64,000 bases of DNA from Paracoccus aminovorans (GTDB lineage Bacteria > Pseudomonadota > Alphaproteobacteria > Rhodobacterales > Rhodobacteraceae). Shown one piece after another: positions 1 to 64,000 of this stretch. Location: the NCBI RefSeq assembly GCF_900005615.1, contig NZ_LN832559.1, positions 2,076,837-2,140,836 of the forward strand. The letters are read 5' to 3'. The first letter of the stretch is position 1. Every line of letters starts with the position of its first letter. The notes under the pieces are model-generated. The model had not been told where the DNA came from. It did no database searches and saw only the letters and a program-made list of their open reading frames with translations. A program made the position numbers and the translations under genes.

Positions 1-119
1 GGGCCGTGACGGGCGGCCCGTGCCTTCGGCGGTGTGCCTGATGCGCCGCCGAAACCCTGCGCTCCGGTCGCGCCCCCTCCTGGGTGGCCGGAGCGCAGAT
101 CCACCGCGAAAGAACCGAC

Positions 120-365
120 ATGACGCAAAACGCCAGTTCAACGCCTGATGAAGCCCTGTTGCAGCATGTGGCGGCGCATCGTCCGGGCCGGCCCGGAAAG
201 ATCGCCCTGGACCCGGAATTGCGCGCCTTCATCGAAGCGCGACTTTCGCACATGACCTTTGCCGAGATCGAGGCTGCGGTGGCGGCGCAGTTCCCGCCCG
301 ACCGCCGCACCAGCCTCAGCGCAATCCATCGCTGGTGGCAGCGAATGCAGCGGGACAAGACGTGA
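120..365 (+). CDS. Mu gp27-like small DNA-binding phage protein (DUF3486-like)
   Basis: The 81-residue product has a GRPGKI segment near residue 26 followed by helix-turn-helix-like text ending in SAIHRWWQRMQ. This layout is what is known for the Mu gp27 / DUF3486 small terminase family, which marks phage DNA for packaging. The ATG at 120 is preferred to an upstream in-frame ATG at 84 because it follows an AAAGAA stretch and gives the conserved N-terminus. The stop overlaps the GTG start of the next gene, so the two are coupled. The usual large terminase and portal genes do not follow, which points to a broken Mu-like prophage. The family call rests on pattern only. Confidence 0.5.
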   Translation: MTQNASSTPDEALLQHVAAHRPGRPGKIALDPELRAFIEARLSHMTFAEIEAAVAAQFPPDRRTSLSAIHRWWQRMQRDKT

Positions 366-760
366 ACCCGGACAACCGCCCGCCGCCGCCGCACCCCACG
401 GCGCAGGTCGCGCCTTTCGTCCAGGTTCTTGGGCTTGAAGATGCGATTCGCTTCATCCTCGCCTTCGGTGGCGCCGAGCTTTACATCGGCAAGAACCCTC
501 GCGACACCAACGAGCTGGTGCAGATGTTCGGGCGCGAGTCTGTCGAGGCGCTGGCGAGCCTCGCCACGCTGCCCCGTCGTATTCCCCTGGCGAAGCCATG
601 GCTTGCCGCCCATTTCCATGCGCAGGGTCTGTCCATCGCCCAGATCGCCTGCAAGCTGCACATCTCCGATATCTCGGTCCGCACCTATCTGCGCCGCGAG
701 GCCGAGAACCGCGAGCGACTGCGCGCTGATGCGGAGCGCCGCGCCAGAAAGAGGACGTGA
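362..760 (+). CDS. Mor-like phage helix-turn-helix protein
   Basis: The product is 132 residues from a GTG start that overlaps the preceding TGA (GTGA). The central AFGGAELYIGK resembles the FGG..YIPK signature of the Mor/C activators of Mu-like phages. The C-terminal half holds a clear helix-turn-helix (GLSIAQIACKLHISDISVRT) and a basic tail rich in Arg. Mor proteins switch on middle transcription in Mu; I infer a similar DNA-binding role. An ATG at 335 in the same frame would overlap the previous gene by 31 bases and is less likely. Confidence 0.55.
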   Translation: MNPDNRPPPPHPTAQVAPFVQVLGLEDAIRFILAFGGAELYIGKNPRDTNELVQMFGRESVEALASLATLPRRIPLAKPWLAAHFHAQGLSIAQIACKLHISDISVRTYLRREAENRERLRADAERRARKRT

Positions 761-763
761 AGC

Positions 764-1234
764 ATGATTGAAGTCGAGTTCAACGATGCGGTTATCCGTC
801 GTGCGTTTAAGGAGATAGAGGGCGTTTACCGACACTTCAGGCCTGATGAACGACCTTGGCGATTCGCTGCTTGCCTCAACGACAAAGCGATTCAAGGCTG
901 GCGTGACGCCGGAGGAACCGCTTTCGCGCTGCGGTCGCCCGTGACGCTTGGGCACTACGACAAGGCAGGCGAGCACTACGGTAAGAAGCCGCTGTGGCGT
1001 CATGGTGACCTTTACGGCAAGATCCACATGCAGGCCGAAATGGACGCCGCGACGATTGGGTCAAACGCCATTCAGGCGGCGATGATGCAATTCGGCGGCC
1101 GCAAGGCCGAGCATCCGAACCTCTGGGGTGACATTCCCGCCCGGCCCTTCATCGGCCTGTCAGACGAAGATCGCAGCGACGTGTTGGAAATCATCGACGA
1201 GTGTTTGCAGCGCGCTGCGGGCTCGCCCGGGTAG
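764..1234 (+). CDS. phage virion morphogenesis protein, Mu gpG-like
   Basis: The 156-residue product matches the Mu gpG / phage_tail_S family, a virion morphogenesis and tail completion factor. Visible hallmarks are LYGKIHMQA in the middle, then MMQFGG, and the closing block IPARPFIGLSDED followed by an acidic helix. The start ATG lies 3 bases after the previous stop, with GAGG about 10 bases upstream. No other head or tail genes follow before host DNA begins, so this is the last gene of a phage remnant. Confidence 0.8.
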   Translation: MIEVEFNDAVIRRAFKEIEGVYRHFRPDERPWRFAACLNDKAIQGWRDAGGTAFALRSPVTLGHYDKAGEHYGKKPLWRHGDLYGKIHMQAEMDAATIGSNAIQAAMMQFGGRKAEHPNLWGDIPARPFIGLSDEDRSDVLEIIDECLQRAAGSPG

Positions 1235-1357
1235 TGCCGCAGCCACATTCGCAACATCTCCCGGACTATTGTTTGTAATCGGTTATTGTCAGCTATTCCC
1301 ACGAAAAACAGGCTCAAACCTTTTGACACCGTAGATCAGAGGTTTTGACACATGACA
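1235..1357. mobile_element. probable terminal segment of the Mu-like prophage
   Basis: This AT-richer stretch lies between the gpG-like gene and the host scp operon terminator. It carries two copies of TTTTGACAC (about 1318-1326 and 1342-1350) and the string ACGAAAAACA, which recalls the transposase-binding repeats at Mu ends. The exact phage/host junction cannot be fixed because the other end lies outside the window. Confidence 0.35.
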
Positions 1358-1372
1358 GGGGGCAGCGCCCCC
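1358..1372 (-). terminator. GC hairpin terminator after the scp operon
   Basis: GGGGGC-AGC-GCCCCC forms a 6-bp GC stem just after the stop of the last minus-strand gene of the argS-scpB group. There is no clear T-run, so efficiency is uncertain. Confidence 0.45.
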
Positions 1373-1373
1373 G

Positions 1374-1568
1374 CTACCGCATCCGCCGCGTGATCCGCGC
1401 CGCCTGACGCGCCCGCTTCACCGCCTCCCGCGCCGCCTTCTCGCGGCTTCTCTGCTGCGGGGTCTGCCGCTCGCCGGGTTTCGGCGCGTTCATCCGGCGA
1501 ATGCCCCAGTTCAGCAGGCGATTCGAAACCATCCGCGTCAGCATGGTGACAAGCTGGTTCATGTTCAT
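1374..1568 (-). CDS. small conserved hypothetical protein downstream of scpB
   Basis: The 64-residue product starts MNMNQLVTMLTRM, a short amphipathic helix, and ends in a very basic Arg/Lys-rich tail. I do not recognise a domain. In related genomes this slot after scpB often holds tatA; this protein is not TatA. The start at 1568 has AAGG nine bases upstream; a longer frame starting at 1589 overlaps the scpB stop as ATGA and would add seven residues. Either start implies translation coupled to scpB. Confidence 0.55.
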   Translation of the reverse strand: MNMNQLVTMLTRMVSNRLLNWGIRRMNAPKPGERQTPQQRSREKAAREAVKRARQAARITRRMR

Positions 1569-1585
1569 GGCGCTATGCCTTGCTT

Positions 1586-2245
1586 TCATTCATCTTCGAA
1601 CAGGTCGCCGGGCAGGGCCTCGGGCTCGTCCGCATCGGCATCCTCGTCCCGGAACAGCGTTGGCGCAAGTGGGCCCACAGGCCGCGATTCCAGCAGCCCG
1701 GCCGCGCGCAGCTCGGCCAGCCCCGGCAGGTCGCGGGCGCTTTCCAGCCCGAAATGGTCCAGAAACGTCTCGGTCACCACGAAGGTCACCGGCCGGCCCG
1801 GGGTCTGCCGGCGGCGGCCGATGCGGACCCATTCCAGCTCGATCAACTGGTCCAGCGTGCCCTTGCTGACGGCAACGCCGCGAATCTCCTCGATCTCGGC
1901 GCGGGTGACGGGCTGGTGATAGGCGATGATCGCCAGGGTCTCGGTCGCGGCGCGCGACAGGCGCCGGCTCTCGACCATGCTGTCCTGCATCAGGAAACCC
2001 AGGTCGGCGGCGGTGCGAAAGGCCCAGGCCTCGCCCACCCGCACCAGTTCGACCCCCCGCCCCCGATAGCGTGCGCGCAGGCCCTGCAGAGCCTCGGCCG
2101 GGTCGCAGCCCGTCGGCAGTCGGGCGGCGATCTCCCGCAGACTCATGGGCTCGGCCGAGGCGAACAGCACCGCCTCGACCATGCGCTCCTGTTCCGGCAG
2201 CGGCGGCGGCGGAAAGCGCTGCGGGTCGGGGATCTCGTCGGTCAT
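1586..2245 (-). CDS. scpB: segregation and condensation protein B
   Basis: This 219-residue winged-helix kleisin partner binds ScpA and SMC to form the bacterial condensin that compacts and separates chromosomes. Family features are the N-terminal EAVLFASAEPMSLREIA, the middle ETLAIIAYHQPVTRAEIEEI and LDQLIELEWVRIGRR. The start codon overlaps the scpA stop (ATGA). The C-terminus is acidic and of variable sequence, as is common. It sits in the usual argS-SPOR-nagZ-scpA-scpB order of this family of bacteria. Confidence 0.95.
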   Translation of the reverse strand: MTDEIPDPQRFPPPPLPEQERMVEAVLFASAEPMSLREIAARLPTGCDPAEALQGLRARYRGRGVELVRVGEAWAFRTAADLGFLMQDSMVESRRLSRAATETLAIIAYHQPVTRAEIEEIRGVAVSKGTLDQLIELEWVRIGRRRQTPGRPVTFVVTETFLDHFGLESARDLPGLAELRAAGLLESRPVGPLAPTLFRDEDADADEPEALPGDLFEDE

Positions 2246-3069
2246 TCCGGACGCCTGCGGATGGTGATGGGCGCGAAGCTTCCGGCCTGGCTGATCTCCA
2301 GCCGCCCCTGCCGCGCCAGTTCCAGCGTGGCGGCAAAGGTGGCGGCAGTGGCCGACCGGCGGCGGCCAGGCTCCGCGTCCCAGCCCTCGGGCAGGAAGGT
2401 GGCAAGCGCGGTCCAGTCGCCGGCAAAGCCGATCAGCCCGCGCAGCCGGTCTAGCGCCTGCTCCATGGTGAAGATGTCGCGGCGGTCGAAGGCATAGGGT
2501 CGGAACTCGTCGCGGGTGCGCAACCGGGCATAGGCGCGCATCAGGTCGATCAGCCCGGCCTGCCAGGCGACCTGGCGCTGCCGCGTCACCACCTCGGGCG
2601 CGCCGCGGGCAAAGCGGTCCTGCCCCAGCCGGTGGCGGGCCATCAGGCTGGCCGCGGCCTCGCGCATCGCCTGCAACCGTTCAAGCTGGAAGGCCAGATG
2701 CGCGGCCATGTCCTCGGCGCTCGGCCCCTCGGCCTCGGGATCGGGCGGCAGCAGCAGGCGCGATTTCAGGAAGGCGAGCCAGGCCGCCATGACCAGGTAA
2801 TCCGCCGCCAGCTCGATGCGCAGCGCCCGGGCCTGATCGACGAAGGCCAGATACTGGTCGGCCAGCTCCAGCACCGAAATCCGCATCAGGTCCACCTTCT
2901 GCGTGCGCGACAGCGTCAGCAGCAGGTCCAGCGGCCCCTCGAAGCCCGAGACATCGACGACCAGCACCTCCTCGGCCCGGCGCTCGGCCACGGGCTGCGG
3001 CTCCAGCCCCGGCAGCGGCAGCGGCGGGGCCGGATCAGGCACCGGCGTCAGATAGGGAACCCTGGTCAT
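2242..3069 (-). CDS. scpA: segregation and condensation protein A (kleisin)
   Basis: The 275-residue protein is the kleisin subunit that bridges the SMC heads. After a Pro-rich N-terminus of about 35 residues comes the diagnostic FEGPLDLLLTLSRTQKVDL, then YLVMAAWLAFLKSRLLLP, and the C-terminal winged helix with FAATLELARQGRLEISQ. It is coupled to scpB by a 4-base overlap and follows nagZ after 39 bases, so all are probably on one transcript. Confidence 0.95.
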   Translation of the reverse strand: MTRVPYLTPVPDPAPPLPLPGLEPQPVAERRAEEVLVVDVSGFEGPLDLLLTLSRTQKVDLMRISVLELADQYLAFVDQARALRIELAADYLVMAAWLAFLKSRLLLPPDPEAEGPSAEDMAAHLAFQLERLQAMREAAASLMARHRLGQDRFARGAPEVVTRQRQVAWQAGLIDLMRAYARLRTRDEFRPYAFDRRDIFTMEQALDRLRGLIGFAGDWTALATFLPEGWDAEPGRRRSATAATFAATLELARQGRLEISQAGSFAPITIRRRPE

Positions 3070-3108
3070 GCGGGCAGAATCGGCGATGGCGCGGGGCTAG
3101 TCAACCGA

Positions 3109-4095
3109 TCAGGCCGCAAGCCCGCCAAGCGCCGCCAGTTCGGCGCGCAGCCCGGCGATGTCGCGGTCGGCCGGCGCCCGGCGCAGCGCCAGCGCCGCCC
3201 GGCCGCGGTCCTCGGCCCGGGGCGTCATCGGGCCGGCGGCGGCGACGATGGCTTCCATCTGCGGCAGGGTCTCGTTGCAGGACAGCACCAGGTCGCAGCC
3301 GGCGGCGATGCTGGCCGCGGCACGCTCGGCCAGGCTGCCCGAGAGCGCCTGCATGCCGATGTCGTCGGACATCAGCAGCCCGTCGAAGCCGATGCGCTCG
3401 CGGATCAGCGCGATGACCGGGGCCGAGGCGGTGGCCGGCGCCTGGTCGATGGCGGTAAAGCGGATATGCGCGGTCATCGCCATCGGCAGGTCCGAGAGCG
3501 CCCGGAAGGGGGCGAAATCGCCGGCCTCCAAGTCCGCCAGCGACGCCTCCACCACCGGCAGGTCCTTGTGGCTGTCCACCTGCGCCCGGCCATGGCCCGG
3601 CATGTGCTTGATCACCGGCAGCACCCCCGCCGCCAGCATGGCATCGGCCGCCGCCCGGCCCAGCCGGGTGACCGTGGCGGCATCCGTGCCCAGGCAGCGG
3701 TTGCGCAGAAACGGGTGGGTCTCGGGACGGGCGATGTCCAGCACCGGGGCGCAATCGGCGTCGATGCCGACCGCGCGCAGCTCTTGCGCCAGCAGGTGAT
3801 GGTGCAGCCAGACCGCGCGCTCGCCGCGTCCGGCCTGGTCCAGCGGCGCCGGCCAGTCGGTCCAATGCGGCGCGCGCATGCGCTGGACGCGGCCGCCCTC
3901 CTGGTCGATCAGCACCGGCGCGTCGCGACCGACCGCCTCGCGCAGATCGGCGGTCAGCCGACGCAGGCGGTCCGGCGTCTCGACATTGCGCCCGAACAGG
4001 ATGAAGCCCCAAGGGTCGGCGTCGCGGAAGAAATCGCGCTCGGCCCGGCTCAGGTCCGGGCCGGCGATGCCGCCGAGAATGGTGGCCGAGGGCAT
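3109..4095 (-). CDS. nagZ: beta-N-acetylhexosaminidase of peptidoglycan recycling
   Basis: The 328-residue glycoside hydrolase family 3 enzyme removes N-acetylglucosamine from muropeptides in the cytoplasm. Visible motifs are the N-terminal GFILFGRNV, LIDQEGGRVQRM and the family signature KHMPGHGRAQVDSHKDLP, which contains the His-Asp catalytic dyad of NagZ enzymes. The start at 4095 overlaps the stop of the SPOR gene by one base (TAATG), and gives the expected MPSATILGG N-terminus; a longer upstream frame is an overlap artefact. Co-transcription with a SPOR envelope protein suits a cell-wall role. Confidence 0.93.
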   Translation of the reverse strand: MPSATILGGIAGPDLSRAERDFFRDADPWGFILFGRNVETPDRLRRLTADLREAVGRDAPVLIDQEGGRVQRMRAPHWTDWPAPLDQAGRGERAVWLHHHLLAQELRAVGIDADCAPVLDIARPETHPFLRNRCLGTDAATVTRLGRAAADAMLAAGVLPVIKHMPGHGRAQVDSHKDLPVVEASLADLEAGDFAPFRALSDLPMAMTAHIRFTAIDQAPATASAPVIALIRERIGFDGLLMSDDIGMQALSGSLAERAAASIAAGCDLVLSCNETLPQMEAIVAAAGPMTPRAEDRGRAALALRRAPADRDIAGLRAELAALGGLAA

Positions 4096-5225
4096 TACTT
4101 CGCCGTGGCCGGGATGCAATCCACCCCTTCGGCGATCAGCGCGGCGCAGAAGCGACGGGCCTCGTCCTTCGAGGCGAAGCCGCTGGCGCGCAGCCGCCAG
4201 AAGCTGCGGCCATTCGCCTTGTGCTCCTGCACGACCATGCCCTTGCCGGCGAAAAGCGCGCCGAACTTGCCCGAGACGCGATTCCATTCGCCGCGCGCCA
4301 GCTTGTCGCTGTCGAAGGCGCCGATCTGCACCAGCGAGGCGCCCGAGGCGACCTTGGCGGGTTCCGGCGCGGGCGCAGGCGCCGGCGTCGCCTCGGGACG
4401 CGCCTCGACGGCCGCAGATGCCGCAGGCGCCGGGGCGGCGTCGCTGGCGACGGTCTGGGCCGCGGCGACGCGGCGCGGACGCGGCGCGGGGCGCGGCGAT
4501 TGCGCGATGGCGCCCGGGTCGGCCGCGGCCTCGGCCAGGGCATTGCTGATCGCGACGTCGCGGGTTTCGTTCCCGGCCAAGTCGGTCACCGCCTCGTTCA
4601 CCGGCGCCTCAGTGGCGGGCGCGTCCGAGATCACGGCATTCGCGACCGCATCCGGTTCCTCGCTGGATTCGCCGTCGGGCCGAGCGATGACGCGGGGCGT
4701 GTCGTCGATCAGCGGCAGTTCGACCTCATGCGAGGGCGTCTGCGCCACGGCGCCAAGCGCGCCCATGGCCACGTCCTGGGCATCCAGCGGCGTGGCGCCG
4801 GGGGCGATGGCCACGCGATCGACGCGGCCGGGCTCGGCGCCGGCGGCGACCGAGTTCACGGCCAGGCCGGTACGGTCGGTCAACTCGCCGCCGGGATCGT
4901 CGGGCGCGGTGCGGGCCTCGCCCTCGACCGCGCGGATCACCGGCACGCCGGAAACGTCGCGCACCACCAGCTTGAAGCCCCAGACCGCCAGGATCACGAT
5001 CAGCCCGACCGAGACCAGCGCGCCCAGGTAATGCGTCAGCCGCGAGAGCCGGCCCACGAACGAGGGCGATTCGGCCAGCGGCGCGGCATGGGCGTCGTCA
5101 TATTGCTGGTCGTCCCAGGCCTCTTCGGTCCAGTCCTGGTCCTGGCCATAGGGATATTCATGCGCCAGCCGCTGCGGCTGCGACCCGTCAAACCCGCCCG
5201 AGGAGCGGAAATCTACCACCGTCAT
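4095..5225 (-). CDS. SPOR domain cell-envelope protein
   Basis: The 376-residue bitopic membrane protein has an acidic cytoplasmic N-terminus (1-60), one membrane span at about 66-87 (GALVSVGLIVILAVWGFKLV), a long Ala/Pro/Glu-rich periplasmic linker and a C-terminal SPOR domain at about 300-374 (SLVQIGAFDS ... CAALIAEGVDCIP). SPOR domains bind denuded glycan strands at the division septum. It lies between argS and nagZ, a conserved arrangement, and shares one base with nagZ. The linker is poorly conserved, so only the ends are informative. Confidence 0.88.
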   Translation of the reverse strand: MTVVDFRSSGGFDGSQPQRLAHEYPYGQDQDWTEEAWDDQQYDDAHAAPLAESPSFVGRLSRLTHYLGALVSVGLIVILAVWGFKLVVRDVSGVPVIRAVEGEARTAPDDPGGELTDRTGLAVNSVAAGAEPGRVDRVAIAPGATPLDAQDVAMGALGAVAQTPSHEVELPLIDDTPRVIARPDGESSEEPDAVANAVISDAPATEAPVNEAVTDLAGNETRDVAISNALAEAAADPGAIAQSPRPAPRPRRVAAAQTVASDAAPAPAASAAVEARPEATPAPAPAPEPAKVASGASLVQIGAFDSDKLARGEWNRVSGKFGALFAGKGMVVQEHKANGRSFWRLRASGFASKDEARRFCAALIAEGVDCIPATAK

Positions 5226-5293
5226 TCCTGCCTGCCTGCCGGTTGCTCCGACGCTGCTCGTTTATCTGCTCGATCCCCGGCGGGGCGCCTTTG

Positions 5294-7039
5294 TCAGCGC
5301 ATTTCCTTGGCCGGAGTCACCCCCAAGATACCAAGACCGGCCGAAATGACAACGCCGACGGCACGGGCCAGCGCGATTTTCGCCGCCGTGGCCCCGGAAT
5401 CGCCCTCCTGCACGAAGCGCAGGGCGGGTTCGTCATTGCCGCGGTTCCAGAGCGAATGCAGCTCCGAGGCGATATCGTAAAGGAAGAAGGCCACCCGATG
5501 CGGTTCGTGCGCGCGGGCGGCGATCTCCAGCATGCGTGGCCATTCTGCAACTTTCCGCGCCAGATCCAGCTCGGCCGGATGCGACAGCAGCGACAGATCG
5601 GCCGCCGCCAGCGCCGCGTCCGAGGTGTCGACGCCCATGGAGGCCGCCCGATTCAGCACCGAATTCACCCGCGCGCTGGCATATTGCACGTACCAGACCG
5701 GGTTGTCCTTGGACTGTTCCAGCACCCGCGCAAAGTCGAAATCCAGCGCCGCGTCGTTCTTGCGCGTCAGCATGTGAAAGCGGGTCACGTCCGGGCCAGC
5801 CTGCTCGACCACGTCGCGCAGGGTGACGAAGGTGCCGGCGCGCTTGGACATCTTGAAGGGCTCGCCGTTCTTGAACAGCTTGACCAGCTGAATCAGCTTG
5901 ACGTCCAGCGGCACGCGGCCGTTGGACAACGCCGAGACGGCCGCCGTCATACGCTTGACATAGCCGCCGTGGTCGGCGCCGAAGACGTCGATCAGCTCGT
6001 CGAAGCCGCGGTCGATCTTGTCCCAGTGATAGGCGATGTCGGGGGCGAAATAGGTCCAGCTGCCGTCCGATTTCTTTACCGGCCGGTCCACGTCGTCGCC
6101 ATGCGCGGTCGAGCGGAACAGCGTCTGTTCGCGCGGCTCCCAATCGTCCGGGGTCTTGCCCTTGGGCGGCTCCAGCACGCCCTCGTAGATCAGCCCGGCC
6201 CGGCGCAGCCGGTCGATGGCGGCCTCGATCCGGCCGGTGCCATAAAGCGCCTTCTCGCTGGAAAAGACGTCCATATGCACGTTGAGCAGCGCGAGGTCCT
6301 GGCGGATCATGCCCATCATCGCCTCGGTGGCGAATTCGCGCACCTCGGCCAGCCAGTCGTCCTCGGGGCGGTCGAGCAGGCTGTCGCCGTATTTCGCCTT
6401 CAAGGCCTCGCCCACCGGGATCAGGTAGTCGCCGGGATAAAGCCCCTCGCGGATCTCGGGCTCCAGCCCGTTGGCCTCGCGGTAGCGTTCATAGGCGGAA
6501 CGCGCCAGCACATCGACCTGGGCGCCGCCGTCGTTGATATAGTATTCGCGGGTGACCTCGTGGCCGGAAAAGGCCAGCAGCGCCGCCAGCGCGTCGCCGA
6601 AGACCGCGCCGCGGGCATGGCCGACATGCATCGGCCCGGTCGGGTTGGCGCTGACGAACTCCACGTTGACCTTGCGGCCCCGGCCGATGCCGGACCGGCC
6701 GTAATCCGCGCCCTCGGTCAGGGCGGCCCGGACCACGCCCTGCCACTCGCCGGGGGCCAGCCGCAGGTTCAGAAAGCCCGGCCCCGCCACCTCGGCCGAG
6801 AGAATGCGCGGATCGGCCGCCAGACGGGCGGCCAGGGTCTCGGCGATGTCGCGGGGTTTCTTGCCGGCGGGCTTGGACAGCACCATCGCCGCATTGGTCG
6901 CCATGTCGCCATGTGCGGCGTCCCGCGGCGGCTCGACCGTCACATTGGCGGTGTCGAGTCCCGCGGGCAGCTCGCCCGCCCGTTCCATCTGCGCCAGCGC
7001 ATCCAGCACCAGCGCGCGAATATCCGAGAAAAGGTTCAT
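5294..7039 (-). CDS. argS: arginyl-tRNA synthetase
   Basis: The 581-residue class I synthetase attaches arginine to tRNA-Arg. Class signatures are visible: [13 protein letters not shown] (HIGH-type) near residue 130 and the KMSKR-type sequence [10 protein letters not shown], followed by the DALR anticodon-binding domain at the C-terminus. The ATG at 7039 gives [17 protein letters not shown], the usual N-terminal domain start; the frame stays open further upstream without a good start signal. It heads the minus-strand group that runs to scpB. Confidence 0.96.
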
Positions 7040-7323
7040 GGCTTCCATCCGTGTGATCGCTGCGGGATAGCCCCTGCCCCATGGGGCCGTCAACCGGGGC
7101 TCAGGGGCCCGCAAACCGGCGATGTCGCACGAAAAGCCGGCATCAGATTGACGCAGCCCGGGTTTTCCGCTAGGCCCGCGCTGTCTGCATCCGGCAGGCA
7201 AGGCGAGGGGCGTGCGGAAATTGCGTCCTGAACCGCCGCGCGACCCCTGCAACCGCTCGGGTCCGGCGAAGGACGCAAGCACGGCGCGGATTGATTCCGC
7301 GCATGGATTTACGAAAGCCCTGA

Positions 7324-9414
7324 ATGACCAAATTCTCTGATCTGAAGCTGGACCCCAAGGTTCTGAAAGCCGTCTCCGAGGCCGGGTACGAAACCCCGAC
7401 CCCGATCCAGGCGGGGGCGATTCCCCCGGCGCTGGAAGGCCGCGACGTGCTGGGCATCGCCCAGACCGGCACCGGCAAGACCGCCAGCTTCACCCTGCCG
7501 ATGATCACCCTTCTGGGCCGCGGCCGCGCCCGCGCCCGGATGCCGCGTTCGCTGGTGCTGTGCCCCACGCGCGAACTGGCCGCCCAGGTGGCCGAGAACT
7601 TCGACATCTATGCCAAGCACACCCGGCTGACCAAGGCGCTGCTGATCGGCGGCGTGTCCTTCGGCGAACAGGACAAGCTGATCGACCGCGGCGTCGACGT
7701 GCTGATCGCGACCCCGGGCCGGCTTCTGGACCATTTCGAGCGCGGCAAGCTGCTTCTGACCGGCGTCCAGATCATGGTCGTGGACGAGGCCGACCGCATG
7801 CTCGACATGGGCTTCATCCCCGACATCGAGCGCATCTTCCAGTTGACGCCCTTCACCCGGCAGACACTGTTCTTCTCGGCCACCATGGCGCCCGAGATCG
7901 AGCGCATCACCGACACCTTCCTGCATTCGCCCGAACGCATCGAGGTCGCGCGCCAGGCCACAACCAGCGAAACGATCACCCAGAAGCTGGTCGAGATCAC
8001 CCCGACCCGCCGCGACCAGGCCGCCAAGCAGAAGCGCGAGCTTCTTCGCGCCCTGATCCTGGCCGAGGGCGAGGGCCTGAAGAACGCCATCATCTTCTGC
8101 AACCGCAAGACCGACGTGGATATCGTCGCCAAGTCGCTGAAGGCGCATGGCTTCGACGCCTCGCCGATCCACGGCGACCTGGACCAGCGCCACCGCATGG
8201 CGACGCTGGACGGCTTCCGCGACGGCACGCTGCGCTTCCTCGTCGCCTCGGACGTGGCGGCGCGGGGGCTCGACATTCCGGCGGTCAGCCATGTCATCAA
8301 CTTCGACCTGCCGAGCCATGCCGAGGATTACGTCCACCGCATCGGCCGCACCGGCCGCGCCGGGCGCGAGGGCACCGCGATCTCGATCGGCACCCCCGCG
8401 GACGAGAAATACCTGACCGCCATCGAATCGCTGGTCAAGCAGAGCCTGCCCCGCGCGCCCCTGCCCGAGGGCTTCACCCTGTCGGCCGCCGCCCAGGACG
8501 CCCCGCGGCCGGGCCGCGAAAGCAACACCCGGCGCGAGCGCGGCCGGGATCGGGACCGTGATCGGGATCGCGGCGAACGCCGCGGCCGCCGCGACGACAG
8601 CGAACAGCGCGCCGCCGCGCCGGAGCCCCGCGCCGAGGCGCCCGCCCAGGCCGAGCGCCGCCAAGATCGGCCCGCGCGCGAGGAGCGCCGCGAAGACCGG
8701 CGCGACGACCGCCGGGGCGAGCGCGGCGGCCACGACCGCCACGAGCGTCGCGATGACCGCCGCACCGACCGCCATCCGGTCATGGGCATGGGCGAGCACA
8801 TGCCCGAGTTCATGACCCGCACCTTCCGCCCCGGCTTCCTTGAGCCGGCCGAGGAAACCCCGGTCGTCGAGGCCGAGGATCTGGCTCCGGCGCTGCCCGA
8901 AACCGCCGCCGTAACCGAGGCCGCGCCGACTCCGGCAACCGAGGCTCCTGCGCCGGCCGAAAAACCCAAGCGCAGCCGCAGCCGCAAGGCCAAGCCCGCG
9001 CCGGAAGCGGCCCCCGAAGCCGCCGCCGAACCGGCCCCTGCCGAGGAAGCGCCCGAGCCCGTGACCGAGGCGACACCTGAGGCCTTGCCCCAGGCCGCAG
9101 CCGAGGCCCCGACCGAAGCGGCGACGCCGGAAAAACCGGTCCGCAAGCGCAAGCCGCGCGCCACCAAGGCCAAGGCCGCCACGGTCGAGCCGGAAACTGC
9201 CGCCGAAGCTTCGGACAGCGCCGACGCCTCACCCGCGGCCGAAGAGCCTGCCGCAGCCGCCGAGAAGCCGGCCAGGAAGCCCGCGAAGCCGCGCGCACCG
9301 CGCAAGTCCCGCGCCAAGGCCCAGCCCGATGCGCCGGCCGAGACCGCGCCTGAAACCGAGGCCCCGCAAGCCGAAACCGTCCCCAGCCCGGACGACACGG
9401 CGGCCGACGCCTGA
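7324..9414 (+). CDS. DEAD-box ATP-dependent RNA helicase, RhlE type, with long low-complexity tail
   Basis: The helicase core (about 1-370) shows the Q motif (TPTPIQ), [37 protein letters not shown] and [10 protein letters not shown], placing it with RhlE-like RNA helicases that remodel RNA during ribosome assembly and decay. Residues 390-500 form an Arg/Asp-rich region ([16 protein letters not shown]), then a long Ala/Pro/Glu region with Lys-rich patches ([28 protein letters not shown]). The 696-residue length is nearly twice the core; such tails usually bind RNA. The start follows a 284-base gap shared with divergent argS, so it likely has its own promoter. Confidence 0.93.
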
Positions 9415-9422
9415 GGCGCACC

Positions 9423-10964
9423 ATGGCGGCGGCAGCCATGCCGACCCCCGCAAGACCGGGGCGTCCCTCCTGGGCGGCGCTCGCGCTCGACCTGATCCTG
9501 GGCGCCGCCGCGGCGCTGGGACAGGCGCCCTGGGGCCTCTGGCCGCTGACCGTGCTGGCCTTGGCCGCGCTCTGCTGGCGCATCGCCCGCGCCGCCGGCC
9601 CGCGGCCCGCCGCCTGGCACGCCTTCGCGGCCGGTCTTGGCCATTTCGCGCTGGCCATGTCCTGGATCGTCGAACCCTTCCTGGTCGAACCCGAGATCTA
9701 TGGCTGGATGGCCCCCTTCGCCCTGGCGCTGATGGCGGCCGGCGCGGCGCTGTTCTGGACCCTGCCCGCCTGGGCCGCGACCCGATTCACCCCGGGCTTT
9801 CCCCGACAGGGGCTGGTCTTTGCGGCGCTGATCGTGCTTTCGGACTGGCTGCGCGGCTGGATCTTCACCGGCCTGCCCTGGACGCTGACCGGCCATATCT
9901 GGATCGGCACCCCGGCCGCGCAACTGGCGGCGACATTCGGCGCCATCGGCCTTTCCGGCCTGACCATGCTGGCGGCAGCGCTGCCGCTCGCCTTCTGGCA
10001 CGGCCCCGCGCGGCAGCTGCGCAGAGCCGTGCCGGGCACCATACTGTCGGCACTCGTCATCGCAACCGCCTTCAGCGCCGGCATGGCGCGGCTTGTGCGC
10101 CCGCTGCCTCCCGACACCGCCATTCAGCTGCGCCTGATCCAGCCCAATGCCACCCAGGCGCTGAAATGGGATCCCTATTGGTCCGAGGTGTTCTTCCGCC
10201 GCCTGCTGGACCTTTCCGCCGTCCGCGACCCCGGCCGCCCGGCGCCCGACGCGGTGATCTGGCCGGAAACGGCGGTGAACTTCCTACTCGACCAGTCCGG
10301 CACCGCCCCGCAGGAGATCGCCGGTTTCGCCGGCGCGCCGGTGATCCTGGGCATCCAGCGCAGCGAGGGCAGCCGCTATTTCAACAGCCTGACCGAGTTC
10401 TCGGTACGCGGCATCGGCCCGGTCTACGACAAGTTCCACCTGGTGCCTTTCGGCGAATACACGCCTTGGGGCGACTTGATGGCGCGCTTCGGCGTTCGCG
10501 CCTTTGCCGCGCAGCACGGTTTCGGCTATTCCGCCGGTCCCGGCCCGCGGCTTCTCGACCTGCCCGGCCTGCCCCGGATGCAGCCGCTGATCTGCTACGA
10601 GGCGATCTTCTCGCGCCACTTGATCGCGGGCGAGACGCGGCCGGCCTGGCTGTTGCAGGTCACGAACGACGCCTGGTTCGGCGCGCTTTCCGGGCCCTGG
10701 CAGCACCTGGCGCAGGCGCGGCTGCGCGCCATCGAATCCGGGCTGCCGCTGATGCGCGCGGCGAATACCGGCGTCTCGGCGGTGATCGACGCCCGAGGCG
10801 GCTTGCGCGCCACGCTGGGGCTGAACCTCGCCGGCCGCATCGACGCGGCGCTGCCCGGCGCGCTACCGCCGACGCCCTGGACGCGCTGGGGCGACGGCCC
10901 GGCGCTGGCCCTGGTGCTGGCAGCCCTGGCCTTGGCCGCGCGGCGGCGTTATCAGCACGGTTGA
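9423..10964 (+). CDS. lnt: apolipoprotein N-acyltransferase
   Basis: The 513-residue inner-membrane enzyme adds the third acyl chain to lipoproteins. The first 200 residues are hydrophobic membrane spans; residues about 225-470 form a carbon-nitrogen hydrolase domain with the catalytic triad visible as WPETAVNF (Glu), [17 protein letters not shown] (Lys) and ICYEAIFS (Cys). The start lies 8 bases after the helicase stop. Its stop codon lies inside the likely metK promoter. Confidence 0.95.
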
Positions 10965-10989
10965 CGGCAACCGGCGGGTAAACTATCGC
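10961..10989 (+). promoter_or_regulatory. probable metK promoter
   Basis: TTGACG at 10961-10966 and TATCGC at 10984-10989 are 17 bases apart. The -35 box overlaps the lnt stop codon. A transcript starting near 10996 would place the riboswitch at its very 5' end, which supports the call. Confidence 0.5.
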
Positions 10990-11000
10990 TGTGCGTTGAC

Positions 11001-11045
11001 CGTCACAACGGCTTCCTGGCGTGGCGGCGTCATTCAACGGAGCAC
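11001..11045 (+). ncRNA. SAM/SAH riboswitch before metK
   Basis: The sequence holds the hallmark core ACAACGGCTTCCTGGCGTG of the SAM/SAH riboswitch known from metK leaders of Rhodobacterales. Stem P1 is CGTCAC (11001-11006) with GTGGCG (11021-11026), six pairs. The loop GCTTCC (11011-11016) can pair with GGAGC (11039-11043), closing an H-type pseudoknot. GGAG at 11039-11042 is also the metK ribosome binding site, seven bases before the ATG, so ligand binding should hide it and lower translation when SAM is plentiful. Confidence 0.93.
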
Positions 11046-11049
11046 CTCC

Positions 11050-12216
11050 ATGGCCAGACAGAATTATGTGTTCACCTCGGAATCCGTATCCGAGGGGCAT
11101 CCCGACAAATTGTGCGACCAGATCTCCGACGCGGTGCTGGACGCGCTCCTGGCCGAGGATCCGGCCGCCCGCGTCGCCTGCGAGACCTTCGCCACCACCG
11201 GCACCGTGGTCATCGGCGGCGAGATCGGCCTGACCGACCAGAAGAAGCTGGGCGAATACATGGGCCGGGTGACGCAGATCGCCCGCGACACCATCCACGA
11301 CATCGGCTACGAGCAGGAAAAGTTCCACTGGAACACCTGCCACGTCCACAACTACCTGCACGAGCAATCGGCCCATATCAGCCAGGGCGTCGACCGCGAC
11401 GGCGCCGGCGACCAGGGTATCATGTTCGGCTATGCCGTGGACGAGACGCCCGAGCTGATGCCGGCGCCGATCCAATACGCCCATGCCATCCTGCGCCGGC
11501 TGGCCGAGGCCCGCAAATCCGGCGCCGAGCCGATGCTGGGCCCGGACGCGAAATCGCAGCTGTCGCTGCGCTACGAAAACGGCAAGCCGGTCGAGGTGAC
11601 CAGCCTGGTGCTCTCGCACCAGCACAAGGACGAGGCGCAGAGCTCGGACGACATCCGCGCCATCGTCGAGCCCTATATCCGCGAGGTGCTGCCCGCCGAC
11701 TGGCTGACCGAGCGCACCGAATGGTGGGTGAACCCGACCGGCACCTTCGTCATCGGCGGCCCCGATGGCGACGCCGGCCTGACCGGGCGCAAGATCATCG
11801 TCGACACCTACGGCGGCGCGGCCCCGCATGGCGGCGGCGCGTTCTCGGGCAAGGATCCGACCAAGGTCGACCGCTCGGCCGCCTATGCCGCGCGCTACCT
11901 GGCCAAGAACGTGGTGGCGGCCGGTCTGGCGAAACGCTGCGTGATCCAGCTCTCCTATGCCATCGGCGTGGCGAAACCGCTGTCGATCTATGCCGACACC
12001 TTCGGCACCTCGGAAGTCCCCGAGGCCGAGATCGAACGCGCCATCGCCCGCGCCATGGATCTGACCCCGCGCGGCATCCGCGAGCATCTGGAGCTATGCC
12101 GGCCGATCTATCGTCGCACCGCGGCCTATGGTCATTTCGGCCGCGCGCCCGAAGCCGATGGCGGGTTCTCCTGGGAACGCACCGACTTGGCCGAGGCGCT
12201 GAAACGCGAGGTCTAA
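11050..12216 (+). CDS. metK: S-adenosylmethionine synthase
   Basis: The 388-residue enzyme makes SAM from methionine and ATP. Signatures are [20 protein letters not shown] at the N-terminus, [12 protein letters not shown] in the middle and [19 protein letters not shown] further on. The ATG at 11050 is fixed by the riboswitch-embedded Shine-Dalgarno GGAG; an upstream in-frame ATG at 10996 lies before the riboswitch and is not used. Control is most likely by SAM feedback through the leader. Confidence 0.97.
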
Positions 12217-12227
12217 GGTTGGCAGAA

Positions 12228-12368
12228 GGGGGCTTTGCCCCCGCGCGTTCCGCGCTCCCCCAGGATATTTGGACACAAAAGAACGCGATGCCCGTCCGGC
12301 GCCAAGGCTTCGCATGTTTCTTTTGTGCTTAAATATCCTGCGGGGGTCCGGGGGCGCAAAGCCCCCGG
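12228..12368. repeat. composite bidirectional terminator with two facing GC-hairpin/GGATATTT elements
   Basis: Convergent metK and the J-domain gene are separated by two copies of one element facing each other. Plus copy: hairpin GGGGGC-TTT-GCCCCC (12228-12242) and then CCCCCAGGATATTTGGACAC plus AAAAGAAC to about 12282. Minus copy: hairpin CCGGGGGC-N5-GCCCCCGG (12348-12368), then CCCCCGCAGGATATTTAAGC plus ACAAAAGAA down to 12317. The two tails also pair with each other across 12256-12345. Position after both genes suggests termination in each direction. Confidence 0.7.
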
Positions 12369-12388
12369 CGCGGCAGATGCGGAAGGGC

Positions 12389-13015
12389 TTAGTCCTTGAA
12401 GCTGCGGCTGTCCTTGATCTGATCCCAGGCCCAGACCACCTCCTGCAGGCGATCCTCGTCCGAGCGGTCGCCGCCATTCATGTCGGGGTGAAGATCCTTA
12501 ACCAGGGACTTGTATTGCTTGCGAATTTCGCTCCGCGTCCATGTATCGCGGGCCTCGAGGATCTCCAGCGCCTTGCGTTCCGTCGGCGGCAGCTTGCGGC
12601 TGGCGGTCTTGCGCGCCTCGGGGTTGGTGCCGTTCGCGCCCAGGATCTCCAGCGGATCGTCGATGCCGTGGCGCGCCCATTTCTGTTCCTGGGCCGCTTT
12701 GCCGAAGGGCTTGGTCGGCCGTTCCCAGACCGTGGCATTGTTGAGGAACTCCTGGAACTCGGCCTCGGACTGGCCCTGGAAATAGTTCCAGTTCAGGTTG
12801 TATTCGCGGACGTGCTCCTTGCAGAACCAATAGTAGTCGTCCAGTGCCCGCGGCGATTTCGGCGCCCGGTACTGGCCCGGCTCGTTGCAGCCCTCCTTGT
12901 CGCAGATTCGGCGCGAGGTCTCGAAGGCACCGGACATGCCGCGCCGGCCCTTTGAGCGCTTCTTCTTGTCGGAAGCGGCGGAAATGTCGAAGCCGAACGG
13001 GTCGCTGTTGCTCAT
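12389..13015 (-). CDS. J-domain protein (DnaJ-like co-chaperone)
   Basis: The 208-residue protein has a C-terminal J domain (about 145-200) with the essential HPD tripeptide in KDLHPDMNGGDRS and the preceding SEIRKQYKSLV helix. The N-terminal part has CDKEGCNEPGQYRAP and WFCKEHVREYN, cysteine and histidine residues that could bind zinc. J domains stimulate the ATPase of DnaK. This architecture (zinc-like N-terminus, J domain at the end) is common in alphaproteobacteria; the client is unknown. It is divergent from bolA with only about 70 bases between them. Confidence 0.88.
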   Translation of the reverse strand: MSNSDPFGFDISAASDKKKRSKGRRGMSGAFETSRRICDKEGCNEPGQYRAPKSPRALDDYYWFCKEHVREYNLNWNYFQGQSEAEFQEFLNNATVWERPTKPFGKAAQEQKWARHGIDDPLEILGANGTNPEARKTASRKLPPTERKALEILEARDTWTRSEIRKQYKSLVKDLHPDMNGGDRSDEDRLQEVVWAWDQIKDSRSFKD

Positions 13016-13084
13016 CTGACTGCCTTGTCCTCAACGGGACAGGCAGTTTAGGCTATTTCGCGGGACATGAAAGGGGTGAAGCGG

Positions 13085-13336
13085 ATGATTGCCGACGAGA
13101 TGCGCGAGAAGCTGGCGGGGCTTTCCCCGACACGACTGGAAATCCTCGACGAAAGCGAAAACCATCGCGGCCACGGCGGCTGGCGCGAGGGCGGCGAGAC
13201 GCATTTCCGCATCCGCATGACCAGCCCGCAATTCGTTGGCCTGGGCCATGTCGCCCGTCACCGCCTGGTGCATCGCACCCTGGGCGACATCGTGCCGCGC
13301 ATCCATGCCCTGGCGCTGGAACTGGCGGAAAGCTGA
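13085..13336 (+). CDS. BolA family protein
   Basis: The 83-residue product has the BolA fold signatures LEILDESENHRGHGG and THFRIRMTSPQF, then the VARHRLVHRTLGDIV segment with the conserved His used for iron-sulfur cluster sharing with monothiol glutaredoxins. The ATG at 13085 is chosen because AAGGGG lies 9-10 bases upstream; an in-frame ATG at 13067 has only a weak site. It probably acts in iron-sulfur trafficking or stress morphology, as known for the family. Confidence 0.88.
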   Translation: MIADEMREKLAGLSPTRLEILDESENHRGHGGWREGGETHFRIRMTSPQFVGLGHVARHRLVHRTLGDIVPRIHALALELAES

Positions 13337-13416
13337 ACCGTTAGCGCGCGCAGGCTTGCCCGGTGGCGGCGGCGCGCGTAGAAGCCCACGAGATCGGAAA
13401 CACAAGGATTTTGCGC

Positions 13417-14382
13417 ATGACCTCGCCCAAGGATTTCAATGACCGCATGTTGTCCCTGGGTCTCGCCCGCGTCAGCGAGGCGGCCGCCCATGCCTCGGCC
13501 CGGCTGATCGGCCGCGGCGACGAGAAGGCGGCCGACCAGGCAGCCGTCAACGCCATGCGCGAGCAGCTGAACATGCTGGACATCAAGGGCGTCGTCGTCA
13601 TCGGCGAGGGCGAGCGCGACGAGGCGCCGATGCTCTATATCGGCGAGGAGGTCGGCACCGGCCAGGGCCCCGAGGTGGACATCGCCTTGGACCCGCTGGA
13701 AGGCACCACGCTGACCGCCAAGGACATGCCGAACGCGCTGACCGTCATCGCCATGGCGCCGCGCGGCACCCTGCTGCATGCGCCTGACGTCTATATGGAA
13801 AAGCTCGCCATCGGCCCCGGCTATGCCAAGGACGTGGTCAGCCTGGACATGGCGCCGGCCGAGCGGGTGCGGGCGCTGGCCAAGGCGCGCGGCGTCGAGG
13901 ACGGCGACATCACCGTCTGCATCCTGGAACGTCCGCGCCATGAGGACCTGATCGCCGAGGTCCGTTCGACCGGCGCCGCGATCCGGCTGATCACCGACGG
14001 CGACGTGGCCGGGGTGATCCACTGCGCCGAGGCCGAACTGACCGGCATCGACATGTACATGGGCTCGGGCGGCGCCCCCGAGGGCGTGCTGGCGGCCAGC
14101 GCGCTGAAATGCATGGGCGGGCAGATGTGGGGCAAGCTGCTGTTCCGCAACGAGGACGAGAAGGGCCGCGCCAAGAAGGCCGGGATCACCGACCTGGACC
14201 GCATCTATTCGCGCGACGAGCTGGTGACCGGCGACGTGATCTTTGCCGCCACCGGCGTCACCAACGGCTCGATCGTGGCCGGGGTCAAGCGCGAGCCGGG
14301 CTACCTGACCACGGAAACCATCCTGATGCGCTCGAAGACCGGTTCGGTGCGGCGCATGATCTATCGCAACCCGATCAAGTAA
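13417..14382 (+). CDS. glpX: class II fructose-1,6-bisphosphatase
   Basis: The 321-residue enzyme hydrolyses fructose-1,6-bisphosphate in gluconeogenesis. GlpX features: IGRGDEKAADQAAVNAMR near residue 30, VIGEGERDEAPMLYIGE and the metal-binding DPLEGTTLTAKDMPNA, then GGAPEGVLAASALKCMGGQM. The ATG at 13417 has AAGGA eleven bases upstream. recJ follows after 47 bases on the same strand. In a bacterium using the Entner-Doudoroff route this enzyme feeds hexose synthesis and the pentose pathway. Confidence 0.95.
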   Translation: MTSPKDFNDRMLSLGLARVSEAAAHASARLIGRGDEKAADQAAVNAMREQLNMLDIKGVVVIGEGERDEAPMLYIGEEVGTGQGPEVDIALDPLEGTTLTAKDMPNALTVIAMAPRGTLLHAPDVYMEKLAIGPGYAKDVVSLDMAPAERVRALAKARGVEDGDITVCILERPRHEDLIAEVRSTGAAIRLITDGDVAGVIHCAEAELTGIDMYMGSGGAPEGVLAASALKCMGGQMWGKLLFRNEDEKGRAKKAGITDLDRIYSRDELVTGDVIFAATGVTNGSIVAGVKREPGYLTTETILMRSKTGSVRRMIYRNPIK

Positions 14383-14429
14383 GCGGGCGGCATCTTGATC
14401 CGCGGGCGGTCATGGGGGATGAAACCCGC

Positions 14430-16199
14430 ATGACCGCTTTTTCATCTTCCGCCTTCCTTTCCGTCACCGCTTCGCTGACCGGCCGCCTGTGGCGCGGTCC
14501 CGACGCCGCCCTGGAACGCGCCGCCGAGGCGCTGGCGCAGGACAGCCGCCTGCCGCTGCCCGTCAGCCGGGTGCTGGCGGCACGCGGCGTTCCCGCGCAT
14601 GAGGCGCCGCTCTATCTCGACCCCAAGCTGCGCGATCTGCTGCCCGATCCCTCGGGGCTGCGGGACATGGACAAGGCCGCCGAGCGGCTGGTCGCTGCGG
14701 TGCTGGCCGGCCAGCGCATCGCCGTATTTGCCGATTACGACGTGGACGGCGGCGCCTCGGCCGCGATCCTGCTGGACTGGCTGCGCCGGCAGGGCCGCGA
14801 CGCCACGCTCTATATCCCCGACCGCATCGACGAGGGCTATGGTCCCAATGCCCCGGCCATCTCGGCGCTGTCGCGCGACCACGACCTGATCGTCTGCGTC
14901 GACTGCGGCACGCTGAGCCATGACGCGCTGGCCGCCGCCACCTGCGACGTGATCGTGCTGGACCACCACCAGGGGGCCGAGACCCTGCCCCCGGTGCTGG
15001 CGGTGGTGAATCCGAATCGCGCCGACGAGGACGGCAGCCTGGGCCATCTCTGCGCCGCCGGCGTGGTCTTTCTGACCCTGGTGCGCTGCAACAGCCTGCT
15101 GCGCCGGGACGGGCATCCGCAGCCCGACCTGATCCCGCTGCTGGACCTGGTGGCGCTGGCGACGGTGGCCGACGTGGCGCCGCTGGTCGGCGTGAACCGC
15201 GCCTTCGTGCGCCAGGGGCTTCTGGTCATGGCCCGGCGCGCGCGTCCCGGCCTGGTGGCGCTCGCGGATGTGGCGCGGCTCGATTCGGCGCCGAGCGCCT
15301 TTCACCTGGGATTCGTTCTGGGCCCGCGCATCAATGCCGGCGGCCGGGTCGGCCGCGCCGATCTGGGGGCGCTGTGCCTGTCCTGCGGCGACGGCCGCGA
15401 AGCCGAGCGGCTGGCAACGGAACTGGACGCTCTGAACCGCGACCGCCGCGCCATCGAGGCCGCCGTGCGCGACGAGGCGCTGGCCCAGGTCGAGGCGCGG
15501 GCGCAGGCCGGGACCGGCGACGGCCTGGTCGCCTGGGCCGCGGGCGAGGGTTGGCATCCGGGCGTTGTCGGCATCGTCGCCGCGCGCATCAAGGAAGCGA
15601 CCGGCATGCCCTCGGTGGTGATCGGGGTCGAAGGCGGCATCGGCAAGGGCTCGGCACGCTCGGTGCCCGGCGTCGATCTGGGCCGCGCCATCCAGCGCCT
15701 TGCCGCCGAGGGGCTGCTGCTGAAGGGTGGCGGGCATGCCATGGCGGCGGGGCTGACCGTCGAAGAGGCCCGCATCCCCGACGCCATGGCCCGCCTGTCG
15801 CAGCTTCTTGCCCGCGAGATGGCCGAGCGCACCGGCGCCGGAGAATTGCGCATCTCGGGCCTTCTGGATCCCGCCGGCGCCACGGTCGAGCTGATGCAGA
15901 TGCTGGAGCGCGCCGGCCCGTTCGGTCAGGCCGCACCGGCGCCGCGCTTCGCCTTCGCCGGGCAGGTGATCGACAGCGCCGGAACCATGGGCGACAGCCA
16001 CCTGCGTCTGCGCTTTCGCAGCCCCGGCAGCCCGGTGATCGAGGCCGTCGCCTGGGGCGCGATGACCAGCCCGCTGGGCCCCGCCCTGCTGGGTGCCAAA
16101 GGCCGCCGCTTCCACCTGGCCGGCCGGCTGGAACTGTCGCAATGGGGCGGGCGCGAGCGGGTGCGGCTGCGCCTGGACGATGCCGCGCCAGCCGGCTGA
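14430..16199 (+). CDS. recJ: single-stranded-DNA-specific 5'-3' exonuclease
   Basis: The 589-residue DHH-family nuclease acts in recombination and mismatch repair. The DHH part shows FADYDVDGGASAAILL, VCVDCGTLSHDAL and VLDHHQGAETLP; the DHHA1 part ends with LLKGGGHAMAAGLTVEEA, followed by the OB-like C-terminal domain. Two in-frame ATGs (14412, 14430) are possible; the second follows a GGGGG run and gives a normal length. Confidence 0.94.
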   Translation: MTAFSSSAFLSVTASLTGRLWRGPDAALERAAEALAQDSRLPLPVSRVLAARGVPAHEAPLYLDPKLRDLLPDPSGLRDMDKAAERLVAAVLAGQRIAVFADYDVDGGASAAILLDWLRRQGRDATLYIPDRIDEGYGPNAPAISALSRDHDLIVCVDCGTLSHDALAAATCDVIVLDHHQGAETLPPVLAVVNPNRADEDGSLGHLCAAGVVFLTLVRCNSLLRRDGHPQPDLIPLLDLVALATVADVAPLVGVNRAFVRQGLLVMARRARPGLVALADVARLDSAPSAFHLGFVLGPRINAGGRVGRADLGALCLSCGDGREAERLATELDALNRDRRAIEAAVRDEALAQVEARAQAGTGDGLVAWAAGEGWHPGVVGIVAARIKEATGMPSVVIGVEGGIGKGSARSVPGVDLGRAIQRLAAEGLLLKGGGHAMAAGLTVEEARIPDAMARLSQLLAREMAERTGAGELRISGLLDPAGATVELMQMLERAGPFGQAAPAPRFAFAGQVIDSAGTMGDSHLRLRFRSPGSPVIEAVAWGAMTSPLGPALLGAKGRRFHLAGRLELSQWGGRERVRLRLDDAAPAG

Positions 16200-16239
16200 A
16201 GGATGCCGAAAAAACTTGCGGCAACGGTGACTTTTCCGC

Positions 16240-16268
16240 TTGCAGCCCTCCGGCGCAGGGCCTAAATA
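16240..16268 (+). promoter_or_regulatory. promoter of tRNA-Glu
   Basis: CTTGCAG with the -35 core at 16240-16245 and TAAATA at 16263-16268 are 17 bases apart and about 45 bases before the tRNA, which fits the alphaproteobacterial housekeeping consensus. Confidence 0.55.
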
Positions 16269-16312
16269 CCGCTCCACGCCGCAGGGCACAGCGCCCGGCG
16301 GAAACAGAAAGT

Positions 16313-16387
16313 GGCCCGTTCGTCTATCGGTTAGGACGTCAGGTTTTCAACCTGAAAAGAGGGGTTCGACTCCCCTACGGGCTGCCA
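16313..16387 (+). tRNA. tRNA-Glu (anticodon TTC)
   Basis: Cloverleaf is complete: acceptor GGCCCGT / ACGGGCT, D arm with GGTTAGGAC, anticodon stem TCAGG / CCTGA around the loop TTTTCAA (anticodon TTC), T arm GGGGTTCGACTCCCC, discriminator G and encoded CCA. The anticodon reads GAA/GAG. Confidence 0.97.
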
Positions 16388-16584
16388 CTTCTCCCTTTCC
16401 ACAGTCATTTTTGTACGCTCTCGGGCCCGTGCGATTTTGTGCATCTTCCGGCTGCAATGACCGTAGGTAAATCTACGAATAGGCAAGCGGCGCCGTTGGC
16501 TGTAGTTTGCAGAGGCTTTCAATACGAAGCCCTTGAGTACTCGTCCGCAGCGTGCACAACCCATCACCTGCGGCGTTTCAGAAC

Positions 16585-16613
16585 GCCCCGCTCCCACTCG
16601 GAGCGGGGCTTTT
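16585..16613 (+). terminator. strong intrinsic terminator without an obvious gene
   Basis: GCCCCGCTCC-CACTC-GGAGCGGGGC followed by TTTT. It lies almost 200 bases beyond tRNA-Glu, longer than needed for that gene, so it may end a small RNA in 16388-16584, a stretch of visibly lower GC with no coding signal. On the minus strand it lacks a T-run, so it does not serve the MFS gene. Confidence 0.7.
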
Positions 16614-16647
16614 ACTTTGCCTCCGGGGCCAGCAGGCCCGCGCCGGC

Positions 16648-17862
16648 CTAGCCTTCATGCACCCGGCGCATCAGCACGGCGGCAAGGCCCGAACAGATCA
16701 GCGTCGCCAGCAGGATCGGCCGGGCCGAGCCGTCGTAGAGCAGCCCGACCGGCGCCGCGATCACCACCGCGCCCAGCGTGGACAACGCCCCCACCACCGA
16801 GGCCGCCATGCCCGCGACATGACCCATGCGCTGCAGCGCCATGGCGTTGAGATTGCCGAAGGTCACCCCGGCCATGAAGAACACGCTGACCGCCCAGAGG
16901 AAGAAAGCCGGAAAGCGCAGGGGCTCGGGCAGCAGGTCGCCGAACACCAGCACCACCATCACGCCCGAGACCACGACCTGCATCCAATAGGCCATGACCA
17001 CGATCCGGCGCATCCCCAGCCGCAGCACATAGCGCGCATTCAGCACCGTGCCGCTGCCCGAAAGCAGCGCCATGCCCGCGAACCACAGCGGGAACTCGGC
17101 GCCCTTGCCATAGGTCTCGACGAACAGCTGCTGGGCGGAGCTCAGCAGCGCGAACATCTGGCCGAAGCCCAGCGTCATCACCAGCGTCACCAGCTGCACC
17201 TGACGGTCGGCCAGCACCTCGCGCGCGGCGGCTGCCAGGCTGCCCAGGCTCAGCGGCCGGCGCGCGGCGACCGGCAGGGTCTCGGGGCGGCGCAGCTGCA
17301 GCCACGACCCGCCGACCAGTGCCAGCACCACGAACGAGCCGAAGACGCCGCGCCAGCCGACGAAATGGATGATCACCGCCCCGATCGAGGGCGCCACCGC
17401 CGGCACCAGGATGAAGATCATCATCACGAAGCTGGTGATGCGCGCCATCTCGCGGCCCTGGTAGAGGTCGCGCACCATGGCCAGCGCCACGATCCGGGGC
17501 GCGGCGGCACCTAGACCCTGCACGAAGCGCGCGGCCAGCAGCCATTCCAGCGAATCGGCAAAGATCGCCGCCACCGCGGCCAGGGCATAGATCAGGAACC
17601 CGGCCAGGATCACCGGCTTGCGGCCCAGGGCATCGGACAGCGGCCCGCCGACCAGCAGCCCCAGCCCAAGCCCGCCGACGAAGGAGGTCAGCACCAGCTG
17701 GGCGCGGTTCACGCTCTCGGGCGTCAGCGCGGCGGCGATCTCGGGCAGCGCCGGCAGCATCGAATCGATGGAAAAGGCGATGACGGCAAAGATCAGCGCC
17801 AGCATGGCGATGAATTCGGGCAGAGGCTGGCGGCGGTCGGGGCGAATGATCGGTTCGGGCAT
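16648..17862 (-). CDS. Bcr/CflA-type multidrug efflux MFS transporter
   Basis: The 404-residue integral membrane protein has about 12 hydrophobic spans. The early ALPEIAAAL and the loop 2-3 motif GGPLSDALGRKPVIL are typical of the drug:proton antiporter-1 group that includes Bcr and CmlA-like exporters. RFVQGLGAAAPRIVALAMVR after span 4 is another group feature. It stands alone on the minus strand with its own start region at 17863-17959, shared with divergent DUF1489. Substrate cannot be read from the sequence. Confidence 0.88.
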   Translation of the reverse strand: MPEPIIRPDRRQPLPEFIAMLALIFAVIAFSIDSMLPALPEIAAALTPESVNRAQLVLTSFVGGLGLGLLVGGPLSDALGRKPVILAGFLIYALAAVAAIFADSLEWLLAARFVQGLGAAAPRIVALAMVRDLYQGREMARITSFVMMIFILVPAVAPSIGAVIIHFVGWRGVFGSFVVLALVGGSWLQLRRPETLPVAARRPLSLGSLAAAAREVLADRQVQLVTLVMTLGFGQMFALLSSAQQLFVETYGKGAEFPLWFAGMALLSGSGTVLNARYVLRLGMRRIVVMAYWMQVVVSGVMVVLVFGDLLPEPLRFPAFFLWAVSVFFMAGVTFGNLNAMALQRMGHVAGMAASVVGALSTLGAVVIAAPVGLLYDGSARPILLATLICSGLAAVLMRRVHEG

Positions 17863-17959
17863 GACAACTCCTTGAACGCCCCCGCGGCCTAACCCCGCCC
17901 GGCCATCGGTTCAAGGGCCGGGCGGTTGCACACGCGCGCGGTCGGGCTATATCTGGCGC

Positions 17960-18382
17960 ATGACCGCAACGCTCCACCTCATGAAGCTCTGCGTCGGCTG
18001 CGACGATCCGACCGAGCTTGCGACCTGGCAACAGCACCGCTTCCAGGGCAGCCCGGCGCGCCATGTTACCCGCATGTGGCCCAAGCGCCAGACCGAGCTG
18101 CTGGACGGCGGTTCGATCTACTGGGTGTTCAAGGGGGTGATGCAGGCCCGCCAGCGCATCCTGCACCTTGATGAGGTCGAGGGCGAGGACGGCATCCGCC
18201 GTTGCGCGCTGATCCTGGACCGGGACCTGGTGCGGGTCGCGGCGGTGCCGCGGCGGCCGTTCCAGGGCTGGCGCTACCTCGCTGCCGGCGACGCCCCGGC
18301 CGACCTGCCCGCGGGGCGCGAGCAGGAACCGGGCCTGCCGGCCGAAATCGCCCGCGCCCTGGCCGAGATGGGTCTGCGCTAA
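17960..18382 (+). CDS. DUF1489 family protein
   Basis: The 140-residue product begins LHLMKLCVGCDDPTELATWQ and continues with TRMWPKRQTELLDGGSIYWV and KGVMQARQRIL, the invariant text of the DUF1489 family of alphaproteobacteria. No biochemical role is established. It is divergent from the MFS gene and followed by a long non-coding stretch, so it seems to be a single-gene unit. Confidence 0.9.
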   Translation: MTATLHLMKLCVGCDDPTELATWQQHRFQGSPARHVTRMWPKRQTELLDGGSIYWVFKGVMQARQRILHLDEVEGEDGIRRCALILDRDLVRVAAVPRRPFQGWRYLAAGDAPADLPAGREQEPGLPAEIARALAEMGLR

Positions 18383-19037
18383 GCCGTCCTTTCGCCATCC
18401 GGAGATAATTCCGGCACCGGGCGAGGCTCTTGCTGCAGCATCCTTGTCGGCCCGCCGAACTGGTTCCGAGGCAGAATTCTATCCAAGCAGGCGCCGAACC
18501 TTAGGTTGCTCGGCCCGGCCCTGCCATGCCGTTGGTCTTACCTCGCCGACGACGCCTGCCTGAGGTCCCCACAGGGACCGAACTGGAGACCGTCCGACCG
18601 AAATCGCTTTACGCTCGTGCAGGTCGACGCGGCAAAGCCAATCGGCGCCACGCCCTCGAGGGCATCCGCCTCTATCGCCCTCGCCTCGGGGTCCCCCGGC
18701 CAGCCTCGCGCGAGCCGCCGCTCAAATCGGCGGCTTGGCCCGGCAGTTATTGCTCCAAGACCTGTACGGAGGCTTGAGAGACTTGTGGCCGCTGCATGCC
18801 GGTCTTCAATCGGCCGAACGTGTGTCAAAACTCGGTCAGGCGGCCAGAGACTCGGAACATTGTTCTCCAAGGGTCGAATTGGCGTGAGAAAGTCCTGCTC
18901 AACTCTCCCCGGAGTGTCACTCGGCGAAAATACTTCTCGCCAGACCCGAAGATACTGAGTTTCGACACAGCCCCAGCCCTTGGCGCCGGGCGCCGGATGT
19001 CGACAACGTGCCAGGCAGTAGGAGCGCCAAACCGCCC
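18383..19037. other. 655-base stretch with no recognisable gene
   Basis: GC content is visibly lower than in flanking genes and all reading frames show composition unlike the neighbours. Short open frames exist on both strands (for example 18506-18958 plus, 18538-18870 minus) but none has a ribosome binding site or a recognisable motif. It may be a decayed gene or horizontally acquired fragment. I see no inverted-repeat ends of an insertion sequence. Confidence 0.5.
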
Positions 19038-20552
19038 CTACCCACCCAGCTTTTTCCCGACCAGTTCCTGGACCGCCGCCGGGTTGGCCTTGCCGCCGGT
19101 CGCTTTCAACACCTGGCCCACGAACCAGCCCGCGAGCTTCGGATTGGCCTTGGCCTTCTCCACCTGGGCTGGGTTGGCGGCGATGATCTCGTCCACGGCC
19201 GCCTCGATGGCGCCAAGGTCGGTGACCTGCTTCATGCCGCGGGCTTCGACGATCTCGGCCGGGTCGCCGCCCTCGGACCAGAGGATCTCGAACAGGTCCT
19301 TGGCGATCTTGCCCGAGATCGCGCCCGAGCCGATCAGGTCGATCACCCCGCCAAGCTGGGCGGCCGAGACCGGCGAGGTTTCCACCGTCAGCCCCTCCTT
19401 GTTCAGCCGGCCGAACAGTTCGTTGATGACCCAGTTCGCGGCCATCTTGCCGTCGCGCCCCCGGGCCACGGCCTCGAAGTAATCGGCATTCTCGACCTCG
19501 GCGGTCAGCACGCCCGCATCATATTCGGAAAGCCCCAGATCGGCCACGAAACGGGCCTTCTTCTGGTCGGGCAGTTCGGGCATCGAGGCGGCGATGCCGT
19601 CCACCCAAGCCTGCTCGATCTCCAGCGGCAGCAGGTCGGGATCGGGGAAATAGCGATAGTCGTGGGCCTCTTCCTTGGACCGCATCGAGCGGGTCTCGCC
19701 CTTGTCCGGATCGTAGAGCCGGGTTTCCTGCACCACCTTGCCGCCGTCTTCCAGAATGGCGATCTGGCGGCGGGCCTCATAGTCGATGGCGGCCTGGATG
19801 AAACGCAATGAGTTCATGTTCTTGATCTCGCAGCGGGTACCCAAGTGGCTGAAATCCTGGGTCTCCTGGTAACGCTCGTAGGCGCCGGGCGGGCAGACCG
19901 AGACGTTCACATCGGCGCGCAGGTTGCCGTTCTGCATGTTGCCGTCGCAGGTGCCCAGATAGCGCATGATCTGGCGCAGCTTGGCGACATAGGCGGCGGC
20001 TTCTTCGGGGCCGCGGATGTCGGGGCGGCTGACGATCTCCATCAGCGCGACGCCGGTGCGGTTCAGGTCCACGAAGCTCATGTTCGGGTCCATGTCGTGG
20101 ATCGACTTGCCGGCGTCCTGCTCCAGATGGATGCGCTCGATCCGGACGCGGCGGGCGACGCCCGGGGCCATGTCCACGATCACCTCGCCCTCGCCCACGA
20201 TCGGGTGGTAGAGCTGGCTGATCTGGTAGCCCTGCGGCAGGTCGGGATAGAAATAATTCTTGCGGTCGAAAGCCGAGCGCAGGTTGATCGCCGCCTTCAG
20301 CCCCAGCCCGGTCTTGACCGCCTGCGCCACGCAGAATTCGTTGATGACCGGCAGCATCCCGGGCATGGCGGCGTCGACAAAGGCGACATGGCTGTTCGGC
20401 TCGGCCCCGAAGCCGGTCGAGGCACCGGAAAACAGCTTGGCGTTCGAGGCGACCTGGGCATGGACCTCCAGCCCGATGACCAGTTCCCAATCCTGCTTCG
20501 CGCCCTGGATGACTTTCGGTTCCGGCGCGGTATAGGTCAGATGGTCCAGCAT
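19038..20552 (-). CDS. gatB: Asp-tRNA(Asn)/Glu-tRNA(Gln) amidotransferase subunit B
   Basis: The 504-residue subunit activates mischarged Glu-tRNA-Gln for amidation. GatB features: [13 protein letters not shown], then [40 protein letters not shown] and [14 protein letters not shown], and the C-terminal tRNA-binding YqeY-like domain. Length is normal. gatA and gatC are not adjacent, which is common in this group. Confidence 0.96.
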
Positions 20553-20633
20553 GGCATTTCCCTTGGCAAGGCTGCCCGCCTTTTAGGGGCTCGACGCCCG
20601 CCCGGCAAGGCCCGGGCCGTGGCGCCGCAGCAG

Positions 20634-20692
20634 GGGTATTTCGAAAACGGAAAGCCACAGGCCGCGCCTGCTTATTTGCTCTTCAAATACCC
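20634..20692. repeat. inverted repeat GGGTATTT...AAATACCC
   Basis: Perfect 8-bp arms at 20634-20641 and 20685-20692. The arms and the trailing purine-rich text (CGAAAA, GAAGAGCAA) are a diverged version of the GGATATTT-N5-CAAAAGAA tails at 12.3, 32.7 and 50.7 kb. It lies after the Kef antiporter gene and before gatB on the same strand, so it may act as a terminator. Confidence 0.5.
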
Positions 20693-20809
20693 AACCGCCA
20701 CGGTGCCCGGCAAGGACCGCAGCAGGCTCTCGCGAATCCTGCACTCATCGCTTTCAGGACATCCGCAGCCGAAAGGGCAGCAAAGGCGAAGGGGCGGACA
20801 GCGCGCGTT

Positions 20810-22720
20810 TCAGCGGCCACCCGGCCGGCCGGGTCGGGTCAGCCCGTGCTCGGGCGCCTCGTCGTCGCCGGCAGCGATCGGGGCGGCGCTCGGACCATGG
20901 GCGAAGCGCTCCATCAACGCGCTTTCCAGCTGCCGGTTCAGGTCGCGGCTCAGACCCATGTAATCGCGATTTTCCTCCATCGGGACATCCGGCTTCCACA
21001 CCTCGGCCAGTTCGCGCAGATGGGCACGGTCCATGCGATAGAAGATGCGCTCGAGCTCGGCGGCCTCGTAGGGCGACAGCCCGACATGTTCGAGCGCGTA
21101 GCGGCCGGCGCGCAGCGAGCTGTCGAAGGTCTCGCGCACGATATGGTCGGCCTTGGCGGCATAAAGCTGGAACACGTTCACCCGGTCGCGGGCGCGGGCG
21201 ATGACCACGATGTCCGGGCGCTTTTCCTTGGCATAGCGGATCAGCCGCAGGTTCGCCTCGGGGTCGTCCAGCGCCGCGACCAGCACCTTGGCCTTGTCGA
21301 GCCCGGCGGCCATCAGGATCTCGGGCCGGGTCGGGTCGCCGAAATAGCCCTTGAAGCCGAAGCGGCGCATCAGCTGGATCACCTCCAGGTCGTGGTCCAG
21401 CACCGTGGTCTTGAAGCCCGACATGGTGACCAGACGGTTCAGCACCTGGCCGAAACGGCCGACGCCGGCGATGATGATCGGCTGCTGCTCGGCGATCTCG
21501 TCGGCGATGTCGCTGGCGCGTTCCTCGGCGATGCGGCGCGAGATGAAGTCCGACAGGATGAACAAGAGCGGCGTCGCCAGCATGGAGAGCGCAATGACCA
21601 GCAGGAAGCCCTGTGCCAGTGGCCGGGGCAGGATGGCCAGCGACACCGCGTAGGAGATCAGCACGAAGCCGAATTCGCCCGCCTGGGCCAGCGACAGGGT
21701 AAAGAGCGTGCGGTCGCGCCCGCGCAGCCCGGTCAGCCGCGCGATCATGTGCAGGACCATCGCCTTGACGGCGATCAGCACCACGGTCACGCCCAGCACG
21801 GTCGCGGGACGCTCGAACAGGATCTGGAAATTCATCCCGGCGCCGACGGTGATGAAGAAGATGCCCAGCAGCAGCCCCTTGAAGGGCGCGATCTGGCCCT
21901 CGAGCTCGTGGCGGAACTCGGACCCGGCCAGCATCACCCCGGCCAGGAAGGTGCCCAGCGCGGGCGAGAGGCCGACGAATTCCATCAGCGAGGCGATGCC
22001 CACCACGATCAGCAGCGCCAGCGCGGTGTCGAGTTCGTTCAGCCGCGCCGAATAGACATAGCGGAACAGCGGCCGGATCAGGTATTGCCCCATCAGGATC
22101 ACCGCCGCGACCGCGCCCAGCGTCACCAGCGCCGCCGCCCAGCCGGGCAGTGAATGCATGAAGGCCTCGCCGATATGCTCCTGCGCCTCGGCAAGCGGCG
22201 CGCGGGTCGCCAGCAGCGGCATCAGCGCCAGCATCGGGATCACCGCGATGTCCTGGGTCAGCAGCACGGCGAAGGCGCTGCGCCCGCCCGGGGTCTGCAT
22301 CAGCGACTTTTCGGACAGGGTCTGCAGCACGATGGCGGTCGAGCTGAGCGACAGGATCATGCCCAGCGTGACCGCGACATGCCAGTCCTGGTTGAAGGCC
22401 ATCGCCATCAGCGCCAGCAGCGCCACCGTGCCCAGGATCTGCATCCCGGCCAGGCCCAGAAGCTTCTTACGCATCTGCCACAGCGCCTCGGGCTCCAGCT
22501 CCAGCCCGATCAGGAACAGCATCATCACCACGCCGAATTCGGCGAAATGCTGCAGGTCGGCCATCTCGCCGGCCGAGCCGGCGACGCCCAGCACCGGACC
22601 GATCACGATCCCCGCCACCAGATAGCCCAGTACCGAGCCCAGCCCCAACCGCGCCGACAGCGGCACGGCGATCACCATCGTCAGCAGGTAGACGGTGGCG
22701 ATCAGCAGGAATGTCTCCAT
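20810..22720 (-). CDS. Kef-type potassium/proton antiporter (CPA2 family)
   Basis: The 636-residue protein has 12 or so membrane spans (1-390) with the CPA2 signatures GYLVAGIVIGP and FLIGLELEPEALW, then a cytosolic RCK/TrkA-N domain (about 410-530) with the nucleotide-binding IIIAGVGRFGQVLNRL and GDPTRPEIL. KefB/KefC export potassium in exchange for protons when electrophiles threaten the cell; gating by glutathione is known for the family. A short C-terminal tail follows. Its ATG overlaps the stop of the 1077-residue gene upstream by one base, so the two are co-translated. Confidence 0.93.
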   Translation of the reverse strand: METFLLIATVYLLTMVIAVPLSARLGLGSVLGYLVAGIVIGPVLGVAGSAGEMADLQHFAEFGVVMMLFLIGLELEPEALWQMRKKLLGLAGMQILGTVALLALMAMAFNQDWHVAVTLGMILSLSSTAIVLQTLSEKSLMQTPGGRSAFAVLLTQDIAVIPMLALMPLLATRAPLAEAQEHIGEAFMHSLPGWAAALVTLGAVAAVILMGQYLIRPLFRYVYSARLNELDTALALLIVVGIASLMEFVGLSPALGTFLAGVMLAGSEFRHELEGQIAPFKGLLLGIFFITVGAGMNFQILFERPATVLGVTVVLIAVKAMVLHMIARLTGLRGRDRTLFTLSLAQAGEFGFVLISYAVSLAILPRPLAQGFLLVIALSMLATPLLFILSDFISRRIAEERASDIADEIAEQQPIIIAGVGRFGQVLNRLVTMSGFKTTVLDHDLEVIQLMRRFGFKGYFGDPTRPEILMAAGLDKAKVLVAALDDPEANLRLIRYAKEKRPDIVVIARARDRVNVFQLYAAKADHIVRETFDSSLRAGRYALEHVGLSPYEAAELERIFYRMDRAHLRELAEVWKPDVPMEENRDYMGLSRDLNRQLESALMERFAHGPSAAPIAAGDDEAPEHGLTRPGRPGGR

Positions 22721-25700
22721 CAGCGTCCGTCCAGCATGCGCAGTTCATGCGTGCGACCGGCCTTGACATAGGTCAGCCGGCCGTTGCCGATCGAGTTGAT
22801 GGTGCCGCCGTCGATGCGGTCGCCCAGGCGCACCGTCACCACCTTGCCGCTGCGCAGCCGGATCAGCGCCCGGCTGGCCTGGCCGGCGCCGATGATGCCG
22901 ATGATGGTGGTGCGGCCGGTATCCATGCCGCGCGCCGTGGTCGCGGCCTTGGCGACGCTGGCCGAGGACACGCCCTTGGACAGGGCCGTGGCGGCGAGTT
23001 CGGGCTCGTTGTCGATCTCGGGGGGCTTGTAGTCCTGCTGGCGGGCGCGCGCGGCGCGTTCCTCGGCCTCGGCCTGGGCGCGGGCGCGGGCCTCGGCCTG
23101 GGCGCGGGCCTTGGCCTCGGCGGCGGCGTCGGCCTGGGCGCGGGCCCGGATACGGGCCTCGGCCTGGGCCTGGAGTTGCTCGTCCAGCGCGCGGCGGGCG
23201 TTCAGTTCGGCCTCGCTGGGTCCGGGGGTTGCGGCCGCCGCTGCGGCAGCAGGAGCGGCGACGGCCGGGGAGCCGGCTGCACCCGGATCGGCGGCCGCGG
23301 GCGGGTCCTCCGCCGCAGCCGGCGCCGCATCGCCGCGCCGGGGCGGCAACGGCGACGAGGCCAGCGCCGAAAGCTGCACCGCGCCCGGGGTCGGCGGCGG
23401 TGCCGCGGCCGCTTCGGACAGCGCGGCATCGACGGCGCGGGGCGAAGGCGTGGCCGTGGCGCCGGCCTTGCCGGGCCGCGGCTGCGGGCGCGAGGAGCCA
23501 CGCAAAAGCCCGCCCGAATCCCGGGCGGGCGACGCGGCGGCGGTCGTGTTGCGGCCGGGCTTGTCTGGCGGCGCCGCCGCCGCCGAGCGCAGGGCCGCGT
23601 CGATGGCCGAGGCGCTGGGGGCGTCGCTGGCGGTGGCCGCGCCCCCTGGCTTGCGCACGGGCCGAGCCTGCGCCAGCCGCGTCATGCCATCGGGCCGCGG
23701 CGCCTGTGCGCTGACCAGACCGTGCCGGCCCAGGTCGCGGATCAGCCCGCGCAGCTGGGCGGCCTCGGCCGGATTCAGCGCCGCCTCGGGTCCGGCTGAG
23801 TTCGGTTCGGGAGCCAGCTCGGGGGCCGAGCCTTCCGGCCGCAGCGGCGGCCGGGACGAGCCCCGCAGCGCCGGGGTGGTGCTGGCGGTCGCGGCGGGAC
23901 GGGCCTCGGCGGGCGCGGCAGCCGCCGGGGCCGGCGCGGCGCGGCGGGCGCGTTCCGGCGGGCGGGCGGCCCGGATCGGCTGGGCGGATCCCTGGCTGGC
24001 GGCGTAGGGCAGCGGATCGGTCGGCACGCGCGGCGCGGTATCGGCCCGCGGCGCGCTGGTCTGCGGCGTGCTGCGCCGAGGCGCCAGCTGCGGGCGGGCG
24101 GAACTGTTGAGCCGCACCGTCGTGGCCGCGGCCTGCGCCGGGCGGGACGCGGCGGTGCTGCGGGCAGGGGCATCGGCGCTGGCCGGCGCGGCGGCTCGCG
24201 CCGGCTGCGACGGTGCCGCGACCGGCCGGGTTGCGGCGACGGCGCGGGCCGGTTCGCTGGCGGCGGATGCGGGGGCCTGCGCCGCCGGGCTGTGGGCCGA
24301 AGGCGGCACCACGGCGGCGGCCACCGCGGCGGCGGCGACGATCACGCGGCGCCGCTCTTCCTCGGTCAGGGCCGAGACGCGGGCGGGTGCGGCGGCGGGG
24401 GCTGCCTGCTGCACCGGCACGGGCATGGCTTCCGGTTCCGCCTCGGCGACAGTTTGCGGCGCGGGCGTTTCCGCGGCCGGGGTTTCGGCGGCGGCCTGCT
24501 CGGTCGGACCGGCGGCCGGGTCTTGCGGTGCAGAAGCGGCGGGGGCCGCGACAGGCGCGGTCTCGGTCAGCGCTTGACCGCGGTCGCCCGGAACCAGGAA
24601 GGCCCAGATCAGGATCAGCCCCGCGACCAGCAGCGCCAGCATGCCGACCAGGCCGACCAGCCCGCCGCGCTGGCCCGGCCGGCGCATCGGGGCCGGAGCG
24701 GCGCCGATGCTGCGCGCCTGGCGGGCATCGGCGGCACGTTCATGGACGGCGCGGGCGCGCGGGTTCAACTCGGGCCCGCCCTGCCCGGCCGACGGACCGT
24801 GACGCACGACCGGCGGCACCGGCGCGACGGGTTCGGGACCCTCGGCATCCGAAGCTGCGGTCGACGGGCGTTCCTCTGCGGCCCGGGCCGCCGGCGCTTC
24901 GGCGGCGCTTTCAGCAGCGGGCGGGTCCTGCGACGGTTCGGGTTCGGGGGCCGCGGCTGGAGGATCGGACTCGGCTTCCGCCGCCGCGGGCTCCGCCTCG
25001 GGGGTATGCGGATGTTCAGGCTCGGGAACAGGTTCTGGCTGGGGCTCGGCGGCTTGGTCAGGTTCGGGGGCCGAGTTGGGTTCGACGGCCGGCTCGGGCA
25101 CAGCGACAGGCTCGGCCTTGCCTTCCGGCTCGGCTTCGACTGCCGGGGTTTCGCTCTCGGTCTCGGCTGCCGCGGACGGGGCGGGTTCGGCGGGTTGCGT
25201 CGCCTCAGGCGGCGGCGCGGGCCCGGCTTCCGCCAAAGCTGCCGCCGCGCCGGTCCCTGCCTCGGTCGCGGCTGCTTCCGCGGTCCGGGTTTCCTCCGCG
25301 TCCGGGGCGACTTCCGCGGCCGATACATCGGTCGCATCGCCGCCCAGATCCAGCAGATCCGCCGCCGGCCCGGCCGCCTCGTCCTCCTGGGCGAATTGCA
25401 GGTCGGCCGAGGTCACCCCGGCCTGGGCCGGATCGACCGCCGGCCGGGCGCGCGGCGGCGCCTCCAGCACGAAGATCGGCTCGCCGGCAAAGCTGTCCTC
25501 GGCCGGGGCGGCGCGGAACCCCTGCCCCTCGAACCCGTATTGCGCGGCAAAGTCGCGGGCCTCACGCAGGGTCTGGCGCGCCACCGCGGCCACGCGCACG
25601 CTGTCGCCGTCGCCTTCCCAGTCGAAAGCCAGGTCCTCGATCGCATAGGGCGTCAGCCCGTCCAGCGCCTTGCCGACCGCCCGATCGCGGTCCGCACCGG

Positions 25701-25953
25701 GGGCGACCGTCAGGGTGGTGTAAAGGATCTGGTCGTCGGGAATGAGCAGCGTCACCGGCAGCGCCTCATCGCCCCCCGCCATCAGCCGCAGGCGGACGAA
25801 TTCCTCGCGGAAGTCGGGCGAGTCGAACTCGACCGAGCCCAGATGACGCCAGGACGGCCGCACCTCCGCATCCGACGCCGGTTCGCGCCGCTGAAGATGT
25901 ACGGCATCCTCGCTGAAGGAAAGGGCGTATTCGGTAACGGAATCAAGCGACAT
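22720..25953 (-). CDS. large single-span protein with GspL/PilM-like head and PilP/GspC-like tail
   Basis: The 1077-residue product has three visible parts. Residues 1-160 contain VTLLIPDDQILYTTL, KALDGLTPYAIEDLAFDWEG and VAAVARQTLREARDFAAQYG, which read like the cytoplasmic actin-like domain of GspL/PilM. An acidic Ala/Pro/Glu linker leads to one membrane span at about 431-453 (LVGLVGMLALLVAGLILIWA). A very long Ala/Pro/Arg linker with repeated RGSSRPQPRP-type text follows, then an Ala/Gln/Arg helix, and a C-terminal domain at about 1010-1077 (TIIGIIGAGQASRALIRL, VTVRLGDRIDGGTINSIGN) that resembles the PilP/GspC homology region. No other secretion or pilus genes are near. Domain calls are inferred by pattern; the Kef antiporter is translationally coupled downstream. 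Confidence 0.6.
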   Translation of the reverse strand: MSLDSVTEYALSFSEDAVHLQRREPASDAEVRPSWRHLGSVEFDSPDFREEFVRLRLMAGGDEALPVTLLIPDDQILYTTLTVAPGADRDRAVGKALDGLTPYAIEDLAFDWEGDGDSVRVAAVARQTLREARDFAAQYGFEGQGFRAAPAEDSFAGEPIFVLEAPPRARPAVDPAQAGVTSADLQFAQEDEAAGPAADLLDLGGDATDVSAAEVAPDAEETRTAEAAATEAGTGAAAALAEAGPAPPPEATQPAEPAPSAAAETESETPAVEAEPEGKAEPVAVPEPAVEPNSAPEPDQAAEPQPEPVPEPEHPHTPEAEPAAAEAESDPPAAAPEPEPSQDPPAAESAAEAPAARAAEERPSTAASDAEGPEPVAPVPPVVRHGPSAGQGGPELNPRARAVHERAADARQARSIGAAPAPMRRPGQRGGLVGLVGMLALLVAGLILIWAFLVPGDRGQALTETAPVAAPAASAPQDPAAGPTEQAAAETPAAETPAPQTVAEAEPEAMPVPVQQAAPAAAPARVSALTEEERRRVIVAAAAVAAAVVPPSAHSPAAQAPASAASEPARAVAATRPVAAPSQPARAAAPASADAPARSTAASRPAQAAATTVRLNSSARPQLAPRRSTPQTSAPRADTAPRVPTDPLPYAASQGSAQPIRAARPPERARRAAPAPAAAAPAEARPAATASTTPALRGSSRPPLRPEGSAPELAPEPNSAGPEAALNPAEAAQLRGLIRDLGRHGLVSAQAPRPDGMTRLAQARPVRKPGGAATASDAPSASAIDAALRSAAAAPPDKPGRNTTAAASPARDSGGLLRGSSRPQPRPGKAGATATPSPRAVDAALSEAAAAPPPTPGAVQLSALASSPLPPRRGDAAPAAAEDPPAAADPGAAGSPAVAAPAAAAAAATPGPSEAELNARRALDEQLQAQAEARIRARAQADAAAEAKARAQAEARARAQAEAEERAARARQQDYKPPEIDNEPELAATALSKGVSSASVAKAATTARGMDTGRTTIIGIIGAGQASRALIRLRSGKVVTVRLGDRIDGGTINSIGNGRLTYVKAGRTHELRMLDGR

Positions 25954-26151
25954 CTATCGGTTCTGCTCTGTGGTCCCGGCGCCTGCGCGCGTTCTTGTGA
26001 TCTGATCCAAGGGACTAACCCAGAACGTGTTCCGTGAAAAGCCGAACACCGGATTGTGAGGCATCCAAACCGCGATTTCCGGCGTTTCCGCGACTGGAAG
26101 CACCATAGCGCGGCGAAAGCGAACCGTCCGCGCGCAGAGGAGACAGACCCC

Positions 26152-27018
26152 ATGCCCCAAATCCGACCGCTGCTGGCCGTCGCGACGCTGACCCTGCTGG
26201 GCGCCGGCCCGCTGATGGCGCAGGACGCCCCCCCGCCCGCGCCGCAACCGCCTATGGGACATCACGCCATGAAGCATCCCGGCCCGCTTGCCAAGCTGAC
26301 CGTCACCGGCGAGGGCGAAAGCACCGCGGCGCCTGATCTCGCGACGATCTCGCTGGGGGTCAGCAGCCGGGCCGACACCGCCGCCGAGGCGATGCGGGTC
26401 AATGCCGAGCAGCAGGCGAAGGTGATCGAGGCGCTGAAGGCCGAAGGCGTCGAGGCCCGCGACATCCAGACCTCGGGGCTGAACCTGTCGCCGGTGATCG
26501 ACTACCAGGACGGCCAGGCGCCGAAACTGACCGGCTATGCCGCGCAGAACATGGTGACGGTGCGGGTGCGCGATATCGGCGGCCTGGGGCCGGTGCTGGA
26601 CAAGCTGGTCGCCTCGGGCGCGAACGAGATCAGCGGCATCGCCTTCTCGCGCGAGGACATGACCGAGGCGCTGGACCAGGCCCGGGGCAAGGCCATCGCC
26701 GATGCCCGCCACCGCGCCGAGGTCATGGCCGAGGCGGCGGGGATGCGGCTGGGTCCGCTGCTGTCGCTGTCCGAGGCGCAGCCGGGCGGCGGACCGCGCC
26801 CGATGATGATGGCAGCGGCCGATGCCAAGCGCGCCGACACCCCGGTCGAGGCCGGCGAACTGGCGGTGACGGCGCAGGTGACCGCGGTCTTTGCCATGCA
26901 CGACCCGAAGGCGCCGGGCGGCGACCGCCCCGCCCCGGGGCAGGGTGACGACGCCCCGGCAGAGGGTGCGCCGGAGGCACCCCCCGCCCCGCCCGCGCCC
27001 GAGGCGCCGGCGAACTGA
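26152..27018 (+). CDS. periplasmic SIMPL-domain (DUF541) protein
   Basis: The 288-residue protein begins with a signal peptide (LLAVATLTLLGAGPLMAQ, cleavage after AQA-like site near 23). The SIMPL/DUF541 domain follows with LTVTGEGESTAAPDLATISL, ARDIQTSGLNLSPVIDYQ and DARHRAEVMAEAAG. It ends in a Pro/Ala/Gly-rich tail after residue 250. E. coli YggE, of this family, lowers oxidative stress; the mechanism is not settled. AGAGGAGA just upstream is a strong ribosome binding site for the ATG at 26152. Confidence 0.88.
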   Translation: MPQIRPLLAVATLTLLGAGPLMAQDAPPPAPQPPMGHHAMKHPGPLAKLTVTGEGESTAAPDLATISLGVSSRADTAAEAMRVNAEQQAKVIEALKAEGVEARDIQTSGLNLSPVIDYQDGQAPKLTGYAAQNMVTVRVRDIGGLGPVLDKLVASGANEISGIAFSREDMTEALDQARGKAIADARHRAEVMAEAAGMRLGPLLSLSEAQPGGGPRPMMMAAADAKRADTPVEAGELAVTAQVTAVFAMHDPKAPGGDRPAPGQGDDAPAEGAPEAPPAPPAPEAPAN

Positions 27019-27026
27019 GCAAACGG

Positions 27027-27056
27027 GGCGGCGGGGTCATCCTCGCCGCCCTATTT
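27027..27056. terminator. bidirectional terminator between SIMPL and metY genes
   Basis: GGCGGCGGGG-TCAT-CCTCGCCGCC forms a 10-bp stem (one G-U pair) followed by CTATTT on the plus strand. It lies in the 41-base gap between convergent genes. Confidence 0.65.
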
Positions 27057-27059
27057 CCT

Positions 27060-28346
27060 TTACGCGGTCGCCGCCGCCAGCGCCTGGTCGAGATCGGCGA
27101 TGATATCCGCGGGATCCTCGATGCCGATCGAAAGCCGCACCACGTCCGGGCCGGCGCCTGCCGCGATCTTCTGTTCGTCGGTCAGCTGGCTGTGCGTAGT
27201 CGAGGCGGAATGGATCACCAGCGAGCGCGCATCGCCCAGGTTCGCGACGTGGCTGAACAGTTTGAGACTGTCGACCAGCTTGACCGCGGCGTCGTATCCG
27301 CCCCGGATGCTGAAGGTGAAGAGCGACCCCGCCCCCCTGGGATAGACCCGCTGCGCCGTGGCGTTCCACGGCGAAGAGGCCAGCCCGGCATAGGTGACCG
27401 AGGTGACGCGCGGGTCCTGTTCCAGCCATTCCGCGACCTGACGGGCATTGTCGACATGGCGCTGCATGCGCAGGCCCAGGGTCTCGATCCCCATCAGCGT
27501 GTAATGCGCGGCCTGCGGGTTCATGGTCATGCCGAGGTCGCGCAGCCCGATGGCGATGCTGTGGAAGGTGAAGGCGAGCGCGCCGAAGGCCTGATGAAAG
27601 GTCAGCCCGTGATAGGCCGGCTCGGGCTGCGACAGGCTGGGGAACTTGTCCGAGGCCGACCAGTCGAAACGGCCGGAATCGACGATGGCGCCGCCCATCA
27701 CCGTGCCGTTCCCGGTCAGGAACTTGGTCAGGCTGTGCACGACCAGCGTCGCCCCCATCTCGATGGGCTTGCAGAGCCAGGGCGTGGCCAGGGTGTTGTC
27801 CACGATCAGCGGCAGGCCCAGTTCGTCCGCGACCTTGGCCACCGCCGGGATGTCTGTGACATAGCCGCCGGGATTGCTGATCGATTCGCAGAAGATGGCG
27901 CGGGTATCCTCGTCCGCCGCCGCCCGCAGCGCGTCGAGATCGTCCAGATCGACGAATTTGCACGACCAGCCGAAGCGTTTGATGGTCTGGCTGAACTGGG
28001 TAATGGTGCCGCCGTAAAGCCGGGTCGAGGCGATGATGTTCCTGCCCGGCCCCATCAGCGGGAACAGCGCCATGATCTGCGCGGCATGGCCGGATGAGCA
28101 GCAGACCGCCCCCGCCCCGCCTTCCAGCGCGGCGACGCGGCTTTGCAGCGCCGCGACCGTCGGGTTGGTCAGCCGGGAATAGATGTAGCCGACCTCCTGC
28201 AGGCCGAACAGCCGCGCGGCGTGGCCGGCATCCTGGAAGACATAGGCGGTGGTCTGATAGATCGGCACCTGCCGGGCGCCGGTCGCCGGATCGGGCGCGC
28301 TGCCGGCATGGATGGCGGTGGTGTCGAAACCCCAGTTCTCGGACAT
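27060..28346 (-). CDS. metY: O-acetylhomoserine aminocarboxypropyltransferase
   Basis: The 428-residue PLP enzyme makes homocysteine from O-acetylhomoserine and sulfide. Cys/Met-family signatures: TTAIHAGSAPDPATGARQ, QTTAYVF, YSRLTNPTVAALQSRVAALE, and the lysine-bearing VVHSLTKFLTGNGTVMGG (Schiff-base Lys). The short LGL insertions and length match MetY rather than cystathionine enzymes. tRNA-Leu and metH, which methylates the homocysteine product, lie upstream on the same strand. Its leader (28347-28420) has weak likeness to an SAM-II riboswitch. Confidence 0.94.
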   Translation of the reverse strand: MSENWGFDTTAIHAGSAPDPATGARQVPIYQTTAYVFQDAGHAARLFGLQEVGYIYSRLTNPTVAALQSRVAALEGGAGAVCCSSGHAAQIMALFPLMGPGRNIIASTRLYGGTITQFSQTIKRFGWSCKFVDLDDLDALRAAADEDTRAIFCESISNPGGYVTDIPAVAKVADELGLPLIVDNTLATPWLCKPIEMGATLVVHSLTKFLTGNGTVMGGAIVDSGRFDWSASDKFPSLSQPEPAYHGLTFHQAFGALAFTFHSIAIGLRDLGMTMNPQAAHYTLMGIETLGLRMQRHVDNARQVAEWLEQDPRVTSVTYAGLASSPWNATAQRVYPRGAGSLFTFSIRGGYDAAVKLVDSLKLFSHVANLGDARSLVIHSASTTHSQLTDEQKIAAGAGPDVVRLSIGIEDPADIIADLDQALAAATA

Positions 28347-28644
28347 GGAAACCCCTTTCGCTTGCTCGCGGGCGAGACTGGCGCAAGGTGGCGTGCAAAT
28401 CCACGGAAATCGGGACGCAGGGCGCAGGAAAGAATGACGCAGTCGCCGCCGAAGCCCTTTCGGAACGGCGTTTTAACGACAGGACCGGATCGCCCTGGAA
28501 GCGTTCTCGTCGCGGGAGCCAGCCTCGGCAGGAGAGAGCGCCAGGACGGGACATCTCGGCGGCAAAGTCCATGCCGGCACAGCAGAACGGGCCCGAGGCA
28601 TAATAGCACCAAACCCGTCTTAAACCATTGATTTTGCTTGAAAA

Positions 28645-28731
28645 TGGTGCGGTCGAGAAGACTCGAACTTCCACTCCGGTTAAGGAACAGCGACCTCAAC
28701 GCTGCGCGTCTACCAATTCCGCCACGACCGC
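28645..28731 (-). tRNA. tRNA-Leu (anticodon GAG)
   Basis: Acceptor GCGGTCG / CGACCGC with discriminator A and encoded CCA, D arm GGAATTGGTAGAC, anticodon stem CAGCG / CGCTG around TTGAGGT (anticodon GAG), a class II variable arm and T arm GAAGTTCGAGTCTTC. The 87-base length is right for leucine. Confidence 0.97.
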
Positions 28732-28764
28732 ACGTCCGTAGGCTCGCGCCTTCTAGACGCTTGC

Positions 28765-28798
28765 GCGGCGGATGAAAAGAGAGATTTTCACCCGCCGC
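28765..28798 (-). terminator. hairpin terminator after metH
   Basis: GCGGCGG-A-TGAAAA / TTTTCA-C-CCGCCGC, a 13-bp stem with one mismatch and a GAGAGA loop, lies just after the metH stop and before tRNA-Leu. Confidence 0.55.
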
Positions 28799-28808
28799 CC
28801 GCGTTTTC

Positions 28809-32570
<3,762 letters not shown>

Positions 32571-32578
32571 GACATCAT

Positions 32579-32610
32579 CCGGGCTAGCACGAGAGGGCGT
32601 TATAGCCCGG
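32579..32610 (-). other. leader hairpin of metH
   Basis: CCGGGCTA (32579-32586) and TAGCCCGG (32603-32610) are perfect 8-base complements with a 16-base loop, ending nine bases before the metH start. It does not match a riboswitch I know. It could hinder ribosome loading. Confidence 0.45.
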
Positions 32611-32670
32611 CTTCCCCATTTAGTGAAATTCAACATCCGCACAATGATCTTGCAGCGAATTCATGTTCCG

Positions 32671-32723
32671 GCTTCTTTTGTGCGGAAATATCCTCGGGGG
32701 TGTGGGGGTCCGAGGACCCCCAC
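32671..32723 (-). repeat. GC-hairpin/GGATATTT element between metH and lipB
   Basis: Read on the minus strand: hairpin GTGGGGGTCC/GGACCCCCAC (32702-32723), then CCCCCGAGGATATTTCCGCA and CAAAAGAAGC down to 32671. It is the same element as at 12.3 and 50.7 kb, but here it lies between divergent genes rather than after a gene. Confidence 0.65.
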
Positions 32724-32795
32724 CGGCAACGGATCGGCCGAGGCCCGGCCGCGCGCCCCTTGCGGCAATCTTCGCGCCGGAATATCTGCCGGACC

Positions 32796-33452
32796 ATGAC
32801 CGAATGGATCACCGCCCCCGGACTGACCGGCTATGCCGAGGCCGTCGCCTTCATGGAGGCCCGCGCCGCCGCGATTCACGCCGGCCAGGCGGATGAGCTG
32901 ATCTGGCTGGTCGAGCATCCGCCGCTTTATACCGCCGGCACCTCGGCCCGGGCGCAGGACCTGCTCTCGGCCCGCTTCCCGGTGCACGAAACCGGGCGTG
33001 GCGGGCAATACACCTATCACGGTCCGGGCCAGCGCGTGGTCTATGTCATGCTGGACCTGAACCGCCGCGGCCGCGACGTGCGCGCCTTCGTCCAGTCGCT
33101 GGAGAACTGGGTCATCGACGCGCTGGCCGAGTTCAACCTGAAGGGCGAGATCCGCGAGGGCCGTGTCGGCGTCTGGATCGCCCGGCCCGACAAGGCGCCG
33201 CTGCCCGACGGCAGCATGCACGAGGACAAGATCGCCGCCATCGGCGTCAAGCTGCGGCGCTGGATCAGCTTCCACGGCATTTCCGTCAATGTCGAGCCCG
33301 ACCTCGGCCATTACGCCGGCATCGTGCCCTGCGGCATCCAGGGCCACGGCGTCACCAGCCTGGTGGACCTGGGCCTGCCCGTAGGCATGGCCGATCTGGA
33401 CGCGGCCTTGCGCGCCGGCTTCGCGCGGAACTTCCCGCCGCTCGCCGGCTGA
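32796..33452 (+). CDS. lipB: lipoyl(octanoyl) transferase
   Basis: The 218-residue enzyme moves octanoyl groups from acyl carrier protein to lipoate-dependent enzymes. Family signatures: [35 protein letters not shown] and [20 protein letters not shown] with the catalytic Lys, and [14 protein letters not shown] with the catalytic Cys. Length is normal. Divergent from metH, 225 bases apart. Confidence 0.96.
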
Positions 33453-33594
33453 TTTTCGCGCATCGGCGCAATCACCCTTGCGGGATATGCGACCTTTTGC
33501 CGGTGTTCCGGCGGGTTGACGCATGTTAGCCCTTGCGTCGGAGGAGGACAGCGATCCTCACCCGCCAGCATCAGCCAGCTCCCGAGGAAATGCG

Positions 33595-34083
33595 ATGAAG
33601 ACCAGCATCTACGCTACGCTCGCCGCCGTCACGCTCGCCCTGCCCGCCATGGCCCAGGACGCGGGCGACCCCGCCAAGGGCGAGAAGGAATTCAAGAAAT
33701 GCAAGGCCTGCCACATGATCCAGGCCCCGGACGGGACCGACGTGGTCAAGGGCGGCAAGACCGGCCCCAACCTCTATGGCGTGGTGGGGCGCAAGGCCGG
33801 CACCGAGGAAGGGTTCAAATACTCGGACGCGCTCGTCAAGCTGGGCGAGGCCGGCGAGATCTGGACCACCGAGGATCTTGGGCATTACATCACCGACCCG
33901 AACAAATATGTCGAGGACAAGGTCGGCGACGCGTCCCTCAAGACCAAGATGACCTTCAAGCTGGCCAAGAATCAGGCCGATGTCGTGGCCTTCCTGGCCC
34001 AGAACTCGCCCGATGCCGGCGCCGCCCCGGCCGAGGCGCCCGCCGAGGCCCCTGCCGCCGCCGAGGCCCCGGCCGCGAACTGA
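33595..34083 (+). CDS. cycA: periplasmic cytochrome c550
   Basis: The 162-residue precursor carries a signal peptide (MKTSIYATLAAVTLALPAMA). The mature part has the heme c motif CKACH followed by MIQAPDGTD, KGGKTGPNLYGVVGR, and the axial methionine in KTKMTFKLAKNQADVVAFLA. These strings are near-identical to Paracoccus c550, which carries electrons from the bc1 complex to aa3 oxidase and to denitrification enzymes. An Ala/Pro/Glu tail closes the protein. The start at 33595 follows GAGGAAA. Location just before ctaD matches P. denitrificans. Confidence 0.95.
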   Translation: MKTSIYATLAAVTLALPAMAQDAGDPAKGEKEFKKCKACHMIQAPDGTDVVKGGKTGPNLYGVVGRKAGTEEGFKYSDALVKLGEAGEIWTTEDLGHYITDPNKYVEDKVGDASLKTKMTFKLAKNQADVVAFLAQNSPDAGAAPAEAPAEAPAAAEAPAAN

Positions 34084-34166
34084 CGCCGCTGTCGCCAAGC
34101 GGCAACATTCCCGCCCCCGGCAACCGCAAAAGCGGCCGGAGGCGGGCGATTGGTCCCTCTGGCGGA

Positions 34167-34195
34167 TTGCCCAGGCCATCATCCTGTTCTAGAAC
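34167..34195 (+). promoter_or_regulatory. possible ctaD promoter
   Basis: TTGCCC (34167-34172) and TAGAAC (34190-34195), 17 bases apart, lie 57 bases before the ctaD start. A GC hairpin (CCCGCC 34110-34115 with GGCGGG 34141-34146) between cycA and this site could end or attenuate cycA transcription. Confidence 0.4.
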
Positions 34196-34240
34196 CGAAA
34201 GCGAGTCCGCTGGCCCCCGAGGCCGGCCAGCCGCATCTGA

Positions 34241-35929
<1,689 letters not shown>

Positions 35930-35932
35930 CCC

Positions 35933-36427
35933 ATGCCCTATGCATGGCAGGATATGGCCCCGGAGGAATCCGGGGCCTTTTCATATCGGCTGGAACTGTG
36001 GCCGCACCGCTCGCTCAGCGCGCGCGGCTTCGCCTGGGTGATCGGATTGACCGCGCTGGGGCTGGCGCTGCCGCTGCTGGCGGTGGTCGGCTCGACGGTG
36101 CTGTGGGGATTGCTGCCCTTTGCGATGCTGGTGATCTGGGCGCTGTGGCAGGCGATTCGGCGCAGTTATGGCCGGCCGCATGAGGTGATGTGGCTGTCGC
36201 GCGACCGGCTGGAGCTGCGCCGCAGCGACCCGGGCCGGCAGGACCGGATCTGGCGGACGAATCCCTATTGGGTCCGGGTCGGCCTGCGTTCGGGCGGGCC
36301 GGTCGAGGATTACCTGGTGCTGACCGACGGCCGGCGCGAGGTCGAACTGGGCGCCTTCCTCGCCCCGGAAGAGCGGGTGGCTTTGCGCGACGAATTGGAA
36401 AGACGGCTGGCGGCGCTGCGCCGGTAG
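35933..36427 (+). CDS. DUF2244 membrane protein
   Basis: The 164-residue product has two membrane spans (about 30-75, including LTALGLALPLLAVVGS and LWGLLPFAMLVIWALW) and a C-terminal cytosolic part with RDRLELRR and NPYWVRVGL, typical of DUF2244. The family is often found beside oxidase or cytochrome genes in alphaproteobacteria. It starts 3 bases after ctaD, so it is on the same transcript. A role in oxidase assembly or maintenance is a guess from context. Confidence 0.85.
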   Translation: MPYAWQDMAPEESGAFSYRLELWPHRSLSARGFAWVIGLTALGLALPLLAVVGSTVLWGLLPFAMLVIWALWQAIRRSYGRPHEVMWLSRDRLELRRSDPGRQDRIWRTNPYWVRVGLRSGGPVEDYLVLTDGRREVELGAFLAPEERVALRDELERRLAALRR

Positions 36428-36730
36428 CAGAGGCACCAGGGCAGCCTGCGCTACCGGCGCGGAATCGCAGCGCGGAGTTCCAGCAGGCAAGGACAGGCAC
36501 GCATGACCTGCCGGGTCTGCAGGATCATCGCGCAGGGGATGCTTTTGCCCTGCCCGCCAACCTGATCCCGAGGGGAACGCAGCCTTTGCGGCGCCGCCAA
36601 ACTGGCCCAAGGACAGTTGCGGCAGCAACGCGCTGCCGCGGAGCCGCAGGACCGGCCTCGCTTCGCCACCGTGCGAGCGCCTCGGCCCACCCAGATTTCA
36701 TGCCCGGGCGGGCCGGCTGCGCCGAAAGGA
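36428..36730. other. 303-base intergenic stretch with nothing recognised
   Basis: The stretch separates the DUF2244 gene and the convergent outer-membrane gene. I see no RNA gene, no clear coding signal and only scattered short GC palindromes. Confidence 0.5.
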
Positions 36731-37264
36731 TCAGAAGCGGAGACCGGCGACCAGTTGCGTGCTTTCGCCCGTGGCGCGCAGACCCAGGGCGAGGCGGTCG
36801 ACGGAAAGGGTCAGCACGGCGCCGAAATTGCCCTTGTATTCGGTGTCCGGCGCCCGGTCGGCGTAGCATTGGAAGCCGAGATAGGAATCCGGGCAATCGG
36901 CGAAGGATTCCCGCAGCCCCACCAGCAGCGCCGCATCGGTACGGAACCGGCCGTTGTCGACCAGGCTGCCGCCGATCAGCAGATTGTAGGACGTCGCCTG
37001 TTTCGGGCGTTCGTCCAGGCCCCAGGTCGAATCGATCATGGTGCCCTCGCGGCCGATATCGAAGCCCAGCACCAGCCGGCTGTCGGCCCGCTGATGCAGG
37101 AAGCCGATGGACCACGGGGTATCGTCGTTCTCAAGCGGGTCGCCGGACTCGGCCCGTCCGGCCCCAATATAAAAGGTGTTCCGCAGCAGGTCGTCCTGCG
37201 CCTGGACATGGCCGGCCGCCAGGGCGAGCGGAAGGCAGAAACACAAAATCCTGGAAATCTTCAT
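36731..37264 (-). CDS. small outer-membrane beta-barrel protein
   Basis: The 177-residue product has a signal peptide (ILCFCLPLALAAGHVQAQ) and then alternating hydrophobic/polar strands such as TFYIGAGRA, SRLVLGFDIG, SYNLLIGGSL, ALLVGLRES and LALGLRATG, ending in a C-terminal phenylalanine (LVAGLRF), the sorting signal of barrel proteins. Two cysteines (CPDSYLGFQC) could form a loop disulfide. Eight strands are plausible. No named family is recognised. A palindrome and a terminator lie in its upstream region. Confidence 0.7.
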   Translation of the reverse strand: MKISRILCFCLPLALAAGHVQAQDDLLRNTFYIGAGRAESGDPLENDDTPWSIGFLHQRADSRLVLGFDIGREGTMIDSTWGLDERPKQATSYNLLIGGSLVDNGRFRTDAALLVGLRESFADCPDSYLGFQCYADRAPDTEYKGNFGAVLTLSVDRLALGLRATGESTQLVAGLRF

Positions 37265-37836
37265 CGTGGCTTTCTCGATACTGGCTCAGCAATAGGCGCA
37301 TCGGATAGCAGGCTGAATTCACATTCCGAAACAGATAGTTGCGAAAATTTTCGGCATATGCTTCCGCAGCAGTGGCCGCCGGGCCGCATAGAAAAAGGCC
37401 CGCGCGGAGCGCGGGCCTTTCTTCGCATCGCAGGCCTGGGAGGAGAGCAGCCTTCGGTGCGGAACGTCTTGCCTGCTCAGGTCAGGGGCCGGCCGTCCCC
37501 GAGACTGGCGGCGGGCGATTCCCGGGTTGCAGGCGGGTTCGGGCAATTACAGCCGAAGCCGGGCACCACACCGGCGGCGTCTGCGACGCTTTCGCGGAAA
37601 AAAGCGGCATGCACGCCCATTCCGCAGCCGCGGCGGCAGATAGCCGCATCAGGCCGAAGTGGCGACGTGCCCGCGGTCCCTGCCGGGCTGACAGGCCGCT
37701 GGAAACCGGTTCCGAGCGCGCACCGGGGGAACCGCTCCGGACCTCGTCAGCATCGCTCTGGCAGCCGGCATTTCCGGCCGATCCGAAACGAATCTCCCCG
37801 TCCCCGGCTGTCCGCGCCGACCTTGCCGGCAGCCTG
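37265..37836. other. 572-base intergenic stretch with palindrome and terminator
   Basis: The stretch lies upstream of the barrel gene and downstream of the hydroxyacid dehydrogenase gene, both on minus. It holds the perfect palindrome CGAAAATTTTCG (37342-37353) and the hairpin at 37394-37420; otherwise no coding or RNA signal is seen. A possible promoter for the barrel gene is TTCGGA-N17-TATCCG on the minus strand. Confidence 0.5.
37394..37420. terminator. strong bidirectional intrinsic terminator
   Basis: AAAGGCCCGCGC-GGA-GCGCGGGCCTTT, a perfect 12-bp stem with A-run on one side and TTTC on the other. It works on both strands. It lies about 415 bases after the dehydrogenase stop, so it may cap a long 3' region or an unseen small RNA. 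Confidence 0.85.
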
Positions 37837-38847
37837 CTAGAGCATCGAGGGCACCACCAAGTCCGGGGGCCGATGGCCGTCGGCGAAGGTCTTGATGTTG
37901 ATGAGAACCTTCTCGCCCATCTCGACGCGGCCCTCGATGGTGGCCGAGCCCATATGCGGCAGCAGCATGACGTTCGGAAGCTCGCGCAACCGCGGATTAA
38001 TCTCATGCCCATGCTCGAACACGTCCAGCCCGGCGCCGGCGATTTCGCCCGCGCGCAGCATCCGGGTCAGGGCGTTCTCGTCGATCACCTCGCCGCGCGA
38101 GGTGTTGATGACCACGGCCGAGGGCTTCAACAGCTTCAGCCGCCGCGCGTTCAGCAGGTGGAAGGTCGAGGGCGTATGCGGCGCGTTCACCGAGACGATG
38201 TCCATGCGCGCCAGCATCTGGTCCAGACTGTCCCACCAGGTCGCCTGCAGCTCGGCCTCGATCTCGGGGCGCAGGCGGCGGCGGTTGTGGTAATGCACCT
38301 GCATGCCGAAGACATTGGCGCGGCGGGCCACGGCCTGGCCGATGCGGCCCATGCCCAGGATGCCCAGCCGGCGCCCGCCCAGCCGGCCGCCCAGATGCGA
38401 AGTCGGCGCCCAGCCCTGCCAGCGCCCGGCCTGCATCTCGGCCATGCCCTCGGGGATGCGGCGGGTCACGCCCAGGATCAGCGCCATCACCATGTCGGCG
38501 GTGTCCTCGGTCACCACGCCGGGGGTATTGGTGACCAGGATGCCGCGCTGGCGGGCGGAATGCACGTCGATATGGTCGACGCCGGCGCCGTAATTCGCGA
38601 TCAGCTTCAGCTTCTCGCCGGCCTGGGCCAGCATGTTCGCGTCGATGGCGTCGGTGACCGTCGGCACCAGCACGTCCGAAACGCGCATGGCGGCGACGAG
38701 CTCGTCGCGGGTCATCCGGCGGTCGTCGGTGCTCAGCGATACGTCGAACAGCTCGGACATCCGCGCTTCGACCGCCTCGGGCAGGCGGCGGGTGACGGTG
38801 ACCTTCAGGCGCGAGCGGGTCGGATCGGTCGCTTGAACGGCGGGCAT
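37837..38847 (-). CDS. D-isomer-specific 2-hydroxyacid dehydrogenase (glyoxylate/hydroxypyruvate reductase type)
   Basis: The 336-residue NAD(P)-dependent enzyme shows the nucleotide-binding LGILGMGRIGQAVARRA, the catalytic Arg in VINTSRGEVIDE, Glu in the GLDVFEH region and the catalytic His in LLPHMGSAT. N-terminal VTRRLPEAVEARM and NYGAGVDHIDV fit the glyoxylate reductase group. It likely reduces glyoxylate or hydroxypyruvate. The start at 38847 has GAGAGGAGC just upstream; longer frames upstream run into the divergent gene's promoter area. Confidence 0.88.
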   Translation of the reverse strand: MPAVQATDPTRSRLKVTVTRRLPEAVEARMSELFDVSLSTDDRRMTRDELVAAMRVSDVLVPTVTDAIDANMLAQAGEKLKLIANYGAGVDHIDVHSARQRGILVTNTPGVVTEDTADMVMALILGVTRRIPEGMAEMQAGRWQGWAPTSHLGGRLGGRRLGILGMGRIGQAVARRANVFGMQVHYHNRRRLRPEIEAELQATWWDSLDQMLARMDIVSVNAPHTPSTFHLLNARRLKLLKPSAVVINTSRGEVIDENALTRMLRAGEIAGAGLDVFEHGHEINPRLRELPNVMLLPHMGSATIEGRVEMGEKVLINIKTFADGHRPPDLVVPSML

Positions 38848-38938
38848 GGTCGCTCCTCTCTTCCAAAGCCGGACGGCTTTTGGCAAAGTGCCCGCGATGC
38901 GGGGCGCGCACAAGACCCCGAAGATGCAGGACGAGCAT

Positions 38939-39541
38939 ATGACGCATGGACTGGCTTGGCCGCGCGCCGCGATGGTGGCGCTGGGGCTGTGTTTCGGGGG
39001 CGCCGCGCTGGCGCAGGCGACCGATCCGGGCGAGGCCCTGGACGCCAAGCCGGTGCCGGGGGTCTCCGCCGATGCCGAGATCAGCCGCAACCCGGACGGC
39101 CGCGCCGATCCGAACCGGGGGCCGGTCACCAACCTGCCGCTGCCGCGCTATGTCAGCCTGAAAGGCGGCGAGGGCAACGCCAGGCGCGGCCCCAGCCTGT
39201 CGCATCGCATCGACTGGGTGTTTCGCCACGCCGGCATGCCGCTGCGCGTGGTGGCCGAATTCGGCCAGTGGCGCCGGGTCGAGGACCAGGACGGCGCCGG
39301 CGGCTGGGTGCATTATTCGCTGTTGTCGGGGGTGCGGACCGCCATCGTCACCAAGGACATGCTGGACCTGCTGGCCCGGCCCGAGCCCCGGGCCAATGTC
39401 GTCGCCCGCGCCGAGGCCGGCGCCATCGTGCGGCTGCACGAATGCAATCCCGACTGGTGCCGGGTATCGGGCGCGGGGGAAAAGGGCTGGGTGCCCAAGA
39501 CCGCGATCTGGGGCGTGGATGCGGGCGAGATCCGCGACTAG
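38939..39541 (+). CDS. secreted bacterial SH3-domain protein
   Basis: The 200-residue product has a signal peptide (AMVALGLCFGGAALAQA). Residues about 70-195 carry two SH3-like repeats: LPRYVSLKGGEGNARRGP with RIDWVFRHAGMPLRVVAEF, then EPRANVVARAEAGAIVRLHE with CRVSGAGEKGWVPK. SH3 domains of this kind bind the cell wall. The ATG at 38939 is chosen because it gives a good signal sequence and AGGA upstream; ATGs at 38897 and 38924 are alternatives. The stop overlaps the stop of the convergent methyltransferase gene. Confidence 0.82.
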   Translation: MTHGLAWPRAAMVALGLCFGGAALAQATDPGEALDAKPVPGVSADAEISRNPDGRADPNRGPVTNLPLPRYVSLKGGEGNARRGPSLSHRIDWVFRHAGMPLRVVAEFGQWRRVEDQDGAGGWVHYSLLSGVRTAIVTKDMLDLLARPEPRANVVARAEAGAIVRLHECNPDWCRVSGAGEKGWVPKTAIWGVDAGEIRD

Positions 39542-40332
39542 TGCAGCGTGGCGGCATCCTCGCCGCCGGCCTTGCAGACCACCACATGGCCCAGCGAAAC
39601 CCGCATCCAGGCGATGCGCGAGCTGCGCTGCGCGCCGGTGCCCAGGGTCGGATGGGTCATGTCCTCGGCGCCGCATTCGTCGACCAGTTCCTTGACGAAG
39701 CCCACCATGCCGCGGTCGTGGCCGTGAAAGCGCCGCCGCACCAGGTTCCAGCGCAGCCACCCGGTCAGCTTGCGCAGCGGGTAAAGGCCGCGCACGGCGC
39801 CTGTCTTGTGGGCGCGGTCCAGCATACGCTCGTGCCAGGACAGGTCCGGCGACTCGGGGCGGTAATGCTTGCCGTCCGGATATTGCGGCCAATAGCCGGT
39901 GCCCCAATCCTCGATGAAATACAGGCCGCCCGGCTTCAGATGGTGTTCGAGCAGGTGCCAGAACGAGATCCGGGCCAGCTGGCCGACATGGGCGGCGTCG
40001 TCGATGATGACATCGAAACCGCGCGGGGCCCGTTCGGCGGCGATGCGGTCCAGAAGCGCCTTGTCCTGCTGTTCGCCGACGTAGCAGCGCACCCGCTCGC
40101 CGAAGGACGCGGCGCAGGGGTTGATGTCCAGGCCGGTGATGCGGGCGTTGGGCAGCCAGGATTCCCAGTGCTTCAGCGAATCGCCGCGGGCCACGCCCAG
40201 TTCCAGCATGTCCAACGCCTCGTGTCGGCGCGGTCCCAGGAATTCGGTGTAGTTCCGGAAGTAATGCGCCAGTCCCATCTTGTCGATCGGAATGTCGCCG
40301 ATGGTCTTGACCGGTATCGTCGTCGCCGTCAT
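39538..40332 (-). CDS. class I SAM-dependent methyltransferase (macrocin/rhamnosyl O-methyltransferase-like)
   Basis: The 264-residue product shows SAM-binding DMLELGVARGDSLKHWESW, the acidic loop ARITGLDINP, FDVIIDDAAHVG and YFIEDWGTGYWPQY. This pattern is that of the cephalosporin hydroxylase/TylF-like O-methyltransferase clan, which modifies sugars in antibiotics or surface glycans. No sugar-synthesis cluster is next to it, so the substrate is unknown. The start at 40332 gives MTATTIPVKTIGD. Confidence 0.75.
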   Translation of the reverse strand: MTATTIPVKTIGDIPIDKMGLAHYFRNYTEFLGPRRHEALDMLELGVARGDSLKHWESWLPNARITGLDINPCAASFGERVRCYVGEQQDKALLDRIAAERAPRGFDVIIDDAAHVGQLARISFWHLLEHHLKPGGLYFIEDWGTGYWPQYPDGKHYRPESPDLSWHERMLDRAHKTGAVRGLYPLRKLTGWLRWNLVRRRFHGHDRGMVGFVKELVDECGAEDMTHPTLGTGAQRSSRIAWMRVSLGHVVVCKAGGEDAATLH

Positions 40333-40485
40333 GGATCGTCCCCGCACCAGTGAACCTTCAAACGCGCCGCTTGCCCTTCGAGGGTAAGGCAGCTTGCCGG
40401 GCCGCGGCAAGCACGACGGGCCGCGGGCCCGCGATATGCCAGTCATGGGCGACACGCCCGCCGGCGACGCGCCCCGAAGTTGCAA

Positions 40486-40508
40486 GGGCCGCCCCTGCGG
40501 GGCGGCCC
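40486..40508 (-). terminator. terminator of the infC-dut operon
   Basis: GGGCCGCCCC-TGC-GGGGCGGCCC, a perfect 10-bp stem 30 bases after the stop of the lipoprotein gene. There is no long T-run on the minus strand. Confidence 0.6.
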
Positions 40509-40537
40509 TGCGGTTTTCGGCGGCCCGATTCGCGCGA

Positions 40538-40972
40538 TTACATGGTCTGTCCGACCAGGGAATCGGTGCTGGCGCTGGCCTTCATGCATTGGTGATAGGT
40601 CAGCGTGATCGAGTTCTCGGTCATGCGCAGCGTGCCGTCGGGACGGGACTGCAGGTCGACCACCCGGTTGCCGGCGGCGGGCGAACCTTCGCAGGCCAGG
40701 GTGACGCGGGTGCGGTTCACCTGCTGTTCGGAATTGGCCACGGTGCAGGTCGCCGCCGGGAACATGAACTTGTTGCCGTCGATGACCAGCGACTTGTCGC
40801 TGGTCGGATCGCCGCAGTTCGATTCCAGCAGGTTGTAAGTGCCGTTCAGCGCGCTCGACTGCGCCATGGGACCGGGGGTGGGCTCGGGCGTGGCCGGAGC
40901 GACCTGGTCGCAGGCGGCGATTCCCAAAGTCGCGAGGGCGGCGAAGGCAAGCAGGGGTTTCATCACAGTCAT
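40538..40972 (-). CDS. small lipoprotein with META/AprI-like domain
   Basis: The 144-residue precursor has a lipobox at LATLGIAAC, so the mature protein should be lipidated at Cys 20 or so. The rest has SALNGTYNLLESNCGD, FMFPAATCTVANSEQQVN and RMTENSITLTYHQCMKA, a small beta-rich fold with paired cysteines. I do not recognise a family for certain. The ATG at 40972 has GGGAG six bases upstream. It is the last gene of the minus-strand operon from infC. Confidence 0.6.
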   Translation of the reverse strand: MTVMKPLLAFAALATLGIAACDQVAPATPEPTPGPMAQSSALNGTYNLLESNCGDPTSDKSLVIDGNKFMFPAATCTVANSEQQVNRTRVTLACEGSPAAGNRVVDLQSRPDGTLRMTENSITLTYHQCMKASASTDSLVGQTM

Positions 40973-40989
40973 TTCAATCTCCCGTTGTG

Positions 40990-43026
40990 TCAGGAAACGT
41001 CGGTCAACAGGCCGCGTCCTTTCAACAAAGCGTGAACCCCCGGTTTTCGTTCCCTGAATTTCAACCAAAGTTCGTCGGCCGGCAAGGAATCGCCCTTGGA
41101 GAGGATCCATTCCTCCAGCCGGGCGGCGGTGGCCGGGTCGAAGGCGCCGCCGTTTTCCAGGAAGGCCTCGAAGGCGTCGGCATCCATGACCTCGGACCAC
41201 ATGTAGCTGTAATAGCCGGCGCTGTAGCCGTCGCCGGAAAACACATGCGCGAAATGCGGCGTGGCGTGGCGCATCGGGATCGCGGCGGGGGCGCCGAGTT
41301 CCGCCAGCACTTCGGCCTGCCGCGCCATCGGGTCGGCGGGCGGCGTGCCGGTGTGAAAGGCCAGGTCGACCAGCGCGCTTTCCAGATATTCGGTGGTGGC
41401 GAAGCCCTGATCGGCATTGCCCGCCGCCAGGATGCGGTCGCGCAACTCGGCCGGCATCGGCGCGCCGGTCTCGGCATGGCGGGCGTGGCGGTCCAGCACC
41501 TCGGGCTGTTCCAGCCAATGCTCGAACAGCTGGCTCGGCAGTTCGACGAAGTCGCGCGCGACCGAGGTGCCCGAGATCGAGGGCCAGTCCACCTGCGACA
41601 GGATATGGTGCAGCGCATGGCCGAATTCGTGGAACAGCGTATGCGCGTCGTCCCAGGACAGGTAGGCCGGCGCGCCGGGCGCCTCGGGCGGGGTGAAGTT
41701 GCAGACATTGACCACGATGGGGCGCTGGCCGGCGCCGATCCGGTGCTGCTGCTGCAAGGACGAGCACCAGGCGCCCGAGCGCTTGCTGGGCCGGGCGAAG
41801 TAGTCGCCCAGAAACACCGCCATCTGCCGGCCGTCGCGGGTGATCTCCCACGCCCGGACCTCGGGCGACCAGAGCGGCGCCTGGAACTCGCGGAACTCCA
41901 GCCGGAACAGCCGGCTCGCGGTGTCGAAGACCGCACCGATCATCGCCTCCAAGGTCAGGTAGGGCTTCACGGCCGCCTCGTCGAACTCGTGCTCGGCCTT
42001 GCGGCGGCGCTCGGCGTAGAAGCGCCAGTCCCAGGGCTCCAGCGCGCCGTTCACGCCGTCCGCGTGCAGCATCTGGGTGAAACGCGCGGCATCGGCCTCG
42101 GCCCGGGCCTTGGCCGGGGTCCAGACCTGTTTCAGCAGCGCCTCGACATTGCCGGCATTGCCGGCCATCTCGGGCTCCAGCTTGTAGCTGGCGAAATCGG
42201 CGTAGCCCAGCAGCGTGGCGCGTTCGTGGCGCAGCGCCAGGATCTCGGCGGCGATGGGGCGGTTGTCGGTCTTGGCGCCGCCTGCCCCCGAGCCGTCGCC
42301 GCGCGCGGTCCAGGCCCGCCAGGCGGTCTCGCGCAAGGCGCGGTCCTCGGCATATTCCAGGAAAGGCACGATCAGCGAGCGGTTCAGCGTCACGATCCGG
42401 CCCGACAGCCCGCGTTCGCGCGCCGCCGCCCGCATGGCGCGCAACAGCCAGTCCGGCAGGCCCGAAAGCCGGTCGTCGGGCACGGCCATGGTAAAGTCGC
42501 GCTCATCCGCCAGCACGTTCTGGGCGAAATCCGTGCTGAGCACCGCCAGCCTTTCGCGGACCTGCGCCATGCGCGCGCGCGCCGCGCCGGTCAGCCCGGC
42601 ACCCGAGCGGCGCAGCCCGCGCAGGGTCAGCTCGGTCAGGCGCTGGTCCTGCGGCGCCAGCTCGTCGCGGTCCTGATGGATCGCCTCGACCCGGTCGAAC
42701 AGCCGCGGGTCCATGCTGGTCCTGGCGCCATGCGCGGCCAGGCGCGGCGCGAACTGGCGCTGCAAATCCTCGCGCGCGGGGTTCGAATCGACGCCCGCCA
42801 GGGTATAGAACACCGCGCAGAGCCGGTTCAGCGGCTCCTCGGCGGTTTCCAGCGCGGCGACGGTGTTCTGGAATGTCGGCGGTTCGGGATTGGCGGCGAT
42901 GGCCTCGACGGCCTCCTCGGCCAGCTTCAGGCAGGCGTCGAAGGCGGGGGCGAAATCCGCGTCGCGGATCAGGTCGAAGCGCGGCAGGCCCAGCGGCCCG
43001 GTCCATTCGGTCAACTCAGGGTTCAT
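40990..43026 (-). CDS. M3 family oligopeptidase (peptidyl-dipeptidase Dcp / oligopeptidase A type)
   Basis: The 678-residue zinc peptidase cuts short peptides in the cytoplasm. The metal site is HTLFHEFGHALHHILSQV, with Glu further on in RDFVELPSQLFEHW. The upstream fold text DFTMAVPDDRLSGLP and AYLSWDDAHTLFHE also fits M3A enzymes. It starts 30 bases after the ThiF-like gene stop. Dcp and PrlC cannot be told apart by eye. Confidence 0.93.
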   Translation of the reverse strand: MNPELTEWTGPLGLPRFDLIRDADFAPAFDACLKLAEEAVEAIAANPEPPTFQNTVAALETAEEPLNRLCAVFYTLAGVDSNPAREDLQRQFAPRLAAHGARTSMDPRLFDRVEAIHQDRDELAPQDQRLTELTLRGLRRSGAGLTGAARARMAQVRERLAVLSTDFAQNVLADERDFTMAVPDDRLSGLPDWLLRAMRAAARERGLSGRIVTLNRSLIVPFLEYAEDRALRETAWRAWTARGDGSGAGGAKTDNRPIAAEILALRHERATLLGYADFASYKLEPEMAGNAGNVEALLKQVWTPAKARAEADAARFTQMLHADGVNGALEPWDWRFYAERRRKAEHEFDEAAVKPYLTLEAMIGAVFDTASRLFRLEFREFQAPLWSPEVRAWEITRDGRQMAVFLGDYFARPSKRSGAWCSSLQQQHRIGAGQRPIVVNVCNFTPPEAPGAPAYLSWDDAHTLFHEFGHALHHILSQVDWPSISGTSVARDFVELPSQLFEHWLEQPEVLDRHARHAETGAPMPAELRDRILAAGNADQGFATTEYLESALVDLAFHTGTPPADPMARQAEVLAELGAPAAIPMRHATPHFAHVFSGDGYSAGYYSYMWSEVMDADAFEAFLENGGAFDPATAARLEEWILSKGDSLPADELWLKFRERKPGVHALLKGRGLLTDVS

Positions 43027-43056
43027 GCGGCATCCTTTCGGTTGCCCTGCATGTTT

Positions 43057-44199
43057 TCACCCCGGCGGCAAATGTCCAGAGCCGCAGACCGGGCAATCGG
43101 CGCGTCGCGAAATTTTCATCAGCCGGTTTTCGGAATAGAGCCCGTCGAAGATCAGCATGCGCCCGCGCAGGGGCTCGCCCGCGCCGGCGATCAGCTTGAT
43201 CGCCTCCAGCGCCATCATCGAGCCGATGACGCCGGGCAGCGGGCCGACCACGCCGGCCTCGGCGCAAGCCGGGGCCAGCCCGGCGGCCGGAGCCTCGGGG
43301 AAGATGCAGGCCATGCAGGGCGCGCCGCGGGCGGGGTCCCAGACGGTCAGCTGCCCTTCCCATTGCGCGATCGAGCCGGCGACCAGCGGCACGCCGACCG
43401 CGACGCAAGCCGCGTTCACCGCCTGGCGGGCGGCGAAACTGTCGGTGCCGTCGATCACCAGGTCGTGGCCGGCGAGCAAAGCGGCGTCCTCGGCGGTGAT
43501 GCGGCGGTCCAGCGCGGTCACCGCGACATGCGGATTCAGTGCCAGCATGGCGTCGCGGGCGGCCTCGGCCTTGAGGCGGTCCGCGTCGGCGGTGCGGAAG
43601 ATCACCTGCCGTTGCAGGTTCGAGAGGCCGACCCGGTCGTCGTCGGCGACGGTGATCCGTCCCACCCCGGCGGCGGCGAGGTAAAGGCAGACCGGAGCCC
43701 CCAGCCCGCCCGCGCCCACGACCAGCACCCGCGCGCGCCGCAGCGCCGCCTGCCCCGGCCCGCCCAATTCGCGCAGCACGATATGGCGGGCATAGCGGTC
43801 CAATTCCGCATCCGCAGGCGAGCCGGTCCCATTGACCGGGACCGGGGGGGCTTCGGACACAGCCTGCTTCACCGGCACCAGCCCCGGCCCCTGCTGCGGC
43901 AGCGCGACGCTGTGGCGATGCGCCAGCCGCAGAAGCGACCATGCCGCAAGGCCGATCAGGGTGACGGCCAGCAGCCAGAGCAGCACCGGGGACGGCCATT
44001 GCACCGCCCGCGCAAAGGCGCCCTCGGGCCAGCGATGGACGGCGGCGGTCACCGCGAGCCACAGCAGCAGCGCGGCAAGACCAAGCTTCCAGCCGCGCAG
44101 GCGCAGCCAGTAAAGCCAGCCCAGCACCGCGCCATATCCCAGAAGCCACCAGCCGCCGGTCGCCCAGACGAACACCAGCAGCAGGATGAGGACCGGCAT
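43057..44199 (-). CDS. membrane-anchored ThiF/MoeB-type adenylyltransferase
   Basis: The 380-residue product has an N-terminal hydrophobic part with about three spans (2-30, 37-54, 71-92), then a MoeB/ThiF domain at about 130-375. The domain has RYARHIVLRELGGPGQ, ATP-binding VVGAGGLGAPVCLYLAAAGV, DDDRVGLSNLQRQVIF with the Arg finger, DGTDSFAARQAVN, and the zinc pairs CMAC and CPVCG. MoeB activates MoaD for molybdopterin; related E1-like enzymes serve thiazole or cysteine synthesis. The membrane anchor is unusual for E1 enzymes. It lies between dut and the M3 peptidase. Confidence 0.85.
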   Translation of the reverse strand: MPVLILLLVFVWATGGWWLLGYGAVLGWLYWLRLRGWKLGLAALLLWLAVTAAVHRWPEGAFARAVQWPSPVLLWLLAVTLIGLAAWSLLRLAHRHSVALPQQGPGLVPVKQAVSEAPPVPVNGTGSPADAELDRYARHIVLRELGGPGQAALRRARVLVVGAGGLGAPVCLYLAAAGVGRITVADDDRVGLSNLQRQVIFRTADADRLKAEAARDAMLALNPHVAVTALDRRITAEDAALLAGHDLVIDGTDSFAARQAVNAACVAVGVPLVAGSIAQWEGQLTVWDPARGAPCMACIFPEAPAAGLAPACAEAGVVGPLPGVIGSMMALEAIKLIAGAGEPLRGRMLIFDGLYSENRLMKISRRADCPVCGSGHLPPG

Positions 44200-44212
44200 C
44201 AGCCCCGGGCCA

Positions 44213-44677
44213 TCAGCCGCGGCCGGTCGAGCCGAAGCCGCCTTCGCCGCGCGCGGTCTGGTCCAGCGCCTCGGCCATGACGAAGGCCGCGCGGGTCACC
44301 GGCGCGATCACCGCCTGGGCGATGCGCTCGCCATGCTGGATCGCATAGGGCGCGGCACCGAGGTTGATCATGATCACCCCCAGCGGGCCGCGATAATCGC
44401 TGTCGATGGTGCCCGGCGTGTTCGGCAGCGTCACGCCATGCTTCAGCGCCAGGCTGGAACGGGGGCGGATCTGCATTTCGTAGCCCGGCGGGATCTGCAC
44501 GCGCAGCCCGGTCGGGACCAATGCTATCTGGCCGGGGTCGAGCCGCAACTCGGACCCGCCCAGGTCGGCACGCAAGTCGGCGCCGGCCGATCCCGCGGTC
44601 TGATATTCGGGCAGCGGCAGCGCCGGATCGGCGCCCGGTTCGCGCAGAACCAGAATCGTCACCTCGGCCGCCATCAC
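44213..44677 (-). CDS. dut: dUTP diphosphatase
   Basis: The 154-residue trimeric enzyme hydrolyses dUTP to dUMP, keeping uracil out of DNA. Motifs 1-5 are all visible: [53 protein letters not shown] and the C-terminal [12 protein letters not shown]. It begins seven bases after infC stop. An in-frame ATG one codon later is an alternative start. Confidence 0.97.
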
Positions 44678-44684
44678 CCTGTCC

Positions 44685-45224
44685 TTACTTCGGCGCGATC
44701 ATCATGACCATCTGGCGCCCTTCCAGCTTGGGCATCGATTCGACCTTGCCGGCCTCGCCCACATCGGCGGCGACCCGGTTCAGCAGTTCGAGGCCCAGCG
44801 ACTGGTGCGCCATCTCGCGGCCGCGGAAGCGCAGGGTGACCTTGACCTTGTCGCCCTCGTCCAGGAACTTCATCACCGAGCGCATCTTGACATCGTAATC
44901 GTGGGTATCGGTCCCGGGACGGAACTTGATTTCCTTGATCTCGATGATCTTCTGCTTCTTGCGGGCCTCGGCCTCGCGCTTTTGCTGTTCATACTTGAAC
45001 TTGCCGAGGTCCATGATCTTGCAGACCGGCGGCACGGCATTGGGCGAGATCTCGACCAGGTCCAGCCCGGCCTCCTGCGCAAGCTCCATGCCCTTGGCTG
45101 GCGTGACGACGCCGACGTTTTCGCCATCCGCCCCGATCAGGCGGATTTCTGCGACCCGGATGCGGTCGTTGACGCGGGGGCCGGTGTCACGGGTGGGCGG
45201 AGCGTTATGCGGTCTGCGGGCTAT
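44685..45224 (-). CDS. infC: translation initiation factor IF-3, AUA start
   Basis: The 179-residue factor keeps 30S subunits free and proofreads start codons. Features: [19 protein letters not shown] at the N-terminus, [38 protein letters not shown] and [20 protein letters not shown]. The start is read as ATA at 45224-45222 because AAGGAAGA lies seven bases upstream. The only upstream ATG (45284) lies inside the promoter spacer and lacks a ribosome site. A rare initiator is known to let IF-3 repress its own synthesis (AUU in E. coli). It heads the operon infC-dut-thiF-M3-lipoprotein. Confidence 0.9.
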
Positions 45225-45261
45225 GGCTGTCTTCCTTGTATGGCCAGAGGTTTTGCGCGTG

Positions 45262-45290
45262 TAATTAGTCCCGCAGAGCCGCATTTTCAA
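45262..45290 (-). promoter_or_regulatory. infC promoter
   Basis: On the minus strand TTGAAA (45290-45285) and TAATTA (45267-45262) are 17 bases apart, near the sigma-70 consensus. The expected transcript start near 45255 leaves a leader of about 30 bases to the AUA codon. Confidence 0.7.
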
Positions 45291-45452
45291 CCGGATTCGG
45301 TGGGGTTTGCGTCGGTTTTGACGCAGAACCGCCGTTCTCGCCCGGGGGTTGACGCAGCCGTGACCCGCCCGGCGGCGCCCCGGCGGCCGCCCCGCTTTTC
45401 CCCCGCGTCCCGGCATGGCATAGAGACCCTGCGCCGCCAGAGGGAGACCTGC

Positions 45453-46082
45453 ATGAAAAGACCGCTCGTCCTGATCGTCCTGCTTGCCGCAGCCGCCGGC
45501 GGCGCCTGGTATTGGTCGCAATCCGGCCAACCGCCGCAGCCCGAGCCACCGCGCAACGAGGTTACGGCCCCCGCATCCGCGCCCGATACGGCCGAGGCGC
45601 AGGACAAGGCCAATGCCGCCGCCGATGCGGCAGCCGACGCGGCAGCCATCGCGGCGGATGCTGCGGCGGATGCCGCGGCCTCGGCCACGTCCGCCGCCGT
45701 CAGCCCCGCCAGTTCCGCCGCCGACCAGGCCGAAGCCGCAGCCGAGGCCGCCATCGCCGCGGCCGACCGCGCGGCCGATGCGGCCGCCGCGGCCAGCGCC
45801 TCGCCCACGCAGGCCGAAGCCGCCGCCATTGCCGCCGGCAGCGCGGCCCGCGATGCCGCCAGCGCCACCCGCACCGCCGGCAGCGCCGCCGGAGAGGCGG
45901 TCGAGATCGACTCGGCCCTGACCCCGCAGGGCTTCGACGCGGCGCGCCTGCGCCAGCTCATCGCTGCCGCCGACCTGCCGCCGGCGCGCAGGGCCGAGCT
46001 GGTCGCGCTGGTCGACCGCGCCGAAGCCGATGCCGGCGCCCGCCCGGCGCTGCTGGAACAGGTCCGGGCCGCGCTGCCATGA
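45453..46082 (+). CDS. Ala-rich single-span protein
   Basis: The 209-residue product begins with a membrane anchor or uncleaved signal ([19 protein letters not shown]). Residues 45-155 are an almost pure Ala/Asp/Glu/Ser region with repeated [14 protein letters not shown] units, which should form one long helix or coiled coil. The C-terminus ([20 protein letters not shown] and after) is more normal and predicted helical. I do not know the function. AGGGAGA is just before the ATG. It overlaps the next gene by 4 bases (ATGA). Confidence 0.65.
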
Positions 46083-46954
46083 GCTTTCCCAGCCTTGCCC
46101 AGTTCCTTGCCGCCGCACCCGAAAGGCTGGCCCGCGGCCCGATCGCGCTGATCCTGATCGAGGACGATACCGCCGTCACCCAGACGCTGGAGCATCACCT
46201 GCGCGCCGGTTTCAAGCTGATCCTGGCGCTGTCGTCCGAGCCGCTGCCGGCGCAGCTGATCCCCGAGGCCGGCGCCGGCAAGATCGTGAACCTGCGCCAC
46301 GATTCCCGCCGCGGCCGCGCCCATGTCGAGGCGGTGAACACCGCCATCGAGGCGGTGCCGAACGACAGCTGGCTGTATTACGGCTATAACGCGGAATTCC
46401 TGTTCTATCCCTTCTCGGAGCACCGCACCGTCGGCGAGATGCTGGCCTTCCACGCCGAGGAACGGCGCCGGGCGATGCTGACCTATGTCGTGGACCTCTA
46501 CGCCCCGGACCTGGAGCGCTTTCCCGATGCGGTCAGCCTGGACCAGGCGATGTTCGACCGCACCGGCTATTTCGCGCTCGGCCGGCCCGACCGCGACGGG
46601 CGGCACCGGGAACGGCAGCTGGACTTCCACGGCGGGCTGCGCTGGCGCTTCGAGGAGCACATTCCCCAGGACCGCCGCCGCATCGACCGCATCGCGCTGT
46701 TCCGCACCCAGCCGGGGCTGAAGCTGCTGCCCGATCACCGCTTCAACGTCGAGGAATACAACACCTATTCCTGCCCCTGGCACCACAACCTGACCGCCGC
46801 CGTGGCCTCGTTCCGGGTCGCGAAGGCGCTGGCCAAGAACCCCGGATCGCGCGGGCAGATCGGCACGTTCCGCTGGCGCAATTCGCATCCCTTCCAATGG
46901 AGCTCGCAGCAGCTGATGGACTTCGGCCTGATGGAGCCCGGCCAGTGGTTCTAG
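46079..46954 (+). CDS. glycosyltransferase-like protein
   Basis: The 291-residue soluble product starts with an alpha/beta pattern ([32 protein letters not shown]) and contains [16 protein letters not shown] and [20 protein letters not shown], which recall the nucleotide-sugar and acceptor regions of family 2-like glycosyltransferases. A classic DXD is not obvious, though DLYAPDLE could serve. The start overlaps the previous stop. The stop overlaps the dGTPase start by 10 bases. The call is tentative. Confidence 0.45.
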
Positions 46955-48252
46955 ACCCGGCCTGGCTGGCCCGGCGCGCGCCCCGGACCCGCCCCGCGGA
47001 CGATTTCCGCGACGAGGGCGACGTGGACTACGCCCGGGTGATCCATTCCGCCGCCTTCCGCCGGCTTCAGGGCAAGACCCAGATCCTGAACCTGGGCGAC
47101 AGCGATTTCTACCGCACCCGGCTGACCCACTCGCTGGAGGTGGCGCAGATCGCCGGCGGGCTGGTGCAGCAGCTGCGCGGCCTGTTCCCCGACCATGCCG
47201 CCAGCGCCGCCCTGCCCGGCCGCAGCCTGATCCAGGCCATCGCCTGCGCCCACGACCTGGGCCACCCGCCCTTCGGCCATGGCGGCGAGGTGGCGCTGAA
47301 CTGGTGCATGCGCGACCATGGCGGCTTCGAGGGCAACGGCCAGACCCTGCGGCTGCTGGCGCAGCCCGTGGATGCCGCGCCCGAGCCGGGGGTGAACCTG
47401 ACCCGGCGCAGCCTGCTGGGCGTGCTGAAATATCCCGCAAGCTGGTCGCGGCTGGCCAATCCGGCGCTGCGCCCGCGCCTGCACCAGGGGCCTTTGCCGC
47501 GGCAGAGCATCGACCTGGCGGCCTCGGCGCCGCCGAAATGCCATCTCGACTGCGAGGCCGGGCTGGTGGATTGGATCCTGTCGCCGCTTTCGGCCGAGGA
47601 CCGCGATCTTTTCGCGCAGGTTCGAGAGTTCTCCGGCAAGCATGGGGTCACGCTGCATAAAGCCCTGGACTGCAGCATCATGGATGTGGCCGACGACATC
47701 GCCTATGGCGTTCACGACCTCGAGGATGCCATCGCGCTGGGGCTGGTCTCGGCCGAGGAATTCCGCGGCGCGGTGGCGCCGGGATACGCTGCCCCGTTCG
47801 GCGGCCGGGGCGCGCTGGCGGCGCGGCTGTTCGGCCCCCCCGCTGCGCGCAAGGCCAGCATCGGCGCGCTGGTGCATCATTTCATCGGCGCCGTCCGTTT
47901 CCGCGAGGAGCCGGGGTTCCGCGACCCGCTGCTGCGCCACCGGGTCGAACTGGCCGAGCCGCCGCGGCAGTTGCTGAAGGCGCTCAAGGGCTTCATCCTC
48001 GACCGGGTGATCCGCAGCGCCGGTGTGCAGCAGCTGGAGTTCAAGGGCCAGGCCATGGTGGTCGAGGTGTTCGAGGCGCTCCGCTCGGACCCGATGCGGC
48101 TGCTGCCGGGCGAATGGCGCGCGCGATACGCGGCCGAGGGCGATATCCGCATCCTGTGCGACCATGTCGCGGCCATGACCGACACCGCCCTGCTGCGGAC
48201 CTATGAGCGGCTGTTCTCGCCGCGCATGGGCTCGGTCTTCGACCGGCTCTAG
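46945..48252 (+). CDS. dgt: deoxyguanosine triphosphate triphosphohydrolase
   Basis: The 435-residue HD-domain enzyme cuts dGTP (or other dNTPs) into nucleoside and tripolyphosphate. The metal-binding HD site is visible as RRLQGKTQI, RLTHSLEVAQIAG and IACAHDLGHPPFGHGGE, followed by MDVADDIAYGVHDLEDA. The GTG at 46945 is preferred because GGAG lies eight bases upstream and the product then starts like homologues; an ATG at 46897 in the same frame would overlap the preceding gene by 58 bases. It ends in a 4-base overlap with the convergent gene. Confidence 0.88.
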   Translation: MVLDPAWLARRAPRTRPADDFRDEGDVDYARVIHSAAFRRLQGKTQILNLGDSDFYRTRLTHSLEVAQIAGGLVQQLRGLFPDHAASAALPGRSLIQAIACAHDLGHPPFGHGGEVALNWCMRDHGGFEGNGQTLRLLAQPVDAAPEPGVNLTRRSLLGVLKYPASWSRLANPALRPRLHQGPLPRQSIDLAASAPPKCHLDCEAGLVDWILSPLSAEDRDLFAQVREFSGKHGVTLHKALDCSIMDVADDIAYGVHDLEDAIALGLVSAEEFRGAVAPGYAAPFGGRGALAARLFGPPAARKASIGALVHHFIGAVRFREEPGFRDPLLRHRVELAEPPRQLLKALKGFILDRVIRSAGVQQLEFKGQAMVVEVFEALRSDPMRLLPGEWRARYAAEGDIRILCDHVAAMTDTALLRTYERLFSPRMGSVFDRL

Positions 48253-49538
48253 GCGGCGCAGACGCGCCAGATCACGTCGCCCACGTCGTCGGCCAGCAGC
48301 AGCGACCGGCCGTCCGGGCCGATGGCGACGCCCACCGGGCGGCCATAGGAAAACTTCTCGTCCGGCGACAGGAAACCCGTCAGGATGTCGCGCGGCGGTC
48401 CCGAGGGGCGGCCATCCGCGAAGGGCACGAAGATCAGCCGATAGCCCGACAGCGTCGAGCGGTTCCAGGACCCATGCTGGCCGATCGCCATGCCCTCGGG
48501 AAAGCCGGGCAGCGTGCCCGCCGGCATCCAGCACAGGCCCAGCGAGGCGGTATGGCCGCCCAGCGCGTAATCGGGGGTGATGGCGCGGGCGACCATGGCG
48601 GCGTCCTGCGGCACGCGGTCGTCCACCGTCCCGCCCCAATAGCTGTAGGGCCAGCCGTAGAAGCCGCCTTCGCGCACCGAGGTCAGATAGTCGGGCGGGG
48701 TCTCGTCCCCCAGCCCGTCGCGTTCGTTGACCACGGTCCAGAGCGCGCCGGTCGTGGGCTCCCAGGCCAGGCCGACCGGGTTGCGCAAGCCCGAGGCGAA
48801 GACGCCGGCACGGCCGGTTTCCAGGTCCAGTTCCCAGATCGCGGCGCGGCCCTCCTCGACCGCCATGCCCTCGTCGGCGATATTGGTCAGCGATCCGACC
48901 CCGCAATAAAGCCGCTTGCGGTCGGGCGAGGCGATCAGGCTGCGCGTCCAGTGTCCGCCCGGCTGGAACGCGACCAGCCGGCGGCCGGGGCCGGCGATCC
49001 GGGTGGCGCCGGGGGCGTAGGGAAAGGCCAGGATGCCGTCGGTATTGGCAACGAAGAAGGTCTCACCGACCAGGGCCATGCCGAAGGGCTGGCGCTGGCC
49101 GTCCAGGAAGACTTCGCGCGTCTCGGCCACGCCGTCGCCGTCGGCATCGCGCCACAGCGTGATGCGGTTCGCACTGACCCCCAGCGCGCGGGCGCGGCGC
49201 ATGGTTGCCTGGGTGGCGCGGTCGAGCAGCGATCGGGGCGGGGTTGCCTCTTGCAGCGCCTCGGCCACCAGCACGTCGCCGTTGGGCAGCACCTCGATCC
49301 AGCGCGGATGCTGCAACTCGCGGGCGAAGGCGTTGACGCGCAGGCCGGGGGCTGGGACCGGCGCCTCGGTCCCGCGCCAGCCGCGGGCGGTCGGCATCTT
49401 CAGCGTCATGATGCCCTGGGGTTTTGCCGGAGGAATCTGCGGCGCGGTGCCCAGCGCCGCCGTTCGGGGCGCGCCCATGCGCCGCATCAGCACCATCGCG
49501 CCGCCCACCGCCGCCGTCGCCCGGGCCAGAAAATCCAT
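48249..49538 (-). CDS. sorbosone dehydrogenase-like (PQQ-type six-blade propeller) protein
   Basis: The 429-residue product has a weak N-terminal hydrophobic part, then a beta-propeller with HPRWIEVLPNGDVLVAEA, DGDGVAETREVFLDG, SGLRNPVGLAWEP, GGFYGWPYSYWGG and FSYGRPVGVAIGPDGRSLLL. These are features of the sorbosone/glucose dehydrogenase (GSDH) family, which uses PQQ and acts outside the cytoplasm. A clear cleavable signal is not seen. The start at 49538 gives MDFLARATAAVGGAMVL. Confidence 0.82.
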   Translation of the reverse strand: MDFLARATAAVGGAMVLMRRMGAPRTAALGTAPQIPPAKPQGIMTLKMPTARGWRGTEAPVPAPGLRVNAFARELQHPRWIEVLPNGDVLVAEALQEATPPRSLLDRATQATMRRARALGVSANRITLWRDADGDGVAETREVFLDGQRQPFGMALVGETFFVANTDGILAFPYAPGATRIAGPGRRLVAFQPGGHWTRSLIASPDRKRLYCGVGSLTNIADEGMAVEEGRAAIWELDLETGRAGVFASGLRNPVGLAWEPTTGALWTVVNERDGLGDETPPDYLTSVREGGFYGWPYSYWGGTVDDRVPQDAAMVARAITPDYALGGHTASLGLCWMPAGTLPGFPEGMAIGQHGSWNRSTLSGYRLIFVPFADGRPSGPPRDILTGFLSPDEKFSYGRPVGVAIGPDGRSLLLADDVGDVIWRVCAA

Positions 49539-49662
49539 GGATCGCCTTCCTGTTTGCCCGAGCAGGCTAGTCCCGGCACGGCAGCGGTCAATCCCCCGCA
49601 TGCACGCCATGGTGGTCCGCCGGCAAAAAACCGGCTATAGGCGCGGGAAAACTGGTGTGGTG

Positions 49663-50712
49663 ATGCCCGATCCGTTCGACCGGCCTGCCTCGATCCCGGC
49701 CTTCGCGCTTTTCGCGCTGCTGCCGGGGCTTCTGCTGGGCGCCGCCTGCCTTTGGGGCGGCGGCTGGACCTGGGCCGCGCTGGTCTGGATCGGTGGCGCC
49801 AGCCAGATCGTCGATACGGTCCTCGCCCGCGGCTTTGCCGATCCAGTCCATGATGCGGCACCGGCGGCGACCGATCTGTTGTCGGTGGTGCTGGCGCTGC
49901 TGCATTTCCTGCTGCTGGGCGCCGGGCTGGCGGCGCTGACCGGGGAAGGCATGGGCGCTGTGTCGCGCGTGGCGCTGTTCCTGGGGCTGGGGATGTTCTT
50001 CGGCCAGGTCTCGAACTCGAACGCGCATGAGCTGATCCATCGCGGCTCGCGCGGGCTGTTCCGGCTGGGGGCGGCGGTCTATGTGACGCTGCTTTTCGGC
50101 CATCACGCCTCGGCGCATCGGTTGGTGCATCACCGTTATGTCGCGACGGCGCAGGATCCGAACTCGGCGCGCTTCGGCGAAAGCTTCTGGCATTTCCTGC
50201 CGCGCGCGCTGGCGGGGTCGTTCCGCGCCGGGCTGGCGGCGGAGCGGGCGCTGTCGGCGGCGAAGCCGGGGCGGCCGAACCCTTACGCCGTCTGGGTCGG
50301 CGGCGGTCTGGCCTGCTGCCTGGCGGCGTGGCTGGTCTTCGGCTGGGCGGGACTGGGCTGGTACCTGGGGCTTTGCCTTTACGCACAGGTGCAGATGATG
50401 CTGGCCGACTACGTCCAGCATTACGGGTTGCAGCGGGCCCGGCGCGCGGATGGGCGCTATGAGCCGGTGGGGCCGCGCCACAGCTGGGACGCGCCGCATT
50501 TCCTGTCCTCGCTGATGATGGTCAATGCGCCGCGCCATTCCGACCACCACGCCCATCCCGGCCGCGCCTATCCGGGGCTGCGGCTGCAGCGGGCCGCGGC
50601 ACCGCGGCCGATGCTGCCCTATTCGCTGCCGGTGATGGCGGCGCTGGCCATGCTGCCCCGGCTTTGGCGCCGGGTGATGGACCCGCGCGTCCGGCGGATG
50701 CGGGAGGGCTGA
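49663..50712 (+). CDS. AlkB-like alkane 1-monooxygenase
   Basis: The 349-residue integral membrane di-iron enzyme hydroxylates alkanes or related chains. All histidine boxes are present: HELIHR, HHASAHRLVHHRY, HSDHHAHP, and the accessory DYVQHYGLQR. Six or so membrane spans precede and separate them. No rubredoxin or rubredoxin reductase lies close by, so its electron source is elsewhere. The start at 49663 is an ATG 11 bases after GGTGTGG; it is divergent from the propeller protein gene. Confidence 0.9.
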   Translation: MPDPFDRPASIPAFALFALLPGLLLGAACLWGGGWTWAALVWIGGASQIVDTVLARGFADPVHDAAPAATDLLSVVLALLHFLLLGAGLAALTGEGMGAVSRVALFLGLGMFFGQVSNSNAHELIHRGSRGLFRLGAAVYVTLLFGHHASAHRLVHHRYVATAQDPNSARFGESFWHFLPRALAGSFRAGLAAERALSAAKPGRPNPYAVWVGGGLACCLAAWLVFGWAGLGWYLGLCLYAQVQMMLADYVQHYGLQRARRADGRYEPVGPRHSWDAPHFLSSLMMVNAPRHSDHHAHPGRAYPGLRLQRAAAPRPMLPYSLPVMAALAMLPRLWRRVMDPRVRRMREG

Positions 50713-50721
50713 AGCGGCGAC

Positions 50722-50769
50722 GGACGGCGCGGGTGGCGCCGTCCCGGGAGTATTTGGGGAACGAAGAAG
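50722..50769 (+). repeat. GC-hairpin/GTATTT element after alkB-like gene
   Basis: Hairpin GGACGGCGC-GGGTG-GCGCCGTCC (50722-50744) followed by CGGGAGTATTTGGGGAACGA and AGAAG. It is a diverged copy of the element at 12.3 kb, here between convergent genes, probably a terminator. Confidence 0.55.
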
Positions 50770-50771
50770 TC

Positions 50772-52376
<1,605 letters not shown>

Positions 52377-52377
52377 G

Positions 52378-53052
52378 TCATTCCGCCCAATGCACGGTGA
52401 TGTCGCCCAGGAAGGCCTTGATCGGCGCCTCGGTGGGATCGAGGTTGCGGGCGCGTTCCAGCGCCTCGCGCTTGTCGGCGCCAGTGATCAAGAGATGGGT
52501 GTTGATCGCACCCTTCAGCGCCGATGCGGTCAGGGTGATGCGCGGGTCGTCCTTGAGACTGGTCACCGCCATCACCGGCGGCGCATCGGGGGCCAGCGCC
52601 AGCACCGTCTCGGAAGCCGCGGGGAACAGGCTGGCCGTATGCATGTCGGTGCCCATGCCCAGAAGCAGCACGGTCAGCGGCAGGTGCGGCGCGATCGCTT
52701 CGCACAGCGCGGGAACCGCATCCCCCGGGGCGGGATCGCCGGTATAGAGATCGACATAGGGCGCCGCCGCGGCCTTGTCCTTGAGCAGGTGGCGGCGCAG
52801 CAGCCGGCCGTTCGAGCGCAGATGCTCGCCATCGACCCAGCGCTCGTCGTTGAGCATGACCGTGATGCGCGGCCAGTCGATCTCGCTGCCCGAGAGATAG
52901 TCGTAGAGCGGCGCCGGGGTGGTGCCGCCGGGCACGCAGAGGCTGGCGGCGTCGTTCACCCGCAGATGCTGCGCCAACTGGCCGCCGATGCGGTCGGCCA
53001 GCGACAGGAACAGCATCTCGCGGTCGGGATAGTCGACGAAATCCAGGCTCAT
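52378..53052 (-). CDS. pgl: 6-phosphogluconolactonase
   Basis: The 224-residue enzyme hydrolyses 6-phosphogluconolactone. DevB/SOL-type features: [39 protein letters not shown] and [17 protein letters not shown]. The start at 53052 overlaps the zwf stop (ATGA), so the pair is translationally coupled. A start six codons upstream is possible but lies inside zwf without need. Confidence 0.95.
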
Positions 53053-54500
53053 GAGCGTATCTCCCTCCACCGGCGGTTGTCGCGGTGCAGCAGGCGCAAC
53101 GCCTCCTCGGGACCGCTGGATCCCGGGTCGTAGGGCTCGGGGCGTTTCGTGCCATGCTCCCAGGCGGCGATGATCGGGTCAGTCCAGGCCCAGGCGGCCT
53201 CGACCTCGTCGCCGCGCATGAACAGCGTCTGGTTGCCGCGGATCACGTCCATGATCAGCCGCTCATAGGCGTCGGGCATGTCGCTGCCCTCGGGACCCAG
53301 CGCATCGGCGAAGCTCATGTCCAGCGGCACCTGCACCAGGCGCATGCCGCCAGGACCGGGTTCCTTGATCATCATGGTCAGCACCATGCCCTCGTCCGGC
53401 TGCAGCCTGATGACCAGCTGGTTCGCCTTGTGGCTGCCGCCGTCGTCGAAAAGCGAATGCGGCGGTTCCTTGAAGGTGATGACGATCTCGCTGGTGCGGG
53501 CGCGCAGGCGCTTGCCGGTGCGCAGGTAGAAGGGCGTCCCGGTCCAGCGCCAGTTCGCGACATGCACCTTCAGCGCGACGAAGCTTTCGGTGCGCGACTC
53601 GGGGTTTTCGGCATCATCGAGATAGCCGGGGCCGTCGCGGCCGGCCAGATACTGGCCGCGCACGACCTCGTCGGCCGAGACCGGTTCCAGCGCCCGGATC
53701 ACCTTCAGCTTCTCGTCGCGCACGGCGTCGGAATCGATGTGATAGGGCGGCTCCATGGCGATCAGGCACAGCAGCTGCATCATGTGATTCTGCACCATGT
53801 CCCGCATGGCGCCGGAATGGTCGTAATATTCGCCGCGGCCGCCGACGCCCACCGTTTCGGCGACGGTGATCTGGACGTGGTCGACATATTGCGCGTTCCA
53901 CAACGGCTCGAACAGGATATTGGCGAAACGCACCGCCATCAGGTTCTGGACGGTTTCCTTGCCCAGGTAATGGTCGATGCGATAGATCTGGTTCTCGGCG
54001 AAATGCCGGGCCAGGGTGGCGTTCAGCGCCCGCGCGGTCTGCAGATCGCGGCCGAAGGGCTTTTCGACCACGATGCGGCTGTCCTGGTCGGCGATGCCGT
54101 GATCGGCCAGCCGGTCTGCGATGTCGCCGAAAAGCGCCGGCGCCACCGAGAAATAGAAGGCATGCACCACCCCCGGCCGCATCCGCGCCTTGAGCTCGGC
54201 CCAGCCTTCGCTGCCGCGGGCGTCGATGGCGACATAGCCCAGCAGGTCGAGAAAGGCCGCAACGCTGCTTTCATCCTGCCCGTCGCCCAGGAATTCGCGG
54301 ATCGCGGCGCGCATCTCGGCACGGAATCCGTCGTCGTCCTGGGCGGTGCGGGCGGCGCCGATGATGCGGGCGCTTGCGGGCAACTGGCCGGCCTTGAACC
54401 GTCGGTAGAGACCCGGCACGATCTTGCGCCGGGCCAGGTCGCCAGTGGCGCCAAAGATCACCAGGTCGAACGCCTCGACCGGAATGACGCGTGAAACCAT
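53049..54500 (-). CDS. zwf: glucose-6-phosphate 1-dehydrogenase
   Basis: The 483-residue enzyme oxidises glucose-6-phosphate with NAD(P). Key sites: IFGATGDLARRKIVPGLY (nucleotide fold), VEKPFGRDL, RIDHYLGKETVQNLMAVRF (active site) and GRGEYYDHSGAMRDMVQNHM. Start at 54500 has GAGGAGG nine bases upstream. First gene of zwf-pgl-pgi. A 14-base operator sequence shared with edd lies 37 bases before the start. Confidence 0.97.
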   Translation of the reverse strand: MVSRVIPVEAFDLVIFGATGDLARRKIVPGLYRRFKAGQLPASARIIGAARTAQDDDGFRAEMRAAIREFLGDGQDESSVAAFLDLLGYVAIDARGSEGWAELKARMRPGVVHAFYFSVAPALFGDIADRLADHGIADQDSRIVVEKPFGRDLQTARALNATLARHFAENQIYRIDHYLGKETVQNLMAVRFANILFEPLWNAQYVDHVQITVAETVGVGGRGEYYDHSGAMRDMVQNHMMQLLCLIAMEPPYHIDSDAVRDEKLKVIRALEPVSADEVVRGQYLAGRDGPGYLDDAENPESRTESFVALKVHVANWRWTGTPFYLRTGKRLRARTSEIVITFKEPPHSLFDDGGSHKANQLVIRLQPDEGMVLTMMIKEPGPGGMRLVQVPLDMSFADALGPEGSDMPDAYERLIMDVIRGNQTLFMRGDEVEAAWAWTDPIIAAWEHGTKRPEPYDPGSSGPEEALRLLHRDNRRWREIRS

Positions 54501-54534
54501 CGCTGCCTCCTCATCGCTTATCTGTCGATTAGCG

Positions 54535-54552
54535 GATGTTAGCGGTAACATC
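54535..54552 (-). promoter_or_regulatory. operator before zwf (Entner-Doudoroff regulator site)
   Basis: GATGTTA-GCGG-TAACATC is an 18-base palindrome with perfect 7-base arms. Read on the zwf strand it contains ATGTTACCGCTAAC, identical to the site before edd. It lies within the likely promoter (TTGCAG-N16-TAACAT on the minus strand), so a bound protein would block transcription. The palindrome type fits LacI/GntR-family repressors; no such gene is in the window. Confidence 0.75.
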
Positions 54553-54575
54553 AAGTGCTGCAAAGTCATTGGCGT

Positions 54576-55160
54576 TCAGTCCTGTTTCCGCGCCATCCCA
54601 CCGGCGGCGAAAGGGGGCGGCGGCGCGTCGGGTTCCAGCCGCGCGATCGCCTTGGCCAGGCGCGGCAGCCGGGCGCGGCGCATCAGCTCCTTGCGGGTCA
54701 GCGCCGCACCGGCGGCGCGGGCGCGGGCCTCAGTCGCCTCGACGGCCGCGAGCAAAGGCTCGGGGGCGCGCAGGTAGAGATCGCGCAGGAATTCGTCGGG
54801 ATGGACGGCCTGCAATCCCAGCGCGGCCAGCGCCCCGCGCGGGAAGTCGCGCAGATTCGCGGTGACGATAGTGCCGGCGCCGGCAGCCAGCGCCGCCTCG
54901 ACCACATGGCGGTCGGCGGGGTCGGGCAAGTCCAGACCCTCGGCGCCGCCAGAGGGCGCGACCCGTGCCTGCGGCAGGCGCGATTCCAGCAGCGCGATCT
55001 CGGCCCCCGCCTCCAGCCCCTGGCGGGCGGCGGCATGGCGCCATTCGTCGAGGATGCGTTGCGACCAGACCGGCCGGTAAAGCCCGGCCGCCGCGGCGCC
55101 GATCAGGATTTCGCGCAGCACGGTCGGGAACAGGACGCAGGCGTCCAGGACCGCCTTCAT
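54576..55160 (-). CDS. PIN-domain protein
   Basis: The 194-residue product begins MKAVLDACVLFPTVLREIL, the first acidic strand of a PIN nuclease, has DRHVVEAALAAGAGTIVTAN with the further acidic residues, and NLRDFP typical of the family. PIN domains cut RNA and are often toxins, but no antitoxin gene is adjacent. The ATG at 55160 overlaps the rRNA methyltransferase stop (ATGA). The C-terminal 60 residues are basic helix. Confidence 0.8.
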   Translation of the reverse strand: MKAVLDACVLFPTVLREILIGAAAAGLYRPVWSQRILDEWRHAAARQGLEAGAEIALLESRLPQARVAPSGGAEGLDLPDPADRHVVEAALAAGAGTIVTANLRDFPRGALAALGLQAVHPDEFLRDLYLRAPEPLLAAVEATEARARAAGAALTRKELMRRARLPRLAKAIARLEPDAPPPPFAAGGMARKQD

Positions 55161-56353
55161 CCGTCCAGCCGGAAGAACAGCGCCTTGAGATAACCGGTCT
55201 CGGCCAGCTGCGGCAGCGTCGGGTGATCGGGCCCGGCCTGGCCGGTATGCAACAGCTGCATCCGCCGTCCGCCCCGCCCGATACCCCGCGCCGAGGCGTT
55301 GCGGAAGGCGGCCAGATCGGCGGCATGGCTGCAGGAGCACAGCGCCAGATAGCCGCCCGGCGCCACCAGCGGCGCGGCGAGCTTGGCCACCCGTTCATAG
55401 GCGCGCAGGCCCGCCTCCAGCGCCGGTTTCGAGGGCGCGAAAGCCGGCGGGTCGCAGATCACCAGGTCGAAGCGTGCGCCCTCGGCGGCCAGCGCCTCCA
55501 TCTGCGCGAAGGCATCGCCCTGGCGAATCGCCAGCCGCGATTCGGCGCCCATGGCGCGCGCGCCGCCCTGCGCCAGCTCCAGCGCCGCGGCCGAGCCGTC
55601 GACGCAGGTGGCATGGACCGCCCCTGCGGCCAGCGCGGCCAGACCGAAGCCGCCGACATGCGAGAACACGTCCAGCACCCGCGCGCCCTTGGCCAGACGT
55701 TGCGCAAAGGCATGATTCGGGCGCTGGTCATAGAACAGGCCGGTCTTTTGCCCGCCCATCAGGTCGGCCAGATAGACGGCGCCGTTCATCGGCACCTCCA
55801 CCGGCCCGGACAGGCCGCCCGCGAGCAGTTCCATCCGCTCGGGCAGCCCTTCCAGCCCGCGCGCCCGACCCTGCCCGTTCAGGATCACGGCGGATACGCC
55901 GGTGACCGCCTGCAGCGCGTCGGCGATGTCGCCGGCCATGCGCTCGGCCCAGGCGGCGTTGGGCTGGATCACCGCGGCATCGCCGAAGCGGTCGATGATG
56001 GTGCCCGGCAGGCCGTCGGCCTCGGCATGGACCAGGCGATAGAAGGGCGCGTCGAACAGCCGTTCGCGCAGCGCCAGCGCCCGGCGCAGCCGCGCGGCGA
56101 TCCAGTCGCGGTCGACCTGGGCCTGCGGGTCGGGGTCCATGATCCGGGCGATGATCTTCGATTCGGGGTTGACCGTGACCAGGCCCAGCGGCCGGCGCTC
56201 GGCATCCTCGAGCAGCGCGAAACTGCCCGGCGCAATGGACCGCGTGCGTCGGTCGGTAACCAGTTCGTCGGCAAAGACCCAGGGAAAGCCGTGGCGGATC
56301 GCCTGCGGCTTCGACTTGGGACGCAAGCGGATGGTGGGCAGATCGGCGGTCAT
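55157..56353 (-). CDS. RlmI-type 23S rRNA (cytosine-C5) methyltransferase
   Basis: The 398-residue protein has an N-terminal PUA-like domain (RLRPKSKPQAIRHGFPWVFA) and a class I methyltransferase domain with VLDVFSHVGGFGLAALAAGA, LVICDPPAFAPSK and YLALCSCSHA. Of known members, RlmI makes m5C1962 in 23S rRNA. The start at 56353 gives MTADLPTIRL. Translation is coupled to the PIN protein downstream, a possible link of RNA modification and RNA cutting. Confidence 0.9.
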   Translation of the reverse strand: MTADLPTIRLRPKSKPQAIRHGFPWVFADELVTDRRTRSIAPGSFALLEDAERRPLGLVTVNPESKIIARIMDPDPQAQVDRDWIAARLRRALALRERLFDAPFYRLVHAEADGLPGTIIDRFGDAAVIQPNAAWAERMAGDIADALQAVTGVSAVILNGQGRARGLEGLPERMELLAGGLSGPVEVPMNGAVYLADLMGGQKTGLFYDQRPNHAFAQRLAKGARVLDVFSHVGGFGLAALAAGAVHATCVDGSAAALELAQGGARAMGAESRLAIRQGDAFAQMEALAAEGARFDLVICDPPAFAPSKPALEAGLRAYERVAKLAAPLVAPGGYLALCSCSHAADLAAFRNASARGIGRGGRRMQLLHTGQAGPDHPTLPQLAETGYLKALFFRLDG

Positions 56354-56418
56354 GGCGGCCCTCGTGCAAAACGCGGCAGGATTGCCATGCCGCGCGCCCG
56401 CGGGCAAGAGCCGGCCGG

Positions 56419-56447
56419 TTGCAATGTTACCGCTAACGGACTACATT
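56419..56447 (+). promoter_or_regulatory. edd promoter with operator in the spacer
   Basis: TTGCAA (56419-56424) and TACATT (56442-56447) are 17 bases apart. The spacer carries ATGTTACCGCTAAC (56424-56437), the same 14 bases found on the zwf strand at 54551-54538. A protein bound here would occupy the promoter itself. Confidence 0.75.
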
Positions 56448-56469
56448 GGCGGCAAAGGAGAAGCCAGCC

Positions 56470-58272
<1,803 letters not shown>

Positions 58273-58307
58273 CCGCCGCCGCGACAAAGGCGCGGGGCAA
58301 GGACGGG

Positions 58308-58847
58308 CTAGCGGTCGCCGCGCAGCAGTGCGACGGCAGCGCCAGGCGCGTTGCCGAGCGTCCAGTCCCGGGACTGCGCCCAGGACCGTTCGGGAGTTCG
58401 GCCCGGCAGGCGGATCACTTGCCCGGCTTCGCACAGCATCTCCGGCGGCGTTGGGCGCAGCGGCCCCTCCTCCTCGGCCGATTCGCGCAGGAACAGCACG
58501 TTCAGGCAGACCTGCCCCTCTTCGTCGCGGATCGGGCAGATGCGGGCATCGACCCGGAACCGGCGGCCCGATTTCGCCACTTGGCCCAGTCCGTGAATCC
58601 GCACCTCGCTCGTGCCTGGAACCTCAAGCATCTGGCGCAGCCGCGCCGGGGCCTTTTCCCCGGGATCGAGCAGGATGACGACCGGTCGGCCGATCAGTTC
58701 GTGGCGCCGATAGCCGCACATGCGCAGGCATGGCTGGTTCGCGGCGACGATCCGCCCGGCCAGGTCGAGGATCAGCACCGCGCGATGCGTGCGGATGGCG
58801 CGCATGGCGAATTCGAGATCATGTTGCAGCCGCTGGACATCGGACAT
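58308..58847 (-). CDS. PAS domain protein
   Basis: The 179-residue soluble product has a PAS fold at about 15-130: HRAVLILDLAGRIVAANQPC, MCGYRRHELIGRPVVILLD, SGRRFRVDARICPIRDEEG. No output domain follows; the C-terminus (130-179) is unstructured. PAS domains sense redox, oxygen or ligands. The ATG at 58847 has GAAGG eight bases upstream; a TTG further out is possible. It interrupts the usual murA-hisD-LMW phosphatase-infA order. Confidence 0.82.
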   Translation of the reverse strand: MSDVQRLQHDLEFAMRAIRTHRAVLILDLAGRIVAANQPCLRMCGYRRHELIGRPVVILLDPGEKAPARLRQMLEVPGTSEVRIHGLGQVAKSGRRFRVDARICPIRDEEGQVCLNVLFLRESAEEEGPLRPTPPEMLCEAGQVIRLPGRTPERSWAQSRDWTLGNAPGAAVALLRGDR

Positions 58848-58924
58848 GCGGAAAGCCTTCTGCAAGAGTTTATCCGCATCATTGGGCCAAGACCCTAAGA
58901 TTCCGTTAGCGGCGGCGAGTTTTC

Positions 58925-59383
58925 TCAGCTCTCGGTCGGCGGACCGAAACGCTCGATCATCCGGTTGCGGATCTGGTCGCGCACGCCGCGGTACAGCGCC
59001 AGCTTGGCCTCGCGCCCCTCGGCCAGGCCGCTGGGGTCCATGATCGGCCAGTATTCGACGTCCAGATGCGCCACCCGGGTCAGTTCCAGCGCCTGTCTCT
59101 GACTGGCGGGCGACAGGGCCACGACCAGGTCGAAACTGCCCAGGTCGTCGCCCCAGGCCTGCATTTCCTCGAAGGAACGCGAGCGGTGGCGGGCCAGTTC
59201 GACCCCGATCTCGTCGCAGACGGCGATGGCGAAACCGTCGATCTCCATGTCGTTCTTGACCCCGGCCGACTGCACATAGGCCGAACGGCCGTAGAACTTC
59301 TTCATCATCCCCTCGGCCATGGGCGAACGGATCGCGTTGTGATCACAGCAGAAGAGCACCGAATGGGGAATCGCTCCGGCCAC
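58925..59383 (-). CDS. low-molecular-weight phosphotyrosine phosphatase-like protein
   Basis: The 152-residue product starts with the P-loop VLFCCDHNAIRSPMAEG, a CX5R site as in LMW tyrosine phosphatases and arsenate reductases, and later LVVALSPASQRQ and WPIMDPSG carrying the usual general-acid Asp region. The Cys-Cys pair before the loop is notable. It follows UPF0262 by three bases in the murA-hisD operon. Substrate is unknown. Confidence 0.88.
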   Translation of the reverse strand: MAGAIPHSVLFCCDHNAIRSPMAEGMMKKFYGRSAYVQSAGVKNDMEIDGFAIAVCDEIGVELARHRSRSFEEMQAWGDDLGSFDLVVALSPASQRQALELTRVAHLDVEYWPIMDPSGLAEGREAKLALYRGVRDQIRNRMIERFGPPTES

Positions 59384-59386
59384 GAA

Positions 59387-59878
59387 TCACCCCGGGATCA
59401 AGGCGCAGATCAGGGTGAACAGGCGCCGGGCGGTATCGATGTCGATCTGGGCCTTGCCCTCCAGCCGTTCCTGCAAGGTGCGGGCGCCCTCGTTGTGGAT
59501 GCCGCGCCGGGCCATGTCGATGGCCTCGATCTGCGCCGGCGGCAGGCGCTTCACCGCGTCGAAATAGCTGGCGCAGATCTGGAAATAGTCCTTGACCGTC
59601 TGCCGGAACGGACCCAGCGCCAGATGGAACTCGGCGACCTTGTCGCCGGTCTCGGTCTCGATGTCGAAGACCAGCCGTTTTTCGCGCACCGCCAGCGCCA
59701 GCGCATAGGGACCGGGCGGCGGGGCGGCATCCTCGCGGCCGGGCAGGACGAAGCTGTTGTCCTCGAGCAGGTCGAAGACGGCGACGCGGCGCTCCTGCTC
59801 CATCTCGGGCGTGGGCGGCGGCAGGGCACTGTCGTCGATCTCGATCCGGCACAGCCGGCCGGTGGTTGCCTCGCTCAT
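59387..59878 (-). CDS. UPF0262 family protein
   Basis: The 163-residue product contains RIEIDDSALPPPTPEMEQER, VFDLLEDNSFVLPG, LALGPFRQTVKDYFQICASY and the closing DMARRGIHNEGARTLQERL with DTARRLFTLICAL, all strongly conserved in this alphaproteobacterial family without known function. ATG overlaps the hisD stop (ATGA). Confidence 0.93.
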   Translation of the reverse strand: MSEATTGRLCRIEIDDSALPPPTPEMEQERRVAVFDLLEDNSFVLPGREDAAPPPGPYALALAVREKRLVFDIETETGDKVAEFHLALGPFRQTVKDYFQICASYFDAVKRLPPAQIEAIDMARRGIHNEGARTLQERLEGKAQIDIDTARRLFTLICALIPG

Positions 59879-61185
59879 CCCCGCTCTCCGTTCACTGCGG
59901 CCAGCCGGGCCGAGACCGACCGGCCGTGCGCGCCCAGTCCTTCCGATTCCGCCAGCCGCACCGCCGCCGGGCCGATCGCGGCCAGCGCCTCGGGCGTCAG
60001 CCGGGCGATGGTGCTGCGCTTGAGGAAGTCCAGCACCGACAGACCCGACGAGAACCGCGCCGAGCGCGCCGTCGGCAGCACGTGATTCGGACCGCTGACA
60101 TAGTCGCCGACCGCCTCGGGCGTCCAGCCGCCCAGGAAGATGGCCCCGGCATGGCGGGTCTTCTGCACCAACGCCTCGGGGTCGTCGACGCACAGCTCCA
60201 GATGTTCGGGCGCCAGCCGGTCGGAGAGAGCCGCCGCCTCGTCGAGGTCGCGCGTCACGATCACGGTGCCATAGTCGCGCCAACTGGCTCCGGCCACCTG
60301 GGCGCGCGGCAGGCCGGGCAGCAACCGCTCGACCTCGGCCACGACCGCCTGCGCCAGAGCGGCGTCGGGCGTGATCAGAATCGACTGCGCATCGGCGTCA
60401 TGTTCGGCCTGGGCCAGCAGGTCCAGCGCCAGCCATTCCGGGTTCTGGGCGCCCTCGGCGATGATCAGCACCTCGGAAGGTCCGGCGATCATGTCGATGC
60501 CGACCCGGCCGAAGACATGGCGCTTGGCGGCGGCGACATAGGCATTGCCCGGGCCGGTGATCTTGTCCACGGGGCGGATGGTCCCGGTGCCATAGGCCAG
60601 CGCGGCGATGGCCTGGGCACCGCCGACGCGATAGATCTCGTCCACACCGGCCAGTTCGGCCGCCAGCAGCACCAGCGGATTGACCACGCCGTCGGGAGTC
60701 GGCACGCAGATCACCAGCCGCTCGACCCCCGCCACCCGCGCAGGGATGGCATTCATCAGCACCGAGGACGGATAGCTGGCCTGCCCCCCGGGCACATAAA
60801 GACCGGCGGCCGAAACCGGCGTCCAGCGCCAGCCCAGGGTCGCGCCCTCGGGATCGGTCCAGCTGAGGTCGTCGGGCATCTGCCGGGCATGATAGGCGCG
60901 GATGCGGTTCGCGGCCATGGTCAGGGCGGCGCGGTCCTCGGCCGAGACCTTCGCGGTTTCGGCCGCGATCTCCTGTTTCGAGAAGGCCAGGGTTTCGGGC
61001 GTCAGTTCCAGCCGGTCGAAACGCGCGGTCAGTTCGACCAGCGCCGCATCGCCCCGCGCCCGCACCTCGGCGATGATGGCGGCGACGGCCTCGTTCACAT
61101 CCGCCGCATCCTCGCGCTTCATGGAAAGAAGCGCCTCGAAGCGTTCGGCGAAATCGGGCTGGGCGGTCGAAAGATGGATGGGCAT
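59875..61185 (-). CDS. hisD: histidinol dehydrogenase
   Basis: The 436-residue zinc enzyme performs the last two oxidations of histidine synthesis. Features: GLYVPGGQASYPSSVLMNAI, VDKITGPGNAYVAAAKR, AGPSEVLIIAEG, AEHDADAQSILIT, the catalytic LAPEHLEL and GPNHVLPTARSARFSSGL. The start at 61185 gives MPIHLSTAQPDF; extra upstream codons lack a ribosome site. It stands apart from other his genes, coupled to UPF0262. Confidence 0.97.
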   Translation of the reverse strand: MPIHLSTAQPDFAERFEALLSMKREDAADVNEAVAAIIAEVRARGDAALVELTARFDRLELTPETLAFSKQEIAAETAKVSAEDRAALTMAANRIRAYHARQMPDDLSWTDPEGATLGWRWTPVSAAGLYVPGGQASYPSSVLMNAIPARVAGVERLVICVPTPDGVVNPLVLLAAELAGVDEIYRVGGAQAIAALAYGTGTIRPVDKITGPGNAYVAAAKRHVFGRVGIDMIAGPSEVLIIAEGAQNPEWLALDLLAQAEHDADAQSILITPDAALAQAVVAEVERLLPGLPRAQVAGASWRDYGTVIVTRDLDEAAALSDRLAPEHLELCVDDPEALVQKTRHAGAIFLGGWTPEAVGDYVSGPNHVLPTARSARFSSGLSVLDFLKRSTIARLTPEALAAIGPAAVRLAESEGLGAHGRSVSARLAAVNGERG

Positions 61186-61410
61186 GGCTCGGGCCTTCAA
61201 TGACTTGCCCTTGTTAGCGGCTGCGGCGCGACGGCTCAAGCGGCTATGGTGCGGCCGATCCGCTGGCCCTGGCGCGGGTTGCGCGCCGGCTTTGATATTT
61301 GCGACATGGGGAAAGCGCGCTCCGCAGGGGCCGGAGAGACGCCGTACACCGTTTGTCCAATCCCCTGCGACCGCCCATCCCGTGACGACCGGGCCGCGGA
61401 AGCCGCCCTG

Positions 61411-61890
61411 TCAGGTCCCGGGATGCTGCGGCGCGCGGCGCGAGGGGGCGACATAGGGGCGCGTCACATCGCGCAGTTCGACGTTCAGGCATTCCGCCTC
61501 GACCGCAAGCGTGCCGTCGCCGGCGAATTCCAGCAGCAACTGGCCGGTGCCGTCCTCGCCCGGCTGCCATTGCAGGGTCAGCAGTTCCAGGATCAGGTCC
61601 TTGTCCTTGCGGTCGATGCCGTCGCTGCGCACCCGCTGCACGTCCTGAACCAGCAACACCGCCCGCACCCGCTCATAGGGGCGGCCCTCGCGCCGGGCGG
61701 CCTCGGCGTCCTCCCAGCGGAAGCGGTTCAGCAGCAGGGCCAGCTGGCGATGGCGGGCATCGTAGGCGATCTCGGTGACCGGCAGGATCGCGTCCTGGGT
61801 CAGGGTCGCGATGACCGTCAGATCGTCGGCGTCGCCGGCGAACAGCGCCAGCGGCGCGGGATCGGCATCCTGGAACCGGGCATCAGCCAT
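61411..61890 (-). CDS. DUF2948 family protein
   Basis: The 159-residue product has [37 protein letters not shown] and [17 protein letters not shown], with the closing [16 protein letters not shown], the pattern of DUF2948. Function is unknown. The start overlaps the murA stop by eight bases. hisD follows after 225 bases with no recognised feature in between. Confidence 0.9.
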
Positions 61891-63166
61891 CCGCGGGCTC
61901 CTCCTTGACACGTTCGATGTCCGCGCCGACGCCGCGCAGCTTGCGCACGACCTTCTCATAGCCGCGGTCGAGGTGATAGACGCGGCTGACGATGGTCTCA
62001 CCCTCGGCCGCGAGCCCGGCCAGGATCAGGCTGACCGAGGCGCGCAGGTCGGTCGCCATCACCGGCGCCCCGCGCAGCTTCTCGACGCCGTGGACGGTGG
62101 CATGGCCGCCGTGGACCTCGATCCGGGCGCCCATGCGGGTCAGTTCGGGGGCGTGCATGAAGCGGTTCTCGAAAATCCTCTCTTCCAGAACCGAGCTGCC
62201 CTCGGCCGTGCAGAGCAGCGCCATCATCTGCGCCTGCAGGTCGGTCGGGAAGCCGGGGAAGGGTTCGGTCACCACGTCGACGGCGCGCACCCGGCCGTTC
62301 TTGCGCGAGACCTTGAGGCCGCGGTCGGTCTCGACCACGTCGATGCCGGCCGCGTCCAGCTTTTCGCAGAAGGCGGCGACCAGATCGATGCGACCGCCGA
62401 GGCATTCGACCTCGCCGCCGCAGATTGCCGGAGCCAGCATATAGGTGCCCAGCTCGATCCGGTCGGTGACCACGGGATGGGTGGCGCCGCCCAGGCTGCG
62501 CACGCCCTCGACGGTGATGGTCGAACTGCCCTCGCCCTCGATCTGCGCGCCCATGCGGCGCAGGCATTCGGCAAGGTCGACGATCTCGGGCTCGCGCGCG
62601 GCGTTGTTGATGACGGTGGTGCCGCGCGCCAGCGTCGCCGCCATCAGCGCGTTCTCGGTCGCGCCGACCGAGACCAGCGGAAAGTCGATCACCGCCCCCT
62701 TCAGCCCGCCGGCGGGCGCCTTGGCATGGACATAGCCCTCGCGCAGGTCCAGCTCCGCCCCCATCGCCTCGAGCGCCTTCAGATGCAGATCCACCGGCCG
62801 CGCGCCGATGGCGCAGCCGCCGGGCAGCGAGACCACCGCATGGCCGTCCCGCGCCAGCATCGGCCCCAGCACCAGGATCGAAGCCCGCATCTTGCGCACG
62901 ATGTCGTAGTCGGCGGTATGGCTGGTCAGGTCGTGGCTGGACAGCGCCAGCACCTGGCCGTCCTGCAGGCTGGCCACCTCGGCCCCCAGCGATTGCAGCA
63001 GCGCGGTCATGGTGCGGATGTCCGACAGCCGCGGTGCGTTGGTCAGCGTCAGCGGCTGGTCGGTCAGCAGCGTCGCGGGCATCAGCGTCAGGCAGGCATT
63101 CTTGGCGCCGGCGATGGGAATTTCGCCCTTGAGCGGCCCGTTGCCCCTTACAATGATCTGGTCCAT
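61883..63166 (-). CDS. murA: UDP-N-acetylglucosamine 1-carboxyvinyltransferase
   Basis: The 427-residue enzyme begins peptidoglycan precursor synthesis. Features: [50 protein letters not shown] (the loop contains the catalytic Cys that fosfomycin alkylates), and [20 protein letters not shown]. Length is normal. It starts just after a 59-residue basic protein gene. Confidence 0.97.
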
Positions 63167-63346
63167 CTAATCCTCGTTCCCGGGCGCGCCCTGATCCGGC
63201 GTCTGTTGCCCTTGCTGCTCGTCCTGCGACTCTTCCGCCGCGCGCGCCCGCCCCTGCGCCTTGCGCCGCGCGAGATTGGCCCGCAGGGCGGCCTTGAGCC
63301 GCGCTTCGCGTGGATCGCCCTGGGGGTTGCGGGGTGATTTCGTCAT
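63167..63346 (-). CDS. small basic hypothetical protein before murA
   Basis: The 59-residue product reads MTKSPRNPQGDPREARLKAA onward, then a basic helix (LRANLARRKAQGRARAAEES) and an acidic Gln-rich tail. Short proteins of this kind before murA recur in Rhodobacteraceae, function unknown. AGGG is five bases before the ATG at 63346; a GTG at 63352 is an alternative. Its stop abuts the murA start. Confidence 0.65.
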   Translation of the reverse strand: MTKSPRNPQGDPREARLKAALRANLARRKAQGRARAAEESQDEQQGQQTPDQGAPGNED

Positions 63347-63492
63347 GCTCACCCTGTTAGCGCCCTTGCCCGCTTGCGTCCAGCGGCGGCAGGGCTGCGC
63401 GGGGCTGATCGGCGGCGGATGGCAAAGCGCGATTTTTTGGAGATCCCCCCTTGCGCCCCCCGACCGGTTCGGTCTAAAGCCCCGCCCACGAT

Positions 63493-63567
63493 GCTGTGGT
63501 AGCTCAGTGGTAGAGCACCCCCTTGGTAAGGGGGAGGTCGAGAGTTCAATCCTCTCTCACAGCACCA
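63493..63567 (+). tRNA. tRNA-Thr (anticodon GGT)
   Basis: Acceptor GCTGTGG / TCACAGC with discriminator A and encoded CCA, D arm GCTCAGTGGTAGAGC, anticodon stem CCCCC / GGGGG around TTGGTAA (anticodon GGT), T arm GAGAGTTCAATCCTCTC. TTGCGC (63451-63456) and TAAAGC (63475-63480) are a likely promoter. Confidence 0.97.
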
Positions 63568-63595
63568 TTCTCCAACCAGCAATTGCTAGGCGTTT

Positions 63596-63635
63596 TGCGC
63601 AATCCGGCCCTGCATTCCGGCTTTTGCATTGCGCA
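63596..63635. repeat. inverted repeat after tRNA-Thr
   Basis: TGCGCAAT (63596-63603) and ATTGCGCA (63628-63635) are perfect 8-base arms; two CCGG blocks lie inside. The site is between tRNA-Thr and a phage-like gene. It may be a terminator or a recombination site. Confidence 0.45.
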
Positions 63636-63734
63636 GAACGAAGCGGGACCAAGCGTACGGTCGCGGCAGGAAATTGGCAAAGCCTGTTCCTGTTTCGGTC
63701 ACGATTCGCGCCCCACCCACGAAGGAACGACAGC

Positions 63735-64000
63735 ATGAGCCGGCCCGTCCTCGACGCGATCCGCGCCGTCCTGAAATTCAAGGACACGGCGACGATCAGC
63801 GAAATCGCCAAGTATGCCGGCATGACGCACAAGCAGGTGCTGGACGTGGTGAACGCCAACGGCACAATGGTCTGGCGCAACCGGAAGAATGGGCACATCA
63901 CCAAGGTCGATCCGCGCGCCGTCCATCGCCAGCAGCTTGTCGAAAGCGACCGCTACTATTTCCGCGATAGCTGCGGCGCATGGAGCCATGAGGGATACTG
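63735..64000 (+). CDS. phage-like DNA-binding protein, 3' end outside window
   Basis: At least 88 residues are visible. The N-terminus has AIRAVLKFKDTATISEIAKY, AGMTHKQVLDVVNANG and MVWRNRKNGHITKVDP, a winged helix-turn-helix pattern seen in temperate phage proteins. GAAGGAACG precedes the ATG. The reading frame is open to the end of the window. Position after a tRNA suggests the edge of an integrated element. Confidence 0.55.
   Translation, partial: MSRPVLDAIRAVLKFKDTATISEIAKYAGMTHKQVLDVVNANGTMVWRNRKNGHITKVDPRAVHRQQLVESDRYYFRDSCGAWSHEGY

Follow-up and report, generated by a model that had tools for sequence, protein, structure and literature searches.

Predicted CceR/GapR-type operators inside the zwf-pgl-pgi and edd promoters of Paracoccus aminovorans

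The genes zwf-pgl-pgi and edd of Paracoccus aminovorans are preceded by closely similar sites which, judging from sequence comparison, are very probably (we put the probability at about 0.93) operators of the LacI-family regulator CceR (GapR; RSP_1663 in R. sphaeroides), a protein that would block the promoter spacer and be released by 6-phosphogluconate. The observations behind this reading are the sites and their conservation, an aligned promoter layout around them, and a LacI-family gene that has an operator-like site of its own. Together they locate the predicted operators of a central sugar switch to the base and show how its promoters are laid out across a genus.

An exact scan of the window, that is, the whole 64-kb stretch of DNA that was analysed, finds ATGTTACCGCTAAC twice, at 54538-54551 on the zwf strand (minus) and at 56424-56437 on the edd strand (plus), just as the initial annotation had it. 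Its description of the zwf copy as an 18-base palindrome with perfect 7-base arms also holds, this copy being located inside GATGTTAGCGGTAACATC at 54535-54552, while the edd copy differs from TGTTANCGNTAACA by one mismatch. ATGTTACCGCTAAC is one instance of a pattern whose conserved core is GTTANCGNTAAC. The features of the region, in window positions, are the following:

50772..52376, minus strand: pgi, glucose-6-phosphate isomerase
52378..53052, minus strand: pgl, 6-phosphogluconolactonase
53049..54500, minus strand: zwf, glucose-6-phosphate dehydrogenase; ATG at 54500 taken as start, with GAGGAGG before it
54526..54531, minus strand: zwf -10-like element TAATCG, a weak hexamer 17 bases from the -35 element; from alignment
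54535..54552, minus strand: predicted CceR/GapR-type operator of zwf-pgl-pgi, 18-base palindrome with its 14-base core at 54537-54550
54549..54554, minus strand: zwf -35-like element TTGATG, its last two bases inside the 14-base core; from alignment
56419..56424, plus strand: edd -35-like element TTGCAA; from alignment
56425..56438, plus strand: predicted CceR/GapR-type operator of edd, TGTTACCGCTAACG, kept in 18/18 genus genomes
56442..56447, plus strand: edd -10-like element TACATT, 17 bases from the -35 element; from alignment
56470..58272, plus strand: edd, 6-phosphogluconate dehydratase

The mechanical zwf reading frame begins upstream, at 54569, and relatives align at the ATG start at 54500. 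The stretch between zwf and edd (54576-56353, minus strand) holds a gene for a PIN-domain protein (RSP_2648 family) and one for an RNA methyltransferase (RSP_2647 family, RlmI-like). Among the matches listed, nine genus genomes carry two exact operators about 1.85-1.91 kb apart on one contig, and the pattern suggests that the zwf-edd arrangement with its intervening genes is kept in the genus.

The simplest alternative is that a 14-mer recurred in two promoters by chance. The window does contain 575 different recurring 14-mers, although only 2 of them hold at least 8 A/T in this GC-rich DNA, and a first-order model with window composition predicts 1.3e-5 exact copies of the 14-mer per 64 kb. 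Scans that allow up to three mismatches return 3 matches to the 14-mer (one being the zwf site on the opposite strand) against 1.03 expected, a count that 8 of 100 shuffles reach, and 3 matches to TGTTANCGNTAACA against 3.00 expected; such loose window scans are therefore not decisive. Conservation across the genus is a stronger test than window chance statistics, and it is the retention of the sites in place and in sequence across the genus, together with the identity of the family loci described below, that makes chance recurrence extremely improbable.

Conservation was counted in 18 genus genomes, our own included, from an automatically chosen set of relatives that covers part of the genus; a site had to match at least 10 of 12 positions within 250 bases upstream, with the gene start held. 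By this measure the edd site is kept in all 18 genomes and the zwf site in 15, and 0/2280 random 250-base pieces reach 10/12, these pieces having been taken downstream of gene starts and hence being mostly coding DNA. Upstream of zwf in three Paracoccus genomes (G002, G007 and G012; rows L174, L175 and L176), no site of at least 10/12 is found within 1500 bases; the same three genomes keep the edd site. The one outgroup genome scored (G030, from another family and outside the 18) reaches 8/12 and 7/12, with no such site. Three truncated rows were dropped, namely L147 (edd of G016, cut by the contig), L299 (pckA, 5' part missing) and L311 (glgP, contig edge), and L148 and L177 were replaced by L158 and L181, which are 5' pieces of the same genes and were left unjoined. 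G016 has no zwf match among the relatives searched; the zwf of G022 and distant edd paralogues stand outside the properly examined set.

Broader scans lead back to the same two genes. Among 125 genomes of the genus, 77 contain exact TGTTANCGNTAACA and 8 the reversed control pattern (counted from the table), and the 29 genus loci with exact TGTTANCGNTAACA that were fetched, the window's own locus left out, comprise 18 zwf, 8 edd and 3 unmatched loci, so that 26/29 are zwf or edd. At the level of the family, the perfect palindrome GTTAGCGCTAAC is found in 242 of 394 genomes. Because the reversed control also matches in many of these 394, what counts in the family scan is which genes the sites belong to: 30 loci with GTTAGCGCTAAC were fetched, one per genome, and 15 of them are edd and 5 zwf (20/30), one is eda, one is a LacI gene that shares 50% identity with cceR, and the remaining 8 have no match among the 11 own-genome proteins used.

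The position of the sites relative to the putative promoters is equally regular. When sequences are aligned on the operator, TTG stands 6 bases before and TA 3 bases after the 14-base core at all 18 edd sites, and at all 15 zwf sites the corresponding distances are 4 and 5 bases; in both alignments the spacer between TTG (-35) and TA (-10) is 17 bases long. These offsets were chosen after viewing the alignment of the same sequences. A strict consensus promoter scan of 54480-56500 found none, which is why the -35 and -10 elements rest on the alignment. The claim of the initial annotation that the sites lie inside both promoters is thus supported by the aligned elements, with the strict scan empty. 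The edd operator fills 14 of the 17 spacer bases, and the location of the sites within the -35/-10 spacer suggests repression by blocking of RNA polymerase.

We propose that under low sugar flux a CceR dimer would sit in the spacers of zwf-pgl-pgi and edd and block RNA polymerase, and that 6-phosphogluconate, which is the product of the zwf and pgl steps and the substrate of Edd, would release it, so that a central intermediate of the pathway would itself act as inducer. Binding of the CceR orthologue of this genome to precisely these sites, and the steric nature of the block, are what we infer. The directions of control (repression and activation, from P. denitrificans proteomics) and the ligand would carry over from published work: PMC5507952 and PMC4419725 both cite Imam 2015 for CceR with 6-phosphogluconate as its signal.

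The initial annotation had spoken of a two-promoter regulon. The operator common to zwf-pgl-pgi and edd stands, and the regulon so drawn is too narrow, as eda, gntP, pckA, a fructokinase-like gene, glgP and a regulator gene carry sites as well. Throughout the genome (4.04 Mb on 4 contigs), exact GTTANCGNTAAC occurs at 5 places against 0.12 expected (first-order model, window composition), and these precede zwf, edd, eda, a GntP-type gluconate permease gene (gntP) and a glycogen phosphorylase gene (glgP). Sites with one mismatch precede pckA, the fructokinase-like gene (132.6 bits, under the 450-bit cut-off) and a LacI-family regulator gene. The further hits anticipated from the window, at eda, at sugar uptake and at a regulator, are therefore present: eda and the gluconate permease gene carry the exact core and the LacI-family gene a one-mismatch site. 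The inverted repeat GTT N6-8 AAC, the published CceR/GapR motif, is present before the target genes here. From site to gene start the gap is 36 bases for zwf, 31 for edd, 52 for gntP, 67 for eda (where the protein match begins 76 bases on, the ATG lying 9 bases earlier), 100 for glgP, 32 for the fructokinase-like gene, 131 for pckA and 22 for the regulator.

Beyond these genes the signal fades. With one mismatch, the 13-base pattern gives 10 forward and 7 reverse matches against 3 and 5 for the control, and three one-mismatch places (C1:67844, 2926071 and 3032708) have no central-metabolism gene alongside, the second of them falling inside a flagellar-type reading frame, to go by its translation. 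The 14-base pattern with 2 mismatches matches at 30 places in the genome against 26 for its reversed control, with no clear excess, and KWTANCGNTAWM matches at 14 against 30, fewer than the control. Since there is no excess at that mismatch level, weaker targets cannot be called, and the weaker genome sites were dropped as operators; at least four of them fall within long open reading frames (L033, L037, L042 and L047).

The additional targets are conserved to differing degrees. The pckA site is found in 26 of 29 genus rows, at a distance of about 80-119 bases upstream where relatives have retained it, and its position 131 bases before the start in our genome would fit activation of gluconeogenesis by CceR. 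The gene diverges from the HPr kinase gene (hprK), the intergenic region being on C1 (L010 1369-1619), and by eye the region upstream of pckA shows the main site and two half-site-like stretches closer to the gene. A site precedes eda in 11 of 29 rows and, for glgP, in 3 of 18; identity to our protein is no more than 59-63% among the glgP relatives, which may be paralogues.

The regulator was expected outside the window and of LacI/GntR type, and a candidate of this description exists: a LacI-family gene of 339 aa whose helix-turn-helix part is encoded at C1:834866-835003, with the operator-like CGATAACGGTAACA standing 22 bases before its start. It is most likely the CceR orthologue, and its predicted site would make it autoregulated. 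The protein is 95% identical (322/338) to one of P. denitrificans DSM 413 and 75% identical to one of R. capsulatus; its nearest named relatives, up to 96% identical, are all Paracoccus, and its best solved relative, 3kjx, is a LacI-family regulator that bears no specific name. To judge its neighbours by translation, the gene is not clustered with its targets. Its presumed orthology to RSP_1663 rests on lineage, on the regulator's own site and on the P. denitrificans relative.

The regulator's own site, sought within 260 bases upstream or in the first 30 bases of the match, reaches at least 10/12 in 42 of the 80 named relatives kept out of 568 found. It is present in 12/12 rows of the group L050-L061, in 2/37 of L062-L098 (nearly all Paracoccus) and in 28/31 of L099-L129 (other genera and bins), and the 2/37 points to its having shifted or degenerated in a large part of the genus. 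Many of the regulator genes in L062-L098 keep only the half site CGCTAACAT, about 30 bases upstream, with no full palindrome.

The genome holds 3 LacI-type genes, and the main binder might be one of the other two, or a local gluconate repressor of GntR-like type: the motif resembles GntR-type operators, the gluconate permease gene carries a site, and in NCBIfam the candidate matches GntR of Pseudomonas best, though at 277 of 400 bits it stays under the cut-off. Against this, the other two LacI genes have no adjoining site in the genome scans (the nearest is about 11 kb away), whereas the candidate's site is 22 bases upstream, and the spread of targets over zwf, edd, eda and pckA agrees with the published global regulon. 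We hold such a different binder to be unlikely. Much less probable still is control of the HexR type (RpiR family), which governs glycolysis and Entner-Doudoroff genes in gamma-proteobacteria (PMC5507952); the regulator reported in Rhodobacteraceae is CceR/GapR (PMC5507952; PMC4052901), and our sites have a central CG, as described for LacI-type palindromes in PMC4052901 (1173 TFs).

The sites at zwf and edd have a one-sided centre. Their central base proximal to the -35 element is A, C or T, and the G that would complete the palindrome occurs in 0/33 Paracoccus sites, a count in which shared descent reduces the number of independent cases. Likewise, the places with exact TGTTANCGNTAACA in the genus scan have a one-sided centre in all but one genome (G059), among the matches listed, and some other genera of the family show the perfect palindrome at zwf or edd. 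It is conceivable, though we consider it doubtful, that in Paracoccus the zwf and edd operators, held in the spacer and with a one-sided centre, have been tuned down in strength. Two observations speak against this: 4 of the 26 pckA sites have a symmetric centre, all four with arm mismatches, and eda sites show either polarity. The genus scan had also suggested that the ideal palindrome is avoided, an idea ruled out by the abundance of GTTAGCGCTAAC in the family (242/394 genomes) and its position at edd or zwf in 20 of the 30 fetched loci.

A related claim was that the sites have the same orientation to each gene. Read in gene direction, the zwf and edd sites are indeed NCGC in 33/33 cases, but orientation carries little weight for a near-palindromic site, and those of eda occur in both orientations (3 NCGC, 8 GCGN). 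The pckA sites comprise 7 NCGC, 15 GCGN and 4 GCGC. A fixed operator polarity as a general rule was rejected, the eda and pckA sites being mixed.

We take CceR and GapR to be the same protein; in the literature the two names go with the same family, overlapping targets and the same group of bacteria. The regulon described here is most likely the one already known as that of GapR/CceR (RSP_1663), a master regulator of sugar breakdown in Paracoccus, Rhodobacter and their relatives, and predicted in 2014-2015. Sequence read blind can thus lead back to a regulon already in print, and the current view is unchanged. Ravcheev et al. (2014; PMC4052901) studied 13 Rhodobacteraceae genomes and predicted GapR (RSP_1663) in every one, with targets that include zwf-pgl-pgi, edd-eda, pckA and scrK and, in five of the 13 genomes, its own gene. 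RSP_1663 is likewise predicted to act on Zwf, Pgl, Pgi, PckA and others, with the motif GTT N6-8 AAC (PMC4344238). A cceR deletion in P. denitrificans was later studied by comparing proteomes on glyoxylate (PMC11323563, 2024): in its absence Zwf, Pgl, Edd, Eda, Pgi and a gluconate transporter go up, and PckA, MaeB and Fba go down, the evidence on CceR taken from that paper concerning protein levels and not binding.

The GapR regulon of Rhodobacteraceae in PMC4052901 therefore resembles ours in its LacI-family regulator, its palindromic operator and its targets zwf-pgl-pgi, edd-eda, pckA, scrK and the regulator's own gene. Its list adds fba, gapA/B, eno, pykA, tal, mdh and pycA to the genes compared here; conversely, glgP and gntP carry sites here and are absent from that list as quoted. 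The CceR regulon of P. denitrificans (PMC11323563) concerns the same genus and the same enzymes, and differs in that ours is another Paracoccus genome, approached through sequence only. PckR of Rhizobiales and GluR of Caulobacter are also LacI-family global regulators predicted on zwf, edd and other central genes, but are reported as non-orthologous to GapR and as having other motifs (PMC4052901). Cra/FruR of enterobacteria and HexR of gamma- and beta-proteobacteria are alike in controlling genes of both sugar breakdown and gluconeogenesis, yet they respond to other effectors (PMC4419725), and HexR belongs to another protein family (PMC5507952).
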